Assembly: GCF_020711235.1 (NCBI RefSeq)
Contig: NZ_JAJFAV010000003.1
Coordinates: 310,001-374,000 of the forward strand
Length of the DNA stretch: 64,000 bases
From: Hymenobacter sp. 15J16-1T3B
Lineage (GTDB): Bacteria; Bacteroidota; Bacteroidia; Cytophagales; Hymenobacteraceae
Direction: 5' to 3'
Shown piece by piece: positions 1 to 64,000 of this stretch; positions within the stretch are counted from its first letter, which is position 1, and the number at the start of each line of letters is the position of its first letter. The position numbers and the translations under genes are program-made. The notes under the pieces were generated by a model that made no database searches, was not told the DNA's origin, and saw only the letters and a program-made list of their open reading frames with translations.

Positions 1-517
1 GCATGCGCATGGTGTAGTTACCGTTGGCATCAGTGCTGACGCCGTTGCGGGTGCCTTTTTGCCAGATGGTTGCGCCCACCAGCGGCTTGCCGTTTTCGTC
101 GAGGATGCGGCCCCGGACGGCCACCGTGCGCAGGGCGGTGGCTTCGGCGGCTACGGCGTCGGCGCCGGCCAGCGCCGGGGCTTTGGCCACGGGCAGGCGG
201 TTGCCGGCAAAGACGGCGCTGCCCAGCAGTGCCCCGCCCATCACCAGCCCGGCCGCCCGGCGGCGGAACCGCTCCGGTTCGGTGCGGATCAGGTCGAACT
301 GCCGCTGCACCCAGCCCAGGGGCTTCACGGCGTGGCCCTTGCTCTGCAGCTCGTGAAAGCGGCGCAGGGTCTCGTCGGCCGTCTGGGCGTTGGCCTTCAG
401 GTAAGCGTCCACCAGGGCCGTGTTGGCACCCGACAGGTCGCCGCGCAGGTAGGCGTCGCGGTAGGCGGGGAGGAGCTGGCCGGAGGTGGGGTGGAAGGGC
501 GTGGCGGAGAGTTTCAT
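1..517 (-). CDS. Carboxypeptidase-regulatory-like domain protein (3' end beyond window)
   Basis: The reading frame starts at the ATG complementary to 515-517 and is open to the window edge, so the C-terminus is missing. About 172 codons are visible. The first ~75 residues are a charged cytoplasmic segment (MKLSATPFHP, then helices rich in Ala, Asp and Arg). A short hydrophobic stretch with the core AGLVMGGALLGSAVFAG follows at roughly residues 85-105. After an Ala-rich linker comes VRGRILDENGKPLVGATIWQ, the opening strand pattern of a CarboxypepD_reg-like beta-sandwich. In Bacteroidota this arrangement is common in membrane-anchored proteins with a periplasmic Ig-like domain, sometimes ending in a TonB-like C-terminus. 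That ending cannot be checked here, and the function is unknown. Confidence 0.75.
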   Translation of the reverse strand, partial: MKLSATPFHPTSGQLLPAYRDAYLRGDLSGANTALVDAYLKANAQTADETLRRFHELQSKGHAVKPLGWVQRQFDLIRTEPERFRRRAAGLVMGGALLGSAVFAGNRLPVAKAPALAGADAVAAEATALRTVAVRGRILDENGKPLVGATIWQKGTRNGVSTDANGNYTMRM

Positions 518-780
518 GCGGGCGGCGGTTGAGCGGTGTGGCCTGTGAGAGTGATACAAAGGTGCGGCGCCCCGCAACGGGCCGCTCGTTTACTCGCCGA
601 ATCAGGGGAAGTGCTAAACGAAGGACGGATTACGGTGGGTAAACCGCGGCCCGCGCTTCGATGGCGGCTGGGCACCCCGCCTGGCGCCGCCAGCCAGAGG
701 ATGAGCAAGGCTAGCGGGCAAAGCCGACTTTTCCCTTCCAGTCGATTGTGGTCAGCAGCACATAGGTGGTATCCGACTGC

Positions 781-1284
781 TCAGTGGCCAGCAGGCGCAC
801 GGCGCGTATAGGCTTGGTTCACACCGGGAGCATAGCCTTGGTGCTGCTCCAGCGGACCAACGGGCGTAATCAGCTCCCTCTGAATAGCGCTTAGCAAGCC
901 CCCGCTACGGCGAATCGCGCAACGGGCGTCGGAATACTCGACGGGTTGAGCAAGCAGGGCAAAGACCGGGACAGAAACCAGCGCGAAGAAAACCCGGTCC
1001 AACAGGTAGGCGCCGGCCAGGGCCGCCGGGTAGACAAACCAGCCGCCGAAGTAGAGTTTGCCCGCCCAGCCCAACTGGCGGCGCAGCAGAAAATAGATGC
1101 TCGCCGCCAACCAGGCGGCGACGAAGGGCAGCGCATCGGCCCACTGTCCGCGTAAGGAGAGCCGGGCCACGCGGAACGCCAGTAGTTGCAGCAACGCCAG
1201 GCCCCAGCCGCTCAGGTGTATCCACCGAAGCAACTGGGGCCTAGCGTTGATTGACGGCAGCTGAGTCAGGCCAAACGTGAGCAA
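781..1284 (-). CDS. Hypothetical membrane protein, both ends suspect (possible frameshift)
   Basis: A 167-aa frame with several hydrophobic segments (around WADALPFVAAWLAASIYFLL and FGGWFVYPAALAGAYLL) lies just downstream of dapA on the same strand. No domain is recognised. The only in-frame start is a TTG inside what looks like a membrane helix. The frame is open further upstream (KKAGWLVGTALSYYLL) into the dapA stop region, with no ATG. At the 3' end the frame ends in an unconvincing tail after GYAPGVNQAYTR. The +1 frame continues plausibly as AVRLLATEQSDTTYVLL and stops at 711-713. The gene may therefore be frameshifted or decaying. A real but unusual membrane protein remains possible. Confidence 0.45.
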   Translation of the reverse strand: MLTFGLTQLPSINARPQLLRWIHLSGWGLALLQLLAFRVARLSLRGQWADALPFVAAWLAASIYFLLRRQLGWAGKLYFGGWFVYPAALAGAYLLDRVFFALVSVPVFALLAQPVEYSDARCAIRRSGGLLSAIQRELITPVGPLEQHQGYAPGVNQAYTRRAPAGH

Positions 1285-1324
1285 ATAGTAACTCAGCGCC
1301 GTGCCGACAAGCCAACCGGCCTTT

Positions 1325-2191
1325 TTACAGCAGCGCCTTGATGCGCGCTTTCAGGCCTTCCGAGGCCTCCAGCAGCGGCAAGCGCACGGCGCCGGGAATT
1401 ACGTCCAGCAGCTCCAGGGCGGCTTTCACGCCCACGGGGTTGGCCTCTTCGTACATCAGCGGGTTCAGCGGTAGCAGCTCGAACAGCAGTTGGCTGGCGG
1501 CTGGGTAGTTGCCGGCCAGCGCGTGGCGGGTCATGTCCGAGAACTTGCGCGGGAAGGCGTTGGCCAGCACCGAGATGATGCCCACCCCGCCGAACGAGAT
1601 GAGCGGAGTGGTGAGCATGTCGTCGCCGGAGATGAGCAGGAAGTCGGCGGGCTTGCCGGCGGCAATCTGCATGCACTGCTCCACGTTGCCGCTGGCTTCC
1701 TTGGTGCCGATGATGTTCGGGTGCTGGGCCAGCGTGAGGGTGGTTTCGGCGGTGATGTTGGAAGCCGTGCGGCCCGGCACGTTGTAGAGCAGCACCGGCA
1801 CCGGGGCCGCGTCGGCCAGGCGCTGGTAGTGGGCCACGATGCCGCGCTGCGTGGGCTTGTTGTAGTAGGGCGAGGCCGACAGGATGGCCGTAATGCCCGC
1901 CAGATCGGTGCTGCGGATGGTGCGCTCCACGGCGGCCGTGTCGTTGCCGCCGATGCCGTAGACCAGCGGCACGCGGCCGGCCACGTGCTCCTTGGCCACG
2001 CGCAGGATTTCCGCTTTTTCCTCCGTGGTGGTGGTCGGCGACTCGGCCGTGGTGCCGTTGATGACGAGGTATTCCACCCCGCCGTCGATGACAAAATCGA
2101 GCAGGCGGCGCAGGGCCGGGTAGTCAACGGAGAAGTCGGTGGGGGAGAAGGGCGTAACCAGGGCGACGCCGGTGCCGTGAAGTTTGTGCAT
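1325..2191 (-). CDS. dapA: 4-hydroxy-tetrahydrodipicolinate synthase
   Basis: This cytoplasmic enzyme condenses pyruvate with aspartate semialdehyde, the first committed step of the diaminopimelate/lysine pathway. The 288-aa length is normal for the family (about 290). The protein is a single TIM barrel. Visible family residues are the INGTTAES motif (Thr47-Thr48), SPYYNKPTQ near 107-115, YNVPGRT with Tyr136 and Arg141, and the Schiff-base lysine Lys164 in GTKEASGN. The ATG start gives a standard N-terminus (MHKLHGTGVALVTPF). A decaying membrane ORF follows on the same strand. The divergently placed deacetylase gene shares the upstream region. Confidence 0.97.
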   Translation of the reverse strand: MHKLHGTGVALVTPFSPTDFSVDYPALRRLLDFVIDGGVEYLVINGTTAESPTTTTEEKAEILRVAKEHVAGRVPLVYGIGGNDTAAVERTIRSTDLAGITAILSASPYYNKPTQRGIVAHYQRLADAAPVPVLLYNVPGRTASNITAETTLTLAQHPNIIGTKEASGNVEQCMQIAAGKPADFLLISGDDMLTTPLISFGGVGIISVLANAFPRKFSDMTRHALAGNYPAASQLLFELLPLNPLMYEEANPVGVKAALELLDVIPGAVRLPLLEASEGLKARIKALL

Positions 2192-2207
2192 GAGGGGCCG
2201 AATCCGT

Positions 2208-2215
2208 TAGTTTTG
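2208..2215 (+). promoter_or_regulatory. Putative -7 box (TAGTTTTG) for the deacetylase gene
   Basis: TAGTTTTG fits the Bacteroidota -7 consensus TAnnTTTG. It lies in the dapA/deacetylase intergenic region on the + strand, about 100 bases before the ATG at 2318. No clear -33 TTTG partner was found, so this is a weak call. Confidence 0.35.
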
Positions 2216-2317
2216 TAGGGTGAACCGGCCCGGCGAAGGTACGAAGGCGTCAGGCTTTGGCCGGTTCCGCTAGCTCGAATTCCTCCCTCAGGCCGCTCCG
2301 GCCGCTTCTTACCCCGC

Positions 2318-3262
2318 ATGTCGCAACGTTTTTCTGCTCTCCTGCTAGGCACCGCTGCCCTGGCCGCCGGCCTCGCCGTGTCATCCTGCAACACCGAAAA
2401 GGCTTCGGCTTCGGAATCCGAAGCGCCAGCCAACGCCACGGCCGAAGCCATGTCGGGCGCGGCGGCCACGGCGGCGGAGGAAAAAGCCGCTACCCCGGCC
2501 GATGCCACGACCTCGGCACCTGACCCGAGCACCATTCCGGCCTCGGCCGTGGGCAACGCCGCCGCCATTCTGGCCCGCCCGCAGGTGCCCATTCTGTGCT
2601 ACCACCAGATTCGCGACTGGCGCGCCAAGGACTCCAAAGGCGCCAAGGATTACATCGTGCCGGTGGACCGCTTCAAGGAGCAGATCAAGATGCTGGCCGA
2701 CTCGGGCTACCACACCATCCTGCCCGACCAGCTCTACGCCTACCTGACCACCGGCGCCAAATTGCCGAGCAAGCCGGTCATGCTCACCTTCGACGATACC
2801 GACCTCGACCAGTTCACCGTGGCCAAGCCCACGCTCGACAAGTACGGCTACAAGGCCGTATACTTCGTGATGACCGTGTCGCTGGGCCGCCCCAACTACA
2901 TGAGCAAGGCGCAGGTGAAGCAGCTCTCCGACGAGGGCAACATCATCGGCTCGCACACCTGGGACCACCACAACGTGAAGAAGTACCAGGGCCAGGATTG
3001 GGTGACGCAGGTGGAGAAGCCCACCAAGACGCTGGAAGAAATTACCGGCAAGAAAATCAACTACTTCGCCTACCCCTTCGGCCTCTGGAACCCCGAAGCC
3101 ATTCCGGAGCTGAAGAAGCGTGGCATGGTGGCCGCCTTCGTGCTGGCCGAAAAGCGCGACCAGCAGGACCCGCTTTTCACCATCCGCCGCATCATCGCCT
3201 CGGGCTACTGGAGCCCCAAGACCCTGCACAACAGCATCGTGCAGAGCTTCGACGGCAAGTAA
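2318..3262 (+). CDS. Lipoprotein polysaccharide deacetylase (NodB-like)
   Basis: This is a carbohydrate esterase 4-type deacetylase, probably acting on cell-wall or capsular N-acetylated glycan. Residues 1-24 form a lipoprotein signal ending in the lipobox AVSSC, so the enzyme should be membrane-anchored. An Ala/Glu-rich low-complexity linker runs to about residue 80. The NodB domain follows: VPILCYHQIRDW, the catalytic and metal motif MLTFDDT (Asp-Asp), GSHTWDHH with the metal-binding histidines, and FAYPFG. The length is 314 aa. The specific substrate cannot be told. The gene is followed by a repeat element that contains a strong terminator. Confidence 0.9.
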   Translation: MSQRFSALLLGTAALAAGLAVSSCNTEKASASESEAPANATAEAMSGAAATAAEEKAATPADATTSAPDPSTIPASAVGNAAAILARPQVPILCYHQIRDWRAKDSKGAKDYIVPVDRFKEQIKMLADSGYHTILPDQLYAYLTTGAKLPSKPVMLTFDDTDLDQFTVAKPTLDKYGYKAVYFVMTVSLGRPNYMSKAQVKQLSDEGNIIGSHTWDHHNVKKYQGQDWVTQVEKPTKTLEEITGKKINYFAYPFGLWNPEAIPELKKRGMVAAFVLAEKRDQQDPLFTIRRIIASGYWSPKTLHNSIVQSFDGK

Positions 3263-3287
3263 GAAGCTTGGGCTAGCACCGGTTCAC

Positions 3288-3480
3288 CCCGTGGTCATGG
3301 CGAGCGAAGCGCGCAAGCCGTCCGCTCGCGGCAAGCCGGTGAGAAAAGCCCTTACTAAGAAACAGCAGCGCCCGAGACTGATGCTACAGTCTCGGGCGCT
3401 GCTGTTTTCGGGAAGTAGGCATTGCGTCGGCGGTGTTACTGGAAGACGGCTTGCCGCGCTTCGCTCGCCATGACAACGGG
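3288..3480. repeat. ~190-bp palindromic repeat element carrying an internal terminator (copy 1)
   Basis: The outer arms at 3288-3322 and 3445-3480 are near-perfect inverted copies (core GTCATGGCGAGCGAAGCGCG; one base is missing in the left arm). Inside lies a perfect 20-bp hairpin (3361-3406). A related element is at 16327-16514. It shares the flank GGTTCACCCCGT before the left arm and ATTGCGTCGGCG before the right arm, but has an unrelated inner hairpin. No ORF is present. It resembles a small non-autonomous dispersed palindromic element. Confidence 0.75.
3361..3409 (+). terminator. Rho-independent terminator inside repeat element
   Basis: A perfect 20-bp stem (3361-3380 paired with 3387-3406, loop ATGCTA) ends in a TTTT run on the + strand. 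It probably terminates the deacetylase transcript. The stem itself also carries AACAG at its outer left end, so weak termination on the other strand is possible. Confidence 0.8.
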
Positions 3481-3534
3481 ATGCCACCATCTTGCTTCCT
3501 CGCAGTGAGGGCAATGCATTCGTTGCGGAAGCTC

Positions 3535-3915
3535 TTACTCCACCGCCAGGCCGGCGGCTTTCAGCGCCTCGAATCCGCCCGCGTTGACCACGGTCTTGAA
3601 GCCGTTCTGCAGCATGAGGGTGCCAGCCTGGGTGGCGCGGTTGCCCGATTTGCAGTAAAGCACGTAGCTCGCGTTCGGGTCGAGCTTGGCCACTTGGTCG
3701 GCAAAGTCGGTGGAGAGGAAGTTCACGTTGCGGGCGCCGCGCAGGTGGCCGGCGGCAAACTCGGCGGGCGTGCGCACGTCGAGCAAAATCACACCGGGCT
3801 TGGCCAGCTGCTGCTGAGCCTGAGCGGGCGTCACGGTGGGGGCGGTTTGCGCCTGGGCGGCCGCAGCCGTCAGGGCCAGCATCAGGGCAAAGAAGAAGGG
3901 TAGAAGCTGTTTCAT
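3535..3915 (-). CDS. Secreted rhodanese-like domain protein
   Basis: This 126-aa protein has a cleavable signal peptide (MKQLLPFFFALMLALTAAAA, then QAQ) and a single rhodanese domain. LLDVRTPAEFAAGHLRGARN is at about residues 44-63. The active-site loop is YCKSGNRA with Cys88, so it may carry a persulfide sulfur in the periplasm. The start at 3915 is preferred because it places the signal peptide at the N-terminus; the longer frame adds 11 residues without one. A terminator for the upstream ligA gene sits directly before it, so it is probably transcribed separately. The physiological acceptor is unknown. Confidence 0.9.
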   Translation of the reverse strand: MKQLLPFFFALMLALTAAAAQAQTAPTVTPAQAQQQLAKPGVILLDVRTPAEFAAGHLRGARNVNFLSTDFADQVAKLDPNASYVLYCKSGNRATQAGTLMLQNGFKTVVNAGGFEALKAAGLAVE

Positions 3916-3924
3916 AGCGAGAAT

Positions 3925-3966
3925 GAAAAAAGGCGGACGCGCTGCCAAGGTAACAACGCGTCCGCC
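3925..3966 (-). terminator. Terminator of ligA
   Basis: On the - strand the stem GGCGGACGCG (3957-3966) pairs with CGCGTCCGCC (3932-3941) and is followed by a TTTTTT run (3926-3931). It lies 30 bases past the ligA stop and just upstream of the rhodanese start. Confidence 0.85.
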
Positions 3967-3996
3967 CGATAACGTGCCGCCTGAGATTAAATTTTC

Positions 3997-6084
<2,088 letters not shown>

Positions 6085-6324
6085 TTACCCCGAACCGCGT
6101 GGCTAAAAATACTAGCGCGCCGTCTTTTCGCGGAGGCCGACCCGCCGGCCTGAAAGCCAGTCGGTTGCCGTGCCGGGTGCCCCTGATACACGGTTAAGGG
6201 CCGCGCCGCACACAAACCGGGTGTGGTAAAAGCAGTGGTGGGGCGGCCACGAGGCGCGGCGCCACGCCGGTTCGGGTTGGCCCCAGAATCCGGGACGCCC
6301 GAACAATTCGTCTAAAGCCAGGGG

Positions 6325-6879
6325 CTAGTTTTTGATCAGCACGCCGTCGGCCAGGAAGTTGACCTGCTGCACGGGCTTGGTGATGGCGGCCACTTCCTTG
6401 TCGGATTTGCCGGCGTCCTTGGCGTAGTGCTGCTGGTCGGCCACCGATACTTCCTCGCGGTGCACCCAGCCGTCGATGACCACGGTTTTGCCCTTGGTGT
6501 CTTTGGGCACGAAGAAGGCGTAGTCCTTGAAGCGTACGCGCATTTGCTTGCCGTCGGCCGTGGCCAGCGTCATCCAGCAGCCCTTGGCCTGGCACACGTC
6601 GCTGGCCTCGCCGATGAGCTTCACCTTGGCCGAATCCTGGGTGCCGAGCAGCGTGGGGAGAGCCGTCATGGGATGGGCGCCTTCTTCGGTGACGGCGGCG
6701 CCGTACACCTTGCCGGCGGCGGTAGTGGTGGCTGCCGGTCCGGCCGAATGGGCTTCCGCGTCGGCTTCGGCCTTGGATTCGGTGGCCGGTGCTTTCTCAG
6801 CGGCGGTGTCGGACGTTTGCTGCTGGCAGGCAGTGAAGAAGGCCGCGGCGGCCGTCAGGGCGAGTAACGTTCGTTTCAT
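6325..6879 (-). CDS. DUF4920 lipoprotein
   Basis: This 184-aa lipoprotein has the signal MKRTLLALTAAAAFFTAC, with the lipid-attachment Cys at residue 18. The start at 6879 is chosen over a longer frame for this reason. A Glu/Ala-rich linker leads into a DUF4920 domain with KVYGAAVTEEGAHPMTALP, then SDVCQAKGCWMTLATADG and FKDYAFFVPKD. The CxxxxCWM pair suggests a metal or redox site, but no biochemical function is established for the family. It is probably periplasmic and anchored. A lipoprotein gene of similar style lies 52 bases upstream on the same strand, so the two could be co-transcribed. Confidence 0.85.
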   Translation of the reverse strand: MKRTLLALTAAAAFFTACQQQTSDTAAEKAPATESKAEADAEAHSAGPAATTTAAGKVYGAAVTEEGAHPMTALPTLLGTQDSAKVKLIGEASDVCQAKGCWMTLATADGKQMRVRFKDYAFFVPKDTKGKTVVIDGWVHREEVSVADQQHYAKDAGKSDKEVAAITKPVQQVNFLADGVLIKN

Positions 6880-6930
6880 GCGAAGTGTGGGGTGGGACAA
6901 ACCGCACCAAACTTACGCATTCAGCGGCAG

Positions 6931-7776
6931 TTAGCGCGCAGCGCCGGCGGTGCGTTTGATGAGCACGGCGGTGTGGTCGGGCTCCTTGTCGGCGTCGTGC
7001 ATTTCGGAGCGCACCATGCCCACCCCGGGCGCGTAGTAATCGACCACGCGCTTGACCGAGCGGCGGGCTATGTCGGCGCGGGCCTGCGTCACGTACTCGT
7101 AGCGCGACTCCACCTTATAGCACTGAAACGTGCCGGCGGGCGTGGTGATGCTTTCGGGCCCGCTGAGCCGGCGTTCCGACACGTCGGTGATGACCTGCGC
7201 AATGTCGACGCTGGGCGAGCTGACCTGCACCGTGAGCTTGCCGCCCGGCAGGGCGCCGGCCGTGGGCTGGTTGGGCCACGCCAAGTGCACCGGCTCGTAG
7301 GCGAAGCGCCGGTCGCGGAAGGAGCGGAGCATGGCGGGGTCGAGCAGCAGGCGGCCGTCGGTGAGCACCGTGTCGCGGCGGCAGAGGTAGACGTATTCGT
7401 CGTTGCGCTGCAGGCGGTTGCTGGCGTCGTAAAGGGAGCTTTTCAGCAGCACTTCGGTGTAGGCCGGGGCCTTCTTGGCGGCCTCGTGGGGCGTGATGCG
7501 GGCCACTTTCAGAATCTGCAGGCCTTCGGGCTTGTTCTTTTCGTTAAGCAGCTGGTACGTCAGCTCGGTGCCGTCGCTGAGGCCGAAGGGATGCTCGCAG
7601 CTGGGGGCCGCGCCGGTGGGGGCGGGCCGGGCCATGGCCGCGGACGTGTCGACGGGCGGGGTGCCGGCGGGGGCCGCCGTGGTGAGGGCCTGCGGAGCGT
7701 CGGACGAGCGGGCGCAGCCGGCCGCGAGGGCCAGCAGGGCAAGGAAAGCAGGGAAGCGGAGCGGGTGGTGCGGCAT
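6931..7776 (-). CDS. Lipoprotein with DUF3108/TapB-like domain
   Basis: The 281-aa frame starts at 7776, which gives a lipoprotein signal MPHHPLRFPAFLALLALAAG with Cys at residue 21. The frame is open far upstream but nothing there looks coding. The mature part begins with a Pro/Ala linker, then CEHPFGLSDGTELTYQLLN. Beta-strand patterns follow, such as LTVQVSSPSVDIAQVITD and TTPAGTFQCYKVESRYEYVT, ending in VVDYYAPGVGMVRSE. This resembles the DUF3108-like/TapB family found in Bacteroidota envelopes. The role is unknown. Assignment to the family is by motif resemblance only. Confidence 0.75.
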   Translation of the reverse strand: MPHHPLRFPAFLALLALAAGCARSSDAPQALTTAAPAGTPPVDTSAAMARPAPTGAAPSCEHPFGLSDGTELTYQLLNEKNKPEGLQILKVARITPHEAAKKAPAYTEVLLKSSLYDASNRLQRNDEYVYLCRRDTVLTDGRLLLDPAMLRSFRDRRFAYEPVHLAWPNQPTAGALPGGKLTVQVSSPSVDIAQVITDVSERRLSGPESITTPAGTFQCYKVESRYEYVTQARADIARRSVKRVVDYYAPGVGMVRSEMHDADKEPDHTAVLIKRTAGAAR

Positions 7777-7951
7777 AGCAGGAGAGGAGGTCGGCAACGG
7801 ACGGGCAGCGGGGCTGCCGCGCCTGCATACGCAAAAGCCAGGCTTGGGGTATGCACCACCCGCGGCCGGCTTGCGTATGGCGGTATGCGGCCGCGGTGCT
7901 TTCTTGCGCCCGGGTTGCGTCGTTGCAGCCCCGTTTTCGCCGCTACTTGCT

Positions 7952-8206
7952 ATGGCTGATTCCACCCAATCTTCCGCCAACTGGGCCGACATGGCCGCCT
8001 CGCTGCTCTCCAAACTCTCGGGCGGCGTGGAGCTGGCCTGCACCTTCGAGCAGATGGAATTGCAGATGCCCAATCCCCAAAACCCCGCCGGCGCCCCCAC
8101 CACCTGGCGACTGAACGGCTCCCTGCGCATCCGCACCAAGGGCGACAACAAGCCCGCCGGTCAGCTGCCGCCCGCCGCCAACCCGAACCCCGGCATCGGT
8201 GGCTAG
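7952..8206 (+). CDS. Small protein of unknown function, coupled to the next gene
   Basis: An 84-aa cytoplasmic-looking protein without signal peptide starts MADSTQSSANWADM. It has a likely beta region (VELACTFEQMELQMPNP, then TWRLNGSLRIRTKGD) and a Pro/Asn-rich tail. No family is recognised. Its stop (TAG, 8204-8206) overlaps the GTG start of the next gene at 8199, so the two are probably translated together. The longer open frame upstream is antisense to the preceding lipoprotein and is not supported. Confidence 0.6.
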   Translation: MADSTQSSANWADMAASLLSKLSGGVELACTFEQMELQMPNPQNPAGAPTTWRLNGSLRIRTKGDNKPAGQLPPAANPNPGIGG

Positions 8207-8537
8207 CGGCCTCGAACTGGAGGCCCGCCTCGTCATCAGCTGGAACGGCCACGACATTCAGCTGGCGGCCTCCGGCACCTACATCATTCTGAATTTGCCC
8301 AGCGCCCAGGTGCTCGACGAGCTGACCGGCGCCGGCAAGCCCAAGGACCCCGCCAAGCCCAAAGGCCCCAAGGGCCCCGACCCGCTGCAGCAGCTCAACG
8401 ATTTGATGCGCCGCCTCGGGCTGGTGCTCGACCTGCGCGTGGCCGGCAAAACCTGGGTGACCTTCGGGGCCGGGCGCGGGCCAAAAATCACGCTCAACGC
8501 CGTGCTGGGCAAGATTGGTTCGTTTTTCCGGGGCTAA
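8199..8537 (+). CDS. Small protein of unknown function, second member of coupled pair
   Basis: A 112-aa protein starts at a GTG that overlaps the previous stop by eight bases. It has a predicted beta-rich N-half (LEARLVISWNGHDIQLAASG, then YIILNLPS), a Lys/Pro-rich linker (GKPKDPAKPKGPKGPDP) and a C-half ending in ITLNAVLGKIGSFFRG. No domain is recognised. The tight overlap with the upstream gene and the shared terminator indicate a two-gene operon whose products may interact. Confidence 0.65.
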   Translation: MASGLELEARLVISWNGHDIQLAASGTYIILNLPSAQVLDELTGAGKPKDPAKPKGPKGPDPLQQLNDLMRRLGLVLDLRVAGKTWVTFGAGRGPKITLNAVLGKIGSFFRG

Positions 8538-8555
8538 AATTTTCGGCCGTAAAAA

Positions 8556-8589
8556 GCGCGGGTAACCCTGGCTACCCGCGCCCTTTTTT
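8556..8589 (+). terminator. Terminator of the two-gene operon
   Basis: The stem GCGCGGGTA (8556-8564) pairs with TACCCGCGC (8573-8581) and is followed by CCTTTTTTG on the + strand, 18 bases past the stop of the second small gene. Confidence 0.85.
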
Positions 8590-8681
8590 GCGTACCTTGG
8601 GGGAAGCGCCACCCGCTTTGCCGGCCAACCATTTGGGGTTGCGCGCGGTTGTTTGGCTTGGTGGCTTCTCCACCGTCGGCC

Positions 8682-9326
8682 ATGAATTCGGACAAGGAAC
8701 GCAAGGACAAAGTTGGCGCCGGCCGCCCCACCCCCACCTCCGCCCGCCAGGCGAGGTTGCCGCTACTCGAGCTGGTGCTCTACCTCACCCTGGCCGGCGT
8801 CACGATGATGTTTGCCGCCCTGGTGGTGCTCTACCTCTACACCCGCACCCGCGAGGGCGACGTGGGCAGCCCGCACCCGTTTCCGCGCTGGTTTTCGCTG
8901 AGCACCGTGGTGCTGCTGATCAGCAGCTACGTGCTGGCCCAGGCCCCGCGCCTCTACCGCACCGACGACGTGCCGGCGCTGGTGCGCTGCCTGGGCGCCA
9001 CGCTGCTGCTCGGCTCCATTTTCGCCGGCTTGCAGATTCTGGGCTGGCGCGAGCTGCAAAACCAGGGCATTTTCTTTACCCGCGAGCCTTCCGGTACCTA
9101 CGTCTACCTGATTTCGGCCCTGCACGTGCTGCACCTTTTCGGCGGCATGATCTTCCTGGGCGTGCTGCTGGGCCACGCCATGCGCGCCTCCCGCGACGGA
9201 ATCCGCACCCTGGTGTTTATTCGCAATCCGTACTGGCGGGTGCGCCTGCGCCTGCTGGGCATCTTCTGGCACTTCGTCGACGCGCTGTGGGTGGCCCTGT
9301 TCACCATCTTCCTGTTCTTGTTCTGA
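8682..9326 (+). CDS. Heme-copper oxidase subunit III family protein
   Basis: A 214-aa inner-membrane protein with about five helices. Its organisation matches cytochrome c oxidase subunit III: a first helix LYLTLAGVTMMFAALVVLYL, then VVLLISSYVLAQA, the segment GTYVYLISALHVLHLFGGMI, and the C-terminal signature IFWHFVDALWVALFTIFLF. The start at 8682 (MNSDKERKDK) gives a short charged cytoplasmic N-terminus; an in-frame start 33 bases earlier is less likely. No subunits I or II are adjacent, so it is an orphan copy. It may serve a remote oxidase or the family's quinol-oxidase branch. Confidence 0.88.
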   Translation: MNSDKERKDKVGAGRPTPTSARQARLPLLELVLYLTLAGVTMMFAALVVLYLYTRTREGDVGSPHPFPRWFSLSTVVLLISSYVLAQAPRLYRTDDVPALVRCLGATLLLGSIFAGLQILGWRELQNQGIFFTREPSGTYVYLISALHVLHLFGGMIFLGVLLGHAMRASRDGIRTLVFIRNPYWRVRLRLLGIFWHFVDALWVALFTIFLFLF

Positions 9327-9358
9327 CGGCGCGGCGGCAGTTCGCGCTACGGCTAACA

Positions 9359-9398
9359 CCAAGCGGGCCCGGCAGTATTGCCGGGCCCGCTTGGTTTT
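9359..9398. terminator. Bidirectional terminator between convergent genes
   Basis: A perfect 16-bp stem (9359-9374 with 9379-9394, loop GTAT) is followed by TTTT on the + strand. It sits between the convergent oxidase subunit III and CHU_C genes, so it probably serves both. Confidence 0.85.
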
Positions 9399-9444
9399 CT
9401 GGTAAAGCAGCTGACTTTTCGCACCGCGGCCGCAGCGCCGCCGC

Positions 9445-11691
9445 TTACGGCATCACGGTCACGGTGCCTTTGAAGCGGCGGCCGTCGGTGTACTCCACCT
9501 GATAGTAGTACACGCCCTCGGCCACGCCGCGGCCGTCCCAGCGGAAGTTGCGGTCAGGGGACTCGTACACCTTGTTGCCCCAGCGCGAAAAGATGATGAT
9601 GGAGGCAAAGCGCTGCTCGCAGAAATCGGGGGGCAAGGTGGGCAGGGCGAAGTAGTCGTTGCGCGTGTCGTTGTTGGGCGTGATGATGTTAGCCGGCAGA
9701 AACTCCGGCGTCCCCGGCCGTTCCACCTCAAAGCGCACGCGCAGGTGCTGCGGCAGCGGCTGGCAGGTGTTGTCGACCAAGCTAAAGCTGACTTCCAGGG
9801 GCTCCCGCTGGGCGGCCTCGCAGCCGGGCGTCCAGCGAAAGTTGCCCGTGGCCGTGCCGGGGCCGCCGCTGCTGCTGAAGCTCATGCCCACCGCGCCCAG
9901 CTCAAACCCGGCGGGGGCGGCCGCCAGGGTCAGGCCGTCGAGGTCGGCGTCGCGGCCGGTGAAGGTGGCCGTAAACGTGTCGCCGAGCCGGCGCCTGATT
10001 ACCAGCACGGAGTCGGGCCCGGTAGGCGCCGCCGGCAGGGTAGAGGTGAGTACCGGCGCCGCGTTGGCGTATTGCACCCGGATGGGCACCACCGCAACCG
10101 GACTGGTTTGGCGGTCCTGGCAGGGCGAGGCCGAGGCCACCACCTCAAACTCGTGCAGGCCGCGCGCCACGGCCCGGCAGTCGACGCGCCAGCGCAGCCG
10201 CGCCACCGTGCGGCCCGGTACCGCGCTTACTACCGAAAACTGCGCCCCCACCGAAGCCGGGGTGAAGCCGCGCCCGTTCAGCTCCAGGCTCACGTCGTCC
10301 CGGTCCAAATCAACGCCTTCCACGTCCACCTCCACCAAGTCGCCCACGCGGGCCACGATGGGAAACTGCGTGGGCGGCGACACCAGCGCCACCGTCGGGG
10401 GCTGGTTGGGCGGGCCTTGGGCCGTGAAAGCCACCCGCACCGTGTCGCGGCGGGGCAGGGAGCAGCCGTTGTCCGCCACGATGACGTCGAGCAGGTATAC
10501 CCGGCCGTGCGAGTTGAAGCAGTCCGGGAAGCACACCGTGGACGTGAGGGTATCGGGCATGCCCGGGCCGCGCACCGTGCCCTGGGTCAGCGTGGCCGGT
10601 GGCACCAACGCCTGCGCAAAATTGACCGCCCGCAGCTCCACCTGCAGCTGCGACGTGGGGTCGGGGTCGGTGAAGCGCAGGCGCAGGCAGCGGTTCGGGC
10701 CGGGCAGCAGGCGCAGCGTGTCGCGGCCCGGCTGGTAGGTGCCGGCGCCGTTGCCGGGGGCGGCCACCACCAGTTGCGGCGTCTGGTTGGCCTGGCAGGC
10801 AATGACCAGCAGCTGAAAGTCGCGGCGCGTCTCGCCGATTTTGACGCCCCGGCGGTATTCCGAGCAGCGTACCCCGAACACGAACAGGCCCAGGCGGGTG
10901 GGGCGCACCGTCAGCCGACCCGTGCGCGCGTCGATGCTCAGGGTGGGCGCGCCGGGCATTTGATTGGTGCGGCTCAGCCCGGGCTGCCAGCTCACCTCAG
11001 TGTAGGGCGCCGGCGACGCTTGGGCCGGGCGGGAGGTGATGACGTTGGCGTGGCCGTTGAGCGGGGTGACCATGTCGTAGGCCAGCGAGTCGCCGTCGGC
11101 GTCCTGCCCGCCGAAATTGAAGTAAAACAGCTCGCCCAGGCAGGCGTAGTCGCTCAGGGGCGGGAAGATGCGCGGGGTGGAGTTGCGGAAGGCCTGGCCG
11201 CCCTGCACCACGGCCGGAAACTCCAAGTAGTACGCCTGCCCGGCGTCGCCCGGCGCGACGATGTTGTTGATGACGCCGTTGCGGCAGCAGCGCTCCACGG
11301 TCACGTAATACCCGTTGGGGTTGTCGTACACCGTGGCGGGCAGCGTCAGGAGCGTCGAGTAAAGCAGCTTGCGGGTGCTCAGCGACCCGATGGCGCACAC
11401 CGGATTGGTGTAGGGCACGTAGCTGTTGCCGGCGGCGCTCAAGGTCACATCCTGAATGCGGCGGTTGCTGCCTTTTTCGAAGATGCCGGCCGTGGCGTCG
11501 GCGTCGATGGCGCCGGTACTGCCGTTGATGGCGTCGAAGTAGAGCGTGAGCGTGAGGCGGTAGGCGCTGCCGCTCTGGTACTGCAGGTCCAGCTCGCCGC
11601 CCACGATGTGGGTGGCCGCAGCCGGCCGAAGCAGGCCCAGGCACAGGGCCAGCACCGACAGCACGTGAATAAAGTAACCGTGTAAGCGCAT
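9445..11691 (-). CDS. Secreted protein with gliding-motility-associated (CHU_C) C-terminus
   Basis: A 748-aa exported protein. Residues 1-26 are a signal peptide (hydrophobic core VLSVLALCLGLL, then AAATHIVGGELDLQY). The body consists of tandem Ig/cadherin-like beta domains (repeated PNQPPTV, NAAPVLTST and PDSDG-type strand starts). The C-terminal ~90 residues match the CHU_C/T9SS type B sorting domain: PANIITPNNDTRNDYF, IIIFSRWGNKVYES, then WDGRGVAEGVYYYQVEY. It should therefore cross the outer membrane through type IX secretion and remain at the surface. The likely role is adhesion or motility, but no specific ligand is visible. Confidence 0.92.
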   Translation of the reverse strand: MRLHGYFIHVLSVLALCLGLLRPAAATHIVGGELDLQYQSGSAYRLTLTLYFDAINGSTGAIDADATAGIFEKGSNRRIQDVTLSAAGNSYVPYTNPVCAIGSLSTRKLLYSTLLTLPATVYDNPNGYYVTVERCCRNGVINNIVAPGDAGQAYYLEFPAVVQGGQAFRNSTPRIFPPLSDYACLGELFYFNFGGQDADGDSLAYDMVTPLNGHANVITSRPAQASPAPYTEVSWQPGLSRTNQMPGAPTLSIDARTGRLTVRPTRLGLFVFGVRCSEYRRGVKIGETRRDFQLLVIACQANQTPQLVVAAPGNGAGTYQPGRDTLRLLPGPNRCLRLRFTDPDPTSQLQVELRAVNFAQALVPPATLTQGTVRGPGMPDTLTSTVCFPDCFNSHGRVYLLDVIVADNGCSLPRRDTVRVAFTAQGPPNQPPTVALVSPPTQFPIVARVGDLVEVDVEGVDLDRDDVSLELNGRGFTPASVGAQFSVVSAVPGRTVARLRWRVDCRAVARGLHEFEVVASASPCQDRQTSPVAVVPIRVQYANAAPVLTSTLPAAPTGPDSVLVIRRRLGDTFTATFTGRDADLDGLTLAAAPAGFELGAVGMSFSSSGGPGTATGNFRWTPGCEAAQREPLEVSFSLVDNTCQPLPQHLRVRFEVERPGTPEFLPANIITPNNDTRNDYFALPTLPPDFCEQRFASIIIFSRWGNKVYESPDRNFRWDGRGVAEGVYYYQVEYTDGRRFKGTVTVMP

Positions 11692-11876
11692 AATCGTGGG
11701 GAAAACCGGCCGGTCGGCGGGCCGTACCCCTGGGAGATTGGCGCCGACGACGTAGCTTGCAAATTACAACCGAATTACCCCGATTAGACCGTCTCACGGC
11801 ATTTTCCTGGCCGCGCCCGCGCGCCGGGGATTCGGGACGCGAAACGGCATCCGCAGCTCCCTTTCCCATCCATCAC

Positions 11877-13946
11877 ATGCGAGTTATTTACCAATTAACG
11901 GCGGGCCTGTTGCTGGTCGCCGGCGCGGCCCGGGCCCAGCAGGCAGCCCCGCGCCTGAGCGTGGCCGAGCTAGCCCTCGGCGGCGAGAAATGCGCCCAGG
12001 CCCACGTGCGGGCCGCCGCCCGCACGGCCACCAGCTCGGTTCGGCACCGGCAGAAAATGGACCGCTACGACGTGAAGTGGTACAAGCTGGACCTCAACCT
12101 GGAAAACAACGCCCGCACCGTCAGCGGCTCGGGCCTGATCCGGGCCCGCAACGTATCGGGCCAGCCGCTGGATTCGCTGGCGTTTGAGCTCTTCAACCGC
12201 GACGCGGTCAACAACTGGGGCTACTTCATCGACTCGGTGGTGGTGGACCGCCGCCGCAGCAGCGGCTGGCGCCGCGCCGGCAGCGACGTGACGGCCGCCC
12301 TGCCCCAGGCCGTGCCCGCCGGTGCCACCTTTGAGGCCCGCATTTATTACCGCGGCACGGCCCCGCACGGCGGCACCGCGGCCATCGGCAATGCCCTCGA
12401 CACCGACTCCGATTACGGGGTGAACGTGACGTGGAGCCTGTCGGAGCCGTTCAGCGCCCACGAGTGGTTTCCCGTCAAGCAGGTGCTCACCGACAAAGCC
12501 GACTCCTCGGCCGTGTGGGTGACGACCACCAACCCCAACAAGGTGGGCTCCAACGGGGTGCTGCGCCGCGTGACGCCGCTCAGCGGTAACCGCAGCCGCT
12601 ACGAGTGGCACTCCCGCAAGCCCATCGACTACTACCTGATTTCGGTGGCCGTGGCGCCCTACGTGGAGTACGTGAACTACGCCAACCCCGCCAGCGGCCC
12701 GCGCATTCCCATCGTCAACTACGTCTACAACCAAACGGCGCTCAACGACTTCCGCACCGAAATCGACCGCACGCCGGGGTTCATCGAAAACTACTCCAAC
12801 CTGGTGGGGCTCTATCCCTTCGCCACGGAGAAGTACGGCCACTGCACGGCGCCCATCGGCGGGGGCATGGAACACCAGACCATGACCACCCAGGACGGCT
12901 TCTCGTTCACGCTGACCGCCCACGAGCTGTTTCACCAGTGGTTTGGCGACAACGTGACCTGTGCCTCGTGGGAGGACATCTGGCTGAACGAGGGCTTCGC
13001 CTCCTACGGCGAATACCTCTCGCTGGTGCAGTTTGGCGGCACCTCGGCGCCCCGGCAGTGGCTGGATCTGACCTTTGCCCAGGCCCAGAACAACTACAAC
13101 TTCACCACCAACGCCTACGACCAGTTTCAGCCCGGCGGCTCGGTGCGCGTGCCCGATACCACCAACGTCGGCCGCATCTTCAGCTCGCGCCTGACCTACA
13201 AGAAAGGCGCGGCCGTCATCCACATGCTGCGCTACCTGCTCAACGACGACACCAAGTTCTTCAACGCCCTGCGCACCTACCAAAGCACCTACGCCGGCCA
13301 GTCGGCCCGCACCCGGCAGCTGCAGCAGGTGTTTGAGCAGCAGGCCGGTCGCTCGCTGCAGTACTTCTTCGACCAGTGGTACAGCGGGCAGGGCTACCCC
13401 TCGTTTGCCGTGCGCTGGAACCAGGTCGGTACCAATCTTTATCTGCGCGTGAATGAAACCGCGTCGATGCCCACCGTTACGCCGTTCTTTCTCACCGACG
13501 TGACCTACCGGGTGCGCTACGCCAGCGGCCAATCCACGCTGCTGCGCGTCACCCAAAGCCAGGCCACCACGGATTTCGCCACTACCGTCCCCGCCGGCCA
13601 AACCGTGGTTGGCATCGACGTGGACCCCGACCAGTGGGTGCTCGATTACAACAGCAGCGCCGCCCGCGACAACACCCTGGTGCTGGCGGCCCGCCAGCAG
13701 CAAGTGGCGGCCGCCCTGCCCGTCTACCCCAATCCTTGCCGCGACGTGCTGCAGCTCCCGGCGTTGCCCCAGCGCGCCGTCACGGCCGAAGTCAGCGACC
13801 TGGCCGGCCGCGTGGTGCTGCGGCAGGCCCTGAGCGGCACGGCCGCCGCGCTGCGCGTGCAGACGCTGGCCCCGGGCCTCTACCACTTGCGTCTGCGCCA
13901 AGCCGATGGCAGCCTCGCCGGCTGGACGCGCTTCGCCAAGGAATAG
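11877..13946 (+). CDS. M1-family zinc metallopeptidase with T9SS type A sorting domain
   Basis: A 689-aa secreted aminopeptidase-like enzyme. The start at 11877 puts the signal peptide MRVIYQLTAGLLLVAGAARA at the N-terminus. The M1 fold shows the substrate motif GGGMEHQTM and the zinc site HELFH (His349, Glu350, His353) with the third ligand Glu372 in NEGFASYGEYL, at the family's 18-residue spacing. The last ~85 residues (VYPNPCRDVLQLP, SDLAGRVVLRQ, LAPGLYHLRL) are a T9SS type A sorting domain. The enzyme is thus exported by type IX secretion, probably to degrade peptides outside the cell. It is divergent from the CHU_C gene. Confidence 0.95.
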   Translation: MRVIYQLTAGLLLVAGAARAQQAAPRLSVAELALGGEKCAQAHVRAAARTATSSVRHRQKMDRYDVKWYKLDLNLENNARTVSGSGLIRARNVSGQPLDSLAFELFNRDAVNNWGYFIDSVVVDRRRSSGWRRAGSDVTAALPQAVPAGATFEARIYYRGTAPHGGTAAIGNALDTDSDYGVNVTWSLSEPFSAHEWFPVKQVLTDKADSSAVWVTTTNPNKVGSNGVLRRVTPLSGNRSRYEWHSRKPIDYYLISVAVAPYVEYVNYANPASGPRIPIVNYVYNQTALNDFRTEIDRTPGFIENYSNLVGLYPFATEKYGHCTAPIGGGMEHQTMTTQDGFSFTLTAHELFHQWFGDNVTCASWEDIWLNEGFASYGEYLSLVQFGGTSAPRQWLDLTFAQAQNNYNFTTNAYDQFQPGGSVRVPDTTNVGRIFSSRLTYKKGAAVIHMLRYLLNDDTKFFNALRTYQSTYAGQSARTRQLQQVFEQQAGRSLQYFFDQWYSGQGYPSFAVRWNQVGTNLYLRVNETASMPTVTPFFLTDVTYRVRYASGQSTLLRVTQSQATTDFATTVPAGQTVVGIDVDPDQWVLDYNSSAARDNTLVLAARQQQVAAALPVYPNPCRDVLQLPALPQRAVTAEVSDLAGRVVLRQALSGTAAALRVQTLAPGLYHLRLRQADGSLAGWTRFAKE

Positions 13947-13970
13947 GCGCAACCAGTCCGCAATACGCAC

Positions 13971-14002
13971 AAACCCCGGCTACCGCAAGGCGGCCGGGGT
14001 TT
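13971..14002 (+). terminator. Terminator after the M1 peptidase gene
   Basis: The stem AAACCCCGGC (13971-13980) pairs with GCCGGGGTTT (13993-14002) around a 12-nt loop, 25 bases past the stop. It may also serve the convergent gene ending at 14028. Confidence 0.7.
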
Positions 14003-14027
14003 GGTGTTGTTGGGCGGCAGCGGGGCG

Positions 14028-14672
14028 CTAGTGCGGGGCGGGTTGCGGCTGAATAAACAGCGCATCCATCAGCTGGTCGAAGGAATACGCCTCGCAAAAC
14101 ATGCGGTCCTCGATGTGGTTGCAGGCCACGCGGATAAAGCCAGGCCGGCCGTTCAGGCTGATCAGGTCGATGGTGACGGTGCCGAAGCGCTGCTGGCAGC
14201 GGCCGGTATCGGGGCAGTCGGCGGGGCTGGGCTTGAGAAAGTGCTTGGCAATGGTTTCGGTGCAGGTCGGCAGCTGCCGGGTGCGCACGTCGGAGGCGGC
14301 TAGGTGGTAGCCCAGCGGCAGCATCCGGTCGCGCAGCAAGTCGAACAGGTGCTGAAAGTTGGTGGGGCCCAGGGCCGGGTCGTAGAACAGCAGGGCGCCG
14401 TGTTGCCCGCAGCTGTCGAGTCGTTGCACGCGCGGGCCGCCGTGGCAGGGCGGCAGGCCGGCCTTGCAGTAGTGGTAGGCTTTAAAATACGCGTCGAGCC
14501 AGGGCCGAAAGTCCTCGCGCTGCTTCCACTGCTCGTACGCCCGCAGCTCGGCCGCCGAGCGGTGCAGCGGCTGCCAGGAGGCGTCGGACCCCAGGCCCTT
14601 AAACAAGCGGCGAAGAAAATGAAGCAAGGTGGGAAAGGTGCGCGAATCGAGCGGAAAACACGCATTTCCCAA
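14028..14672 (-). CDS. Hypothetical Cys-rich cytoplasmic protein
   Basis: A 214-aa protein without signal peptide or membrane segment and with no family recognised. It has nine or more cysteines, spaced as in YCKAGLPPCHG, LDSCGQHGALLFYDPALG, LPTCTETIAKHF and DCPDTGRCQQRF, so metal binding is conceivable but unproven. The C-terminal part (VTIDLISLNGRPGFIRVACN) reads as well-formed beta strand. The only in-frame start upstream is a TTG at 14670-14672, so the true N-terminus is uncertain. The gene lies 30 bases downstream of a DUF2147 gene on the same strand and may be in its operon. Confidence 0.65.
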   Translation of the reverse strand: MGNACFPLDSRTFPTLLHFLRRLFKGLGSDASWQPLHRSAAELRAYEQWKQREDFRPWLDAYFKAYHYCKAGLPPCHGGPRVQRLDSCGQHGALLFYDPALGPTNFQHLFDLLRDRMLPLGYHLAASDVRTRQLPTCTETIAKHFLKPSPADCPDTGRCQQRFGTVTIDLISLNGRPGFIRVACNHIEDRMFCEAYSFDQLMDALFIQPQPAPH

Positions 14673-14702
14673 AATAGTTTCGCCCGCGGCGCCCGGCCTG
14701 CC

Positions 14703-15158
14703 TCAACGCACCCGCTTCCAGACCTGCGCCCGGCCCACCAAGGCAAAGCCGATGTAGCCTTTGACTTCGAGCAGATCGGGGGCTACCGAGCGCACGTAGC
14801 AGGAGTAGGTGCGCCCGTTGTCCGGATCGTAGATCTGGCCGCCGTCCCAGCGGTTGTCCTCGCGGTTGAAGCGCAGGTCTTGAATAATGGTCAGGCCCAC
14901 GTGGGGTTGGGTGCGGCGCTTGGGGTCGGGGTTGTGCACGTCGAGGCGGGGCTTGCCCTCGGCGTCGGTGGGGTGCAGCAGCTGCACGATGCGCCCGCAC
15001 AGCTGCTCGCCGCAGCGGTAAAACTCCACCTGGGTTTCGCCGTGCTCGTCGCTCCACACGCCCAGCGGCATGGCCGGGGTGGCAGTCGTTTGGGCCGGCA
15101 GCCCCGCGGGGCCGGCCAGCAGCAGCACGGTCAGAAACAGAAAACGGAGGAGGTGCAC
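14703..15158 (-). CDS. DUF2147 domain secreted protein (copy 1)
   Basis: A 151-aa exported protein. It starts at a GTG and has a signal peptide (core LLRFLFLTVLLLAGPAGLPA). The DUF2147 domain shows PLGVWSDEHGETQVEFYRCG, the conserved CGRIV after a second Cys, NPDPKRR, GGQIYDPDNGRTYSCY and EVKGYIGFALVGRAQVWKR. DUF2147 folds as a lipocalin-like barrel and its function is not established. It is a tandem paralog of the gene at 15290 and shares its length and motif order. Confidence 0.88.
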   Translation of the reverse strand: MHLLRFLFLTVLLLAGPAGLPAQTTATPAMPLGVWSDEHGETQVEFYRCGEQLCGRIVQLLHPTDAEGKPRLDVHNPDPKRRTQPHVGLTIIQDLRFNREDNRWDGGQIYDPDNGRTYSCYVRSVAPDLLEVKGYIGFALVGRAQVWKRVR

Positions 15159-15231
15159 GGCGGGACAGGCGTTTGAGGCAGGAGGCCCAAGTTACGCAAC
15201 GCCCCGCAGAACCGCCCGACCCGAAAACGAA

Positions 15232-15263
15232 CAGCCGCCGGCTCCGTTTGGGGCCGGCGGCTG
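15232..15263 (-). terminator. Terminator of DUF2147 copy 2
   Basis: A perfect 11-bp stem (15232-15242 with 15253-15263) is followed on the - strand by TTCGTTTTC, 27 bases past the stop at 15290. It separates the two DUF2147 genes transcriptionally. Confidence 0.65.
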
Positions 15264-15289
15264 AACCAAGTAACTGGCAAACGAGGCGC

Positions 15290-15727
15290 TTATTTTACCC
15301 GCGTCCAGGTTTGCGAGCGGCCAATCAGCGAGAAACCAATGTAGCCTTTCACTTCCATGGTGTTGGCGTTGAGCATCTTCATGTAACAAGAGTAGGTCTT
15401 GCCGCTCTCGGGGTCGTAGATCTTGCCGTCGTCCCACTTATTGGCCTCGTCGTACTCGAAGTCCTGCATGAACACCAGGCCCAGGCGCGGCCGGCTGCGC
15501 AGCTTGGGGTCGGGGTTTTGCGAGTCGGTTTTGGGCTTGCCCGTGGCCGGGTCGTTGGGCACCGTCAAGGACACGATCTTGCCGCAGAGCTTATTGCCGC
15601 ATTTGTAAATCTCAAACGTGGCTTTCTTCTCGCCGTTGGTCCACACACCCAAGGGCGAGAGGTTTTGGGCGGAAGCAAAGCCGACGGCGCCCAGCAGGAA
15701 CACTAGGCACAGGAGGAGCTTTTTCAT
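15290..15727 (-). CDS. DUF2147 domain secreted protein (copy 2)
   Basis: A 145-aa exported protein with signal peptide MKKLLLCLVFLLGAVGFASA. The start at 15727 fits this signal; a frame extended by 15 residues adds nothing. The DUF2147 motifs are SPLGVWTNGEKKATFEIYKC, CGKIVSLTVPNDP, NPDPKLRSRP, GKIYDPESGKTYSCYMK and EVKGYIGFSLIGRSQTW. The two Cys pairs seen in copy 1 are conserved. It has its own terminator downstream and probably its own promoter upstream. Confidence 0.9.
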   Translation of the reverse strand: MKKLLLCLVFLLGAVGFASAQNLSPLGVWTNGEKKATFEIYKCGNKLCGKIVSLTVPNDPATGKPKTDSQNPDPKLRSRPRLGLVFMQDFEYDEANKWDDGKIYDPESGKTYSCYMKMLNANTMEVKGYIGFSLIGRSQTWTRVK

Positions 15728-15761
15728 GGTCTGAAAAGGGTAGGAAGTGAGGTTGGTGGGG

Positions 15762-15769
15762 AAAAGATA
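15762..15769 (-). promoter_or_regulatory. Putative -7 box of DUF2147 copy 2
   Basis: On the - strand TATCTTTT matches TAnnTTTG at seven of eight positions, 35 bases before the ATG. A TTG about 22 bases further upstream could act as the -33 box. Confidence 0.3.
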
Positions 15770-15938
15770 CAAAAGCAGCTCGACGGCGCAACATTGTCCG
15801 GTACGGCCGCATTGGCAAGGAGTATACCAAGCTTCCGGTAGCTTCGTCAGTAAGCCCGACGGCGCTAAAAATAATAGCGCTGATAATCAGTTTTATGCCG
15901 CTGAAACGCCGCAAAGACCGAAAAAAACCAGCTTTTTA

Positions 15939-15969
15939 TTTTGAACCATTCGTACCACATATAACTTTA
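15939..15969 (+). promoter_or_regulatory. Strong Bacteroidota-type promoter of a short transcript
   Basis: A TTTTG at 15939-15943 (-33 type) and TAACTTTA at 15962-15969 (seven of eight matches to TAnnTTTG) are separated by 18 bases, in an AT-rich pocket of a GC-rich genome. The predicted start of transcription is near 15975. No other intergenic region in this window shows both boxes this clearly. Confidence 0.55.
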
Positions 15970-15974
15970 GTAAC

Positions 15975-16293
15975 CGAAGCGAGTGCTTCAGCCCCGGCCA
16001 GCGGACCTAAGTTGCTGGTAGCGCCCCCGGTGGTTATGTGTCACCAAAAAGAAAGGAGGTACAAAATGTCTGATAGTCCCAAATCCATCCTGCCAAGCCT
16101 GAGTAATGTCGTTCGCTTCACCGCCGAACGCGCGTAACACTCAAGTGTCGCGGGGGAGCGTATGTTTCCCTGCATTACGGCAGGTCTGAACTAAGATGGC
16201 CGCACCGGTATCCCCGGTGGCCGGTCGCTTGGTAAGATGGCCCCAGGATTAGAGGCCCGGCTACCTGTGAAGGCAGCCGGGCCTCGCTGTTTT
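15975..16293 (+). ncRNA. Predicted ~320-nt structured transcript containing a micro-ORF
   Basis: The limits are set by the promoter at 15939-15969 and the terminator at 16252-16293. The 5' part can fold: GAAGC/GCTTC and CCAGC/GCTGG hairpins may be closed by TAACC (15971-15975) with GGTTA (16032-16036). After the micro-ORF at 16066-16137 come a CTGC/GCAG hairpin, an imperfect GGCCGCACCGG/CCGGTGGCC hairpin and a direct repeat TAAGATGGCC (16192-16201 and 16233-16242). It does not match tmRNA, RNase P, 6S or any riboswitch known to the annotator. It is not followed by a gene on the same strand, so a leader role is unlikely. It could be a dual-function RNA or only an mRNA for the peptide. Confidence 0.5.
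16066..16137 (+). CDS. 23-aa micro-ORF with extended Shine-Dalgarno
   Basis: The ATG at 16066 opens 23 codons (MSDSPKSILPSLS, then a basic-acidic end RFTAERA) closed by TAA. Six bases upstream of the ATG lies AGAAAGGAGGT (16050-16060). This is an 11-base match to the expected complement of the Bacteroidota 16S 3' end (ACCTCCTTTCT, recalled and not checked). Such sites are rare in this phylum, where the anti-SD is sequestered. The peptide has no signal or membrane segment and resembles no family known to the annotator. It lies inside a short, strongly promoted and terminated transcript. Expression seems likely; the function is unknown. Confidence 0.5.
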   Translation: MSDSPKSILPSLSNVVRFTAERA

Positions 16294-16294
16294 C
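16252..16294 (+). terminator. Terminator of the short transcript
   Basis: The stem GAGGCCCGGCT (16252-16262) pairs perfectly with AGCCGGGCCTC (16275-16285) and is followed by GCTGTTTTC. Confidence 0.85.
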
Positions 16295-16326
16295 AAGCCT
16301 TTGGACTGCGCTGAGCACGGTTCACC

Positions 16327-16514
16327 CCGTAGTCATTGCCAGCGAAGCGCGGCAATCGTTGCTTTCGTGGCACAGCGGTTCAACTGGCACCGACGCAAAC
16401 GCCCCCGCGCGAAACCTAAGACTCGGTTTCGCGCGGGGGCGTTTTAAGCTTGTAGGGATTGCGTCGGCGCTGCTACTAGCCGAAGGATTGCTTCGCGTTA
16501 CTCGCAATGACTGC
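16327..16514. repeat. ~190-bp palindromic repeat element carrying an internal terminator (copy 2)
   Basis: The outer arms are 16329-16362 (GTAGTCATTGCCAGCGAAGC and on) and 16485-16514 in inverted orientation. The inner part shares ATTGCGTCGGCG-TG-TACT with the copy at 3288-3480, and the left flank GGTTCACCCCGT is also shared. The inner hairpin differs completely in sequence. This element and the terminator before it fill the 413-base gap 16138-16550; no gene was found there. Confidence 0.75.
16397..16445. terminator. Strong hairpin terminator inside repeat element
   Basis: A 20-bp perfect stem (16397-16416 with 16425-16444; core CGCCCCCGCGCGAAACC) is followed by TTTT on the + strand and preceded by AAA, which gives a T-run on the - strand. 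It may terminate the convergent NlpC/P60 gene as well. Confidence 0.75.
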
Positions 16515-16550
16515 CGGTGCTGCCGTTGCTTTTCGAATCGGAATGCAGAT

Positions 16551-17117
16551 TTAGAGCACGCGGCGAATGCCGAGGAAGCGCCGCTCGTAGTCGGTGCCGT
16601 CGACCTGGCTGATTTTCACGCCCGGGTCGCGGCGCGAGGAGGAGGAGTGCACGAAGCGCAGCGGCTGACCGGGCTCGGAAATGACGATGCCGGCGTGGCC
16701 GGGCGTGGTGGCGTCCTGAGCGGTACCGGTGAAGATGATCAGGTCACCCTTGCGGGCTTCGGCGCGGGGTACGGCCGTGCCGGTTTTGTACTGCAAGGCC
16801 GAGGAGTGGGGCACGTCGACGCCGAACTGCCCGTAGACGTAGGTGAGGAAGCCGGAGCAGTCGAAGCCGCCCTCGGGGGTGGTGCCGGCGTAGCAGTAGG
16901 CCTTGCCGAGCTGGCGCAGGGCGAAGCTCACCAGCTGGTCGGCGCGGTCGGCGCTAGCGTGGCGGCGGGGGGCGGTGGCGGCGCGGTACACCACGGCGCG
17001 CACGGGCGGCAGGTCGCCGCTGGCGGGCACGGGGGCGTCGGGGCGCAGCTGCTGCCAACCCAAGACGCCCAGCAGTAAAGTCATCAGGGCTCCAAACATG
17101 AGCCAAACGGTACGCAT
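16551..17117 (-). CDS. NlpC/P60 (C40) cell-wall peptidase
   Basis: A 188-aa protein with an N-terminal membrane anchor or signal (MRTVWLMFGALMTLLLGVLG) and a C-terminal NlpC/P60 domain from about residue 60. Catalytic residues are visible: the Cys in GGFDCSGFLTYVYGQFG, the first His in TPGHAGIVI and a further polar position in RFVHSSSSRRD. The AYCYAGTTPEGGFDCSGF arrangement is typical of D-glutamyl-diaminopimelate endopeptidases that cut peptidoglycan stem peptides. It is probably periplasmic. It is divergent from the M61 peptidase gene. Confidence 0.93.
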   Translation of the reverse strand: MRTVWLMFGALMTLLLGVLGWQQLRPDAPVPASGDLPPVRAVVYRAATAPRRHASADRADQLVSFALRQLGKAYCYAGTTPEGGFDCSGFLTYVYGQFGVDVPHSSALQYKTGTAVPRAEARKGDLIIFTGTAQDATTPGHAGIVISEPGQPLRFVHSSSSRRDPGVKISQVDGTDYERRFLGIRRVL

Positions 17118-17306
17118 AAGTCGGGCCAGACGGGCGCGGTGTGGAACGCTGCCGGGCTTGCGGGACTAACGTAAGGGCCGTAGCGGGCGTTGCGCCGAGC
17201 ATGGAAACGGGCTTTTTCGGGCTTACCTTGCAGCCCTGCGCCGGGCGCGGCCGTCAGTGGCGGCACAGCCGCCCGGACGCGGTTTTCACTCACTCCACCG
17301 TTATTC

Positions 17307-19112
17307 ATGCTGACTACCACTTGGCGCCACCTCGGCGCCACGGCAGCCCTGGCCCTGCTGGGCTCGGCTTCGGCCCTGGCCGCCCCCACGCTGCGCTACG
17401 TGCTGTCGATGCCGGCGCCGCAGACGCACTACTTCGAAGTTGAAATGCAGCTCAGCGGCTTCTCGGGCCGCACCACCGACGTGAAAATGCCGGTGTGGGC
17501 ACCGGGCTCGTACTTGGTGCGCGAGTTTGCCAAAAACGTGGAGGGCTTCACGGCCCAGGCCGGCGGCAAGGAGCTGGCCGTCGACAAGCTCAACAAGAAC
17601 ACCTGGCGCATCACCCACGCGGGGCAGAAGGATTTTACAGTGCGCTACCGCGTGTACGCCAACGAGCTGAGCGTGCGCACCAGCTTCGTCGACGCCTCGC
17701 ACGGCTACCTGAACGGCACCAGCGTGTTCATGTACCCCGACGGGCAAAAGCAGCTGCCCGCGCAGGTGGAAGTACGGCCCTTTGAGGGCTGGAAAGAAGT
17801 ATCGACCAGCCTGAAGCCAGCTACGCAGGCCGGGCCTTCGTTCACGTTCCTCTCCTCGAACTACGACGAGCTGGCCGATTCGCCCATCGAAATCGGCAAC
17901 CACAAGGTGCTCAGCTTCGACGTGAACGGCACGCCGCACCGCATTGCCATGTACGGGCAGGCCACCTACGACGAGCAGCGCGTGGTGGCCGACTTCAAGC
18001 GCATCTGCGAATCGGCGCAGAAGGTGGTGGGGCAGAACCCTTTGGACCGTTACCTCTTCATCGTGCACAACCTGGAGCGCGGCGGCGGGGGCCTGGAGCA
18101 CCTGTTTTCGACCACGCTGGAAATTTCGCGCCAAGCCTACAACACGCCGGTGGGCTACGAGGGCATCCTCGGGCTGGCGGCGCACGAGTACTTCCACCTC
18201 TGGAACGTGAAGCGCATCCGCCCCATCGCGCTGGGGCCCTTCGACTACGACCGGGAAAACTACACCCACATGCTCTGGCTGAGCGAGGGCGGCACGGAGT
18301 ACTTCTCCAACCTCATCGTGCAGCGCGCCGGCTTCCAGAAGCCCCAGCAGTACCTGGATCAGCTGGCCACCGGCATCACGCGCGTCGAAAACACGCCCGG
18401 CAACAAGGTGCAGTCGGCGGCCGAGTCGAGCTGGGACGCGTGGATCAAGTACTACCGACCCAACGAAAACTCGCCCAACTCGACCATCAGCTACTACGAC
18501 AAGGGCGAGGTTATCGGGGCGGTGCTCGATCTGATGGTCATCAACGCCACCAAGGGCCAAAAAAGCCTGGACGACGTGATGCGCTACCTCTACGACCAGT
18601 ACTACAAAAAGCTGGGCCGGGGCTTCACGGATGAGGAATACCAGGCCGCCGTGGCCAAAGTGGCCGGCCGCCGTTTCGACGAGTTTTTCCGCCAGTCGGT
18701 GTACGGCACCAAGCGCCTCGACTACGAAGGCGCGCTGGGCTACGCCGGCCTGCGCCTGGTCACGGCCACCGGGCAGGACGCTTCGCTCGGCGCCACCGTG
18801 TCGACCACCAGCGGCAAGCCGGTGGTGAGCAGCGTGCTGCGCGACGGCAGCGCCTGGCAGGGCGGCCTGAACACGGGCGACGAAATCCTGGCCGTCGACG
18901 GCCTCCGCCCGCCCACCGACATCAGCCAGAGCCTAGCCACCCGCCCGGTAGGCAGCTCGGTGCGCCTGCTGGTGCTGCGCGACGGGCAGACGCGCGAGCT
19001 GACAGTGCCGCTGCTGGCCGGCACGGCCACCCGCTACCGCATCGAAATGGCGCCGGACGCCTCGCCCGAGCAGCTGGCCGTGCGCCGCAAGTGGCTGCAG
19101 CTGGCCCAGTAA
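17307..19112 (+). CDS. M61-family metallopeptidase (glycyl aminopeptidase type) with PDZ domain
   Basis: A 601-aa exported zinc peptidase. The start at 17307 (MLTTTWRHLGATAALALLGS) gives a signal peptide; earlier in-frame starts do not. The N-terminal beta domain (MPVWAPGSYLVREFAKNVEG) is family-typical. The zinc site is HEYFH (His293, Glu294, His297) followed by WNVKRIRP and a second Glu in WLSEGGTEYFSNL. The C-terminal PDZ domain reads VVSSVLRDGSAWQGGLNTGD then ILAVDG. M61 enzymes release N-terminal Gly or Ala residues. The gene is followed by its own terminator. Confidence 0.95.
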   Translation: MLTTTWRHLGATAALALLGSASALAAPTLRYVLSMPAPQTHYFEVEMQLSGFSGRTTDVKMPVWAPGSYLVREFAKNVEGFTAQAGGKELAVDKLNKNTWRITHAGQKDFTVRYRVYANELSVRTSFVDASHGYLNGTSVFMYPDGQKQLPAQVEVRPFEGWKEVSTSLKPATQAGPSFTFLSSNYDELADSPIEIGNHKVLSFDVNGTPHRIAMYGQATYDEQRVVADFKRICESAQKVVGQNPLDRYLFIVHNLERGGGGLEHLFSTTLEISRQAYNTPVGYEGILGLAAHEYFHLWNVKRIRPIALGPFDYDRENYTHMLWLSEGGTEYFSNLIVQRAGFQKPQQYLDQLATGITRVENTPGNKVQSAAESSWDAWIKYYRPNENSPNSTISYYDKGEVIGAVLDLMVINATKGQKSLDDVMRYLYDQYYKKLGRGFTDEEYQAAVAKVAGRRFDEFFRQSVYGTKRLDYEGALGYAGLRLVTATGQDASLGATVSTTSGKPVVSSVLRDGSAWQGGLNTGDEILAVDGLRPPTDISQSLATRPVGSSVRLLVLRDGQTRELTVPLLAGTATRYRIEMAPDASPEQLAVRRKWLQLAQ

Positions 19113-19133
19113 CGCCAAGCTGCTGGATACCGA

Positions 19134-19169
19134 AACGCCCCGCCGGAATCGTCCGGTGGGGCGTTTTTG
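19134..19169. terminator. Terminator between convergent genes
   Basis: A hairpin AACGCCCCGCCGGA (19134-19147) with TCCGGTGGGGCGTT (19152-19165; one G-T-type mismatch) is followed by TTTG on the + strand, 22 bases past the M61 stop. Confidence 0.8.
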
Positions 19170-19207
19170 TTAAAACGGGCAATACCTACGTCTATGGCGC
19201 CACGACT

Positions 19208-20791
19208 CTACTGCACCAACGCGCCCACGGCCCGGGCCAGATTCAGGCGGCCGTAGCCGAAGTTTGGGTCGCGGCTGGTGGCGTTGGAGCTGGCGGCTAC
19301 GAGGCGGGCTTTGATTTGCTCCCGGGTTTCCGTGGGGTACTTGCTCCAGACCACGGCCGCCATAGCCGCCATGGAGGCCGTGCTGACCGAGGAGCCGCCC
19401 ACGGTGCTGGGCGCGTCGCCGCTCATGGCCAGGGAGAGGGGGCGCAGGTTGTTGCTGCTGCGCTGCATCACCACCGTGAATTCCACGTCGGAGCCTACGT
19501 GGCACTCGTCGCAGCGGGTGGTGAGGTTGTCCTTGACGCCCGTCACGGCCACGGCTTCGGCCATGCTGGCGGGGAAGATGACGCCCACCCAGCCGGCCGA
19601 CCAGTCGAAGGACGTGCCGGCGGCGCAGAAAATGAGCTTGCCGCGCCCGTAGGCGTAGCGGATGGCGTCGGCCAGCTGCGAGGAGCTGGTGACGCGGCCC
19701 ATGCTCATGCTGATAATGCGCACGTCCGGGCGGTTGGCGGCCAAGGTGTAGGCATCGGCAATGCCCTGCACCTCGCGGGAGGCGTCGATGAACACGTCCT
19801 CGGCGGCGCGGATGGTAATCAGGTTGGCGTTGTAGGCAATGCCCACGCTGGCGCCGTCGGTGCCGCGGGGCGCGGCGGCTGCGCCGGCCATGCTGGTGCC
19901 GTGCCCGCACTGGTCGTTGGGCGTTTCGGCCGCGCCGTAAGGGATGCCGAAAATGCTGTTGCGCGGCAGGGTGACGAGCCGCTCCACGCTGCGGCCGGCG
20001 CTCAGGCCCTGGTTGAAGGCCGCGCCGAGATTTTCCTGCTGGTCCGACGAGCCGGTGTCGATGATGACCAGTTTTACCCCGCTGCCGGTGCTCTGCGTCC
20101 AGGCCGCACGAATGCCGTGGTAGGCGTCGGCTTGGTTCCAGGACGACTTGCTGCCGTTGCTCAGCACCGCGTAATCGGAGCCGGCCACCAGGCCCGCGGT
20201 GGCGGTGTTGTTGCCGCAGCCGCTGCTGCTCAGGCTGGCGGTGGTGCGGTTGGCCACGCCGTCGGGGTGGTAGGGCTCGTAGCCCATGGGTTCGGCGTAG
20301 CGCACCAGCGGGGAGCGGCGCAGCGCTTGCACCGTGGCCAGCTCGCGCACCCGCACCGTCAGCACCGGCAGCGTCGCCTGCGGAAAGACGACGAGGTTAT
20401 CGGCCGTGACGTCGGGGTGGGCGGCGCGCTCCGCAGCGAGGATGAGCTCGAGCACCTGCTGGCGGGCCTGCTGGTAGGCCGGGTCGGCAGTGGCGTTGTT
20501 GGGCAGGGGCGCGTCCTGGCCGCCGCGCCCGGCGGGGGCGTAGCCCACGCTCAGTACCTGGTCGGAGCGCTGCAGGGCGCTCCACACCACGTGGTCGGTG
20601 GCCTGGCGCCAGTCGTAGGCGCCGGTCTGGCGCACGCGGGTCCAGATCTGCTCGTCGAGCTGGGCGGCGGTCAGGGCCTCGCCGGCCAGTGCCGGCTCGG
20701 GCTGCAGCTGGCTTAGCTCCTGGTCGGCCGATTGGCAGGCGCCCAGCCACAGCAGCAAGGCCGCGGCGGGGTACAGGGTAAACTTGGGCAT
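19208..20791 (-). CDS. S8-family (subtilisin-like) lipoprotein protease
   Basis: A 527-aa serine protease. The start at 20791 gives a lipoprotein signal (MPKFTLYPAAALLLWLGAC, Cys19); the longer frame adds 15 residues without signal character. A propeptide-like region runs to about residue 165. The catalytic triad is in canonical order: Asp in VKLVIIDTGSSD, His in CGHGTSMAGAAAAP, and Ser in GGSSVSTASMAAMAAVVW. It is probably anchored in the envelope and active in the periplasm or at the surface. No T9SS tail is present. Confidence 0.93.
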   Translation of the reverse strand: MPKFTLYPAAALLLWLGACQSADQELSQLQPEPALAGEALTAAQLDEQIWTRVRQTGAYDWRQATDHVVWSALQRSDQVLSVGYAPAGRGGQDAPLPNNATADPAYQQARQQVLELILAAERAAHPDVTADNLVVFPQATLPVLTVRVRELATVQALRRSPLVRYAEPMGYEPYHPDGVANRTTASLSSSGCGNNTATAGLVAGSDYAVLSNGSKSSWNQADAYHGIRAAWTQSTGSGVKLVIIDTGSSDQQENLGAAFNQGLSAGRSVERLVTLPRNSIFGIPYGAAETPNDQCGHGTSMAGAAAAPRGTDGASVGIAYNANLITIRAAEDVFIDASREVQGIADAYTLAANRPDVRIISMSMGRVTSSSQLADAIRYAYGRGKLIFCAAGTSFDWSAGWVGVIFPASMAEAVAVTGVKDNLTTRCDECHVGSDVEFTVVMQRSSNNLRPLSLAMSGDAPSTVGGSSVSTASMAAMAAVVWSKYPTETREQIKARLVAASSNATSRDPNFGYGRLNLARAVGALVQ

Positions 20792-21019
20792 AAAACGGTG
20801 CTTTGGGGTGAGAATGAGAACATTCCACCAAGGCACGAAAAATCAGCGAGTATTACAACATGCATAATAAATATCCCCTTGAATGCCAGCCGCCTCCGGC
20901 ACGAGGCTGTACTTACCCGAGCTGGTTCGGCGGGCTCAGCCCAGCCATTGGGGCGGGGCGTGCGTAGGAGGTAGCGCCGCCGGCGGGCCTTTCGCCGTGC
21001 CCGCCGCTTGTCTTTGCCC

Positions 21020-21478
21020 ATGAATCCACTCTTTCGAATTGCGCTGCTGGCCGGCGGGCTGGCTGCGGCTGGTGCCGCCCGGGGCCAGAGCCGCCCGGCC
21101 ATTGCTGTCAACGGGGCGCCTTTTCAGGACTGCCAGCCGCTGGCGGAGTTGCGCAGTCTGGCGTTGCCCGTCGGCCGCCCCGATACGCTGATGGTGGAGT
21201 TTATCGTCGTGCGCGGCTATCGGCCCATCGGCGTGCGGCAGTTTCCGTCGGTGGCGGCGTTCAACGCATTCGACGTGCGCACCTGGCTGAACACGCCCGG
21301 CGTGCCCCCGCCGTCGGCGGCGCAGGTGCCCCGGCGCTACGAGCTGCCCATGCGCACGAAAGTGCAGGGCGGCGACCAGCTGGTGGTGACAGTGGGCCGG
21401 CTGGCCAAGGGCCGGCGCATTATGGACGACCGGGCGCTGATTGCCGAGACCTACCACATCGTGCTCTGCGACGAGTAA
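21020..21478 (+). CDS. Hypothetical secreted protein
   Basis: A 152-aa protein with a signal peptide (MNPLFRIALLAGGLAAAGAA, cleavage after ARG). The start at 21020 is preferred over an ATG four codons earlier, which would add MSLP. The mature part reads as a small beta domain (DTLMVEFIVVRGYRPIGVRQ, VQGGDQLVVTVGRLAKG) with two Cys, one near the N-terminus and one three residues from the end (IVLCDE), which could pair. No family is recognised. Confidence 0.65.
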   Translation: MNPLFRIALLAGGLAAAGAARGQSRPAIAVNGAPFQDCQPLAELRSLALPVGRPDTLMVEFIVVRGYRPIGVRQFPSVAAFNAFDVRTWLNTPGVPPPSAAQVPRRYELPMRTKVQGGDQLVVTVGRLAKGRRIMDDRALIAETYHIVLCDE

Positions 21479-21493
21479 CCGGGGCCAAAAAGC

Positions 21494-21527
21494 GCCGGCC
21501 CGCTGCCCGGAAGGGGAGCGGGCCGGC
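21494..21527. terminator. Hairpin between convergent genes
   Basis: GCCGGCCCGCT (21494-21504) pairs with AGCGGGCCGGC (21517-21527). It sits between the hypothetical secreted gene and kup, which converge. There is an AAAA on the left and GAAAAG on the right but no long T-run, so it is a moderate call. Confidence 0.55.
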
Positions 21528-21551
21528 GGCCGAAAAGCGTAAAGACGGGAG

Positions 21552-23525
21552 TTAGTACACCCGCTTCAAGGACACGTTGCGGGTGGGCGTGATGATGAGC
21601 GGCACCTTCTCAATTTTCACCGAGGAGGTGTCCAGCCCGAAGTACTTGTCCTCGGAAGCAATAAATTGCTTGATGTAGAAGTACGCCTGCATAACCAGGT
21701 TTTCCACGAACGGCAGCTCGTTTTCGACCGAGAGAAACTTCTCCAGCACCACGAAGCGGAAGTCGCCGGTCACGTGCTGCTTGCTCAAGGACTCGTAGCG
21801 CGAGGTGATGTCCACTTCCTTGTTGCGCACCAAGTCTTCCACCACTTTGCGGAAGTAAAGGTTGATGCGCTGCTCCACGCGGAAGCCCAGGCGGAACGTG
21901 ACCCGGAAGGCGTCGTTCTGCGCCAGCTCGGTCACCTTGTATTCCATGGTGTAGGGCTCGTCGGTGGTATCCACGTGCACAAACCAGTAGATGTCGGCGC
22001 GCTTGGGGCGCTTCTGGAAGATCGAGTAGATGATTTTCGACTCGATTTCCGTCTGCCGCTCGGCCGAAGACATGAACACCAGGTGGGTGGCGTACTTGGG
22101 CACGGTTTCGTCGTTGCTGAGCTCCTTGAGCGCGTCCATGTACGGGTCGATTTTGACGAATTCCGTCAGGCGGCGCTTGATGAAGTAGGCCCGCAGCCAG
22201 GTGTACATCACCCCGATCAGGCACAGGCTAATGGCCACCGACACCCAGCCGCCGTGGGGGAATTTGATGAGGTTGGCCACCAGAAACGACCCCTCGATGC
22301 CGCCGTACACCAGCACGAATAGCACAATCAGGGCCATCGGGGCGCGCTTGGCCCGCAGCCACATCGAGAGCAGCAGCGTGGTCATGAGCATGGTGATGGT
22401 AATGGCCAGGCCGTAGGCGGCTTCCATGTGCTCGGAGCGCTGGAAGTAGAGCACCACCGCAATGCAGCCCAGCAGCAGCAGGCGGTTCATGCTCGGCACG
22501 TAGAGCTGGCCCTTCACGTCGGTGGGGTAGTTCAGGCGCACTTTGGGCCACATGTTCAGGCGGATGGCTTCGGCCACCAGCGTAAACGAGCCCGTAATCA
22601 GGGCCTGCGAGGCAATGATGGCCGCAATGGTGGCAATGCCGATGCCCACGAGCAGAAACCACTCCGGCATGAGGGCGAAGAAGGGGTTACGGCCCTGCAG
22701 CTCGGTGCCGACGTGGTTCATCAGCCAAGCGCCCTGCCCGAAGTAGTTCAGCAGCAGGCACAGCTTCACGAAGGTCCAGCTGATGCGGATGTTGCCCTTG
22801 CCGCAGTGGCCCAGGTCGGAGTACAGCGCCTCGGCCCCGGTGGTGCACAGGAACACGGCCCCCAGCAGCCAGAACCCGCCGGGCGTGTTGACCAGCATGT
22901 TGTAGGCGTAGTAGGGGTTGGCGGCCTGCAGAATGCTCGGGTGCTGGGCAATGCCGTACACGCCGAGCACCGCCAGCATCGTGAACCAGAGGAACATAAT
23001 GGGTCCGAAAGCCTTGCCCACGATTTGGGTGCCGAAACTCTGCAGTAGGAACAGCCCGCACAGAATGGCAATGACGATGTACATCGTCGGGATGCCCGGG
23101 TACTTGGCTTCCAGGCCTTCAATGGCCGAGGACACGGAAATGGGCGGCGTAATCACGCCGTCGGCCAGCAGGGCCGCGCCGCCGATGATGGCCACGGCCG
23201 ACAGCCAGGCCCCGCGCCGGCGCACCAGGGCGTAGAGCGAGAAAATGCCGCCTTCGCCGTTGTTGTCCGCGTTCAGGGTCAGCAGCACATACTTGATGGT
23301 GGTTTGCAGCGTGAGCGTCCAGAGCACGGCCGAAATGCCGCCGTATACCAAATCTTGGGTGATGACGCCGGGCACGATGGCCTTCATCACGTACAGCGGC
23401 GAGGTGCCGATGTCGCCGTAAATGATGCCGAGGGCAATGAGCAGGCCCGCAGTGGAAATGGCGGTGTGCGAATGGTGAGCCGCGGCGGTGGTTTTGCCGT
23501 CGGCCAGGGTTTTGGTGTCACTCAT
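21552..23525 (-). CDS. kup: KUP-family potassium uptake permease
   Basis: A 657-aa inner-membrane K+/H+ symporter. The N-terminal signature is GLLIALGIIYGDIGTSPLYV, which carries the conserved first-helix Asp-Gly-Thr pattern. About 12 helices extend to residue ~440, with NNGEGGIFSLYALVRRRG and EALYSDLGHCGKGNIRISW as recognisable family motifs. A cytosolic C-terminal domain of about 200 residues follows. The length matches KUP proteins (about 620-660). It is transcribed alone; no potassium riboswitch was recognised upstream. Confidence 0.96.
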   Translation of the reverse strand: MSDTKTLADGKTTAAAHHSHTAISTAGLLIALGIIYGDIGTSPLYVMKAIVPGVITQDLVYGGISAVLWTLTLQTTIKYVLLTLNADNNGEGGIFSLYALVRRRGAWLSAVAIIGGAALLADGVITPPISVSSAIEGLEAKYPGIPTMYIVIAILCGLFLLQSFGTQIVGKAFGPIMFLWFTMLAVLGVYGIAQHPSILQAANPYYAYNMLVNTPGGFWLLGAVFLCTTGAEALYSDLGHCGKGNIRISWTFVKLCLLLNYFGQGAWLMNHVGTELQGRNPFFALMPEWFLLVGIGIATIAAIIASQALITGSFTLVAEAIRLNMWPKVRLNYPTDVKGQLYVPSMNRLLLLGCIAVVLYFQRSEHMEAAYGLAITITMLMTTLLLSMWLRAKRAPMALIVLFVLVYGGIEGSFLVANLIKFPHGGWVSVAISLCLIGVMYTWLRAYFIKRRLTEFVKIDPYMDALKELSNDETVPKYATHLVFMSSAERQTEIESKIIYSIFQKRPKRADIYWFVHVDTTDEPYTMEYKVTELAQNDAFRVTFRLGFRVEQRINLYFRKVVEDLVRNKEVDITSRYESLSKQHVTGDFRFVVLEKFLSVENELPFVENLVMQAYFYIKQFIASEDKYFGLDTSSVKIEKVPLIITPTRNVSLKRVY

Positions 23526-23619
23526 GAGGACGCGACAACGAAGAATAGGTGGACCTCTGAAAATGAGGCGCGCAAAGGTAAGGATGCAAGCCGAACCGCG
23601 CCGCAGGGCCAGGACGTCG

Positions 23620-24171
23620 TTAGAACGCGTCGTCCGGCGCCGGCGCGTCGTCGGCCAGGTCTGAGTCGGGGGCGGCCCGCATGGCGGCTTCGGCCGCCTG
23701 CTGAGCGGCTAGCAGGGCCAGGGCTTCGGCGGCGGCGCGCTGGTGGCGCCGGTGAATGCGCACGTTGGTTTCGGCCGCTAGCTTCTGCCAGGGCGCCAGC
23801 TCGCCGGCCAGGGCGTGGTGGGCCGCTTCCTGCCCCAGCCGGGCCAAGCGTACCCGCACGGCCCCGCGCTGCCCCCAGGCCAGCATCAGCGCGCCCGTGG
23901 CCATGCCGAGCATGGCGGTGAGGGTGCGGATCCAATCCTGCAGAAACGCCAGCGTGAAGCCGCCCAGGGTGAAGGCCCCCAGCATGATCCACAGCAGCCA
24001 GCGCACCCGCTGCACCGCTACGCGCTCCAGCTCCAGCAGGCTGTAGTGGCGCCCGTCGATGCGCACCTCGTCGTCGGTGAGGTGCCAGCGGCCGTCTTCG
24101 CTCTGCACGGGCGGGGCGGGCGGGGGCAGCAGCGGCGGGAGGTAGTAGCCGGCGAAGTCGGGTTGTTCCAT
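23620..24171 (-). CDS. Hypothetical membrane protein with two helices
   Basis: A 183-aa protein. A Pro-rich N-terminus (YYLPPLLPPPAPPVQ) precedes a small beta hairpin (WHLTDDEVRIDGRHYSLLEL). Two closely spaced membrane helices follow (LLWIMLGAFTLGGFTLAF and ATGALMLAW), then an Ala/Arg-rich helical C-terminal tail with acidic end DSDLADDAPAPDDAF. The layout recalls DUF6232-type proteins, which also place a short beta motif before two helices, but this is only a resemblance. No clear operon partner. Confidence 0.65.
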   Translation of the reverse strand: MEQPDFAGYYLPPLLPPPAPPVQSEDGRWHLTDDEVRIDGRHYSLLELERVAVQRVRWLLWIMLGAFTLGGFTLAFLQDWIRTLTAMLGMATGALMLAWGQRGAVRVRLARLGQEAAHHALAGELAPWQKLAAETNVRIHRRHQRAAAEALALLAAQQAAEAAMRAAPDSDLADDAPAPDDAF

Positions 24172-24191
24172 GGAGGGCGGGCCGGGGGATA

Positions 24192-24303
24192 CGTGACAAG
24201 TAACAGGAAGTGGCGGGGCGGGCGCGGCAAGCCGTGTGCCGCTTCGCCCAACGCGTCATTCAGTCAGGGCCGCACTCGGGCCGCTTGCCTGCTACTTGTC
24301 ACG
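24192..24303. repeat. Imperfect inverted repeat in intergenic space
   Basis: CGTGACAAGTAACAGGAAG (24192-24210) is mirrored by CTTGCCTGCTACTTGTCACG (24284-24303), separated by 73 bases. It resembles small dispersed palindromic elements elsewhere in the window but shares no arm sequence with them. Confidence 0.5.
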
Positions 24304-24319
24304 CGGTTCAGGTCCCGGC

Positions 24320-24943
24320 TTAGTTGACTTTCAGCAGCTCCACGTCGAAGACCAAGGCCGAGTCGGGGCCGATGTCGCGGCCGGCGCCGCGGGGGCCGTA
24401 GGCCAGGTTCGAGGGAATGTAGAGGCGCCACTTCGAGCCCTCGGGCATGAGCTGCAGGGCTTCCGTCCAGCCGGCAATTACCTGGTTGACGCCGAAGGTA
24501 GCCGGCTCGCCGCGCTGGTAGCTGCTGTCGAACACCTTGCCGTTGATGAGCGTGCCGTGGTAGTGGGTCGTCACCGAGCTGCGCGGGCCCGGCTTGGGGC
24601 CGGTGCCTTCCTGCAGCACCTCGTATTGCAGGCCGCTGGGCAGGGTTTTCACGCCGGGCTTGTTTTTGTTTTCGGCCAGGAAGGCTTCGCCAGCGGCCTT
24701 GTTTTCGCCGGCGGCACCGGCATCGGCGGCCTCTTCTTCTTCGCCGCCCATCAGCTGCTGAAACTGCTGCATGGCCTGCTGCATTTGCTCGGGCGAAAGT
24801 TGGCTGGGCTTGCCGCCGAGGGCGTCTTTGAGGCTGGCTGCCAGCACGTCCACGTCGAGGTCGAGGCCCTGCTGGGCGAAGTTACGGGCCAGGTCGCGGC
24901 CGATGATGTAGCTGATTTGCTGCTTGAGCGAGGTCAGTTCCAT
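24320..24943 (-). CDS. FKBP-type peptidyl-prolyl isomerase
   Basis: A 207-aa protein of the FkpA/Mip type. The N-terminal helical dimerisation region (SLKQQISYIIGRDLARNFAQ) and a Gln-rich stretch are followed by an acidic linker (GGEEEEAADAGAAGENK, about residues 66-82). The C-terminal FKBP domain reads VTTHYHGTLINGKVFDSSY, FGVNQVIAGWTEALQLMPEG and IPSNLAYGPRGAG. The family accelerates cis-trans isomerisation at Xaa-Pro bonds. No signal peptide is seen, so this copy is predicted to be cytoplasmic, unlike periplasmic FkpA. The acidic linker is the main oddity. Confidence 0.95.
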   Translation of the reverse strand: MELTSLKQQISYIIGRDLARNFAQQGLDLDVDVLAASLKDALGGKPSQLSPEQMQQAMQQFQQLMGGEEEEAADAGAAGENKAAGEAFLAENKNKPGVKTLPSGLQYEVLQEGTGPKPGPRSSVTTHYHGTLINGKVFDSSYQRGEPATFGVNQVIAGWTEALQLMPEGSKWRLYIPSNLAYGPRGAGRDIGPDSALVFDVELLKVN

Positions 24944-25107
24944 GGGGTTGGGGTTGGATGAATACGGGCAGCCGCAGCCGCCAAACGGTCGGTTATACGA
25001 CTGAGGGCGCGAAGGTGCGGAAAAAACGCGGGCTGCGGCGGCGAAAACCCGTGGGCACGAACCGCGCCAGCACCCCGGTCCGCCACAATGGCATGGCTAC
25101 ACGGCTG

Positions 25108-26112
25108 CTACCGGCCGAACACTTTGTTCAGGAAGTTCACCGTGTAGAGCAGCGTCGGCTCAAACCAGGGGTTGAACAGCGGAAACGGGTGCGGGGCCTC
25201 CGGAAAGCTCTGCACCTCGCTGTAAATACCCAGCGCGTCGAGCTGCCGGCGCATGTCGTCGCGGCCGGCGTGCATGCGCGCCACCCCGCTGTTGATGAAG
25301 AGAATAGGCGGCGTTTGGGCCGAGACGTGGTTGAGCGGGGCGGCCTGCTGCCACAGCTCGGGCTTTTCCGTCTTCGAGGCTCCAAACCAGAGCGTGGCCG
25401 CCGAAGGGCCCTTCCGGTCGTCGCCCTCGCCCGACTCGGGGTGAATGAAAGCCAGCGTGCCGTCGGCATCAATGATGGCCTGCACCGCGCTGCTGCGGCT
25501 GCGGTAGCAGGAGCCCGCCTCGAAGAGTGGGTCGCCGGCCGTGGTGCCGACCAGCGTAGCCAGCTGCCCGCCCGCCGAAAAGCCCCAGATGGCGACCTTG
25601 GTGGTGTCCACGCGGTAAGTGCGGGCGTTGGCGCGCAGCCAGCGCAGGGCCGTTTTCAAGTCCTGCACCGCCGCCGGGTAGGGCGCCTCGGTGCTCAGAC
25701 GGTACTCGGCCGTGACGGCCACGTAGCCCCGCGCGGCCAGCTGCTGGGCCAGCGGCACGTGCTGGCTTCGCTCGCCCGAACGCCAGCCGCCGCCGTGCAC
25801 GATGAGAACGGCCGGATACGGCTGCCGGCGCTTGGCTTTGGGGTAAAATACGTCGAGCTGCAGGGCCCGGCCGCCGGGGAGCGTGCAGTACGTCTGGTTC
25901 GGGGCCGTGCGGATGGTTTTCGGCACGGCCGGCCGGGCCACGGTGATGGTGGGGTGCTGCTTTTTGGCCTTAACGTAGGCGCTGTGGGTCGTAAAGGAAG
26001 TGTCGCGCGGGGTGGGGGCGGGCTGCTGGGCCAGGGCCGGGCCGGCCAGGATGCCGAGGAGGCTGCCCACGAGCCAGCCGCGCCGGCCGAGAAACGATAG
26101 GAAAAAGCGCAT
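25108..26112 (-). CDS. Secreted alpha/beta hydrolase (BD-FAE/acetyl-esterase type)
   Basis: A 334-aa exported esterase-like enzyme. The start at 26112 gives the signal MRFFLSFLGRRGWLVGSLLG ending in ALAQQ. Visible motifs are the oxyanion loop VLIVHGGGWRSGERS, the nucleophile elbow WGFSAGGQLATLVG and a C-terminal His in EAPHPFPLF. The acid residue is probably in a segment such as DADGTL. This matches bacterial esterases related to feruloyl and acetyl-xylan esterases. The substrate is unknown. Confidence 0.88.
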   Translation of the reverse strand: MRFFLSFLGRRGWLVGSLLGILAGPALAQQPAPTPRDTSFTTHSAYVKAKKQHPTITVARPAVPKTIRTAPNQTYCTLPGGRALQLDVFYPKAKRRQPYPAVLIVHGGGWRSGERSQHVPLAQQLAARGYVAVTAEYRLSTEAPYPAAVQDLKTALRWLRANARTYRVDTTKVAIWGFSAGGQLATLVGTTAGDPLFEAGSCYRSRSSAVQAIIDADGTLAFIHPESGEGDDRKGPSAATLWFGASKTEKPELWQQAAPLNHVSAQTPPILFINSGVARMHAGRDDMRRQLDALGIYSEVQSFPEAPHPFPLFNPWFEPTLLYTVNFLNKVFGR

Positions 26113-26258
26113 GTGCGGGCGAGCTAGATCAAACACACGCCAAAGCTACGCGACCGGGACCGAAGCCGGGTGAGGTGGGTCACTATCACCCAGATATGTG
26201 ATTGCGCCGCGTTGCCGGACTGCAGTTATTGACCCGACATCATAACTTCCTCAGCCGC

Positions 26259-27146
26259 ATGGAACTACGGATACAGAACCTTTCCAAAACCTACCCCAAC
26301 GGCGTGCGCGCCCTGCGCGACGTGAGCCTGACCATCCCCAACGGCATGTTCGGCCTGCTCGGGCCCAACGGCGCGGGCAAAAGCACGCTCATGCGCACCA
26401 TCGCCACCCTGCAGGAGCCCGACAGCGGCAGCATTCAGCTGGGCGACATCGACGTGCTGCGCGAGAAGGAGCGGGTGCGCCGGGTGCTGGGCTACCTGCC
26501 CCAGGAATTCGGGCTGTACCCCAGCGTGTCGGCCGAGGTGCTGCTCGACTACTTCGCCGGCCTCAAGGGCATCCGCGACGGGGCCGAGCGCAAGGCCGCG
26601 GTGGAAAGCCTGCTGCAGCAAACCAACCTGTGGGACGCCCGCAAAAAGGCCGTGGGCGGCTACTCCGGCGGCATGCGCCAGCGCTTCGGCATTGCCGTGG
26701 CCCTGCTCGGCTCCCCGCAGCTCATCATCGTCGACGAGCCCACCGCCGGCCTCGACCCCACAGAGCGCAACCGCTTCCTCGACCTGCTCAGCGAAATCGG
26801 CGAAAACGTGGTGGTGATTCTCTCGACCCACATCGTGGAAGACGTGACCGAGCTCTGCCCCCACATGGCCATTATCGCTCAGGGCGAAGTGGTGGCCACC
26901 GGCTCGCCCAACGATGTCATCGGCGAAATCCGCGGCAAGGTGTACCGCACCAAAACCGAAAAGGCCGCCCTGGCCCAATTGCGCGAGCAGCACGAGGTCA
27001 TCAGCTCCAAACTGGTGGCCGGGCAGCCCATCGTGCGCGTGTTCAGCGAAACGCCCATTAACGGCATTTTCCAGCCCGCCGAAGCCACCCTGGAAGACGT
27101 GTATTTCCACCGTCTGGCGCGGAAAGCAAAAGGAGTTGAGGCCTAA
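26259..27146 (+). CDS. ABC transporter ATP-binding protein
   Basis: A 295-aa ATPase. The start at 26259 (MELRIQNLSKTYPNGVRALR) is standard. Walker A GPNGAGKST is at 35-43, the Q-loop in LGYLPQEFGLYPSV, the signature YSGGMRQRFG, Walker B LIIVDEPTAGLDP and the H-loop in ILSTHIVED. The C-terminal ~80 residues form the accessory domain common to ABC-2 exporter ATPases. The next gene in the same direction encodes the matching permease fused to an M1 peptidase. A 113-bp palindromic repeat lies between them. Confidence 0.95.
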   Translation: MELRIQNLSKTYPNGVRALRDVSLTIPNGMFGLLGPNGAGKSTLMRTIATLQEPDSGSIQLGDIDVLREKERVRRVLGYLPQEFGLYPSVSAEVLLDYFAGLKGIRDGAERKAAVESLLQQTNLWDARKKAVGGYSGGMRQRFGIAVALLGSPQLIIVDEPTAGLDPTERNRFLDLLSEIGENVVVILSTHIVEDVTELCPHMAIIAQGEVVATGSPNDVIGEIRGKVYRTKTEKAALAQLREQHEVISSKLVAGQPIVRVFSETPINGIFQPAEATLEDVYFHRLARKAKGVEA

Positions 27147-27154
27147 ATCTAGCA

Positions 27155-27267
27155 CGTCATGTCGAGCTTGTCGAGACATCTCGCGTGCTGAGGTGGGATA
27201 GTAAATTACTCGTTCAACGACAAGTTTACTGCCCGAGCGTGATGTCTCAGCAAGCTCGACATGACGG
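27155..27267. repeat. Palindromic repeat between ATPase and permease genes
   Basis: The arm GTCATGTCGAGCTTGTCGAG (from 27157) is inverted at 27235-27267 with two differences. The centre carries a smaller AGTAAA/TTTACT hairpin. The same arm family occurs at 52765-52873. It occupies the spacer of an otherwise compact ABC gene pair and might affect transcription or mRNA stability across it. Confidence 0.75.
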
Positions 27268-27288
27268 CCTATTCCAACCCGGATCATC

Positions 27289-30200
27289 ATGTTCACGCAT
27301 ATTTTCAAGTTCGAGCTGCGGTACCGGTTTACCCAGCCGAGCACGTATCTGTACTTCGGGGTCTTCGCCCTCTTCGGCTTTCTGTCGCAGACCGTCGACG
27401 ACTTCGGCTTCGGCTCGGCCAAGGTGCACGTCAACGCGCCCGATGCCCTGGCCGAGCTGCATACTATTGCCTCCATTCTGGGCATGTTCGTAACGGCGGC
27501 CGTGCTGGGCACGCCCATCTACCGCGACGACAAGGATGGCATGACCGGGCTGGTGTACACCACGCCGCTGAGCAAGCCCAGCTACCTGGCCGGGCGCTTC
27601 CTGGGCTCCTTGCTGGCCATCTGGTTTGTCATCACCGGGCTTTCGGTGGGGGCGCTGCTGGGCATGCTCATGCCCTGGGTCGAAGCCTCGAAGCTGGGCC
27701 CGGTGCAGCCGCTGGCCTTGCTGGTGCCGCTGTTGGGCGCGGCCTGGACCAACGCCTGGTTTGCCGGCTGCATTTTCTTCGCCGCCTACCTCGTGTTCCG
27801 CTCCCCGCTGGTGGTGTACTTGGGCGGCGTGGTGCTGTTCGTGTGCTACCAGGTGGCCATGAACTTCATTTCCCGCATCAGCTCCGACCACCTGTTTTCC
27901 CTACTCGACCCCTTCGGGCTGGCCGCCAAGCGCATCGACACCAACTACTGGACCATTGCCGAGCGCAACACCCGGCTCATCAATTACCTGGGCGGGGAGC
28001 TGGTGCAAAACCGCCTGCTCTGGTGCGGGGTGGGGCTGGGGGTGCTGCTGGCTAGCTGCGCCTATTTCCGCCTCGGCCTGCCCCGCGTGCGCCAGAAAAA
28101 ACAGGCCGCCGACACCGCCCCGCTGGCCGCGGCCGGGGCCGGGCTGCGCCGCTCCCCGCAGGACTTCAGCCGCGGGCTAAGCTGGTGGCAGCTGCGGCGC
28201 CTCACGCGGGTGCAGTTTCTGAACGTCGTCAACGCCTGGCCGTTCCGGGCGCTGGCGTTGCTGGGCGTCGTGTTCGTGCTTTTCAACGCCTACTGGACTT
28301 ACCAGGACCCGCGCGGCATTCAGATGCCGGTGACCTACCTCATCCTGAACCTGGTCAACGACAACTTCACCCTGTTCTTCCTCATCATCACCACCATCTA
28401 CGCCGGGGAGCTGGTGTGGCGCGAGCGGGACGTGCGCCTGCAACTGGTGTTCGATGCCTTGCCCTACGCCACCTGGCTGCCCTTCGTGAGCAAGGTGCTG
28501 GCCCTGCTGGGCGTGCAGCTGCTGCTGAGCCTGGTGCTGAGCCTGGTGGGCGTGGGCATTCAACTCTACCGCGCCCCCGAGCTGGTGGAACCGCTGCTCT
28601 ACCTGAAAAACTTCGTGCTGCAAGCCGCCAACCTCGCCGTGCTCAGCACCCTGGCCGTGGTGGTGCAAACGGCCGTGAACCACAAGTACGTGGGCCACGC
28701 GGTGATGATGCTGTACTACGGGGTGGTGTTTCTGCTGGCCGACGCGCTGGGCCTGCACCACGTGCTGCTCAAGTTCGGGGCCGGCATCACCTACACCTAC
28801 TCCGACATGAACGGCTACGGGCACATGGTGGCTCCGCTGCTGGCCCTCAACCTCTACTACCTGGCCGGGGTGCTGCTGCTGGCGCTGCTGGCCTCCCTGC
28901 TCTGGGTGCGCGGCAACGACACCCGTCTCGGCAGCCGGGCCCGCCTGTTCGGGCAGCGCCTGCGCACGCCCGGCGTGCGGCCCGCCCTGGCCGGGGCCCT
29001 GCTGGTACTGCTGACGGCCGGTGGGTGGGTCTTCTACAACACCAACATCCTCAACGAATACCTCACGCCCAAGGACCTGGAAGCCCGGCAGGCCGCTACC
29101 GAGCGGCAGTACAAGCGCTACGAGCGGCTGCTGCAGCCCAAAATCGTGGCCATTGACCTCGCCGCCGACCTGTTTCCCACGGCCAGTCCCCGTGGCTACC
29201 GGATGCGCGGCACCTTCACCCTGCGCAACAAGGAAGCCCGGCCCCTCGACACGCTGCTGATCAACTACGACCCCAGCCGCAGCGTTACGAGCCGGCTCAG
29301 CCTGAGCCGTCCCGCCCGGGTGCTGCGCGACGACCCCGGCAGCGGCGTGCGCCTCTACCGCCTTAAGCAGCCGCTGCAGCCGAACGACTCCCTGGACCTG
29401 CGCTTCGAGGTGGGCTACCGGGCCAGCGGCTTCACCTCCCGGCTCAAGGGCACCGGCGTATTCGACTGGGCCAATATCTCGCCCGAGGACCGCCTGACCG
29501 CCAACGGCACCTTTCTCAGCGACGCCGGCCTGCGCATCGGCTACCAGGTGGCCGGCGAGCTGGAAGACGACGACGTGCGCCGGCGCTACGGGCTCAAGCC
29601 CAAGGACCGCGCCCTACGCCTCAACGACCCGCGCGGCCGCCGCATCGCCGACTTCGGCCCCGACGCCGACTACGTGCGCTACCAGGCCACCGTCAGCACC
29701 GACGCCGACCAGATTGCCGTCACGCCGGGCTACCTGCAGCGGGAGTGGACCCAGAACGGCCGCCGCTACTTTCAGTACCAGATGGACCAGCCCATGATGC
29801 CCATGACCGGCATCCTCTCGGCCCGCTACCAAGTGCACCGCGAAACCTGGCAGCCCCGGGGCGGCGGCCAGCCCGTGGCCATCGAAATCTACTACGACCC
29901 GCACCACCCCTACAACGTGCGCCGCATGGCCCAGGCCCTGCGCGACGCCCTGCCGTACTACTCGGCCGCCTTTGGGCCCTACCAGTACCGCCAGATCCGC
30001 ATCTTGGAGTTTCCGCGCTACAAAAGCTTCGCCCAGAGCCAGCCCAACACGGTGCCCTTCTCCGAAGCCGCCGGCTTCATCGACGACCCGCGGGACACGA
30101 ACGCGCCCGATTACACCTACTTCATCACCAACCACGAGCTGGGCCACCAGTGGTGGGGCCACCAGCTCGTGGGGGCCAACGTGCAGGGCAGCAGCATGCT

Positions 30201-30960
30201 CATCGAGTCCTTGGCCGAATACTCGGCCCTGATGACCTGCAAGCACCGCTTCACGCCCGCCCAGATGCAGCAGGTGATGCGCCGGGAGCTGGACCAGTAC
30301 CTGCGCGGCCGCCGGCAGGAGCGCAAAAAGGAAATGCCCCTGATGCTGGTCGAGAGCCAGCCCTACATCCACTACTACAAGGGCGGCATGGTGTTCTACG
30401 CGCTGCAGGACTTCATCGGGGAGCAGAAGCTCAACAAGGCCCTGGGCGACTTCGCGGCCGCCAACCGCTACAAAACCAACCCGTACCCGAACTCGGCCGA
30501 CCTGATGGCCTACATCCGCCGCGAAACGCCCGACTCGCTGCGGTACCTGATCCGGGACATGTTCGAAACCATCACGCTCTACAAAAACGAGTTGAAAACC
30601 GCTACCTACACCGCGCGGCCCGACGGCAAGTTCGACGTGGCGCTGACCATCAAGGCCGAAAAGCTCCGCGCCGACTCCCTGGGCAACGAAACGTCCACGC
30701 CCGTGGCCGATTACGTGGAAGTGGGCGTATTCGGGGCCGATCAGTCGCCCGGCGAAGCCTGGGACGTGCGCGGCAAGGCCCTGGTGCTGCGCAAAATCAA
30801 GCTCACCCAGCCCGAAACCACCCTGCACTTCGTGGTGGCCGACAAGCCCGCCAAAGCCGGCGTCGACCCGTACCAGAAGCTTATTGAGCGGTACTACGTC
30901 GACAACGTGAAGCCCATGCAGGAAGAAAAGCCCGCCGCCAAGCCCGTGGCCGCGCGGTAA
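27289..30960 (+). CDS. ABC transporter permease / M1-family aminopeptidase fusion
   Basis: A 1223-aa fusion. Residues ~1-590 contain two blocks of membrane helices (for example VVYLGGVVLFVCYQVAMNFI and LALLGVQLLLSLVLSLVG) of ABC-2 permease type. From ~600 the protein becomes soluble, with an M1-like beta domain and the zinc site HELGH (His949, Glu950, His953) followed by Glu973 in IESLAEYSAL. The spacing is 19 residues instead of the usual 18, as is normal for this fused family. The partner ATPase is immediately upstream. Fused permease-peptidases of this kind are known in Bacteroidota, but their exported substrate is not established. Confidence 0.93.
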   Translation: MFTHIFKFELRYRFTQPSTYLYFGVFALFGFLSQTVDDFGFGSAKVHVNAPDALAELHTIASILGMFVTAAVLGTPIYRDDKDGMTGLVYTTPLSKPSYLAGRFLGSLLAIWFVITGLSVGALLGMLMPWVEASKLGPVQPLALLVPLLGAAWTNAWFAGCIFFAAYLVFRSPLVVYLGGVVLFVCYQVAMNFISRISSDHLFSLLDPFGLAAKRIDTNYWTIAERNTRLINYLGGELVQNRLLWCGVGLGVLLASCAYFRLGLPRVRQKKQAADTAPLAAAGAGLRRSPQDFSRGLSWWQLRRLTRVQFLNVVNAWPFRALALLGVVFVLFNAYWTYQDPRGIQMPVTYLILNLVNDNFTLFFLIITTIYAGELVWRERDVRLQLVFDALPYATWLPFVSKVLALLGVQLLLSLVLSLVGVGIQLYRAPELVEPLLYLKNFVLQAANLAVLSTLAVVVQTAVNHKYVGHAVMMLYYGVVFLLADALGLHHVLLKFGAGITYTYSDMNGYGHMVAPLLALNLYYLAGVLLLALLASLLWVRGNDTRLGSRARLFGQRLRTPGVRPALAGALLVLLTAGGWVFYNTNILNEYLTPKDLEARQAATERQYKRYERLLQPKIVAIDLAADLFPTASPRGYRMRGTFTLRNKEARPLDTLLINYDPSRSVTSRLSLSRPARVLRDDPGSGVRLYRLKQPLQPNDSLDLRFEVGYRASGFTSRLKGTGVFDWANISPEDRLTANGTFLSDAGLRIGYQVAGELEDDDVRRRYGLKPKDRALRLNDPRGRRIADFGPDADYVRYQATVSTDADQIAVTPGYLQREWTQNGRRYFQYQMDQPMMPMTGILSARYQVHRETWQPRGGGQPVAIEIYYDPHHPYNVRRMAQALRDALPYYSAAFGPYQYRQIRILEFPRYKSFAQSQPNTVPFSEAAGFIDDPRDTNAPDYTYFITNHELGHQWWGHQLVGANVQGSSMLIESLAEYSALMTCKHRFTPAQMQQVMRRELDQYLRGRRQERKKEMPLMLVESQPYIHYYKGGMVFYALQDFIGEQKLNKALGDFAAANRYKTNPYPNSADLMAYIRRETPDSLRYLIRDMFETITLYKNELKTATYTARPDGKFDVALTIKAEKLRADSLGNETSTPVADYVEVGVFGADQSPGEAWDVRGKALVLRKIKLTQPETTLHFVVADKPAKAGVDPYQKLIERYYVDNVKPMQEEKPAAKPVAAR

Positions 30961-30971
30961 GGAGCCGTTTG

Positions 30972-31018
30972 GTGGGCGAGCCTGCCCCGGTTACTGCCTA
31001 CGGGGCGGGCTCGCCCAC
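30972..31018 (+). terminator. Hairpin after the permease/peptidase gene
   Basis: An 18-bp stem (30972-30989 with 31001-31018, one mismatch) lies 12 bases past the stop. It lacks a T-run on either strand, so terminator function is likely but not certain. Confidence 0.5.
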
Positions 31019-31025
31019 TGCCAAC

Positions 31026-31071
31026 GCCGTAGCGGCGGACGAAACCTGGGATTTTCGCCCGCCGCTACGGC
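31026..31071 (-). terminator. Hairpin overlapping the stop codon of the next gene
   Basis: GCCGTAGCGGCGG (31026-31038) pairs with CCGCCGCTACGGC (31059-31071). The stop codon of the - strand gene (31065-31067) lies inside the right arm. On the - strand it is read directly after translation ends. Confidence 0.5.
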
Positions 31072-32528
31072 TTGCAGCCGGCCGGCAGTTCCCGGGCTGC
31101 CTTTCGTTGCCGTTGCCGGAGCACCCGTGCCGGCAGCCGCCTGGGCGGGGCTACGCCGGCGGTTTGGCCGGGTTGGGGCCAGTCGGGCCAGTAATAGCTG
31201 GCCATAAAATCTACCGGAGCGCCTGTTTGCAGATTGGGCACGCAGTACCCGCTCACCAGTAGTTGGCTGGTGGCTGGGTTGAAGGTGCTGTGCTGCACAA
31301 ACCGCCAACGGGTGCTGTCCGTCGTCGGCAGGGTGTGCAGCCCGGCCAGCTTACCATCGCGCCAGCGAATCAGTTGCAGGGCAAAATCGGGCGCGGGGCT
31401 GGCCGCCCGGTAGCGGATGCTGTGGGTGAGCAGCGCGTAGTCGCCGCGCACGCCCAGCACTTCCGGGGCCAGCTGGGTGGAGCGTTCCGGATTCTCCAGC
31501 AAGTAGCGCCAGCGCACCCGAAAGGCGCGGTCTAGGCCCGCCACAAAGTGGTAGCCCTGGCGGTGCGGCTGCAACTGAACGGTCCCGCTGATGACGAACC
31601 CGCGCTGCTGCGGCAGCTCCACCGGCGGCCCGGCCAGCACCACGTCTTCCAGCGAGTCGAGCAGCACCGGCGTGTGGCGCCGCTGGAAGCGGCCCAGGGA
31701 GTCGGTTTCCAGAAACAGGAGGCGGCGCGGCGCGTTGGCGCCATCCGGCCCGGCGGCTTCATGGGGCTCGGCGGCGGTAAAGCACTGCCATTGCCGGAGC
31801 CGGGGGCCCGTCAGGCGCCAGTGAAACCAGCCGCTGAGCAGAAACTGGTGGTCGGCGGTGCGCTGCAGGTGGGCTATTTCCAGACCGGCGTTGGCCGGGG
31901 CTTGGGCCACGTAGTCGTAGGCCCAGGCCACGCGGCCGGCGGTGTCGGCCCGGAGCAACGCGGGAGCATGAGGCTCGGTCCCAAACCACCCCCGGCGCGG
32001 GCCGATGATGACTGCGCCCGCCGCCACAAAGCTGCCCGGCCCCACCGGCAGCATTGCCGCGAGGGAGCGGTGCCGGCGCAGGGGCGAATCGTAGGTGGCC
32101 GGCAGGGCCAACGGCAGCAGCCGGCGCGTGGTGTTGCCGCGGTCTTGGCGGCCCAGGTACACCCGCGTGCGCGAAAACCACGGGCTGAAGTAGCCGCCGC
32201 CGGCTACCGGCAGCCAGGCCCCCTGCGGGATGTACGGGGTGCCGTCTGCGCTATCGGCCGGAATCACCACGGGGCGGGAGGATGGGGGCGTGAGCTGCCC
32301 CGCCGGCGTGACAAGCGCGTAGGTCGTGCCCCCGGCGTCGCCGTACAGGTCGTACAGTTCGTGCCAGGTGAAGCCGCGCAGGTGCGCGTACCCCTGGGCG
32401 TCGAAGCGGACGTTGGGGGGCACCGAACACAGGTGTTGCCACTGAAGCTGCGGCTGCTGCGCGAGCAGCGGCCCGCCCAGCGCCGACGCCAACGCCCAGC
32501 AGACCATCCGAAGAACAAAGCAGCGCAT
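31065..32528 (-). CDS. Hypothetical secreted protein, repeated beta-strand architecture
   Basis: A 487-aa protein. The start at 32528 gives a signal peptide (MRCFVLRMVCWALASALGGP, then LLAQQ); the longer frame to 32738 has no signal. The body is rich in short beta strands and Pro/Arg turns (FDAQGYAHLRGFTWHELYDL, FVAAGAVIIGPRRGW), suggestive of a beta-propeller, though no repeat is clear. No catalytic motif or sorting tail is seen. The C-terminus is basic (RVLRQRQRKAARELPAG) and ends inside a hairpin. Function unknown. Confidence 0.65.
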   Translation of the reverse strand: MRCFVLRMVCWALASALGGPLLAQQPQLQWQHLCSVPPNVRFDAQGYAHLRGFTWHELYDLYGDAGGTTYALVTPAGQLTPPSSRPVVIPADSADGTPYIPQGAWLPVAGGGYFSPWFSRTRVYLGRQDRGNTTRRLLPLALPATYDSPLRRHRSLAAMLPVGPGSFVAAGAVIIGPRRGWFGTEPHAPALLRADTAGRVAWAYDYVAQAPANAGLEIAHLQRTADHQFLLSGWFHWRLTGPRLRQWQCFTAAEPHEAAGPDGANAPRRLLFLETDSLGRFQRRHTPVLLDSLEDVVLAGPPVELPQQRGFVISGTVQLQPHRQGYHFVAGLDRAFRVRWRYLLENPERSTQLAPEVLGVRGDYALLTHSIRYRAASPAPDFALQLIRWRDGKLAGLHTLPTTDSTRWRFVQHSTFNPATSQLLVSGYCVPNLQTGAPVDFMASYYWPDWPQPGQTAGVAPPRRLPARVLRQRQRKAARELPAGCKP

Positions 32529-32591
32529 GGGCAGAAAAGGATAGCCCCAAAGGTAATAACCTAGGAGCCGGCGCGCAGAACGGCCCCAACC

Positions 32592-32639
32592 ACAAGCAAC
32601 CGGCCGGCCCCGCGTCTGCGGGGCCGGCCGGTTGCTTGT
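32592..32639. terminator. Perfect 22-bp stem terminator
   Basis: The left arm 32592-32613 and right arm 32618-32639 are exact inverted copies with a four-base loop (GTCT). It lies 23 bases past the stop of the small gene at 32663-32800 (- strand), so it probably ends that transcript. Confidence 0.8.
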
Positions 32640-32662
32640 ATTCCCGGAAGAGGCGCCAGAGC

Positions 32663-32800
32663 CTAGCAGCAGTAGTCGCTGTAGTCTTCGTCGAGCGAGT
32701 CGATGCGCAGGGAGAAGTTCAGCGTGCGGGCAGCCCATAGGCCCAGGCTACCCAGGCCACCCAGCAGCAACAGCGTCGAAACGGCGGTGGTCTTTTTCAT
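32663..32800 (-). CDS. 45-aa single-pass membrane peptide
   Basis: The ATG at 32800 opens 45 codons ending in TAG at 32663-32665. The N-terminus MKKTTAVSTLLLLGGLGSLG is a short basic start followed by a hydrophobic helix ending in LWAAR. The tail is acidic (DSLDEDYSDY) and closes with two cysteines. There is a Bacteroidota-like -7 box (TATCTTTG, 32840-32847 on this strand) about 40 bases upstream and a perfect 22-bp terminator downstream, so a dedicated transcript is likely. No family is recognised. A signal peptide with a short secreted acidic tail is an alternative to a membrane anchor. Confidence 0.6.
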   Translation of the reverse strand: MKKTTAVSTLLLLGGLGSLGLWAARTLNFSLRIDSLDEDYSDYCC

Positions 32801-32839
32801 GGTCTATATTGTATGTTGGTGAATCCCACGTTCTTGCTG

Positions 32840-32847
32840 CAAAGATA
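32840..32847 (-). promoter_or_regulatory. Putative -7 box TATCTTTG for the 45-aa peptide
   Basis: A perfect match to TAnnTTTG on the - strand, 40 bases before the ATG. No clear -33 TTTG at the expected distance. Confidence 0.45.
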
Positions 32848-32913
32848 CTACGCAAATGTTACATAATTGTTAGGCATGCATCATTGTTGTGAGGCCAGTG
32901 CTTCCCGCGGGCA

Positions 32914-33537
32914 TCAGCTTTTGGCCGGAAATGTCTTACTGGCTTTTTTCGTGAGCAGGGGGATGATAAGGCTGTATTTGTACAAATGATGCTCGCTGAA
33001 CTTGTCCACCACGTAGAAATCATTGGTCGTCAAGTCCTGCACGTACAAATCGACAGTGGTAATTTCCTCCTGGAAATACCGCGTTCCGCCACTGAAGGAC
33101 ATGTGGGTGCGCACACCTTGGTAGTTATTGGTCAGGAAACTGTTGAACGAGTCGTGGAACAGCAAGTACTTATAGCCCTGACTGCGGTAGTATGCCACGG
33201 AATCCTGGGTGGTGATGCGGTACGCGAACGGGTATTTCCGGGCGGCCTGCCGTAGTTGGTCGCCTGACCAGCCGCAGTTCTGGTTGTGCCAGCGCAAACG
33301 GGTGTACGCCTCCGAGGTCATGCCCTCTGGACGTTGGGCCGGCACTTGTACGGGCTCGAACTTGATGTAAAGAATTTTGGCCTGCGGCAGATCGTTCGGA
33401 AGCTGGTCTTTGAAAATGTGGGCGTTGGCTTCCTTGGCCGCTTTCCGATAGTTGCCAGAAATCTGCGCCTGCACCGCTGGCCGCAGGAACATGGTCGAGC
33501 CGAGACCAAGGAGAAAAGTAAGCGTGGGCGTTTGCAT
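32914..33537 (-). CDS. Hypothetical secreted protein
   Basis: A 207-aa protein. The start at 33537 gives a signal peptide (MQTPTLTFLLGLGSTMFLRP, then AVQAQ). The mature part begins ISGNYRKAAKEANAHIFKDQ and contains IKFEPVQVPAQRPEGM and RLRWHNQNCGWSGDQLRQA. A C-terminal region of Tyr/Phe-rich strands follows (FSGGTRYFQEEITTVDLYV, NDFYVVDKFSEHHLYKYS). It has one conserved-looking Cys (NQNCGWS). Its codon use is slightly AT-richer than its neighbours. No family is recognised. Confidence 0.65.
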   Translation of the reverse strand: MQTPTLTFLLGLGSTMFLRPAVQAQISGNYRKAAKEANAHIFKDQLPNDLPQAKILYIKFEPVQVPAQRPEGMTSEAYTRLRWHNQNCGWSGDQLRQAARKYPFAYRITTQDSVAYYRSQGYKYLLFHDSFNSFLTNNYQGVRTHMSFSGGTRYFQEEITTVDLYVQDLTTNDFYVVDKFSEHHLYKYSLIIPLLTKKASKTFPAKS

Positions 33538-33619
33538 GTAAATAAGTTGCACGGAAGGAATAACGCGGTACAGTATTCTGGCTCCGCCAAACGGCAATGA
33601 CCCAAAAGGCGCTTGGGGC

Positions 33620-34279
33620 TTAAAAAAGCGAAATCTGCTGCCCGGCCGCGGGCTGCCGGTGCTGCTGCTCCAGAGCCAGCAGCCGCTGCTTGCGCCAGAG
33701 GCCGCCGGCGTAGCCCGTCAGCTTGCCGTCGGCGCCGATGACGCGGTGGCAGGGAATGAGGATAGCAAGGCGGTTTTGCCCGTTGGCGGCGGCCACGGCG
33801 CGCACGGCTTCGGGCTTCTTCAGGGCCAGGGCCTGCTGCCCGTAGCTGCGGGTATGGCCGTACGGAATGAGCCGCAGCTCCTGCCACACCTGTTGCTGAA
33901 AGGCCGAGCCGGGCGTGAGCAGCGGCACCGTAAACTCCTGCCGGCTGCCGGCAAAATACTCGGCCAGCTCGGCGCGCAACTGGCGTAAGTGCGGGTTGTC
34001 GCGCTCCACCACCCGGGCGTTGAAACGCTGGGCCAAGTCTTGCAACTCGGTTTGCAATTCCCGCCGCTCGAAAAACTCCAGCAGGCACACGCCCTCGGCG
34101 GTGGCACCGGCCATCATCGGGCCCAGCGGGGTTTCGAGCCGGGCTAGCTCCAGCACGTGCGGGGCGTGGTCGGGGGCGGTGGGCAGGGGCCAGGGCCAGT
34201 CCGCGGCGGGGCCGGCCGGCTCGGCGGGGCGGTCGAAACGCAGGGCAAACTGGCTGGGAGCGGGCTGGGACTGGGGCAT
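33620..34279 (-). CDS. ogt: Methylated-DNA--[protein]-cysteine S-methyltransferase
   Basis: A 219-aa suicide DNA-repair protein that removes O6-alkyl groups from guanine. The active-site motif is ILIPCHRVIGADGKLTGYAG, with acceptor Cys177. The DNA-binding wing shows YGHTRSYGQQALAL and NGQNRLAILIP. An N-terminal domain of about 45 residues rich in Pro/Ala precedes the usual LARLETPLGPMMAG strand, longer than the typical ~170-aa family member. A related methyltransferase domain is fused to an Ada sensor at 59582-60634. There is no obvious partner in an operon. Confidence 0.93.
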   Translation of the reverse strand: MPQSQPAPSQFALRFDRPAEPAGPAADWPWPLPTAPDHAPHVLELARLETPLGPMMAGATAEGVCLLEFFERRELQTELQDLAQRFNARVVERDNPHLRQLRAELAEYFAGSRQEFTVPLLTPGSAFQQQVWQELRLIPYGHTRSYGQQALALKKPEAVRAVAAANGQNRLAILIPCHRVIGADGKLTGYAGGLWRKQRLLALEQQHRQPAAGQQISLF

Positions 34280-34363
34280 GGCGGGAGGCGGTTGCGTAGC
34301 TGAAAGATAGGCGGCCGAGCCGAAGAATAACGCTGCCGCCCGCAGGTCCGAACGCCGGCCAGC

Positions 34364-35173
34364 CTACCGCGGCGCGCCAACGGCGGCGCGCTGCTGGGCT
34401 TGCACGCTGGCGGCCACTTCCACCATTGGCGCCACCCAGATGTCCCGCTCGTGGGCCTTCAGGTAGCGCAGCAGCTGGCGGTGGGCGTTGGCGTCCACGT
34501 TCAGCGCGTGGCCGCCGCCCACGCCGTGAAACAGAAACACCAGCAGCGTGTGCGTCTGCTGGGCCTGCTTCACCAGATCCAGCATGTAATCGGCCGACTG
34601 CCCGTTAATCGAGTAGCAGGCTACGTTCGATAGGTCGACCTGCGCGGCCGTGGGCAGGCCTTTGGTCACGCCGCGGGCTGCCACGAAGTCGTTGCGCAGC
34701 GGTTGGTAGAAGTCCTGGCCGCCGATGGTCCGGTCACCGCAGGGGTAGGCGAAGGTGTGCGTGCTGCGGCCGTCGATGGCCCGGAGCAGGGTGTTGGTGG
34801 CCCGGATTTCGCTCACCGCCCGCCCGACGGTGTACTTGCTCAAGTCAGTGTCGGGCGTGACGAAGGAGCGGCCGGGCAGGGTGCCGTCGCAGGGGTGCAT
34901 GAGGGCGTGGTTGCCCAGCTCGTGCCCTTTTTTGGCCGCCTTGCGCCATTCGTCGAGCCGTTTGGCCACCACCGGCGAGGAGCCAATGAGGTAAAACGTG
35001 CCGCGCAGCTGCAGCGAATCCAGCGCGGGCACGACGCGGTCCAGGTCGGCGTCGAGGGCGTCGTCGTAGGTCAGCACCACGGCGCACTGCTTGCCGTGCC
35101 AAGCGGAGGATTGGGCGTGGGTGGCCAGCGGAGCAGCCAGCAGCAAGGGGGCGAGCAGGTAGCGGTGGAGCAT
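34364..35173 (-). CDS. Secreted polysaccharide deacetylase (NodB-like)
   Basis: A 269-aa exported esterase of the carbohydrate esterase 4 type. The start at 35173 gives the signal MLHRYLLAPLLLAAPLATHA. The NodB domain shows VVLTYDDALDADLDRV (the metal-binding Asp pair), ELGNHALMHPCDG (two His), FAYPCGDRTI and LLVFLFHGVGG. It should remove acetyl groups from cell-wall or surface glycan. The frame is open upstream through the next gene without a stop, so a fused ~436-aa protein cannot be excluded. The internal ATG followed by a signal peptide argues for a separate protein. Confidence 0.88.
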   Translation of the reverse strand: MLHRYLLAPLLLAAPLATHAQSSAWHGKQCAVVLTYDDALDADLDRVVPALDSLQLRGTFYLIGSSPVVAKRLDEWRKAAKKGHELGNHALMHPCDGTLPGRSFVTPDTDLSKYTVGRAVSEIRATNTLLRAIDGRSTHTFAYPCGDRTIGGQDFYQPLRNDFVAARGVTKGLPTAAQVDLSNVACYSINGQSADYMLDLVKQAQQTHTLLVFLFHGVGGGHALNVDANAHRQLLRYLKAHERDIWVAPMVEVAASVQAQQRAAVGAPR

Positions 35174-35674
35174 ACGTGAAGATGGTGTTTTTCGGCGGTA
35201 GCGCCGGCCTAGTGCGCCCCAAAGGCTAGTAGTGCTGCCACACATGGCCAGGCCATAGGTACCCATCTGGTCGTAGTCGGTGATGCGGTGGGTTGTGCCG
35301 TTGGCATACTCCACCGTGAGGTAGCAGGTCTGGTCGTCGGTCCATTCCACCGCGGGCGAGGGGCCGCCGAGCAGCACCAGCAGTTGTTCCGTTTCCACGT
35401 CGCGGCGGAGGCAGGTGCGGGCCCGCACTTGCAAGTCGTCCGTGCCGTCGTGGCTGAAATCGGTCCGCTGCCAGTGCCCGGGCGCAGCAGGTGACATCAA
35501 GGACTGCGCGCTGTCTGGCAAGGACGCGTTGACGGCCGCCAGTTCCGTTGTGGCCCACCGGCCCCGTCGCCGCAGATAGGCTTCAATGCTGCTGCTGTGG
35601 CGCAGCGTATCGACTTCACCCGCGGCGCGGGCAATCAGGGGCTGGCACAGCAGCAGGACAAGCAGCAGGCGCAT
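35174..35674 (-). CDS. Hypothetical secreted protein reading into the deacetylase (stop missing)
   Basis: The ATG at 35674 gives a signal peptide (MRLLLVLLLCQPLIARAAGE). The mature part has FSHDGTDDLQVRARTC and CYLTVEYANGTTHRITDYD, then GTYGLAMCGSTT. In this frame no stop occurs before the downstream deacetylase, so the 166 residues run directly into it. In the -1 frame the sequence ends normally (GHVWQHY, stop at 35226). A single-base indel near GTYGLA could explain this; related envelope proteins tend to end soon after a GT-(Y/F)-GL motif. The end of this gene is therefore uncertain. Confidence 0.5.
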
Positions 35675-35849
35675 GGCAACGGCGGTGGTCACGACGGAAG
35701 TGTGCCGGCTGGATGCCGCCCGGTGGGCTTTCCCATAAGCAGACCGGTGGCCAAGGCCAGGTAATAGAGCCGGGCGAAGTGCCTCCGCGGCAACACCGAA
35801 AATGCTTACTTGCTGGTACCTTTGGCTTTCTGATTTGCCGCCTCCGATT

Positions 35850-36362
35850 ATGCCGGCCTTATTTTCCGTGCTGCTATTCTGCCTGCTCAGCGGCCTGCTT
35901 GCCGGCTGCCGGCGCCCGTCCGCGGCGCAGCACCAGTTTACGGCGCCACCCGCGGCAGCAGCGCCCACGGCCAGCCGCCCCCAACTGGTATTTTTGACCT
36001 TCAAAGCAATAGCCAGCCCGAGCGGACCCGCCGTCATTACCCTGCTGGGCAGCACCGTGGCCGCCGGTGCGCCCAAGTCCGCCCCCGAAGACGCCCGCCA
36101 CGCCCCGCACTACCTGACGATAAGCCAGCTCGGGGCCCAGCGGCAGGTGTTGGCCGCCGCGGCCGTGGAGCACCCGTTGCGCCGCTCCGTGGAAACGGCC
36201 GGGGCCGACGGGGCGCTACAGCGCCAGGACGTGCGGCTGCCCGAAGCCGAGTTTTTCGTGCGCCTGGCGTTGGTTCCGCAAGCCACCGCGGTGCGGGTGG
36301 AGGAGGTTGTCGACCGGCAGCCCGTAGGGGCCACTGATTTTCCATTACCGACTCGTCCATGA
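35850..36362 (+). CDS. Small lipoprotein coupled to the M64 peptidase gene
   Basis: A 170-aa lipoprotein. The start at 35850 gives MPALFSVLLFCLLSGLLAGC, with lipidation at Cys20. The mature part is Ala/Pro-rich, then QLVFLTFKAIASPSGPAVIT and FFVRLALVPQATAVRVEEVV. No family is recognised. The stop TGA overlaps the ATG of the next gene (ATGA, 36359-36362), so the two are translationally coupled. A role as inhibitor, chaperone or surface partner of the downstream peptidase is only a guess. Confidence 0.7.
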   Translation: MPALFSVLLFCLLSGLLAGCRRPSAAQHQFTAPPAAAAPTASRPQLVFLTFKAIASPSGPAVITLLGSTVAAGAPKSAPEDARHAPHYLTISQLGAQRQVLAAAAVEHPLRRSVETAGADGALQRQDVRLPEAEFFVRLALVPQATAVRVEEVVDRQPVGATDFPLPTRP

Positions 36363-37765
36363 AAAAGCTCTATTCCCTGCTACTGCTGACCGGCTTGCTC
36401 TGGGGCCGCGCCGCCAGCGGCCAAACCACGTTCCAGGTGGATACCCTCATCAAAACCGGCCCGCTCGACCAGCGCGTCAACATTGTGTTTTTGAGCGACG
36501 GGTACCAGACCGCGCAACTGCCCCAGTTCGTCAACGACGTACGCGGGGTGGCGGCGGGCTTGTTTGCGCAGTCGCCCTTCCGCGAGTACCAGAACTACTT
36601 CAACGTTTTTGCCATTCGGGTGCCTTCGGTGGATGCCGGGGCCAAGCACCCGCGCACCGCCCCCGACTGCACCGCCATGCCCGCGGCCACGGTCAACAAC
36701 TACTTCGGCAGCTCATTCGACCAGAACAGCATTCACCGGCTGCTGGTGGCCACCCGCGCCAGCGCCGTGGCGGGCGTGCTCTCCACCCACTTCCCGCTCT
36801 ACGACCAGGCTTTCGTGCTCGTCAACACCACGGAATACGGCGGGGGCGGCAGCACGGCTTACGCCACGTTTTCCATCAACGCCAGCTCCCGCGAAACCTG
36901 CATCCACGAAATGGGCCACTCGTTTGCCAACCTGGCCGATGAGTATTGGGCCGGCCCCGGCTACGCCCGTGAGCGGGCCAATCAGACCGCCCAAACCGAC
37001 CCCACGCTGGTGCGCTGGGCGCCGTGGGTGGGCACCGGCAGCGTAGGCGTGTACCCCTTCGTGGAAAACCCGCTCTGGCAACGCCCGCACCAGAACTGCA
37101 AGATGCGCTACTTGGGCTCCCCCTTCTGCAACGTGTGCCGCGAAACCTTTGTGGAGCGCATTCACACGTTGGTGCCGCCGGTGCAGAGCTTCAGCCCGGC
37201 CAGCACCGCCCTCAGCGACCCCACGGCCGCAGTGCCCTTCGCCCTGACTCTGCTGGCGCCTTCGCCCAATACCTTGCGCGTGACCTGGCAGCGCGACGGC
37301 GCCCCCTTGGCCCGCAACACCAGCCAGGTAACCGTGCCGCTGACGGCCCTGAATACTGGTACGCACGTCATCCGGGCCGAAGTAACCGACACGACCGGTT
37401 TTTCGCGCGCCACCACGCACGCCGCCCAGCATACCTACGTTACGCAGTGGACCGTGACGAACACGGCCACCGGCACGCATCTGCAGGCCAGCTCGTTCGA
37501 GTACCAGCTCGAAACCTACCCCAACCCGGTCACCGATGCGCTCAACCTAAGCTACCGGCTCAGCCGCCCGGCCCCGGTGACGGTAACCGTACTCGATGAG
37601 GCTGGCCGCCGCGTGCGCACCGTGTTGCAGGAGCGGGCGGCCGCCGCGGGCACGCACCAGTGGCGCTTCACGGCCGCCGAGCTGGGCCTACGCCGGCCCG
37701 GCACCTACCGGCTGGTGCTCGACATCGACGGGGCCCGCGTCAGCCGGCCGCTCGTGAAAGAATAA
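36359..37765 (+). CDS. M64-family (IgA peptidase) metallopeptidase with T9SS sorting domain
   Basis: A 468-aa secreted zinc protease. Signal peptide MKKLYSLLLLTGLLWGRAAS. The M64 domain carries VNIVFLSDGYQTAQL near the N-terminus and the zinc motif HEMGH (His183, Glu184, His187) with Asp194 in NLADEYW. The C-terminal ~85 residues (TYPNPVTDALNLSYRLS, LDEAGRRVRTVLQ, GTYRLVLDIDGARVSRPLV) are a T9SS type A sorting domain. M64 members include IgA-cleaving peptidases, but in an environmental bacterium a general protein substrate is more likely. It overlaps a lipoprotein gene by ATGA. Confidence 0.93.
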   Translation: MKKLYSLLLLTGLLWGRAASGQTTFQVDTLIKTGPLDQRVNIVFLSDGYQTAQLPQFVNDVRGVAAGLFAQSPFREYQNYFNVFAIRVPSVDAGAKHPRTAPDCTAMPAATVNNYFGSSFDQNSIHRLLVATRASAVAGVLSTHFPLYDQAFVLVNTTEYGGGGSTAYATFSINASSRETCIHEMGHSFANLADEYWAGPGYARERANQTAQTDPTLVRWAPWVGTGSVGVYPFVENPLWQRPHQNCKMRYLGSPFCNVCRETFVERIHTLVPPVQSFSPASTALSDPTAAVPFALTLLAPSPNTLRVTWQRDGAPLARNTSQVTVPLTALNTGTHVIRAEVTDTTGFSRATTHAAQHTYVTQWTVTNTATGTHLQASSFEYQLETYPNPVTDALNLSYRLSRPAPVTVTVLDEAGRRVRTVLQERAAAAGTHQWRFTAAELGLRRPGTYRLVLDIDGARVSRPLVKE

Positions 37766-37783
37766 GCACGCAATAAGCCCACA

Positions 37784-37820
37784 AAACGGCCCGCCCCGGT
37801 ACTGCCGGGGCGGGCCGTTT
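37784..37820. terminator. Bidirectional terminator
   Basis: A perfect 16-bp stem (37784-37799 with 37805-37820) carries AAA on the left and TTT on the right. It lies between the convergent M64 peptidase and OmpA genes, 19 and 14 bases from their stops. Confidence 0.85.
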
Positions 37821-37833
37821 GCTATTCCGGTGC

Positions 37834-38988
37834 CTACTTCACTTCCGCCACTTCCACCCGGCGGTTGCGGGCATCGGGCGAGGGGAAGAGCGGACGGGTG
37901 TCGCCGTAGCCGACGGTGCTCAGGCGCGCGGGCTCGATGCCGGCTTTCACCAGGTATGCTTTTACCGCTTCGGCGCGCTGCTCGCTGAGAAGCTGGTTTT
38001 TCTCCGACTCGCCCACACGGTCGGTGTGGCCGGCAATCTGCAGACGCAGGGCGGGGCGCTGGCGCAGCTCGGCGGCGAGCTGGTTCAGGGCCGGCAGGCC
38101 GTCGGCCAGCAGCTCGGCCGTGCCCAGCTTAAAGAGCACCGTGGGCAGTACCACCGGCTTTTCGGTCACCACGGGCGACGGAGCGGGCACCGGCTGCGGG
38201 GCAGGGGTAGGCCGGCGCCGGGCGGTGTCGAGCGGGGGAAGGGGCGGCTCGGTGGCGGGCGGGGCTGCGGCCACCGGCGGCGCGGCCGGTTTTGGGGCGG
38301 GCGCCGCGCCGCCGACCTTCACCGTGACGGGCACCACGGCGCTTTCTCGGGTGGGGTAGTAGCCCTGCGTGATGTAGAACGTGGTGGTTTTGCTAAGCTT
38401 GGTGCGGTACTCGTTGCCGCTGGCGAGGGGCTGCTTCAGCTCGGCGTCGGCGTACCAGCGCACCTGCCGGCCCGACACGCGGATGGTGGTGGAACTGCCC
38501 GCCGGCACCGTGGCGGCCGATTTCAGCTTGACGCGGTAGAGCGTGAAGTTGCCGTGGTTGCAGGTGCCGACGGGGTCGTAGGCGGCGCGGCCGGTCAGCT
38601 TTTCCTCCTGCGCGTCGTAGCTGAAGGTGATGAGGCCCTCGCACCAGTAGCTGCCGGGCGTGCGGCCCGTTTCGTTGAGCTTGCGCACCTGGTCGAGGCG
38701 CAGGCCGGTGGGCGTGCGCGTGGCCTGCACCTGAAACGTGACGGTGACGCCCGGCCGACCGCCCGCTTCCTGGTAAAGGATGCCGAAGAGGCTGCTGCCC
38801 TTGCCGTTCTGCATGCGCAGCAGCGCCGGCCAGGTGGAGCCCGGCTCGTCGGTGTCGGTTTCGACGCCCTGCCAGATGCCGGCCAGGGAAGCCGTTTGGG
38901 CCTGGGCCGGAGCGGCCAGCAGCAGCACGGCCAGGCTCGCCAAGCCGCCGAGGTAACGCACGAAAGGGAAATGCCGGGTAGGTTTCAT
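37834..38988 (-). CDS. OmpA-family protein
   Basis: A 384-aa envelope protein. The N-terminus is a signal peptide (MKPTRHFPFVRYLGGLASLA, then VLLLAAPAQAQ). An N-domain of about 230 residues with LAGIWQGVETDTDEPGSTWP and LLRMQNGKGSSLFGILYQ is not recognised by family. A Pro/Ala-rich linker leads to the OmpA-type peptidoglycan-binding domain (LQIAGHTDRVGESEKNQLLS, LSEQRAEAVKAYLVKAGI, GYGDTRPLF, NRRVEVAEV). It probably anchors the envelope to the cell wall. The unknown N-domain may bind a polymer or ligand. Confidence 0.9.
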   Translation of the reverse strand: MKPTRHFPFVRYLGGLASLAVLLLAAPAQAQTASLAGIWQGVETDTDEPGSTWPALLRMQNGKGSSLFGILYQEAGGRPGVTVTFQVQATRTPTGLRLDQVRKLNETGRTPGSYWCEGLITFSYDAQEEKLTGRAAYDPVGTCNHGNFTLYRVKLKSAATVPAGSSTTIRVSGRQVRWYADAELKQPLASGNEYRTKLSKTTTFYITQGYYPTRESAVVPVTVKVGGAAPAPKPAAPPVAAAPPATEPPLPPLDTARRRPTPAPQPVPAPSPVVTEKPVVLPTVLFKLGTAELLADGLPALNQLAAELRQRPALRLQIAGHTDRVGESEKNQLLSEQRAEAVKAYLVKAGIEPARLSTVGYGDTRPLFPSPDARNRRVEVAEVK

Positions 38989-39092
38989 AGACTAGCTGCC
39001 CCAACGTCGGCGGCGGGCCCAAAGTGCGCGCGCAGCGGCTGGGACGCCGAAATATCGGCGGCGAACGGGCTGGGCGCAAGTCGGCCCGGCAG

Positions 39093-41501
39093 CTAGTGGC
39101 CGGCGCGGCTTTCTTCGTCGGCGCTGCCGCGGGTGCGGCCGGTGTGGGTGCTGCCGCTGCCGAGCTTGCAGGTGAAGCTGAGCGAGAGGCGGCGGCTTTC
39201 CCACTGGTTGTTCCAGCTCATGCGGATGTTGTTGTAATCCATAATACTGCGGAAGCGGCTGGTGCCGAATACGTCGCTCAGGCGCAGGCTCAGCGTGGCC
39301 CGCTCGCGCCAGAGCAGCTTTTTGGCGCCCAGCGTCAGGTTGGCGTAGCTGCGGGTGTAGAAGAGGCCCTGCACGCTGGGCGAGCCGTAGCTGCCGTTCA
39401 CCAGCACTTGGTAGCCGCGCGGCAGCCGCACCGTGTGGTTGGAGGAGGCCGACAGGGCAAAGCGGCGCAGCTGCACCGGCTGGCCTTGCAGGCGCGAAGT
39501 CACGGCGTTGTAGCTGCCCTCCAGCTCGTTGTCCATGCCCCAGGCCGGGCTGACGTCGGTGTGCCCGCCCGAGGTGAGCGTGAGCGTGAGGGCCCGGTCC
39601 AGGTTTTGGCGCACGGTGGTCGTGACCTTGGTCTGGTCGTTCTGGTAGGCCACTTGGCTGACCACGTTGGTTTCGAGCAGGTAGCTCAGGCTCAGCACCT
39701 GAAAGTTGCGGTGGGCGTAGTTCAGCACCAGCGAGCGGGCCAAGGACGGGGCCAGAAACGGGTTGCCTTGCAAGGCGGTGTAGGCATCGGTGTAGGTCAC
39801 GAAGGGGTTCAGGCTCTGGTACGACGGCCGGCTGATGCGGCGCCCGGCCGAGAGGCCCAGCTGGTCGTGCTCCCCGATCTTGTAGCTGGCAAACAGCGTG
39901 GGAAAGAGCTGGAAGTAGTTGCGCACCACGCGCTGGCCGGTGGTGGCCGAGGCGCCCACCGAGTGCGTATGCTCGCCGCGCAGGCCGGCTTTCAGCTCCA
40001 GCCCGCGCCAGGTGGTGCCCAGGGTGGCGTAGCCGGCCGTGATGATTTCGTCGTAGCGAAACCGGTCGGTGCGCGGCGCGTCCAGCTGCCACTGCTCATC
40101 CAGCAGCTGCTCGAAGTTCAGGAAGCTGCACGTGGTTACCCAGCTGGTTTTGGCGCCGGCTTCAGCCCGCCAGCCCCCGGCCGCGGGGTGCACGTAGTCG
40201 GCCTTGAGCGCCCGGATGACGACGTCGGCGCCCTGGTCGCTGCGCTGCTGCCCGCCGAGCGCGCCCGCGGCGGCCGGCGCGCTGCTCGTAACCTGGTAGC
40301 TCTGGTCCATGCGGCTGCGGTACTGAATCAGGTCTGCGTCGGCGGTCAGCTCGCGGCCGGTGCTGTCGAGGGCCAGGCGGTAGTTCAGGTTCAGGGCCCG
40401 GTCGGTGCTGCGGCTGGCGGAGGGGTTGTAGAGCGACACGGTGCTGACGGGCCGCCCATCGGGCGCCGTGGCCATGGAAGTACCCGTCGAGAGGGCCGTG
40501 GTGCGGTCGAGGGCGCCGCGCACCTGCCCGCCCAGGGTCTGGCGCGGGCTCAGCGGCAGTTCGACCCCGGCGGCGTAGTTCAGGCCGTTGTAAACGGGGT
40601 GCCAGTACTTCTGCTGGGCAAAGGTGGTGTCGCGGATCTGGCGGCGGATATCGAGGTTGTTGAACGAGTTGGAGTGCGTCAGATCAACCCGCCCGAACGT
40701 GCGCAGCCGGCCGGCGTTGTAGGCCAGGTTCAGCCCGCCCGAGCCTTTCTCGTAGCGCCCGTAGCCGCCGGTGGCGGTAGCGGTGCCCGTCAGGCCCGGC
40801 CGCAGGCTGCGCCGGGTGCGCAGGTTGATGACGCCCGCCGTGCCGGCCGCGTCGAGCGAGGCGGGCGGGTTGGGCAGCAGCTCGATCTGGCTGATGGCCG
40901 AGGCGGGCAGCGACTTGAGGTAGTTGCTGAGCGCGGCCCCGCTCATGTAGGTTTGCTTGCCGTCGATGAGCACCAGCACGCTGCCGCTGCCGCGGTACTG
41001 CACTTGGTCGTCCTTGTCGAGCGTCACGCCCGGGGCCCGTCGCAGCACCTCCAGGGCGTTGTCGCCGGCGGTGTTGAGGCGGTCCACGTTCACCACGGTC
41101 CGGTCGGCGTGCTGCTCCAGCACCGGCGGGCGGCCCTCCACCACCACTTCGGCCAGGGCAGTGGTAGCGCTGGGCAGGCGCAGGGCGGGCAGCGTGAGCG
41201 GCTGGTCGGTGACCGTGAAGCCGTAGTGCTGCGGCCGGTAGCCCAGGAGCAGGGCCTTGAGGCAGTAGGGCCCGGCCGCCACCGTTTCGAAGCGGAAAGC
41301 GCCCTGCGCATCGGCTGTTTGCACGCTGGCGACGGACGAGTCAGGCAGGTGCAGCAGCACGGCGGTGGCAAAGGGCAGGGGCTGGCCGGCGGCGTCCTGC
41401 AAGGTGCCGTGCACCGGCGCCTGGGCCTGGGCCGCCGCGCCGAGGGCCAGCGAGGCAAGGAGAAGCAGACCGAAACGTGGCGGGAGTTGAGGCTGGTGCA
41501 T
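39093..41501 (-). CDS. Outer-membrane beta-barrel protein with TonB-plug-like domain
   Basis: An 802-aa outer-membrane protein. The ATG at 41501 gives a signal (MHQPQLPPRFGLLLLASLAL, then GAAAQAQ); an earlier TTG is less likely. After a CarboxypepD_reg-type domain (VHGTLQDAAGQPLPFATAVL) comes a plug (DNALEVLRRAPGVTLDKDDQ, VLVLIDGKQTYMSG) and a large beta-barrel rich in aromatic strands. The protein resembles the OMP_b-brl_3 family of Bacteroidota. No SusD partner is adjacent, so glycan uptake is not indicated. A histidine kinase/LytTR pair is divergently transcribed from the same intergenic region. Confidence 0.9.
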   Translation of the reverse strand: MHQPQLPPRFGLLLLASLALGAAAQAQAPVHGTLQDAAGQPLPFATAVLLHLPDSSVASVQTADAQGAFRFETVAAGPYCLKALLLGYRPQHYGFTVTDQPLTLPALRLPSATTALAEVVVEGRPPVLEQHADRTVVNVDRLNTAGDNALEVLRRAPGVTLDKDDQVQYRGSGSVLVLIDGKQTYMSGAALSNYLKSLPASAISQIELLPNPPASLDAAGTAGVINLRTRRSLRPGLTGTATATGGYGRYEKGSGGLNLAYNAGRLRTFGRVDLTHSNSFNNLDIRRQIRDTTFAQQKYWHPVYNGLNYAAGVELPLSPRQTLGGQVRGALDRTTALSTGTSMATAPDGRPVSTVSLYNPSASRSTDRALNLNYRLALDSTGRELTADADLIQYRSRMDQSYQVTSSAPAAAGALGGQQRSDQGADVVIRALKADYVHPAAGGWRAEAGAKTSWVTTCSFLNFEQLLDEQWQLDAPRTDRFRYDEIITAGYATLGTTWRGLELKAGLRGEHTHSVGASATTGQRVVRNYFQLFPTLFASYKIGEHDQLGLSAGRRISRPSYQSLNPFVTYTDAYTALQGNPFLAPSLARSLVLNYAHRNFQVLSLSYLLETNVVSQVAYQNDQTKVTTTVRQNLDRALTLTLTSGGHTDVSPAWGMDNELEGSYNAVTSRLQGQPVQLRRFALSASSNHTVRLPRGYQVLVNGSYGSPSVQGLFYTRSYANLTLGAKKLLWRERATLSLRLSDVFGTSRFRSIMDYNNIRMSWNNQWESRRLSLSFTCKLGSGSTHTGRTRGSADEESRAGH

Positions 41502-41700
41502 GGCAGGGGGCGTTTGGGCGGTTGGGTGGCTCAAAAGTGCCGGGCCCGGCGCGGCGCCGAAAAAAGATTATCCCACCGGCCCCAAATGCGGGGTAACTTC
41601 CGCCGCCCGCCCCGCGCCGGCCTCACCCGGCCGCCCGGCCCACTGACCCGGCCAAACCGCCCACTCACGTAAAAAATGCCGGCTCCAGCTGCGCAGCGGA

Positions 41701-41708
41701 TAGTTTTG
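41701..41708 (+). promoter_or_regulatory. Putative -7 box TAGTTTTG of the sensor kinase operon
   Basis: A perfect TAnnTTTG match 24 bases before the kinase ATG at 41732. No TTTG -33 partner is obvious. Confidence 0.45.
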
Positions 41709-41731
41709 GGCTTCACCGTTTTGCCTGCGCC

Positions 41732-42847
41732 ATGTCCTCGTTGCCCCTCAAATCCGCGTTGCGCTGGCACGTGCTGCTGTGGCTGGCCTACGCTGGCTAC
41801 GTGCTGCTCGGCGCCTGGCTGCTCTTCGAGCCCCGGCCCGGGGGCACTGCGCTGAGCACCAAGCTGTGGCTGCAGGCATCGTTTCTGACGGCCCGCATGG
41901 TGACGTTTTACTGCTGCTACCTGCTGGTGTACCCGCGCTGGCTGCACCTGGGGCGGGTGCCCCAGCTGGTGCTGGGCCTGCTCGGGGCCGTGCTGGTGTT
42001 TGCCGGCACCCGGGCGCTGCTCGAAGAGGCGCTGTACCCGGCCGTGCTCGGTTTTCGCAACTACGGTCCCGATACCACGGGGCTCTACTACCTGCTCGAC
42101 AATACCTACTACGCCGTGCTGCCGCTGGCTCTGAGCGCCCTGGTGTGGACCACCGAAACCACCCTGCGCCGGGAGCGGGAAACCCGTCAGCTCACGGCCG
42201 AAAAGCGCGCCGCCGAGGCAGCCTTCCTCAAAACGCAGATCAACCCGCACTTTCTCTACAACACGCTCAACATGCTCTTCGGCAGGGCCTACGCCGCCGA
42301 CAAGGAGCTGGCCAGTGCCCTGATGAAACTCTCGGAGCTGATGCGCTACATGCTGCGCGACACGCCCGACGGCCGCGTGGAACTGGCCCAGGAAATCGAC
42401 TACCTGGACAATTTCCTGGCCCTGCACCGCCTGCGCTTCTCGGGCCGCCTCAACGCGGAGCTTACCGTAGAAGGCGACCCGGCCGGCCACCGCGTGGCCC
42501 CGCTGCTGCTGATTCCCTTCGTGGAAAACGCCTTCAAGCACGGCGTGCTCGACGACCCGGCGGCCCCCGTGCGCCTGCACCTGCGCCTGCAGCCCGGCCG
42601 GGTGGAATTCACGGTGCGCAACCGCCGCCACGATTACCAATCCGATGCCACCAGCGGCATCGGCCTGAGCAACCTGCGCCGCCGCTTGCAGCTGCTCTAC
42701 CCCGGCCAGCACGAGCTGCAAACCGGCCCCGAAGGCGCCGAGTTTCAGGCCCGCCTGCTCGTGTACGACGAGGCCGCGCCCACCGTGCCGGCCGCCGCGG
42801 CTGCGCCCGCGGCCCAGCCGCTGGCACCGGCCCCCGCCACCGCCTAG
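41732..42847 (+). CDS. LytS-type sensor histidine kinase
   Basis: A 371-aa inner-membrane kinase. Four membrane helices are visible in the N-half (for example VLLWLAYAGYVLLGAWLLF and LVLGLLGAVLVFAGTRALL). The His_kinase domain carries KTQINPHFLYNTLNMLF with phosphoaccepting His173, followed by an HATPase_c-like end (LLIPFVENAFKHGV, SGIGLSNLRRRLQLLYPG). The response regulator follows 11 bases downstream, so the two form an operon. No extracellular sensor domain is present; the signal is unknown. The target may include the divergent outer-membrane barrel gene. Confidence 0.92.
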   Translation: MSSLPLKSALRWHVLLWLAYAGYVLLGAWLLFEPRPGGTALSTKLWLQASFLTARMVTFYCCYLLVYPRWLHLGRVPQLVLGLLGAVLVFAGTRALLEEALYPAVLGFRNYGPDTTGLYYLLDNTYYAVLPLALSALVWTTETTLRRERETRQLTAEKRAAEAAFLKTQINPHFLYNTLNMLFGRAYAADKELASALMKLSELMRYMLRDTPDGRVELAQEIDYLDNFLALHRLRFSGRLNAELTVEGDPAGHRVAPLLLIPFVENAFKHGVLDDPAAPVRLHLRLQPGRVEFTVRNRRHDYQSDATSGIGLSNLRRRLQLLYPGQHELQTGPEGAEFQARLLVYDEAAPTVPAAAAAPAAQPLAPAPATA

Positions 42848-42858
42848 CTTTGCCGCCC

Positions 42859-43620
42859 ATGATTCGCTGCGTAGTTATCGACGACGAGCCGCCGGCTCTG
42901 GCTATTCTGGCCGACTACATCGGGCAGGTGCCGTTTCTGAAGCTGGCTGGTACCACCACCGACCCTATCGAGGGCCTGACCTGGGTGCAGCAGGGCCGCG
43001 CCGACCTCGTCTTCCTCGACATTCAGATGCCGCGCCTCACCGGCCTGCAGTTTCTGCGCCTGGCCGGCCCGCGCTGCCGCGTCATCCTCACCACGGCGTA
43101 CCCCGAGTATGCCCTCGACGGTTTCGAAAACGACGTGGTGGATTACCTGCTCAAGCCCATCAGCTTCGAGCGGTTTTTGAAAGCCGCCCAGAAAGCCCTG
43201 GCGCTGCTGATGCCGGCGCCCGCCGCGGCCGCAGAGCTACCGGCGCCGCAGGTTCCTTCCGTGGCGCCAGCGGTACCTGCGGCGCCGGTGGCCGAATACC
43301 TGTTCGTGAAGGGCGACTCCAAAAACCGCTTTATACGCGTAGAGTACGCCGACATTCGCTACGTGGAAGGGCTCAACAACTACGTGGTGCTGCACCTCGC
43401 GGACCAGCGCCTCATTACCTACCAAACGCTCAAGGAGCTGACCGACACGCTGCCGCAGCCGCCGTTTCTGCGGGTGCACAAGTCCTTCATCGTCTCGCTC
43501 GACCACGTGCAGGCCATCGACGGGAACACGCTCTACGTGCACGACAAGATGATTCCCGTCAGCGACACCTACCGCGACGCCCTCTACCAGCTCGTGCGCG
43601 GCGGCCGGGGCGGGCGGTAG
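42859..43620 (+). CDS. LytTR-family response regulator
   Basis: A 253-aa DNA-binding regulator. The receiver domain has Asp8-Asp9, phosphoacceptor Asp54 (LVFLDIQMPRLTG) and a Lys in VDYLLKPISFERF. An Ala/Pro-rich linker (about residues 120-145) joins the C-terminal LytTR domain (FIRVEYADIRYVEGLNNYV, FLRVHKSFIVSLDHVQAI). It pairs with the upstream LytS-type kinase. LytTR regulators bind direct repeats upstream of target genes; no match was identified with confidence. Confidence 0.93.
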   Translation: MIRCVVIDDEPPALAILADYIGQVPFLKLAGTTTDPIEGLTWVQQGRADLVFLDIQMPRLTGLQFLRLAGPRCRVILTTAYPEYALDGFENDVVDYLLKPISFERFLKAAQKALALLMPAPAAAAELPAPQVPSVAPAVPAAPVAEYLFVKGDSKNRFIRVEYADIRYVEGLNNYVVLHLADQRLITYQTLKELTDTLPQPPFLRVHKSFIVSLDHVQAIDGNTLYVHDKMIPVSDTYRDALYQLVRGGRGGR

Positions 43621-43629
43621 CCGGCCGGC

Positions 43630-44730
43630 TCACATCGGGCGCCAGCCGCCGTTGAGGAAGATAAAGCGGGCAATGGCGTTCGGGGCCACGGTCGTCGTGC
43701 CCGTTGCGTGCGCCACCGGCAGCCCCTGCGAGTCGAAGTTGCCGAGCAGCAGGGTCTGGCCCTCCAGCGGCCCGGTCCAGCCCAGCGTGAGGGTGCCGTT
43801 GGCGCCGGCCGCCGCGTTGTCGGTGAAGTAGTGCACGGCCGACGTCACCGTGAGGGTGCTGGCGGCGGTGCTGGCCACGGCCGATGCCACGCTCAGGACC
43901 AGCGGCCCGGCGCTGAGCCGCAGGGCCGGCGTGCCGGCGCTGGCCGATACGTCGAGGCGGGCGGAGGGCGCGGCCACGCCCACGCCCACGTTGCCTGCGT
44001 TGTCGATGCGCACGCCCTCGTTGCCGCCGTCGCCCGAGAGCCAGTTGGCGTTGAGGCGCAGGTTCTGGGTGGCGGTGTGGTTGCCCAGGTTGTCGGCCGA
44101 GGAAGGCACCGTGACGGAGCCGCCCCCGCTCAGGCTGATGGTCGAGCCCGTGATGCTGAGCTGCTGCGCGGCCGCGGCGGTGGTTTGCACGGTGTTGTCG
44201 GGGAAGCGGAAGCCGCCCGCGTTGCTGAACACCTGCCCGGCCACTTCCAGCGCCTGCGTGGGGGCCGTGGTACCAATGCCCACCCGGGGCGGCGGCAGGG
44301 TGCAGGCTACCGTGGCCGACCAACCGGGGTACTGCACGATGGAGTCGGAGAAGAAAGTCAGGGTCAGGCTGCCATCGGCGCTGGTGGAGGTGAACGTGCC
44401 CGCCACGGTGCCGGTGAACGTGCCCAGCGAAGGCGCGCTGGCGCTGTTGCCGTTGTACACGGTCAAAAAGTCGTAGCCGCCCTCGATGTAGGTAGATGGA
44501 ATGGTGATGGTGACCTTCGCGCCGGGGGTAGCCGGGTAGATGATGATGGTCGCGTTTTGGTCGGGCGGGTACAGGCCTCCGCTACTGGTATTGGTGATGA
44601 GGCCGTTGCAGGTGGTGATGGTGGCGCTGCTCGTCCCGGCGGGCACGGCGTAGGTGGTTTGGGCCCGCGCGGAGCCGGCAGCCAAGCCCAGCAGCACGGC
44701 GGGCAGGCAGGTGAGTAAGCAGGTTTTCAT
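43630..44730 (-). CDS. Secreted CUB-domain and tail-fibre-like repeat protein
   Basis: A 366-aa exported protein. The start at 44730 gives a signal (MKTCLLTCLPAVLLGLAAGS, then ARAQ). An N-terminal CUB-like domain covers about 20-145 (PPDQNATIIIYPATPGAKVT, YDFLTVYNGNSASAP, STSADGSLTLTFFSDS). The rest repeats short motifs with VGIGTTAPTQALEV and NVGVGVAAPSARLDV, a pattern seen in phage tail-fibre and Bacteroidota adhesion proteins. It is likely a surface protein. No sorting tail is recognised. Confidence 0.75.
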   Translation of the reverse strand: MKTCLLTCLPAVLLGLAAGSARAQTTYAVPAGTSSATITTCNGLITNTSSGGLYPPDQNATIIIYPATPGAKVTITIPSTYIEGGYDFLTVYNGNSASAPSLGTFTGTVAGTFTSTSADGSLTLTFFSDSIVQYPGWSATVACTLPPPRVGIGTTAPTQALEVAGQVFSNAGGFRFPDNTVQTTAAAAQQLSITGSTISLSGGGSVTVPSSADNLGNHTATQNLRLNANWLSGDGGNEGVRIDNAGNVGVGVAAPSARLDVSASAGTPALRLSAGPLVLSVASAVASTAASTLTVTSAVHYFTDNAAAGANGTLTLGWTGPLEGQTLLLGNFDSQGLPVAHATGTTTVAPNAIARFIFLNGGWRPM

Positions 44731-44789
44731 GCTGATGGCGGAGGGAAGCAGAACCAGTTCAGCCCCGTGTGGGCAGGGTCGAAGGGGGT

Positions 44790-44814
44790 TAATATTACGG
44801 GTTGGTAATATTAC
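44790..44814. promoter_or_regulatory. Direct repeat TAATATTAC upstream of the CUB-domain gene
   Basis: TAATATTAC occurs at 44790-44798 and 44806-44814, 16 bases apart, in the upstream region of the - strand gene starting at 44730. Each copy is nearly palindromic. It could be a regulator site, but the binding protein is unknown. Confidence 0.3.
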
Positions 44815-44881
44815 TGACAAGCTTCCAATACCCCGCGGCAATCCAGCCGTTTGTCAACGATTTCAGCTGTTTACAACGAGA

Positions 44882-44910
44882 GCGGGCAGCCGGTACGTCC
44901 GGCTGCCCGC
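44882..44910 (-). terminator. Hairpin past the aldo/keto reductase gene
   Basis: GCGGGCAGCCGG (44882-44893) pairs with CCGGCTGCCCGC (44899-44910), 33 bases past the stop. No T-run is present, so this is a weaker terminator call. Confidence 0.5.
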
Positions 44911-44942
44911 AGCTTGGTTGGCGAAGTCACTCCTTGAGCGCC

Positions 44943-45818
44943 TCAGCCCAGGTAGGCCATTTCCTCGGCGCTCAGCTCAATATCCGTGGCCGCCAGGTTT
45001 TCGCGCAGGTGCGCCAGCGAGGAAGTGCCCGGAATGGGCAGTAGCCAGGGCGAGTGGTGCAGCAGCCAGGCAATGTTGAGTTGGGCGGGCGTGGCCGCGT
45101 GCCGGCGGGCTATTTCGGCCACCTTGTCGAGCTGCTTGGGCAAGGCGTGCAGCAGCGAGAAGAACGGAACCAGTGGAATCTGGTGCTGCTCGCAGAGGTG
45201 CAGCACTTCCTCGCCGCCGGGGTTGGAGCCGTGGGGCAGCTCCACGGTGGTGCGCTGGGCGTAGCTGAACATATTCTCCACCGAGGCCACCGGGCCCAGG
45301 CGCAGGCCTTCTTCCAGCTGTTCGGGCGTGACGTTGCTCAGCCCCACGTGCAGAATCTTGCCTTCCCGCTGCAGGTCGAACATGGCGCCGAGCTGCTCGG
45401 CCAGCGGCACCGGGCCGTGGCCCATCAGCCGCAGGTGCACCAGCTGCACCTGCTCCTGGCTCAAGGTGCGCAGGTTGTTGTCGATGCTCTGGCGCAGCTG
45501 CTCGGGCCGGTTGAAGGGCACCCAGCTTTTGTCCGGGCGGCGGGTGGCGCCCACTTTGGTGCAGATGACCAGGTCGTCGCGGTAAGGGTAAAGGGCCTCG
45601 CGGATGAGGCGGTTGGTGACGTCCTCGCCGTAGTAGTCGGCTGTGTCGAGGAAGTTCACGCCGCTTTCCACGGCGGTGCGCAGGATCTGCAGGGCCTCGG
45701 CGCGGTTGGCCGGCTCGCCCCAGATGTCGGGGCCGGTGAGGCGCATGGTGCCGTAGCCGAGGCGGTTGACGGTCAGGGGCCGGGCGGAATTCGGGGCGAT
45801 GGTGATGGTTGCGGGCAT
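44943..45818 (-). CDS. Aldo/keto reductase
   Basis: A 291-aa NAD(P)H-dependent oxidoreductase. The TIM-barrel catalytic set is visible: Asp58 and Tyr63 in FLDTADYYG, Lys88 in VICTKVG and a His in LVHLRLMGHG. The cofactor end is LPIPGTSSLAHLRENLAA. The length fits the family (about 290). The substrate is unknown. It is transcribed alone, away from the neighbouring gene. Confidence 0.93.
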   Translation of the reverse strand: MPATITIAPNSARPLTVNRLGYGTMRLTGPDIWGEPANRAEALQILRTAVESGVNFLDTADYYGEDVTNRLIREALYPYRDDLVICTKVGATRRPDKSWVPFNRPEQLRQSIDNNLRTLSQEQVQLVHLRLMGHGPVPLAEQLGAMFDLQREGKILHVGLSNVTPEQLEEGLRLGPVASVENMFSYAQRTTVELPHGSNPGGEEVLHLCEQHQIPLVPFFSLLHALPKQLDKVAEIARRHAATPAQLNIAWLLHHSPWLLPIPGTSSLAHLRENLAATDIELSAEEMAYLG

Positions 45819-45918
45819 GCAGTAGGAGTAAGGAATGAGGAACTACGCAGACCCAAGTCAAACCGCACCGGCCGGCAGAAGTTCGCAGCTTGCTACGAGA
45901 AGCGGACTGTGGCTGCGT

Positions 45919-46335
45919 CTACCATTCCAGTAAGTCGTTTTGCGCGTAGCGAATTTGCGGAGTGAGCCAGAACCGCCAGTCAAACGTCCCCATCGTGCCC
46001 ACTGGTTGCCAGCTCTGGTTGTCAGGGTTTTGCATCTCAAATGTCCACTTGTACTCCCGCCCGGCCCGCGCGTAGGTTTTCAAGCGGCCCTGCGTCGACA
46101 AGCCGTAGCTCAGGTAATCCAGCAACTCGTTTTTGCCATCGGCAGTGTTGTCGAAATGGAAGTGCCAGTTGCCGAAATACAGGGTGTGTTCCCGTTCGCC
46201 GGCTTGTACCACGATTGCGAAGCCCTGGGCATTGGCCGGATGAATAGCCAATTCATCGTCGCTTCTTACCGAAATTCTGACATGAGGACACTTGGCCCGG
46301 AGCGTGGTGGCAATGCGGTCAATCAGTTCGTGCAT
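45919..46335 (-). CDS. Hypothetical small cytoplasmic protein
   Basis: A 138-aa protein without signal or membrane segment. The start MHELIDRIATTLRAKCPHVR precedes a beta-rich region (ISVRSDDELAIHPANAQGFA, LYFGNWHFHFDNT), then ELLDYLSYGLSTQGRLKTYA and WTFEMQNPDNQSW. The GNWHFHF segment with several aromatic strands recalls small immunity-type proteins, but no family is recognised. It sits alone between the aldo/keto reductase and the PBP gene. Confidence 0.6.
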   Translation of the reverse strand: MHELIDRIATTLRAKCPHVRISVRSDDELAIHPANAQGFAIVVQAGEREHTLYFGNWHFHFDNTADGKNELLDYLSYGLSTQGRLKTYARAGREYKWTFEMQNPDNQSWQPVGTMGTFDWRFWLTPQIRYAQNDLLEW

Positions 46336-46442
46336 ACTGCTAGTAAGTATAGCAAGCCTATCGTACCCGGCGACAACTCTTCGGAAGGTGACGGTCCGGT
46401 ACTGGCAAGCGGCTGGCTGAGTAGCTAATCCGCGGCCGCCCG

Positions 46443-48263
46443 CTACTCGCTGCCGGCCTCGCGCCTAATGCGCTTTTCCCAGCGCTTCCGCTTCGGCGCA
46501 ACGGAGCCGCGCAAGTACTTTTCCATCACCAGCACGGCGCAGGGCGCGGCGGCTTCGGCCCCGAAGCCGGCGTTTTCGAGGTACACGGCCACGGCAATTT
46601 TGGGCTTGTCGGCGGGCGCGAAGCCGATGAAGGCGGCGTGGTCGTCGCCCTCGTCGTTTTGCACGGTGCCGGTTTTGCCGGCCACGCTGATGCCCACGTC
46701 GGCCAGGCTGGACGAAGCGGCGGTGCCGCTGCGCATCACGGCCTGCATGCCCGGAATCAGCGCTTCGAAGTGCACGCTGTCGACCAGGGTGCGGTGCTTC
46801 ACCCGAAAGCGCGGCAGCGGACCGCCTGCGCCGATGCCGCGCACCAGGTGGGGCGGGTAGTACCAGCCGCGGTTGGCAATGATGGCGGCTAGGTTGGCCA
46901 TTTGCAGCCCGGTGAGGTTGATTTCGCCCTGGCCCAGGCTCAGCGAGTAAATGGAGCGGTACGTCCAGGCGCGGGTGCGGCGGGCCTTGTCGTAATAGGC
47001 CGGGGTGGGCAGAAAGCCGGGGGCTTCGCGGGGCAAATCCACGCCCAGCACGGCATCGAAGCCGAAGGAGCGCACGTAGCGCCGCCACTGGGCCAGGGTG
47101 GCGTGGCGGGCGGCCACGGTGTCGCCGGCCAGGGTGTCGGGCACGCAGTCGATGAGGCTCTGCATGACCCGGTAGAAGTACGGGTTGCAGCTGTACTTGA
47201 GGCCGTCCGTGAGGTTCTTGGCCGGGCGGTGCCCGTGCACGCAGCTCACCAAAGACTGGTCGCAGGGAAAGGCGCTGGCGGGCGTAATGGCCTCCAGCTG
47301 CAGAGCCACGGCGGCATTCACCAACTTAAACACCGAGCCGGGCGGGTTGGCCAGCATGGCCGGGCGGTTGAGCAAGGGCAGGTCCTGGCTTTCGAGCAGC
47401 TCGGTCCGCACGCCGGCCTTGTCGGGGGCCGTGATGGTGCTGGCCGGGTACACCGGCGCCGATACGTAGGCGAGGATTTCGCCGGTTTTCGGGTCCAGGG
47501 CCACGAGGTAGCCGCGGCGGTTGCCCAGCAGCTTTTCGGCGTAGGTCTGCAGCTTCGCGTCGATGGTCAGGTGCAGGTCCTGGCCTTGCTGAAAAAGCGT
47601 GTCCTTGGCCCAGCTGCCGTGCTGCCGGCCCTGGGCATCGACGAGCGGGTGCTGGTAGCCGCGGTGCCCGCTGAGCAGCCCGTTGTAGTAGCTTTCCACG
47701 CCGCCGTTGCGCAGGCGGTAGAAGCGCCCGCGCTGGGTGCGCCGGGCTTGGCCGAGGAAGGGCTGGGCTTCGGCGTACATGTAGCCGAGCAGCGGCGCGC
47801 CGGCGGCCGTGGTGTAGGTGCGGCGGGGGCGCTCCGTCAAGGTCAGCTTCGGCACGGTCTGGCTGCTGTCCTGGCGCACCCGCTCGACTTCCGCGCGGGT
47901 GAGGCTGAGCTGCACGGGGTAGGCCGCGCCCCAGCGGTAGGCCGGCACGGCGTCCTTGATGCGCTGGCGCACGGTGGTGGAGTCCCAGCCGAGCAATTCG
48001 CCGAGCTTGAGCGTGTCGAGCAGGCGCGGCAGCTTCAGCAGGAACTGCGGGCGGGTGGCCACCAGCACCGAGTCGTGGCGGTCGAGGATGCGGCCGCGCT
48101 CGGGCACCTCGGGCAGCAGCACGCGGCGGGCAGTATAGCGGATGCGCACGTCGCCCGAGTCGGCGCCGGGGGCGCCGGCGGGTCGGTCGGGCGAGGAGCA
48201 GGCAGTTAGACCTAGAAAAAGTGCCAATAGGCTCCGTTTACAACGATTGGTAGCCGTGCGCAT
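46443..48263 (-). CDS. Class B penicillin-binding protein (PBP2-like), predicted lipoprotein
   Basis: A 606-aa transpeptidase that cross-links peptidoglycan. The start at 48263 gives MRTATNRCKRSLLALFLGLT followed by the lipobox Cys22, so the protein looks lipid-anchored rather than spanning the membrane. The N-terminal dimerisation region has VLLPEVPERGRILDRHD. The transpeptidase domain has Ser310-Val-Phe-Lys313, the SxN motif in KYSCNPYFYRV and the KTG motif in SVAGKTGTVQN. Its arrangement matches MrdA/PBP2, but no rodA or mreC is nearby. The lipid anchor is the oddity. Confidence 0.88.
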   Translation of the reverse strand: MRTATNRCKRSLLALFLGLTACSSPDRPAGAPGADSGDVRIRYTARRVLLPEVPERGRILDRHDSVLVATRPQFLLKLPRLLDTLKLGELLGWDSTTVRQRIKDAVPAYRWGAAYPVQLSLTRAEVERVRQDSSQTVPKLTLTERPRRTYTTAAGAPLLGYMYAEAQPFLGQARRTQRGRFYRLRNGGVESYYNGLLSGHRGYQHPLVDAQGRQHGSWAKDTLFQQGQDLHLTIDAKLQTYAEKLLGNRRGYLVALDPKTGEILAYVSAPVYPASTITAPDKAGVRTELLESQDLPLLNRPAMLANPPGSVFKLVNAAVALQLEAITPASAFPCDQSLVSCVHGHRPAKNLTDGLKYSCNPYFYRVMQSLIDCVPDTLAGDTVAARHATLAQWRRYVRSFGFDAVLGVDLPREAPGFLPTPAYYDKARRTRAWTYRSIYSLSLGQGEINLTGLQMANLAAIIANRGWYYPPHLVRGIGAGGPLPRFRVKHRTLVDSVHFEALIPGMQAVMRSGTAASSSLADVGISVAGKTGTVQNDEGDDHAAFIGFAPADKPKIAVAVYLENAGFGAEAAAPCAVLVMEKYLRGSVAPKRKRWEKRIRREAGSE

Positions 48264-48368
48264 ACCGGCAAAGCTAGGCAATTGGCCCGGGAAGGAGCGC
48301 CGCCATTCGCCCAAGCCGGCCCGCCACCGGCTGAACCCTGCAGAATCCTTGTCCGCCGTGGCTGCTGG

Positions 48369-49568
48369 CTACCGCGGGGCCGAAGCGGCGCGCTGCGTAT
48401 GACCGAGCTGGGCCAACAGCCCCAGCAACGGCCCCGCGGTCAGTCCGACCAGCAGGTAGGTCGTCGGTACCCGGCCCGCCAGCCAGCCGGTAACCTGAAT
48501 GCTGACGATGGTAAGGGCAAAGCCCAGGCAGTTGACGATGGTCAGGGCCGTGCCGCGGGTGGCGTCGGGCGCATTCTGGGCTACCAGGCTGGAAAACATG
48601 GGCGAATCGGCCACGACGACTAGCCCCCAGAACAGCAGAAACCCCAGCAGCACCGCCGCCGAGGCACTGCTCAGCACCCAAGGCGACACCAAACAGCACA
48701 GGCCCGACAAGGCCAGCGCCGTGAGGGCCAGGCGGCGCGGGGCCACCCGCCGGGACAGCAGCCCGCTGCCCACGCAGGCCACTGCGCCCGCCCCAATCAG
48801 TCCGAATGACCACCCTGCCACCGGCAACGCAGCCCCGGGATGCGCTTGGTTGTAACTGGTGAGCAGTAGCGGCACAAAGGCCCAGAAGGTGTACAGCTCC
48901 CACATGTGCCCGAAGTAGCCGAAGGCCGCCGCCCGGAAGCCGGGGAGCCGAAATCCGCTCAGAAACGCCGTCAGGTGCAGGCCTTGGCCGGCGCGGCGGT
49001 AGGGGCCATCGGGTACCAGTTGCCAGAGGGCCAGCCCGCCGAGCGTGGCCAGGGCGGAGGTAGCCCCGGGCACGAGCTGCCACGGCAACCGCACGGCGCC
49101 GCTCTTGAGCAGGTGCGGAAACGCCGTGCCCAGCACCAGCGCCCCCACCAGAAAGCCCAGCCACTTGCCCAGGCCGGCGGGGGCGTAGTCGGCGGCTATT
49201 TTCATGCCCACGGGGTAGATGCCGGCCAGGAAAAAGCCCGTCAGAAACCGGCACACCAGCAGATTGCCGGCCGCGGGCAGCAGCAAGCCCAGGTTGCACG
49301 CGGCGGCCGCCAGGGCGCAGAGGCCGAATACCCGGGAGGGCGAAAACCGGTCGGCCACGGCCAGCAGGGCAAACGTGAGCGTGCCGGTGATAAAGCCCAG
49401 CTGCACGGCGCTGGTCAGGTGGGCCACAAAGGCGGCCGGCTGCTGCAGGCGGGCCGCCAGGTCGGGGGCAATGGCATTGCCGGCAAACCAGAGCGAGGTG
49501 CAGCAGAACTGGGCCAGCACGATGACAGGCAGGGTACGGGACGGGGTGGGAGCGGAAACCCGGAGCAT
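48369..49568 (-). CDS. MFS transporter
   Basis: A 399-aa major-facilitator permease with 12 helices. The start at 49568 (MLRVSAPTPSRTLPVIVLAQ) is chosen to put the first helix near the N-terminus; a start 11 codons upstream is possible. The characteristic loop between helices 2 and 3 reads LLAVADRFSPSRVFGLCALA. The family exports or imports small solutes. No specificity motif is recognised. It is followed by the PBP gene on the same strand with a 105-base gap. Confidence 0.88.
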   Translation of the reverse strand: MLRVSAPTPSRTLPVIVLAQFCCTSLWFAGNAIAPDLAARLQQPAAFVAHLTSAVQLGFITGTLTFALLAVADRFSPSRVFGLCALAAAACNLGLLLPAAGNLLVCRFLTGFFLAGIYPVGMKIAADYAPAGLGKWLGFLVGALVLGTAFPHLLKSGAVRLPWQLVPGATSALATLGGLALWQLVPDGPYRRAGQGLHLTAFLSGFRLPGFRAAAFGYFGHMWELYTFWAFVPLLLTSYNQAHPGAALPVAGWSFGLIGAGAVACVGSGLLSRRVAPRRLALTALALSGLCCLVSPWVLSSASAAVLLGFLLFWGLVVVADSPMFSSLVAQNAPDATRGTALTIVNCLGFALTIVSIQVTGWLAGRVPTTYLLVGLTAGPLLGLLAQLGHTQRAASAPR

Positions 49569-49674
49569 GGACGGGAGCGGGGAAGCTTGGAAGTGGCTCA
49601 AGGTAGCACCAGGTCCCGCAGGGGCGCACAGCCACGGCGTCGTATCAGGCTGGCGTCAGGTTCTGCGGGGAAAT

Positions 49675-49762
49675 GCAGAGACACATTGTTGCGTCTTCAC
49701 GTTGAATGGTAACGCCCACGCGGCGCGGCCGGCGAGACGCAACGGTGCGTCACTACATCGGG
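49675..49762. repeat. Two small imperfect inverted motifs
   Basis: AGAGACACATTGTTGCGTCT (49678-49697) and GAGACGCAACGGTGCGTCAC (49734-49753) each fold as GAGAC(A/G)CA-type hairpins. They resemble the dispersed GAGACGCA/TGCGTCTC repeats common in this phylum. No gene is in the 225-base gap between 49569 and 49793. Confidence 0.4.
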
Positions 49763-49793
49763 ACCGATGCGCACGAAAAGCGCAGGCCGATAA

Positions 49794-50915
49794 TCAGTCG
49801 GCAAAGGAGCGGCGGTGCAGCAGGCCCCAAGCGCTCAGCCCGCCGCCCACGACGAGCAGCAGGGTCAGGTTAAACATATCGGCAAGCAGCAGCAGCAGGA
49901 ACAGCCCAAACAGCAGCCGCAAGTAGGTTTTCATGCGCAGCCCGACGCGGTACAGCAGGGCCCGAAACAGCAGCGTGGTGCTCAGCAGCAGCAGCCCGCC
50001 GACCAGGGCGGGGCCGGGCGGTACCGCCACCGCCAGCCAAATCAGCTCGGGCGCCAGCAGCAGGCCGTACAGGGCGGCTTGCTGGCCCAGCACCTGCCCG
50101 GAATGGTAGGGGAAATTGCGGGCGAAGCGCAGGTAGGTGTCCTCGAACTCGTGGGATTGGTACAGCAGCACCGCGTGAACCAGGGCCGCCCACAGGCCCA
50201 GCAGGCCGACGAGGCGCAGGTTGGTGTGCCCATCGGGGAAGACGCGCAGAATAAGCGTGAGGCTGAGCAGGGACAGCAGCTTGGTAACGCCCAGGGCTAC
50301 GCGGCGGCGAATGAGCAGCTCGTACAGAAACAAGCTGAACAGGGGCTTGGGCCAACGCCGCAGCCAGCCGGTCCGGGCCGCGGCGCTTGGCTCGTCGATG
50401 GGGCGGTTGAGCAGGCGCACGCAGTAGCCGGCCCCGCCCCCGATCAGGCCAGCCAGGATGCCCGGAATGAGCAGGGGCACCAGCCAGTAGCCGTACCGCA
50501 CCCCGACCAAGCCGGCGTAGGTGCCCAGTACGATGATGGGCAGCGAGGTGACCACCTGCACCACGGCCCAGGCCCGCAGCTGCCGCGCCGCGGGCAGGGC
50601 GGTGGTGCTGTAGCGCAGAAAGTGCACCTCGGGCTCCCGGAGCCGGCGGGCGGCATACTGCCAGGTTTTGAGGCTGTAGAAGAGAAAGACGCCCAGCAGC
50701 GCGGCCGTGCCCAGCGGGTGGCTCACCGAGGCCCGCGCCAGCCGCAGGGCGGTGGCCAGAATTTGCGCGGGCGTGAGGTGGGTCTGGTTAAGGACGTTGG
50801 TGTAAAAGAAGCTGCTGAACAGGAAGACGAATAGGCCGAACAGCAGCCCGGTGTGCTCCCGGTAAAACGGCTTGGCGACCAAGCGGACGAGCAGGCGCGG
50901 CAGGGAGTTGCTCAT
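49794..50915 (-). CDS. ABC transporter permease protein (ABC-2 type)
   Basis: A 373-aa membrane protein with about eight helices (for example HTGLLFGLFVFLFSSFFYTN, GTAALLGVFLFYSLKTW, LLGLWAALVHAVLLY). It is encoded downstream of and overlapping an ABC ATPase gene by ATGA (50912-50915), so the two form an exporter. It does not carry a recognisable substrate motif. The two-subunit layout with a short ATPase is typical of ABC-2 exporters for peptides, lipids or antibiotics. Confidence 0.85.
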   Translation of the reverse strand: MSNSLPRLLVRLVAKPFYREHTGLLFGLFVFLFSSFFYTNVLNQTHLTPAQILATALRLARASVSHPLGTAALLGVFLFYSLKTWQYAARRLREPEVHFLRYSTTALPAARQLRAWAVVQVVTSLPIIVLGTYAGLVGVRYGYWLVPLLIPGILAGLIGGGAGYCVRLLNRPIDEPSAAARTGWLRRWPKPLFSLFLYELLIRRRVALGVTKLLSLLSLTLILRVFPDGHTNLRLVGLLGLWAALVHAVLLYQSHEFEDTYLRFARNFPYHSGQVLGQQAALYGLLLAPELIWLAVAVPPGPALVGGLLLLSTTLLFRALLYRVGLRMKTYLRLLFGLFLLLLLADMFNLTLLLVVGGGLSAWGLLHRRSFAD

Positions 50916-51547
50916 GCGGGCAGGCGCAGGGTGGCGTGCTCCAGGATGATTTCGCGCACGCCGGGCAGGCGGCCGCCCGCAAAGGCGTGGTGCGAGGACA
51001 GCAAAAAGGTGGTGCCGTGCTGCGCGTGCTGCGCAGCAATCCAGTCGTAGAGGATGGGCAGCGACGCCGCGTCGAGGGTGGTGAGGGGCTCGTCGAGCAG
51101 GATGCAGGCGGGACGGCCGAGAAAGGCCAGCAGCAGGGAGAGTTTCTTCACCATACCGCTCGAATAGGTGCCGATGGGCTCATGCAAGTACTCTGCCATG
51201 CCCATGCTCGTCACGTAGGGCTGCTCCTGCCCAGAGGGGGCGCCCTTGGCGGTTTTGAACAGCTGAATCAGCTCGTGGCCGGTGAGAAACTCGGGGAACA
51301 ACGGCTCGGCCTCGGCGAAGTTGACGGCGCGGCGGTAGGCGGCGGGCTGCTGGCGCAAGGTCAGGTGCCCGTTCAGCGTCACCTCGCCCTCGCAGGCAAT
51401 GATGCCGGCCAGGGCTTGCAGCAGGGTGCTCTTGCCCGCGCCGTTGCTGCCGCGCAGCCAGTAGATGCCCGGCGGAATGCGTAGCTCGTCGACGGTGAGG
51501 ACCGGGTGCCCGGCGTAGGCTTTGCGGAAACGATGGAGGTGTAACAT
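50912..51547 (-). CDS. ABC transporter ATP-binding protein
   Basis: A 211-aa ATPase, slightly shorter than usual. Walker A GSNGAGKST is at about 34-42. The signature is YSSGMVKKLSLLLAF, a variant with Ser in place of the first Gly of SGGQ. Walker B is CILLDEPLTTLD, with the H-loop in LLSSHHAFAG. It overlaps the permease gene downstream (ATGA). This second ABC pair differs from the one at 26259 in its signature motif. Confidence 0.92.
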   Translation of the reverse strand: MLHLHRFRKAYAGHPVLTVDELRIPPGIYWLRGSNGAGKSTLLQALAGIIACEGEVTLNGHLTLRQQPAAYRRAVNFAEAEPLFPEFLTGHELIQLFKTAKGAPSGQEQPYVTSMGMAEYLHEPIGTYSSGMVKKLSLLLAFLGRPACILLDEPLTTLDAASLPILYDWIAAQHAQHGTTFLLSSHHAFAGGRLPGVREIILEHATLRLPA

Positions 51548-51693
51548 GCAGTGGCAAGCTCAGCGGTTGGCGCTTGGGCCGCCGCGCCGCTTAACGATGC
51601 AAAGCCGGATTATATGATAACGGCGCGGGGCGGGCGCGCAGGCCCGGCCCGCGGGTAGGAGTGGGGAGAGGTCGGGCCGCCAGATGTATAGGC

Positions 51694-51769
51694 CGTCATG
51701 CTGAGCCCCGCGAAGCATTTCTACCGAACAACGAAGCGGTAGAGATGCTTCGCGGGGCTCAGCATGACG
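51694..51769. repeat. Perfect palindromic repeat with 25-bp arms
   Basis: The arm CGTCATGCTGAGCCCCGCGA (from 51694 to 51718) is perfectly inverted at 51745-51769; an inner TCTACCG/CGGTAGA pair extends the stem. The 365-base gap between 51548 and 51912 holds only this element; no gene was found. It belongs to the widespread GTCATGCTGAGC-type repeat style. Confidence 0.8.
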
Positions 51770-51912
51770 TTCTTTATTTATTGCTGACTATGCAGCCTAA
51801 GAGGCACGAAATTCCAGCTGCTCCCGCGCCGCTCAAACGGTTTCGGGCGGGGATGAAGGCGGCTACAAACGCTGGTTCGGCGAAGCCCGGCATCCGGCCC
51901 GCCCGCGCCGGC

Positions 51913-52692
51913 TCAGAACCCGAAGGCCAGGGCCCCGCCGTCGACGCTGAAGTCCTGGCCGGTGATGTAGCTGGCCCCCGGCCCGGCCAGGAAGCACACC
52001 AGGGCCGACAGCTCCTCGGGGCGGCCGAAGCGGTGCAGGGGCATGCGCTGCAGGATTTTCTGGCGGCGGTCGGCGTCCATCACCTGCTGGCTCATCTCCG
52101 ACGGAAACCAGCCCGGCGACACGGAGTTGACCAGCACGTTATCCTGGCTCCACTCTACGGCCAGGCCCCGGGTGATGCCCAGCACCGCCGACTTGCTGGA
52201 GCTGTAGGGCACCACCTCGGCAAAGCCCAGGTAGGAGGCCATCGAGGCCACGTTGATGATGCGGCCGATGTGCCGGGACTCGCGCAGGTAGGGGAAGGCG
52301 GCGCGGCAGCAGCGGAACACGCTGGTCACGTTCACCGCGTGAATGGCTTCCCACTCGGCCGTGGTCAGGGCCTCGGCCCGCTTGCGCTGGGTGATGCCGG
52401 CGTTGTTGACCAGCACGTCGATGCCCCCGCCGGCGCCGATGTCGTCGAACACGCGCTGTACGGCGGCTTCGTCGGTCACGTCGAGGGGCAGGAAGGTGAT
52501 ATTAGCGGGCACCGGGCCGGGGTGCTCCACCTTGATGCGGCCGGAGCGGCTCAGGGCGAAGACCTCGGCGCCGCACTCCGCCAGCGTTATGGCCTGGTCG
52601 AGGCCCAGGCCGCTGGAGGCGCCGGTGACGATGACGCGCTTGCCGGCCAGGGAAAACAGCGCGCGGAGCTTGGAATCGGGATTGGGCTGCAT
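51913..52692 (-). CDS. SDR-family oxidoreductase
   Basis: A 259-aa NAD(P)-dependent dehydrogenase. Cofactor motif TGASSGLG at 23-30, NNAG at 96-99, and the catalytic set Ser150, Tyr163 and Lys167 ([18 protein letters not shown]). The C-terminal SPGWFPSEM and [15 protein letters not shown] are typical of classical SDRs such as gluconate or KduD-type dehydrogenases. The next gene on the strand is an enolase-superfamily dehydratase, so the pair probably acts in sugar-acid catabolism. The exact substrate is unproven. Confidence 0.9.
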
Positions 52693-52764
52693 GGGGTGGA
52701 GCTGCTAGGTCGACTGGGGCTAGGTGCCGATTGATTATAAAGCTGTCTAGGAAATTCGTTGCAC

Positions 52765-52873
52765 GTCATGTCGAGCTGGTCGAGACATCTCGCTCGATAG
52801 TATCCTTCTCTTCAAAAGGAAGGACTACTCGTGGCCGTCAGCACGCGAGATGTCTCGACCAGCTCGACATGAC
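52765..52873. repeat. Palindromic repeat with perfect 29-bp arms
   Basis: GTCATGTCGAGCTGGTCGAG (52765 onward, arm to 52793) is perfectly inverted at 52845-52873. The arm is shared with the repeat at 27155-27267. It lies between the SDR and enolase-superfamily genes, which are on the same strand, so it may influence their co-expression. Confidence 0.8.
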
Positions 52874-52894
52874 ACTCCCTAACCAGGTTCTACG

Positions 52895-53968
52895 CTAGAT
52901 TTCGGTGAGCACGGCGTCCTTGAAGCCGAAGCCCCAGCCCGGCCGGTCGTGGGGGCGGGCCAGGCCGTTGACAATCTGCAGGGGGTGGTCGATGAGCGGG
53001 TCAATCCAGTCGAAACTCTCGGCACCGGCCCCGTTCGGGATGGTGCAGAGCAGGGGAATGTCGTAGTCCTTGTAGTAGTGGGGCAGCACCGGGATGTTGA
53101 AGGCGCCGGCCAGGGCGGCGCTGTTGCGCCAGGCTTCCACCCCGCCCAGGCGCAGGATGTCGGGCTGCCAGATGTCGATGGCGTTGCGCGTGAGCAGCTC
53201 GCGCAGGGGCAGGGTGGAGTATTCCCGCTCGCCCATGGCCAGCGAGATGCCCGCCTGGTTGCGCAAGAGCGCGTAGCCTTGGTAGTCGTCGTGCGGAATG
53301 GGCTCCTCGAACCACTGGATGTGCAGCTCGCGGGCGGCGCGGGCCAGGGCCAGGGCGTTGGGCACGGTCATCCCCTGGTTGGCGTCCATCATGATGCCGA
53401 TGTCATTGCCGACGGCCTCGCGCACCAGCCGCAGCCGCTCCAAGTCCTCGCGCCAGTCGGGCTTGCCCACTTTGATTTTGACGGCCTGGAAGCCCCGGGC
53501 CTTGTAGCCGCTGACTTCGGCAATGAGCTCCTCCACGGAGTAGGAAATCCAGCCGCCGCTGCCGTAGATGGGCACTTCGGTGCGGGAGGTGCCGAGGATT
53601 TTCCAGATGGGCTGGCCTAGGGTTTTGCCCCAGGCGTCCCACATGGCAATGTTGTAGGCGGCCTGGGCCCAGCGGTTGATGCCTTCGTGGCCGAAGTACT
53701 CGTTGGCGTGGTTGAGCCGCTCGAACACCGCCACCGTCTCCGACACCTCAGCCCCGCGCACCATTTCGCCCACGTCCTGCATGGCCCCGGCAATGGCGCG
53801 GGGGCTGTACTGGAAGCTGAGCAGGTAGGACTCGCCCACCACGCCGGTTTCGGTGGTGATGCGCAGCACCAAAAAAGATATTTCCGTCAGGGTGTGGGTG
53901 GCGTCGGCAATGGGCTGGGTTAGCTGGGCCTTGGCGGTGTACACGCCGTAGCTCTTGATGCGGTTCAT
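52895..53968 (-). CDS. Mandelate racemase/muconate lactonizing-type enolase-superfamily enzyme
   Basis: A 357-aa metal-dependent enzyme of the enolase superfamily. Catalytic residues are visible: Lys164 and Lys166 (VKIKVGKP), metal ligands Asp195 (MMDANQG), Glu221 (EEPIPHD) and Glu247 (AMGERE), and His297 (VLPHYYK). This set fits acid-sugar dehydratases or racemases. Together with the SDR downstream it suggests an aldonate/uronate pathway. A kinase or aldolase that would complete it is not in view. Substrate assignment is inference. Confidence 0.88.
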   Translation of the reverse strand: MNRIKSYGVYTAKAQLTQPIADATHTLTEISFLVLRITTETGVVGESYLLSFQYSPRAIAGAMQDVGEMVRGAEVSETVAVFERLNHANEYFGHEGINRWAQAAYNIAMWDAWGKTLGQPIWKILGTSRTEVPIYGSGGWISYSVEELIAEVSGYKARGFQAVKIKVGKPDWREDLERLRLVREAVGNDIGIMMDANQGMTVPNALALARAARELHIQWFEEPIPHDDYQGYALLRNQAGISLAMGEREYSTLPLRELLTRNAIDIWQPDILRLGGVEAWRNSAALAGAFNIPVLPHYYKDYDIPLLCTIPNGAGAESFDWIDPLIDHPLQIVNGLARPHDRPGWGFGFKDAVLTEI

Positions 53969-54064
53969 GCGGGGGCGGGGTAGGGTGGAAGGGGCGCCGC
54001 CGGGAGTCGGGCGGCCGTGTGGTGAATGGCGGCGGCAAAGTAGCGGCGCCCGGCGGCGGGGGTG

Positions 54065-54088
54065 TCCTGTAGTGTCGGGTGGGGCGGC
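54065..54088 (+). repeat. 24-bp direct repeat upstream of immunity-like array (copy 1)
   Basis: TCCTGTAGTGTCGGGTGGGG followed by CGGC occurs identically at 55646-55669. The two copies bracket the first two genes of the array (54150 and 54888), so they could have mediated duplication or recombination of that unit. Confidence 0.7.
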
Positions 54089-54149
54089 GGGCTACGGGGC
54101 GTGGGGATGCTGGCTGCTACCGGCTACTTTTAGCGCCAAACTTCCAGTG

Positions 54150-54848
54150 ATGATTCCTTACTACGAACCATTTCCAAAGCTTATTGAACGCCTGGCCGCC
54201 GCGCCCCACATCGAGTTGCTGCAACGGAGGTTCGACTTTCCGCTTGAATCGGCGCATGATCTAACAGACACGGCGCAGTTCGTAGAAGAAAAGTTTGGCT
54301 TCGCGCTGCCGGAGCAGGAATGGCCGTTGGCGTTCATGCCCGCTGAGATGGACATTGCCTGGATCAGTCGGCCGGACGCTCCCTTGCCGCCGGACTGTGA
54401 ACAACTCACGGGCTGCATCAGCTTGGTCAACTTCACGGTGTCCTTCGATGATTGGGACTACCACCTGGACCGGATCAACCCGAACCACGCGCCGTTTGCC
54501 CACTGCTCGTACTTCGAGACGGGCGGGGCCGAGGACTTCGACTACCGCACGTTCCTGCACTTCGTCCGGGGCCAGGGCCAGGCGCCCGACGTGCGCCTCT
54601 TCGACCGCCCCGACGTGCTGCCGCTCACCCTCTCGATGGGCGAATACGTGCAGGCGGCCCTGGCCTGGCACGGAGCCTACGGCTGGCAGCTGCTGTACCT
54701 GCCGCTAGACGTGTTTCGGGCCCTGCCCTGGGTTACGCGCCAGAAAGCCTACCAGCTGGCCAAAGTCCTGCCTGCCCTGTTCCCCGACGCCGACTGGTCC
54801 GTCATCGATACCCGGCGCGCTTACTTCGATACCGACCCCGAACGGTAG
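54150..54848 (+). CDS. Immunity-like protein, array paralog 1
   Basis: A 232-aa cytoplasmic protein without signal or membrane segment, start MIPYYEPFPKLIERLAAAPH. It shows VEEKFGFALPEQEWPLAFMP, MDIAWISRPDAP, CSYFETGGAEDFDYRTFLHF, and the conserved end GEYVQAALAWHGAYGWQLLY with DADWSVIDTRRAYFDT. Three more genes downstream share this pattern. The style (early LPE motif, small acidic soluble protein, tandem copies) resembles SUKH-type immunity proteins of polymorphic toxin systems. No family is confirmed, and no toxin gene is in view. Confidence 0.75.
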   Translation: MIPYYEPFPKLIERLAAAPHIELLQRRFDFPLESAHDLTDTAQFVEEKFGFALPEQEWPLAFMPAEMDIAWISRPDAPLPPDCEQLTGCISLVNFTVSFDDWDYHLDRINPNHAPFAHCSYFETGGAEDFDYRTFLHFVRGQGQAPDVRLFDRPDVLPLTLSMGEYVQAALAWHGAYGWQLLYLPLDVFRALPWVTRQKAYQLAKVLPALFPDADWSVIDTRRAYFDTDPER

Positions 54849-54887
54849 CCTTGCCTGCGGGCCCCTTTCATCTGTGCTAAAATTCCG

Positions 54888-55598
54888 ATGCGCGCTTCTT
54901 ACCCCGAGCAGTTTCAAGCCCTGATTCAAAGCCTCGCCCACAACCCACAGGTACGCCTGCTGCGACAAGAGTTATCAACGGGTACAAGGACCGACGCTTA
55001 CATTCGACAGTACCAAGAGGCATTCGTTGACCATATGGGCTTTGATGCCGGGTTCGAGGTGTATAAGCTGTTTCTGGCCACGCCATCCACGGACGTGTGC
55101 TGGACCACGGGCGCGGACACGGCCCTGCCCGACGGCGGGCCCGAGCTGATGGGCTGCATCAGTCTGCTGAGCCTGAGCAAGAGCCTGAACGATTCGGCTT
55201 ACCGGCTAGACGAGCTGAACCCGTCGGCGGAGTTTGCCCACGCCTCCTTTTTCGAGACGGGCGGGGCCGAGGACGCGGGCCTGCGCACGCTGCTGCGCTA
55301 CGAGCGGGACCACAAGAAGCTGCTGGGCCTGGCCGTCTTCGACCGCCCGGACGTGCGCCCGCTGACCATCGGCATCGACGCGTACGTGCAGGCGGCGCTG
55401 GCCTGGCGCGGGGCCTACGGCTGGCAGTTGCTGTACCTGCCCTTGGCGGAGTTTCGGGCCCTGCCGCTGCCCACCCGCCGCCACGCCTACCGCCTGCCCC
55501 GGCTGCTGCCCGCCCTTTTCCCCGACGCCGACTGGAGCATCATTCACACCAAGCAGGCCTACTTCAATACCGAACCGGCGCTTCCGGCAGAGGGATGA
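54888..55598 (+). CDS. Immunity-like protein, array paralog 2
   Basis: A 236-aa cytoplasmic protein. It starts MRASYPEQFQALIQSLAHNP. It keeps ASFFETGGAEDAGLRTLLRY, VFDRPDVRPLTIGIDAYVQA, RGAYGWQLLYLPLAEFRALP and DADWSIIHTKQAYFNTEP. Its N-terminal third differs strongly from paralog 1 and carries no LPE motif. The gene follows paralog 1 after 39 bases, so they are probably co-transcribed. No function beyond the array assignment can be stated. Confidence 0.75.
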   Translation: MRASYPEQFQALIQSLAHNPQVRLLRQELSTGTRTDAYIRQYQEAFVDHMGFDAGFEVYKLFLATPSTDVCWTTGADTALPDGGPELMGCISLLSLSKSLNDSAYRLDELNPSAEFAHASFFETGGAEDAGLRTLLRYERDHKKLLGLAVFDRPDVRPLTIGIDAYVQAALAWRGAYGWQLLYLPLAEFRALPLPTRRHAYRLPRLLPALFPDADWSIIHTKQAYFNTEPALPAEG

Positions 55599-55900
55599 GC
55601 CGTCGCGCTGACAACCCACGCCCGCCGCTGCCCGTCGCCGGAGCCTCCTGTAGTGTCGGGTGGGGCGGCTGGGGCGGTATGGGCGGGCCGCTGGCAGGGC
55701 GCGTGGGGCGGCTGGGAAACCGGGCGGCGGTGGCGCGGGGCCGGCCTGCTGCTGTTGGCGCCAGGGGGAGCAGCTTTAAATCCGTAGGAACGTTCACGCG
55801 CATCGTCCTGGCTTTACCGCCACTAGCTCGAAAGAACTGGCCATATTGGCCCAGACTGGCAAAGAGCCCGGTCAGAAATTGCCCATATAAGCCCCATTAG
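55599..55900 (+). other. Gene-free stretch inside the immunity-like array
   Basis: 302 bases hold the second copy of the 24-bp direct repeat (55646-55669), a run of G-rich sequence with GGGGCGGCTGGG-like motifs and an AT-richer end before the next start. No ORF with credible composition was found. It may be the remnant of a deleted unit. Confidence 0.5.
55646..55669 (+). repeat. 24-bp direct repeat in immunity-like array (copy 2)
   Basis: Identical to 54065-54088, about 255 bases before the next paralog's start. Confidence 0.7.
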
Positions 55901-56611
55901 ATGTACCCTTACCACAAGCGGTTTCAGGCGCTGATTGAGCAGTTGGTTGCTAACCCCAGCATCCAAGTGCTTCACCAGCAGTTTTCCCCCTCCCTCAGGT
56001 CACCGGAAGCAGTGGCTGGCATGGCTCATCATGTGGAGAAGGAGTATGGCTTTCTGCTACCAGAGGAAGATTGGGAACTGTACTACATGCCTAGCGCTAC
56101 GGACATTGCTTGGCTGACCCGGCCCGAAATAGCACTATTGCACACCAACGAACGGCCCTCTGGTTGCTTGAGTATGCTTAACCTGACGGTGTCTTTGTAC
56201 GAACCGGAGTTTCACCTCTACAACTCCAATCCGGGTTATGAGGACTTTGTGGGCTGTTCGTACCTGGAAACGGGTGGAGCCGAAAGCTGGGATTATCGCT
56301 CATTCCTGCGCTACGACCAGATTCAGCGCCACCTGCTGCGGGTGGCGCTGTTTGATCGGCCCGACGTACTGCCGATGACTACCACCCTGGGCGAATACAT
56401 GCGTGCTGCCTTGGACTGGCACGGGGCCTACGGCTGGCAGCTGCTCTACCTGCCGCTGGACGAGTTTCGGGCCCTGCCCTGGGTCACGCGCCAGAAAGCC
56501 TACCAGCTGGCCAAAGCCCTGCCCGTCCTGTTCCCCGCCGCCGACTGGTCCGTCATCGAGACCAAACGCGCCTACTTCGATACCGAACGGACGCTTCCAG
56601 GAGAGGCCTGA
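55901..56611 (+). CDS. Immunity-like protein, array paralog 3
   Basis: A 236-aa cytoplasmic protein starting MYPYHKRFQALIEQLVANPS. It shows VEKEYGFLLPEEDWELYYMP, DIAWLTRPEIALL, CSYLETGGAESWDYRSFLRY, GEYMRAALDWHGAYGWQLLY and ADWSVIETKRAYFDTE. The first two-thirds are clearly AT-richer than its C-terminal third, which is nearly identical at DNA level to the end of paralog 1 (54680-54835 against 56430-56585). This mosaic suggests gene conversion or recombination inside the array. Confidence 0.75.
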   Translation: MYPYHKRFQALIEQLVANPSIQVLHQQFSPSLRSPEAVAGMAHHVEKEYGFLLPEEDWELYYMPSATDIAWLTRPEIALLHTNERPSGCLSMLNLTVSLYEPEFHLYNSNPGYEDFVGCSYLETGGAESWDYRSFLRYDQIQRHLLRVALFDRPDVLPMTTTLGEYMRAALDWHGAYGWQLLYLPLDEFRALPWVTRQKAYQLAKALPVLFPAADWSVIETKRAYFDTERTLPGEA

Positions 56612-56677
56612 GCCGCTGCGCGGGCAGGTCGTGCCCACGGCGCATTAATCAGTTATTCCCTCATTCCCCCGCCTGTC

Positions 56678-56746
56678 ATGGCCCTGAACTATTGCCTGAC
56701 CCTGCCCGAAGTCGGTATTGCCTGCGGCGACTATTTCTTGTTCTAA
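56678..56746 (+). CDS. 22-codon ORF between array genes
   Basis: ATG at 56678 to TAA at 56744-56746 (MALNYCLTLPEVGIACGDYF, then LF). It follows array paralog 3 by 66 bases and precedes the next gene by 21. No signal, RBS or family is recognised. It could be a short peptide, or a remnant of a deleted gene start in the array. Confidence 0.25.
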   Translation: MALNYCLTLPEVGIACGDYFLF

Positions 56747-56767
56747 CCCCTCCTTCCCATCTGTTCA

Positions 56768-57469
56768 ATGCCTTCCCAATACTACCCCGTTCTGCGGCTT
56801 ATGGCTGCTGGCATAGAAAAGCATTTTCAGCCCGTACCGCCGTTGCAATACGCGCCGCCGACGAAGCGGGAGCTGGCCAAGATGGAGCACCTGGACTGGG
56901 TGCCGGCATCGATCCTGAACTTCAGCCAGGAGTTCAACGGCTTTCGCGTCCGCTGGACTACGACGGCCGAGCAGCAGGCGCGCTACACGGAGCGGGCGCA
57001 GCGGGGGCTGCGCCAGGCGCGCGGGCGCATCGAGTTCAAGCGCCTGCAGGACATGTACGGCAGCTGGGAAGGCGTGGTGTACTTCGCCGACCAGCCGCTG
57101 GACAATGCGCGGCTGCGCGCCTTCAAGGTGGTGGATATGTTCAGCGACGAGGCCGCCGTGGGCCTGTTCCACGACGCGCAGCAGGAGGCCCAACTCTACC
57201 TGTGCGTGTTTGGCGAGGAGGAGCCCGCGCCGCTGGGCGTGGACTTCGAGGGCTACCTGCAGCTGCTGACCCTCACGCTGGGCCACGTCTACTGGCCCTA
57301 CCTGCTGCGCGATGTGCACCAGCACTTCACCCTGCAGCCGGCTGAGCCCTACACCGCCCCCACCAACGCCAGCGCCCAGCAGTGCGCGGCCGAGCTCAGC
57401 GCCCTGCTGCCCGACTTCTCCCTCGATGCCTTTGTGGCCTGCTACGACCAGGTCCGCCTGCGCCGCTAG
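56768..57469 (+). CDS. Unrelated SUKH-like immunity candidate in the array
   Basis: A 233-aa cytoplasmic protein. It starts MPSQYYPVLRLMAAGIEKHF and has ASILNFSQEFNGFRVRW, RGRIEFKRLQDMYGSWEGVV, VVDMFSDEAAVGLFHDAQQE and PLGVDFEGYLQLLTLTLGHV. The LGVDFEGYLQLLTLTLG end is characteristic of SUKH/SMI1-type proteins. It shares no motif with the paralogous genes around it and was probably captured into the array. A toxin partner is not in this window. Confidence 0.6.
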   Translation: MPSQYYPVLRLMAAGIEKHFQPVPPLQYAPPTKRELAKMEHLDWVPASILNFSQEFNGFRVRWTTTAEQQARYTERAQRGLRQARGRIEFKRLQDMYGSWEGVVYFADQPLDNARLRAFKVVDMFSDEAAVGLFHDAQQEAQLYLCVFGEEEPAPLGVDFEGYLQLLTLTLGHVYWPYLLRDVHQHFTLQPAEPYTAPTNASAQQCAAELSALLPDFSLDAFVACYDQVRLRR

Positions 57470-57496
57470 GTAACTTCCTAACTCCTTGCTTTCCCG

Positions 57497-58265
57497 ATGT
57501 ACGATTACGTCACCGCCATCAATCAAATCCTGGCGCGGCTGCGGGCCAATCCCCGCGTCGACCTTTCCTACCAAGACTTCGGGGTTGATCCGCTCAGCTT
57601 CGACCCGACGTGGCTGGAAGAGATGGACGAGTTCATGGCCGAGCTGTGCGGGGCGCCTTTCCCCTTGCCGGCCGAAGACCGGCAAGGGGAAAGGCGCCCC
57701 GCACGACTTTGACATTGCCTGGGAAAACACCCCGGACCAGCCCCTGGCCGGCGGCCTTCTTCCTCTCATGGGCGGGTGCCTGAACCTGCGCGGGCTGACC
57801 ACGGCCTTTGCCGAACCTACCTACAAGCAGCTGAGCCGCCGCTACTCGCCCGCGTACATCGAGGACGTGCCGCTGCTGCGCATCGCCACACTCTTCGACT
57901 GCGGCTCGGTAGCCAACGTGACCAACTACCTGACCTACCTGCTCTACGACCCGGCTACGCCCCAGTACCAGGGCCTGGCCGTCGAATATGGCTCACGCAT
58001 GCTGCCTCTCACGGTGGACATCGGCGCGTACGTGCGCGCCGGGCTGGCCTGGCACGGCGGCTGGGGCTGGCGCCTGCTCTACCTCTCGCTGAAGGACTTC
58101 TGCACCCTCGACGGCAGCGACCTGCTCACCCTCTACCAGCTCTACGACGGGCTGCCGGAGCTGTTTCCCGACGTGGACTGGTCCATCATCGACACCAAGA
58201 AGGCGTACTTCGCCATTGCCCGCCCGGCCGCCCTGCACTACCGCGCCCGGCAGCTTCGCCCCTAA
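57497..58265 (+). pseudogene. Immunity-like protein, array paralog 4, frameshifted
   Basis: The frame starting at 57497 (MYDYVTAINQILARLRANPR) runs to a stop at 57710-57712 after only 71 residues. The continuation (DFDIAWENTPDQPLAGG, GAYVRAGLAWHGGWGWRLLY, DVDWSIIDTKKAYFAIARP) lies in another frame up to 58265. A 28-nt segment (57680-57707) between two GAC codons is the inverse copy of the sequence just upstream. Removing it joins the halves into one 246-aa frame with the motifs of the paralogs (family 232-236 aa). It may be inactivated, or the insertion may be an assembly artefact. Confidence 0.75.
57646..57704. repeat. Perfect 26-bp inverted repeat inside paralog 4
   Basis: GTGCGGGGCGCCTTTCCCCT (left arm 57646-57671) is exactly inverted at 57679-57704, with a seven-base loop CCGAAGA. 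The right arm contains the extra 28 bases that break the reading frame. Confidence 0.9.
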
Positions 58266-58616
58266 GGCGGACCGCCGCGGGGCTGGTACGTCCCGGCGGC
58301 GCGGCCCGTAGTAGAGCGGCCGGTAGCGGCCCTGGGCACCGCGTACCTCGCGCCCCCGGCGTCAGCTGCGGGGCGCGGCCGTGGCTAGCCCCGCGGCGGC
58401 GATGGTGCGCCACTAGCAGCGGGCGACGCCGCTGGTCGGGGCGGGTTTGGCGTTTACTAGCTAGTCTGGCGCCCGGCTGCGACGCGCCCGATAACCTGAT
58501 ACGTCGGATCATCAACCAGGCGGCGCGGTCGACCTGCCACGCGGACGCGCGCCAGTGGAGGCCAGCGGGCGGGCAACGCAGACGCAACCAGGGTAACCGC
58601 TGGCAAGCCCAGCCGG
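58266..58616. other. Gene-free GC-rich stretch
   Basis: 351 bases of strongly GC-rich sequence. No ORF with believable amino-acid composition, no tRNA and no clear terminator were found. Short runs such as CTAGCTAG and several CGCC repeats occur. It separates the immunity-like array from the next gene on the opposite strand. Confidence 0.5.
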
Positions 58617-59294
58617 TCAGCGTACGTAAATAGCGTAGTTGGTATTAGAGAGGCCGTAGCGCAGAAATAGGGTATCTTGGCGCCGGATGGGGTGATTGTA
58701 CTGGTAGAAATCATCGAGCGAAGTGCCTACGATGGGCACGTCCGCTTCTTTAAAATAGGCTTTTACGCCCCCCACGTTTAGTTCCAGGTATTCGTGGCCG
58801 AAGGTTCGGAAATGAGGATTCCAAGGCTCGTCGGGGGTAACTGAGGAATTGCCCGGATAAATGTACAGGTGAAAGTGGACGTCTGAGTCAAAGTCATTTT
58901 CCGTGACTTGAAAGCCGACGGAACGCAGATTCGTGAGGCTCCGGTGGTCGTCGTAAAGCTCCCAGCTTCCCCGAACGGGTACAGGGCCATCCTCATCATT
59001 AAATGTTTGGTAATGCGTGACGGTGTCCGCCTCCGTAGGGTAAGGAAAGCGGTGACCGAACCGGGGGCCAAAAATCGAATCCGGTATTTTCTCTATCACC
59101 AGCTGTGGGTTGCTTAAAGCCGGAAATGGCTGCCAGGAGGGGTGACGGTCAACGGAAGGAATTTGGTACCCCAGGGAAAAGCACAACGCCACCCAACCGG
59201 CCGTCCCGGCCGCTAGTAGGCCTCCCGTCGTCTTCGGGTGTGCCGTGGCCCAGCGCAGCCCTGCAAGGACCCGTCGTATAATGCTTAGAATCAT
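58617..59294 (-). CDS. Hypothetical membrane-anchored protein
   Basis: A 225-aa protein. The start at 59294 gives MILSIIRRVLAGLRWATAHP followed by one membrane helix (LLAAGTAGWVALCFSLGY). The outer part has FGPRFGHRFPYPTEADTVTH, DGPVPVRGSWELYDDHRSLT, SDVHFHLYIYPGNSSV and FRTFGHEYLELNVGGVKAYF. Its aromatic-rich beta strands suggest a compact extracytoplasmic domain, and it is more AT-rich than the core. No family is recognised. It may belong to the accessory region rather than the immunity array itself. Confidence 0.6.
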   Translation of the reverse strand: MILSIIRRVLAGLRWATAHPKTTGGLLAAGTAGWVALCFSLGYQIPSVDRHPSWQPFPALSNPQLVIEKIPDSIFGPRFGHRFPYPTEADTVTHYQTFNDEDGPVPVRGSWELYDDHRSLTNLRSVGFQVTENDFDSDVHFHLYIYPGNSSVTPDEPWNPHFRTFGHEYLELNVGGVKAYFKEADVPIVGTSLDDFYQYNHPIRRQDTLFLRYGLSNTNYAIYVR

Positions 59295-59435
59295 CAGGAG
59301 TGCCTTGCCGAATGAAACACATAGTCGTGCTGCAAGTAAGTGCACAACGGGGTACCTATTGCCGGTCCCGGGCTATAAGCTGCGGGCAAGGCTTGGCTCC
59401 GCCGAAGTATGGCCCCCGCTTCGTTGCGGGAGTTC

Positions 59436-59505
59436 CGGCGCCCCCCGGACGACTCCGAGCGGCGCGGTGCCGGTTGGCCGCTGCGGCGGCTGCTTGGGGC
59501 ACGGC
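59436..59505 (+). repeat. ~70-bp dispersed repeat, copy A
   Basis: Core CGGACGACTCCGAGCGGCGC, then GGTGCCGGTTGGCCGCTGCG and GCGGCT. Related copies are at 61546-61592, 62563-62635 and 63050-63122. All lie in gaps between genes of the right-hand accessory region. Confidence 0.8.
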
Positions 59506-59581
59506 TTGCACGTCAGGGCTGGGCAGGTGAACCAGGCGGCGCTGCCCGTGCGCCCGAAAGGGCACCAAGTGGCGCCGAGGC

Positions 59582-60634
59582 CTACTGCGGGGTTTGCTCC
59601 AGTTCCAGCAGCCACTGCTTGCGCCACAGGCCCCCGCCGTAGCCCGTCAGCTGCCCGTCGGCCCCGACGACGCGGTGACAAGGGATGAGGATGGCCACGC
59701 GGTTGAGGCCGTTGGCGGCGGCTACCGCCCGCACCGCCGCCGGGCGGCCCAGGGCCTGGGCCTGCTGCCCGTACGAGCGCACCGCCCCGTAGGGAATCTG
59801 CCGCAACTCCTGCCATACAGCCTGCTGAAACGCGGTACCGGGCGTGTGCAGCGGCACCGTGAATGCCTGGCGCTGGCCCGCAAAGTATTCGGCTAGCTGG
59901 GTCCGCAGCAGCTCGAAGTGCGGACTGGCCCCGGGCACCACGGTAGCCCGCAGGCGGCGCGTCAGGTCGCGGAGCTCGGTTTCCAGCATGCGCCGGTCGG
60001 TAAACTCCAGCAGGCAGAGGCCCTGCTCGGTGGCACAGGCCAGCATGGTCCCGAGCGGGGTGTCGAGCCGGGTGAGGTGGAAAATCTGCTGCTCCCGGCT
60101 GCGCGATGGTGCGGCTCCGAACGTGGCCTTAAACGAGTCCTGAAACCCGCTCAGCGACTCAAACCCACTGTCAAAAGCTGCCGCCGTCACCGTGTCGCCG
60201 TCTTGCAGCCGCTTGAAGGCGTGGTTGAGGCGGGTGAGGCGCTGGTAGGCCTGGAAGGTGAGGCCGTGCTGGCGCACAAACCAGCGGCGCACCGTGGCCG
60301 GCTCCAGGCCGCGCTGGCGCAGGTCACCGTCGCTTATTCTGACGGTCGGCTGCTCGGACAGCTGCGCCAGCAGCGCCTGTAGCTGGGGCGGGGCGGCGTC
60401 GCGCGGGGTAAGCGGCGTGCACACCTTGCAAGCGCGGTAGCCGCGCTGCAAGGCTTCCTTCGGCGTCGCAAAGAACTCTACGTTTTCGGGCTTGGGCTTG
60501 CGGGCTGTGCAGGTGGGCCGGCAGAAGATGCCGGTGGTCTTCACGGCGGCCACAAAGCGGCCTTCGTAACCGGCATCTTTGGCTACGAGGGCCCGGTAGC
60601 ACTCCGGGGCGGAAATGGGCAGCGGGGCAGGCAT
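59582..60634 (-). CDS. ada: Ada-type bifunctional DNA alkylation repair/transcription regulator
   Basis: A 350-aa protein that senses and repairs alkylated DNA. The start at 60634 (MPAPLPISAPECYRALVAKD) fits the family; the longer upstream frame does not. The zinc sensor domain shows VKTTGIFCRPTC with Cys38, Cys42, Cys69 and Cys72 (RACKVCTP). An AraC-like region follows (SDGDLRQRGLEPATVRRWF, FDSGFESLSGFQDSFKATFG). The C-terminal methyltransferase ends in AILIPCHRVVGAD, with acceptor Cys319. The ATG overlaps the stop of the upstream gene (TGATG), so both are co-translated. A separate Ogt lies at 33620. Confidence 0.95.
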   Translation of the reverse strand: MPAPLPISAPECYRALVAKDAGYEGRFVAAVKTTGIFCRPTCTARKPKPENVEFFATPKEALQRGYRACKVCTPLTPRDAAPPQLQALLAQLSEQPTVRISDGDLRQRGLEPATVRRWFVRQHGLTFQAYQRLTRLNHAFKRLQDGDTVTAAAFDSGFESLSGFQDSFKATFGAAPSRSREQQIFHLTRLDTPLGTMLACATEQGLCLLEFTDRRMLETELRDLTRRLRATVVPGASPHFELLRTQLAEYFAGQRQAFTVPLHTPGTAFQQAVWQELRQIPYGAVRSYGQQAQALGRPAAVRAVAAANGLNRVAILIPCHRVVGADGQLTGYGGGLWRKQWLLELEQTPQ

Positions 60635-61410
60635 CAGGCAAATAAAGCGCAGAAGGATTGGTCGTTGCTGATTTGCTGGCTGAGCTGCTGTTGCCGCTGG
60701 CTCAGGGCTTCCAGCAAGAAGTTGCCCATGCTCAGGCGCCGCACGCCGGCCGCGGCCAGCGCCGCAAAGTCGGGGAGGGCGGGCAGGGCCATGAGGTTGA
60801 CGGGCAAGGACGTGGCCTGGCAAAGGCGTTGGATGGCCGCCAGCTCCGTCAGGCCCGGCACAAACAGGCCGTCGGCGCCCGCCGCTTCGTAGAGGCGCAG
60901 GCGGTGCAGGGTAGCGGCCAGGGGCTGGGGCCCCGGGAGCAGGTAGGTATCGGTGCGCACGTTGAGGAACACGTCCACCCCGGCGGCCGTCAGCCCGGCG
61001 CGCACCGCGGCTAGGGTAGCGGCAAAGGCCTCGGGCGCCAGCAACTCCCGCCGCCCGGGCGCCGCCACGGAGTCCTCCAGGTTGATGCCGGCTACGCCCA
61101 GGGCCGCCAGCTCCCGAATGTGCTCCAGGATTTGGGCCGGCTCCCGGCTGTAGCCGCCTTCCATATCCACCGACACGGGCACCGTGGCCCCCGCGCAGAT
61201 GCGGCCGACCAGGTAGCGCAGCTCAGCAAAAGGCAGCTGCTCACCGTCCGCGTAGCCCAGTACGCTGGCCATGGCCGCGCTGGAGGTGCCCACGGCCGCA
61301 GAGCCCTGCGCTTGGCACACGGCGGCGCTGCGGGCGTCCCATATGGTGGGCAGCACTAAAGGGCTGCGTTGGTAGTGCAAGGCGCGGAAGCGCTGATAGG
61401 GAGTTACCAT
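60634..61410 (-). CDS. Isocitrate lyase/PEP mutase-family protein
   Basis: A 258-aa TIM-barrel enzyme. It starts MVTPYQRFRALHYQRSPLVL. Motifs are LVLPTIWDARSAAVCQAQGS, the substrate loop SAAMASVLGYADGE, VSVDMEGGYSREPAQI and GINLEDSV. It belongs to the ICL/PEP mutase superfamily, which includes oxaloacetate hydrolase and methylisocitrate lyase. The catalytic loop CGHCL seen in true lyases is absent, so it is probably a carboxylate-cleaving or hydrolytic relative of unknown substrate. It overlaps ada by TGATG. Confidence 0.88.
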   Translation of the reverse strand: MVTPYQRFRALHYQRSPLVLPTIWDARSAAVCQAQGSAAVGTSSAAMASVLGYADGEQLPFAELRYLVGRICAGATVPVSVDMEGGYSREPAQILEHIRELAALGVAGINLEDSVAAPGRRELLAPEAFAATLAAVRAGLTAAGVDVFLNVRTDTYLLPGPQPLAATLHRLRLYEAAGADGLFVPGLTELAAIQRLCQATSLPVNLMALPALPDFAALAAAGVRRLSMGNFLLEALSQRQQQLSQQISNDQSFCALFA

Positions 61411-61493
61411 CGTTCTTTTTTCGGCAAAGGACGAAGCCCCGCCGCCCCTCCGGCAACCGGAAAATCGACAAGCATTTTTGGGTGAAACAAAAA

Positions 61494-61524
61494 AGCGCCT
61501 GACGCTACGGAAGCATCAGGCGCT
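61494..61524 (-). terminator. Terminator of the MBL-fold hydrolase transcript
   Basis: The stem AGCGCCTGA/TCAGGCGCT (61494-61524) is followed on the - strand by a TTTTTTG run, about 160 bases past the stop at 61683. Confidence 0.7.
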
Positions 61525-61545
61525 AATTGCAATGTTACTGGTTGG

Positions 61546-61592
61546 CTCCGAGCGGCCCGGTACCGGCTGGCCGCTGCGGCGGCTGGGGGAGG
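61546..61592 (+). repeat. ~70-bp dispersed repeat, copy B (5'-truncated)
   Basis: CTCCGAGCGGCCCGGTACCG followed by GCTGGCCGCTGCGGCGGCTG. It matches copies A, C and D from the middle of the unit onward. Confidence 0.7.
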
Positions 61593-61682
61593 TGCATTCC
61601 ACGTTAGGGGTGGGCGCGAGGCAGGGCTAAGCTCACGTCCGTACTGGGGCTTGGCAGGGCGCTCAGGCGCCCGCGGAGTTGC

Positions 61683-62462
61683 TTAGTTGGCCGCCGGGTA
61701 CCAGTTGCGCAGCCGCACGTCAATCTTCTTGTTGGCCGCATTCACCGTTTTCTGGAAGCTGGCCACGTCGCTCAGGCCATTTTGCCCCCGGTAGTGATAC
61801 GGATACACGATGCCCGGCTTGAAGGCCAGTACGCCCTGCGCGGCCTGCTGCACGTCCATGGTGTAGGGCAGGTTCATGCAGACGAAGGCCACGTCGATGT
61901 TCTGGAGGGCGCGCATCTCGGGCGTGTCTTCGGTGTCGCCGGAGAGGTACACGTTCTTGCCGCCCAGGCTGAGTACATAGCCGTTGCCCCGGCCTTTGGT
62001 GTGCATGGCGTCTTGGGCTTCGGGCAGGTTGTACATCGGAATGGCCGAAACCGTCATCCCCAGCGTATCGAGCTTCTGCCCGTTGCGCAGCACGCGGACC
62101 CGGGCTTTGTACTCGGCGGGCAGCTTAGCGGCCACAGCCGGGGGCACAATCATCAGGGCCTTGCCCACGGACAGCCCCGCAAGCGTCTGCGGGTCGAGGT
62201 GGTCGGGGTGAATGTCGGTAATGAGGACGACAACAGGGGCCGCCAGGCCGGCGTAGGCGGCGGCTCCGCCGTAGGGGTCCACGTAGATGGTCTTGCCGTT
62301 CCAAGTCAGTACCACGCTGCCGTGGGTGATGGGCTGCACCGTGAGCGGGCCTTTCTTGGTGGCAATCTGGTCGGCCGCCGCCCGCGGCGCGGGGGCAGTT
62401 TGAGCCGGCGCCTGCGTAGCAACCGCCGCCAGGGCCGCCGCGAGGATAAGGGTAGATTTCAT
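61683..62462 (-). CDS. Secreted MBL-fold metallo-hydrolase (UlaG-like)
   Basis: A 259-aa exported metallo-beta-lactamase-fold hydrolase. Signal peptide MKSTLILAAALAAVATQAPA. Metal motif ITDIHPDHLDP (His85, Asp87, His88), where the usual first His is replaced (Asp83). Further motifs are VPVYVDPYGG-like strands near residue 60 and LSGDTEDTPEMRAL, then YPYHYRG. The missing first His of THxHxDH may lower or change activity. The UlaG-like branch is the closest by pattern. It may act on a sugar lactone, but this is not shown. Confidence 0.85.
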   Translation of the reverse strand: MKSTLILAAALAAVATQAPAQTAPAPRAAADQIATKKGPLTVQPITHGSVVLTWNGKTIYVDPYGGAAAYAGLAAPVVVLITDIHPDHLDPQTLAGLSVGKALMIVPPAVAAKLPAEYKARVRVLRNGQKLDTLGMTVSAIPMYNLPEAQDAMHTKGRGNGYVLSLGGKNVYLSGDTEDTPEMRALQNIDVAFVCMNLPYTMDVQQAAQGVLAFKPGIVYPYHYRGQNGLSDVASFQKTVNAANKKIDVRLRNWYPAAN

Positions 62463-62562
62463 CAGGTGTTTGTTGGTGGGTAAAAGGGACCGGGTTGCTA
62501 ACCCGGGGCGGGGGCGAAAGTTCTGGGAAAGGGGTTTAGGAGAGAATGGAGGCGAATAGAAA

Positions 62563-62635
62563 ACGCCGTCCGGACGACTCCGCGCGGCGCGGTACTGGCT
62601 GGCCGCTGCGGCAGCTAGGGGAGGCTGGGGCTTCT
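62563..62635 (+). repeat. ~73-bp dispersed repeat, copy C
   Basis: CGCCGTCCGGACGACTCCGC, then CTGGCTGGCCGCTGCGGCAG and GGGGCTTCTG at the end. Nearly identical to copy D at 63050-63122. Confidence 0.8.
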
Positions 62636-62658
62636 GCGTGGCCTAAGCGGCAACTACA

Positions 62659-63015
62659 CTACCCTGGAATTGCTCCAGGTGAGCCTAGCAAATGAGTGAT
62701 TATAAACTTGAGCGCTTCTGCATTTGGTTCTTCATACCAGTCACCGATTTCGGTTTGCATATCATCATTCCACAGGCAGATAACCTCGATGTCAGGGTCA
62801 AGCTGAATAGCAAATGCTTTTTCAGTCGTTTCGTAAGTGGCGTATACATCTTCTGTTTGATGCATCATTGAACGAAAGAATCTTAGGCAGTTGAATACGC
62901 TAGGTAGCTGGTTATTAATTAGCGGAAACAATCCAATGCCGAATCCTGAATATCTGTTCAGGACGTCTTGGTATTCCTCTTCTACAAAGGTTGAATTAGC
63001 AGGCAGTAGAGGCAT
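62659..63015 (-). CDS. AT-rich hypothetical small protein
   Basis: A 118-aa cytoplasmic protein. The ATG at 63015 (MPLLPANSTFVEEEYQDVLN) is preferred; an upstream TTG would add six residues. It has GFGIGLFPLINNQLPSVF, SMMHQTEDVYATYETTEK and IEVICLWNDDMQTEIGDWYE, an acidic profile typical of immunity-type proteins. Its base composition is clearly AT-richer than the surrounding core genes. No family is recognised. It may belong to the accessory cargo of this region. Confidence 0.6.
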   Translation of the reverse strand: MPLLPANSTFVEEEYQDVLNRYSGFGIGLFPLINNQLPSVFNCLRFFRSMMHQTEDVYATYETTEKAFAIQLDPDIEVICLWNDDMQTEIGDWYEEPNAEALKFIITHLLGSPGAIPG

Positions 63016-63049
63016 AGGTGTAAGGTCGAGCAATTCTTTCTAATGAATA

Positions 63050-63122
63050 CGCCGCCCGGACGACTTCGCGCGGCGCGGTACCGGCTGGCCGCTCGGGCGG
63101 CTTAGGGAGGCTGGAGCTTCTG
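63050..63122 (+). repeat. ~73-bp dispersed repeat, copy D
   Basis: CGCCGCCCGGACGACTTCGC, then ACCGGCTGGCCGCTCGGGCG and GGAGCTTCTG. It lies between two AT-richer genes and differs from copy C at a handful of positions. Confidence 0.8.
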
Positions 63123-63151
63123 TGAGGCATTGGATAGAACTCACCAAGCCT

Positions 63152-63943
63152 CTAATACACTATACGTGCCTGACTTACCTGCTTTTTAATGTTGGTAGGA
63201 TCAGATGCATCTATTTCTACCTGATTAAACTTGTTTATTCCTTCGTGGCTATCAATTATTTCTTGGGAAACTAACCAGTAAAACCTTTTAGACTTATGGT
63301 TGTACTCAAATTGCACCTCAGCGACCGGGTTGATTTTTCTATTTGCTTTTTTAGCTATTTCTAAAACTCGACAAACAGTAAGAGTCGAGTCGATAGGCTT
63401 GTAATCTGCTTCCGCAGGAAAATTAAAAGGAGAAAGAATATTTCCCTGCTCGTCTGCTGCAATACCGATATTGTATACTGCCTCAGTATCTGCTTTAAAT
63501 ACATAAAAGAAGTAGTATTTGGATTTACACCTGCTCATATCGACAGCAGGACCCCTGTTGTCAAACTTCCTGATACTATCTGGATAGACTACATCAACGG
63601 ACGAAAATTCTAAGTGTGAAAAGAAAGACTGACCTGCATATGCCTGTATCTGTTTCTCGATACGATTTTTTATCGGAAACACGGTATTAGATACCTGATG
63701 GATATCAATGGGATTTAATATGCTCCAAGATTTGGCAGTATCTCCATCGTATGCAAAGTGATAGGTAGGGCAGAAGTAGGTGTAATCATACGAATTGAAG
63801 TCGCCTCCATACTTTACTTTTTCTTCGTCAATACACTTGCTTATTGGTTTGACGTTTTTCTTCTGCGGAGGATCATTGACAGCAATTTTTGCTGAATCAG
63901 GCTGACAGTTGGCTAAAAAAAGTAAAAGAGCAAATGCTTTCAT
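63152..63943 (-). CDS. AT-rich lipoprotein of unknown function
   Basis: A 263-aa lipoprotein. The start at 63943 gives MKAFALLLFLANC with the lipid-attachment Cys at residue 13, so anchoring in the envelope is predicted. It shows KVKYGGDFNSYDYTYFCPTY, WSILNPIDIHQVSNTVFPIK, SRCKSKYYFFYVFKADTEAV and EVQFEYNHKSKRFYWLVSQE. The strand-rich pattern and paired Cys suggest a compact envelope domain. Its base composition is the most AT-rich in the window, a sign of recent transfer. No family is recognised. Confidence 0.65.
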   Translation of the reverse strand: MKAFALLLFLANCQPDSAKIAVNDPPQKKNVKPISKCIDEEKVKYGGDFNSYDYTYFCPTYHFAYDGDTAKSWSILNPIDIHQVSNTVFPIKNRIEKQIQAYAGQSFFSHLEFSSVDVVYPDSIRKFDNRGPAVDMSRCKSKYYFFYVFKADTEAVYNIGIAADEQGNILSPFNFPAEADYKPIDSTLTVCRVLEIAKKANRKINPVAEVQFEYNHKSKRFYWLVSQEIIDSHEGINKFNQVEIDASDPTNIKKQVSQARIVY

Positions 63944-63953
63944 AGAACGCAAA

Positions 63954-63989
63954 AAACGGGTGCTACCTCTCACAAGGTAGCACCCGTTT
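63954..63989 (-). terminator. Terminator of a gene beyond the right edge
   Basis: A perfect 15-bp stem (63954-63968 with 63975-63989) is followed on the - strand by a TTTTTTG run. It should end a - strand transcript coming from outside the window. Confidence 0.8.
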
Positions 63990-64000
63990 CCGTTCAGCCA

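Follow-up and report, generated by a model that had tools for sequence, protein, structure and literature searches.

We report that positions 15939-16293 of the window, a stretch of 64,000 nucleotides from Hymenobacter sp. 15J16-1T3B, are supported by comparative sequence analysis as a stand-alone, promoted and structured RNA gene. Its transcript would combine an extended Shine-Dalgarno sequence (SD) with a 23-codon open reading frame (ORF) that itself appears to be one strand of a long hairpin. Judged from the matches found in other genomes, this class of RNA extends well past Hymenobacter, to other Cytophagales and to more distant Bacteroidia, and the gene is carried by many soil and water Bacteroidota. 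Its parts are listed here.

15939-15943, + strand: promoter box of the -33 type, TTTTG, read directly and conserved as TTTTGAAC
15962-15969, + strand: promoter box of the -7 type, TAACTTTA, read directly and from alignments
15976-15989, + strand: P1 hairpin, GAAGC-GAGT-GCTTC, located where the RNA is expected to start, with compensatory changes
15990-16034, + strand: P2 stem-loop region with a semi-conserved loop CCTAAG.TGCTGG, from alignments, the stem judged by eye
16050-16060, + strand: extended SD, AGAAAGGAGGT, complementary to the 16S 3' tail over 11 nt
16066-16137, + strand: 23-codon ORF, MSDSPKSILPSLSNVVRFTAERA (ATG 16066-16068, TAA 16135-16137), read directly, with length conservation and pN/pS
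16075-16079, + strand: 5' strand of P3, AGTCC, partner of GGATT at 16246-16250
16085-16098, + strand: 5' strand of P3', within the ORF, 14 positions against 16227-16240 with one mismatch
16138-16226, + strand: tip of the rod and its returning strand, 3' of the stop codon, from swap and shuffle tests
16227-16240, + strand: 3' strand of P3', GCTTGGTAAGATGG, kept across Hymenobacter's family
16246-16250, + strand: 3' strand of P3, GGATT, conserved, directly 5' of the terminator
16252-16293, + strand: terminator hairpin (about 16252-16285) and weak U-tract, from direct reading and fold

Both Bacteroidota promoter boxes are present, 18 bases apart, as the original prediction had read them, and a promoter of the form TTTGAA[CT]-N14-24-TAnnTTTA lies upstream of 110 of 132 family-type loci. 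The folded 5' part that it had also proposed is borne out by P1, which covaries in relatives: compensatory changes occur in five of its six pairs when 24 sequences are compared (26 cells, where shuffled data give 7.5 ± 2.9; 0/500). As a whole, the RNA (15975-16293) is more stable than its dinucleotide shuffles, with a z of -4.0. The 'perfect terminator', on the other hand, was overstated, because the U-tract behind the hairpin (GCTGTTTT) is poor, and a consensus terminator scan of the window lists none at the 3' hairpin of the RNA. Alignments show better U-tracts in the copies of relatives than in that of the window.

The 16S rRNA of the same genome ends in GGATCACCTCCTTTCTGGAG, and AGAAAGGAGGT therefore pairs perfectly with it over 11 bases, so that the comparison with the genome's exact 16S 3' end, proposed as a check, comes out at 11/11. 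The SD does precede the short ORF as predicted, with the correction that five bases rather than six separate it from the ATG. For the copy in the window, the 11-bp SD-anti-SD duplex has a computed energy of -18.5 kcal/mol (with ViennaRNA, not the program of McNutt et al.), and the mean over 37 sequences is -19.2 kcal/mol. Such pairing goes far beyond the normal and lies within the 9-13 bp of rpsU-type mRNAs. The bare 11-mer occurs at three places in the 6.33 Mb genome, which is the chance level (about 3 are expected at equal base frequencies, and the reversed control gives 4); we judge the SD to be real because it is conserved, being nearly invariant among relatives of the RNA. One of the three sites is the 16S gene, another has no start codon behind it, and the third is the RNA gene, which thus holds the genome's only exact 11-mer SD ahead of a start codon. 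The view of the SD as exceptional is supported. The in-silico fold leaves it less than clearly open, at a mean unpaired probability of 0.46. One copy of the RNA, L087 from an incomplete genome (G276), carries a broken SD, AAAGAAAGGTGC, right before the ATG.

The 23-codon ORF behind the SD, ending in TAA, was confirmed by direct reading, and comparison across genomes provides strong signs that it is translated. Its length is 18-23 codons in 180 sequences, which start with ATG (161) or GTG (19), leaving out L087 and 6 of 186 sequences with short flanks. The same range is found in all 37 clusters formed at less than 80% identity, where frame +1 gives 4-44 codons, and seven more distant members of the RNA have 19-23 codons. 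A set of 35 distinct Hymenobacter-type ORFs gives a pN/pS of 0.34 when read in frame and of 1.44 and 1.24 when read in the other two, and 14 of 22 third codon positions are variable compared with 13 of 44 positions elsewhere, a modest excess (Fisher p 0.016). As paired sites can distort pN/pS, this is support rather than proof for a peptide, and the value of 0.34 allows for a functional one. The peptide is not bS21, as had been stated: the 23-aa ORF is unlike that protein, and rpsU lies elsewhere in the genome (G000:C38). Within Cytophagales the residues MS(S/N)P...LS and a late GV recur. Between families the peptide varies while pairing and ORF length persist; its middle is free to change, and its N-terminus in family f23 reads MTSSS, MLCSN or MNRLS. 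Furthermore, the conserved residues coincide with conserved RNA pairing. A longer ORF of 80 aa that shares this frame (15895-16137) was rejected as the conserved gene, since 41 of 44 representatives are interrupted by a stop in frame no more than 40 codons upstream; the window copy is one of the three without. In L269 (G474), a long and perfect inverted repeat (CAGTAGTCAAAATGAA...TTCATTTTGACTACTG) is made up of the last codons of the ORF and the sequence that follows its stop.

From its third or fourth codon onwards, the ORF pairs with the segment between stop codon and terminator. Beside the start codon lies P3 (AGUCC/GGAUU, replaced by UUCC/GGAA and UUUCC/GGAAA in f23), followed by P3', whose strands read AAAUUUUGUCAAGCC/GGCUUGGUAAGAUUU in L033, AAAUUUUAUCAGGUU/AACUUGGUAAGAUUU in L036 and AAAUUUUAUCAAACACU/GGUGUUUGAUAAGAUUU in L085, with a further helix, P4, above it in the rod. 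Neither RNAalifold nor column scans recovered this rod from MAFFT alignments, because its strands shift, and alignment-free swap and shuffle tests were used instead. Native duplexes reach -29.2 kcal/mol versus -20.5 kcal/mol with partners from other species. In all 37 cases the native pairing is stronger than the average of its swaps, although the native partner ranks first in just 7 of them. Against dinucleotide-shuffled 3' strands, z is below 0 in 44/44 (mean -2.9, with 29 below -2); the window's own GC-rich copy, at a z of -0.83, does not beat its shuffles. In alignment A2, the P3/P3' pairs are formed in 99.5%, compared with 24-62% when slid; no covariation of P3/P3' is found within A2, since both strands are nearly invariant there. 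That native pairing exceeds the mean swap throughout therefore supports the view of the ORF as one strand of a long conserved hairpin, with its stop codon predicted near the apex.

Conservation in relatives, for which the original prediction had suggested a search by covariance model, turned out to be clear, so that the outcome it had named as refuting, a lack of conservation in related genomes, does not hold. By blastn, the RNA is found in 136 of 200 genomes of Hymenobacter's family, covering five of six genera, and model R1, built on the 5' module, matches 55 of 291 genomes of the order: 45/45 in the family itself, which includes a genus that blastn missed, 7/8 in f5, 1/1 in f17, 1/10 in f20 and one in f19. 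This last match (L090 in G406; E 0.005) was rejected for being without the SD architecture. R2, a model of the rod, matches 32 of the 291, losing many GC-rich family members, and 8 of 395 genomes of the class outside the order, of which G750 was rejected as it has no extended SD. With model R3, 15 of 325 genomes outside the order matched, and upon reading seven were accepted and eight rejected; in f23 it matches 5 of 13 genomes. Additionally, a pattern scan of named genomes gave at least 120 matching stretches, in which conservation of the start is not independent, since the start and TCTART were part of the search pattern, while the stop was not. Among the matches listed are Hymenobacter, Adhaeribacter, Rufibacter, Sabulibacter, Rhodocytophaga, Chryseolinea, Chryseosolibacter, Ohtaekwangia, Dawidia, Cesiribacter and Nafulsella, along with records of Cyclobacteriaceae and Fulvivirgaceae. 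A match on a viral contig was discarded, being an ordinary longer gene with an SD. The Hymenobacter genome carries a single copy of the RNA; one family genome, with 5% contamination, has two equal-scoring copies on one contig (G198:C110).

Within the family the surroundings of the gene are stable. Motif matches place DUF2147 upstream on the opposite strand in 47 of 50 loci, NlpC/P60 downstream on the opposite strand in 45, and an M61 peptidase in 40. The window follows this arrangement: by Pfam, the next gene is NlpC/P60 (16551-17117) on the other strand, so the claim that no gene follows on the same strand holds. Outside the family, no neighbour is common to all of 22 loci, some being common among close relatives, and the next gene occurs in both orientations. 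As neighbours and orientations vary in this way, we read the locus as a stand-alone RNA gene; regulation in cis was rejected on the same grounds, there being no downstream gene common to all loci outside the family. Beside the RNA in the window lies an adjacent tandem pair of DUF2147 genes (14703-15158 and 15290-15739, - strand).

To our knowledge, the one known target of specialised ribosomes in Bacteroidota is rpsU. In McNutt et al. 2023 (PMC9976891), the anti-SD of Bacteroidia ribosomes is described as sequestered in a pocket formed by bS21, bS18 and bS6; in F. johnsoniae, ribosomes that lack bS21 show a preference for the extended SD of rpsU, and an rpsU with such an SD is reported for only about 20% of Cytophagales, mainly Cyclobacteriaceae. 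The screen described in that study (PMC9976891) covered genes of the genomes. A design of this kind would probably miss an unannotated 23-codon ORF. By its energy, the SD of the RNA belongs to the class that bS21-less ribosomes were found to use at rpsU (PMC9976891). The RNA resembles the rpsU mRNA of Bacteroidia (PMC9976891) in its extended SD, which is complementary to almost all of the 16S 3' tail and for which ribosomes with a free anti-SD are predicted to have a preference; in contrast to that mRNA, it encodes neither bS21 nor any other ribosomal protein, has its ORF inside a long hairpin, and is stand-alone and structured.

Does the RNA then take the place of rpsU? In a first set of genomes, the rpsU SD was absent from all ten that bear the RNA (our own and nine others), and also from four without it. 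The second set, in which 28 handles reduce to 27 genomes as L295 and L296 belong to the same one, has an SD on a copy of rpsU in 8 of 27 RNA-bearing genomes, namely those of L146, L151 and L204 (on one paralogue each), G449, G761, G798, G829 and G528. Because RNA and rpsU SD coexist in these eight, the idea of the RNA as a strict replacement of rpsU autoregulation is weakened. At the family level, an SD start pattern like that of rpsU was found in none of the 45 genomes of Hymenobacter's family and in many of f19, where no credible copy of the RNA occurs; these are family-level blocks, not independent events. In Hymenobacter's family, the extended SD that other groups have on rpsU is found on this RNA. 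The genomes of L146, L151 and L204 and several of f23 each contain two or three paralogues of bS21 (rpsU), often with an extended SD on only one of them, and ribosome heterogeneity by exchange of bS21 is possible.

How might such an RNA work? The reading we favour, tentatively and at somewhat less than an even chance, is that of a stand-alone RNA gene whose transcript would be translated by ribosomes that have their 16S tail exposed, its fold being reset by translation. Mainly these free-tail ribosomes would load on the RNA, because normal Bacteroidota ribosomes hide their anti-SD; by analogy with rpsU, they would be ribosomes that lack bS21 or have displaced it. As the anatomy suggests, their passage would unzip the hairpin and free its 3' strand, and where these ribosomes are absent the hairpin would close, so that the conformation of the RNA would reflect the state of the 30S platform. 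Sensing of free anti-SD fits the RNA, although we infer it by analogy. With no gene behind it, the RNA would act in trans, through the freed strand, its own stability or the peptide; this least supported step is speculative. Weighing against the favoured reading are the limited opening of the SD in the in-silico fold, the low z of the window copy against its shuffles, the absence of covariation of P3/P3' in A2, a pN/pS that leaves room for a functional peptide, and the eight genomes that have an SD on rpsU as well. A bolder form of this proposal, which we consider rather improbable, would make the RNA a ribosome-state sensor: 30S subunits with an unsequestered anti-SD would be recognised by a dedicated ancient RNA, the tiny ORF would serve as a molecular zipper, and translation by those ribosomes would decide whether the 3' strand acts as a trans regulator. 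Such specialised ribosomes in Hymenobacteraceae and relatives would then have the RNA, not rpsU, as their main target in the genome.

Several simpler explanations have to be weighed against this. If the RNA simply encodes a functional micropeptide (18-23 aa), its strong SD would do no more than open a start region held in a hairpin. The in-frame selection in Hymenobacter-type ORFs, the maintained start and stop, and the residues recurring in Cytophagales would all follow from it, but the middle of the peptide and the f23 N-terminus change while the RNA pairing persists, conserved residues sit where pairing is conserved, and the excess of variable third positions is modest. We regard this as a real, if somewhat unlikely, alternative. 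A decoy or storage RNA, which would hold immature or bS21-less 30S subunits by its SD with translation as a by-product, seems distinctly unlikely: an SD near the maximum possible and nearly invariant, in a stable structured RNA without a downstream gene, is what it would call for, yet pure binding would not need the maintained length and frame of the ORF, and effective titration would require a very high copy number.

In leader-peptide attenuators, translation of a short ORF changes RNA pairing next to a terminator, much as it would here under the mechanism that we propose, and the short ORF, hairpin and terminator do look attenuator-like. Nonetheless, no regulated downstream gene was found on the same strand, with NlpC/P60 lying on the other and with neighbours and orientations varying outside the family, and control of a neighbouring gene in cis, by attenuation or a leader peptide, is disfavoured as highly improbable. 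Equally improbable is a hok-like mRNA for a type I toxin, in which the 3' part folds back on the translated region, which encodes a hydrophobic toxin, and whose distribution is multi-copy or on plasmids. While the small ORF and its long-range pairing with the 3' part recall such fold-back inhibition, the peptides listed are polar, with no long hydrophobic or membrane-spanning stretch seen by eye, the SD is not the paired element, and the RNA is neither multi-copy nor plasmid-like in distribution, being a single-copy gene whose location within the family is fixed.

Dual-function RNAs such as RNAIII/hld and SgrS/SgrT are likewise structured, with their own promoter and terminator, and contain a short ORF that is translated, as that of the present RNA appears to be. 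The present RNA differs from them in that the ORF itself would be a strand of the main helix, and Rfam reveals no sequence relation. Among the open-access PMC papers listed, we recognised none that describes it, and ARAGORN detected no tmRNA in the window. The RNA is a clear family absent from Rfam 15, for which covariance models were built in this analysis. If the proposed mechanism is true, a second and widespread target of specialised ribosomes would be a structured RNA, and ribosome heterogeneity, translation of a micro-ORF and RNA folding would be directly linked in a way that can be tested with a simple reporter. Rfam itself gave no match at the gathering score in the window or in 13 related loci, and at E<=10 only matches far below the cut-offs of their families. 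Most of these weak matches in the window fall on a long, near-perfect inverted repeat at 16399-16442 (ACGCCCCCGCGCGAAACC...GGTTTCGCGCGGGGGCGT), between the RNA and the NlpC/P60 gene, which is perhaps the terminator of the convergent gene.

Follow-up and report, generated by a model that had tools for sequence, protein, structure and literature searches.

A perfect 26-bp palindrome breaks a member of a candidate immunity-like gene family in Hymenobacter, probably through a short-range template switch

The window analysed here is a stretch of 64,000 nucleotides from the genome of Hymenobacter sp. 15J16-1T3B (Hymenobacteraceae). Between positions 54153 and 58265 it carries an array of four members of one gene family, of which three are intact and the last is broken at a perfect inverted repeat (Table 1). 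The second paralogue has lost the residues of the F..P and DIAW motifs (FDAGFEVYKLFLATPSTDVCW) and is still in frame. Embedded in the array at 56768-57469 is a gene for a 233-amino-acid protein of a second family that has no name, and proteins resembling its product are again encoded close to the first family in further genomes (L051, L052).

Table 1. Coordinates of the family members and of the parts of the inverted repeat in the window
Feature	Coordinates	Strand	Basis or description
Paralogue 1, intact	54153-54848	+	Homologue search and alignment
Paralogue 2, intact	54888-55598	+	Homologue search and alignment
Paralogue 3, intact	55901-56611	+	Homologue search and alignment
Broken gene, intact 5′ part	57497-57679	+	61 codons to ..FPLPAED; alignable with homologues as far as the LP..D motif
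Left arm of inverted repeat	57646-57671	+	GTGCGGGGCGCCTTTCCCCTTGCCGG; native coding sequence, in frame, encoding the family-conserved G..FxLP stretch; putative template
Loop of inverted repeat	57672-57678	+	CCGAAGA, 7 nt, native codons; encodes acidic residues (xED) conserved after LP
Right arm of inverted repeat	57679-57704	+	Exact reverse complement of left arm; 57680 to at most 57704 replaces native sequence
Broken gene, intact 3′ part	57705-58265	+	From DFDIAW... to the stop codon, in a frame that is shifted; ~50% identical to nearest homologue, no stops

The upstream frame of the broken gene runs from an ATG at 57497 to a TGA at 57710-57712, and the remainder of the homologous sequence is open in a different frame as far as 58265, which bears out an earlier note on this DNA that placed the frame break at the palindrome. 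The predicted product is a truncated peptide of 71 amino acids, and from a truncation of this extent loss of function is expected. Because both halves of the gene are otherwise intact, we take the event that formed the hairpin to be recent.

Direct comparison of the two arms reveals that all 26 of 26 bases are complementary across the seven-base loop. The geometry is thus as described previously, and the right arm is indeed an inverse copy of the sequence that precedes it. With the base composition of the window, the expected number of perfect 26-bp repeats with loops of 30 nt or less in 64 kb is approximately 5e-9. The corresponding RNA hairpin is predicted to fold with a free energy of -69.3 kcal/mol (z = -9.3 relative to shuffled sequences). 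GAC triplets, also pointed out earlier, are present at 57677-57679 and 57705-57707, where they flank a segment of 25 nt. No second copy of either arm was found in a search of the genome, which indicates that the donor of the copied sequence was local and argues against a mobile element.

Perfect hairpins with arms of at least 16 bp were sought in 444 kb of the genome, consisting of 19 stretches of 20 kb together with the window, and were compared with gene calls made in this analysis by a simple codon-usage model. A total of 39 hairpins were recovered, many of them terminator-like or REP-like in appearance, and 37 are located outside called genes. The two that overlap called genes are the one described above and another at 32592-32639, which is probably intergenic because it lies upstream of the likely signal-peptide methionine. 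By these calls, the hairpin at 57646-57704 is the only one of the 39 that is clearly inside a gene. It does not have the character of an intrinsic terminator, for which an intergenic site and a run of T residues after the stem are required; it is located within a gene and is followed by GACTTTGAC. The window also contains REP-like inverted repeats at 51687-51776 and 52765-52873 (GTCATGCTGAGC..GAAGCATCTC and one variant), and the genome has related copies at other sites.

Matches to the family of the broken gene were found in five of 204 Hymenobacteraceae genomes, including that of the window itself. No intact allele from the same species was found among these 204 genomes or among the eight genomes of the genus, and a search of a plasmid collection gave no match. 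One scan of genome contigs yielded a single relative, and the gene's nearest named relative was found in a Hymenobacteraceae MAG. In a sister species (G003), the broken gene is reduced to approximately its first 40 nt, beside the same neighbour, and this near-complete loss suggests that the gene is dispensable in this lineage. At that site (L019, G003:C1:115000-130000, near position 7000 on the minus strand), this 5′ remnant is followed by G-rich repeats of GGAGGGGGTGTT... units that look as though they had overwritten the gene.

Searches of Pfam, NCBIfam and PADLOC, and of the PDB by sequence and by fold, returned no match to the family. The predicted structure is a poor model (pLDDT 66), so the missing fold match means little. 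In three cases (L020, L049 and L050), the gene for a relative immediately follows that for a large protein, and these large proteins are alike in their front parts and differ at their ends. Toxins that share fronts, have variable ends and are followed by an immunity gene form the arrangement typical of polymorphic toxins. The large proteins in question (L020:820-2598, L049 and L050) have an alanine-rich front (RLRLRLPTLPTERLQ...) and different C-termini, each followed by a family member, and are candidate polymorphic toxins; the one from L020:820-2598 has no Pfam match above the cut-off. No toxin-like gene with a variable C-terminus was seen beside the array in the window. We regard the assignment of this Hymenobacteraceae family as immunity-like as a lead, since no family library, structure or fold confirms it.

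The earlier note had explained the frameshift by a 28-nt templated insertion with duplication of GAC, an explanation that accounts for the presence of this triplet on both sides and for the 246-amino-acid frame that is restored once 28 nt are removed. That arithmetic is right. However, any net change of +1 or -2 nt leads to the same 246-amino-acid frame, and so the calculation is no proof that 28 nt were inserted. The two possibilities can be told apart by comparison with homologues, comprising the three paralogues in the window and genes from four other genomes of the Hymenobacteraceae. Among seven homologues, the spacing from the proline of F..P (or the aligned position) to DIAW is 13-15 residues, or 39-45 nt. 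Specifically, it is 13 residues in L016, its neighbouring paralogue at 54888-55598, the paralogue at 55901-56611, L024, L026 and L027, 14 residues in L020 (as counted by eye) and 15 residues in L022 and L023. The broken gene has 40 nt between these motifs, corresponding to 13 codons and one additional base. Removing 28 nt would leave 12 nt, or four amino acids, a spacing that occurs in no homologue.

Moreover, the native W.L..MP. stretch is absent from the broken gene and the right arm sits in its place, where translation in either frame yields nothing of this family motif except one proline. Because the 40-nt spacing agrees with the 39-45 nt of homologues and W.L..MP. is lost only across the right arm, the sequence is best read as a replacement rather than an addition, in which a native segment of approximately 24-27 nt gave way to an inverse copy of at most 25 nt and the length changed by +1 or -2 nt overall. 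A simple 28-nt insertion, which conflicts with the spacing in every homologue and would imply that the conserved W.L..MP stretch had been deleted, is very unlikely. What stands of the original interpretation is the footprint of a template switch and the resulting frameshift. Occurrence of the palindrome within an open frame of homologues had been named as evidence that would speak against it, and none of the homologues compared contains this palindrome.

Within the inner stem, the LP codons are paired with the codons at the W-Q position, and traces of this pairing are visible in relatives. In L024, the sequences CTGCCTG and CTGGCAG at the same positions enclose the same 7-nt loop and form six of seven pairs, and five of seven pairs can form at this register in L026. 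When seven homologues are pooled, 27 of 49 pairs are possible at this register, which is the best of 45 (mean 13.1, s.d. 4.6), although the homologues are related and their independence is overstated by these values. This rank suggests that codons of the family itself can form a weak hairpin at the appropriate site. For the direct ancestor of the broken gene a seed hairpin can only be inferred, because the unmutated allele was not found and the nearest homologue, L020 (~50% identical), carries leucine instead of W and forms only two of seven pairs at the same register.

We consider it likely that a short-range template-switch mutation, of the kind also called quasipalindrome correction, broke this member of the family. 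During replication, the nascent strand would have folded back just past the LP-xED codons, using a weak hairpin, TTGCC...GGCAR, that the codons of the conserved motif LPxxDWQ already formed. Polymerase would then have copied approximately 19-25 nt of the upstream arm before returning to the proper template near the P-x-D-F codons, an exchange that would both shift the frame and make an imperfect repeat a perfect palindrome of 26 bp. The return point may fall within the last six or so bases of the right arm, because the terminal proline of this arm matches the MP of the family and may be native. A segment exactly reverse-complementary to adjacent sequence is what a template switch should leave, and the arms agree at 26 of 26 positions. 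The copy should also take the place of native sequence, as the spacing and the lost motif indicate by comparison with homologues instead of a direct parent.

Other origins for the palindrome are less probable. The contig could contain an assembly or library artefact, a fold-back chimera that conceals an intact gene. Library preparation is known to generate fold-back chimeric reads where inverted repeats occur (PMC10908179), the genome is a draft of 42 contigs and the remainder of the gene is intact. However, the published artefact reads occur at low frequency and continue along the opposite strand (PMC10908179), whereas the sequence in the window switches back to the original strand immediately beyond the arm, and native bases are replaced. 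Such a pattern would demand two switches and makes an artefact less likely. The chimera would also have to prevail in the consensus sequence of a 486-kb contig, and the location of the other surveyed hairpins outside genes gives no sign of artefacts scattered through coding regions. On balance we judge an artefact unlikely.

A selected hairpin, acting as a programmed frameshift signal or as a regulatory switch that keeps two frames joined, would be in keeping with a very stable stem between two open frames. Joining the halves would nevertheless require a shift of +1 (or -2), no slippery heptamer is seen ahead of the stem when the sequence is read by eye, the hairpin is absent from every homologue and the conserved segment would be missing from a joined product as well, all of which render such a function extremely improbable. 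Insertion of a small palindromic mobile element related to REP or MITE sequences can almost certainly be discounted, even though REP-like repeats exist elsewhere in this genome, given that multiple dispersed copies are required of such an element and neither arm has another copy. In addition, the left arm is native coding sequence and no length was added.

A template switch of the type that we favour has well-described counterparts. Quasipalindrome mutation is an established mechanism in E. coli, in which the nascent strand is used as template and the repeat comes closer to perfection (PMC7202029), while a process with four switch points can yield a perfect stem in a single event (PMC8794818). 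Common to both models is a nascent strand that folds back on itself, is extended by copying its own upstream portion and then returns (PMC8794818, PMC7202029). The present case resembles the mutations explained by the Ripley model, such as those at the E. coli thyA hotspot and in lacZ QP reporters, in that an imperfect repeat would have become a perfect palindrome through short-range, intramolecular copying of the nascent strand that changes the frame of a coding gene. It differs in being a natural event in a Hymenobacteraceae genome, in the rewriting of approximately 19-25 bases at once rather than a few and in that the parental allele is not seen. As in the four-point switches of Loytynoja and Goldman, the reverse complement of a neighbouring sequence takes the place of a block of bases and a stem arises in one step, but here the event is reconstructed from distant homologues instead of a parent-child alignment. 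Long perfect inverted repeats within protein-coding genes are also found in the mitochondria of Nematomorpha, where the palindromes are reported to be numerous and to be kept in coding frames (PMC6649704), in contrast to the single, frame-breaking example described here.

The mutational mechanism itself has long been known, and the broken gene adds a well-resolved case to a familiar type of mutation. It offers a clean natural instance of block replacement by template switching within a bacterial gene, a likely seed can still be recognized in relatives, and it illustrates that homologue spacing can distinguish replacement from insertion where frame arithmetic alone cannot. A broader proposal, to which we give little credence, is that the LPxxDW(Q/P) codons constitute a built-in quasipalindrome and make this site a hotspot of recurrent template switching, with the potential to inactivate members of such arrays again and again. 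The findings suggest that a protein motif may carry a mutational hotspot in its own codons.
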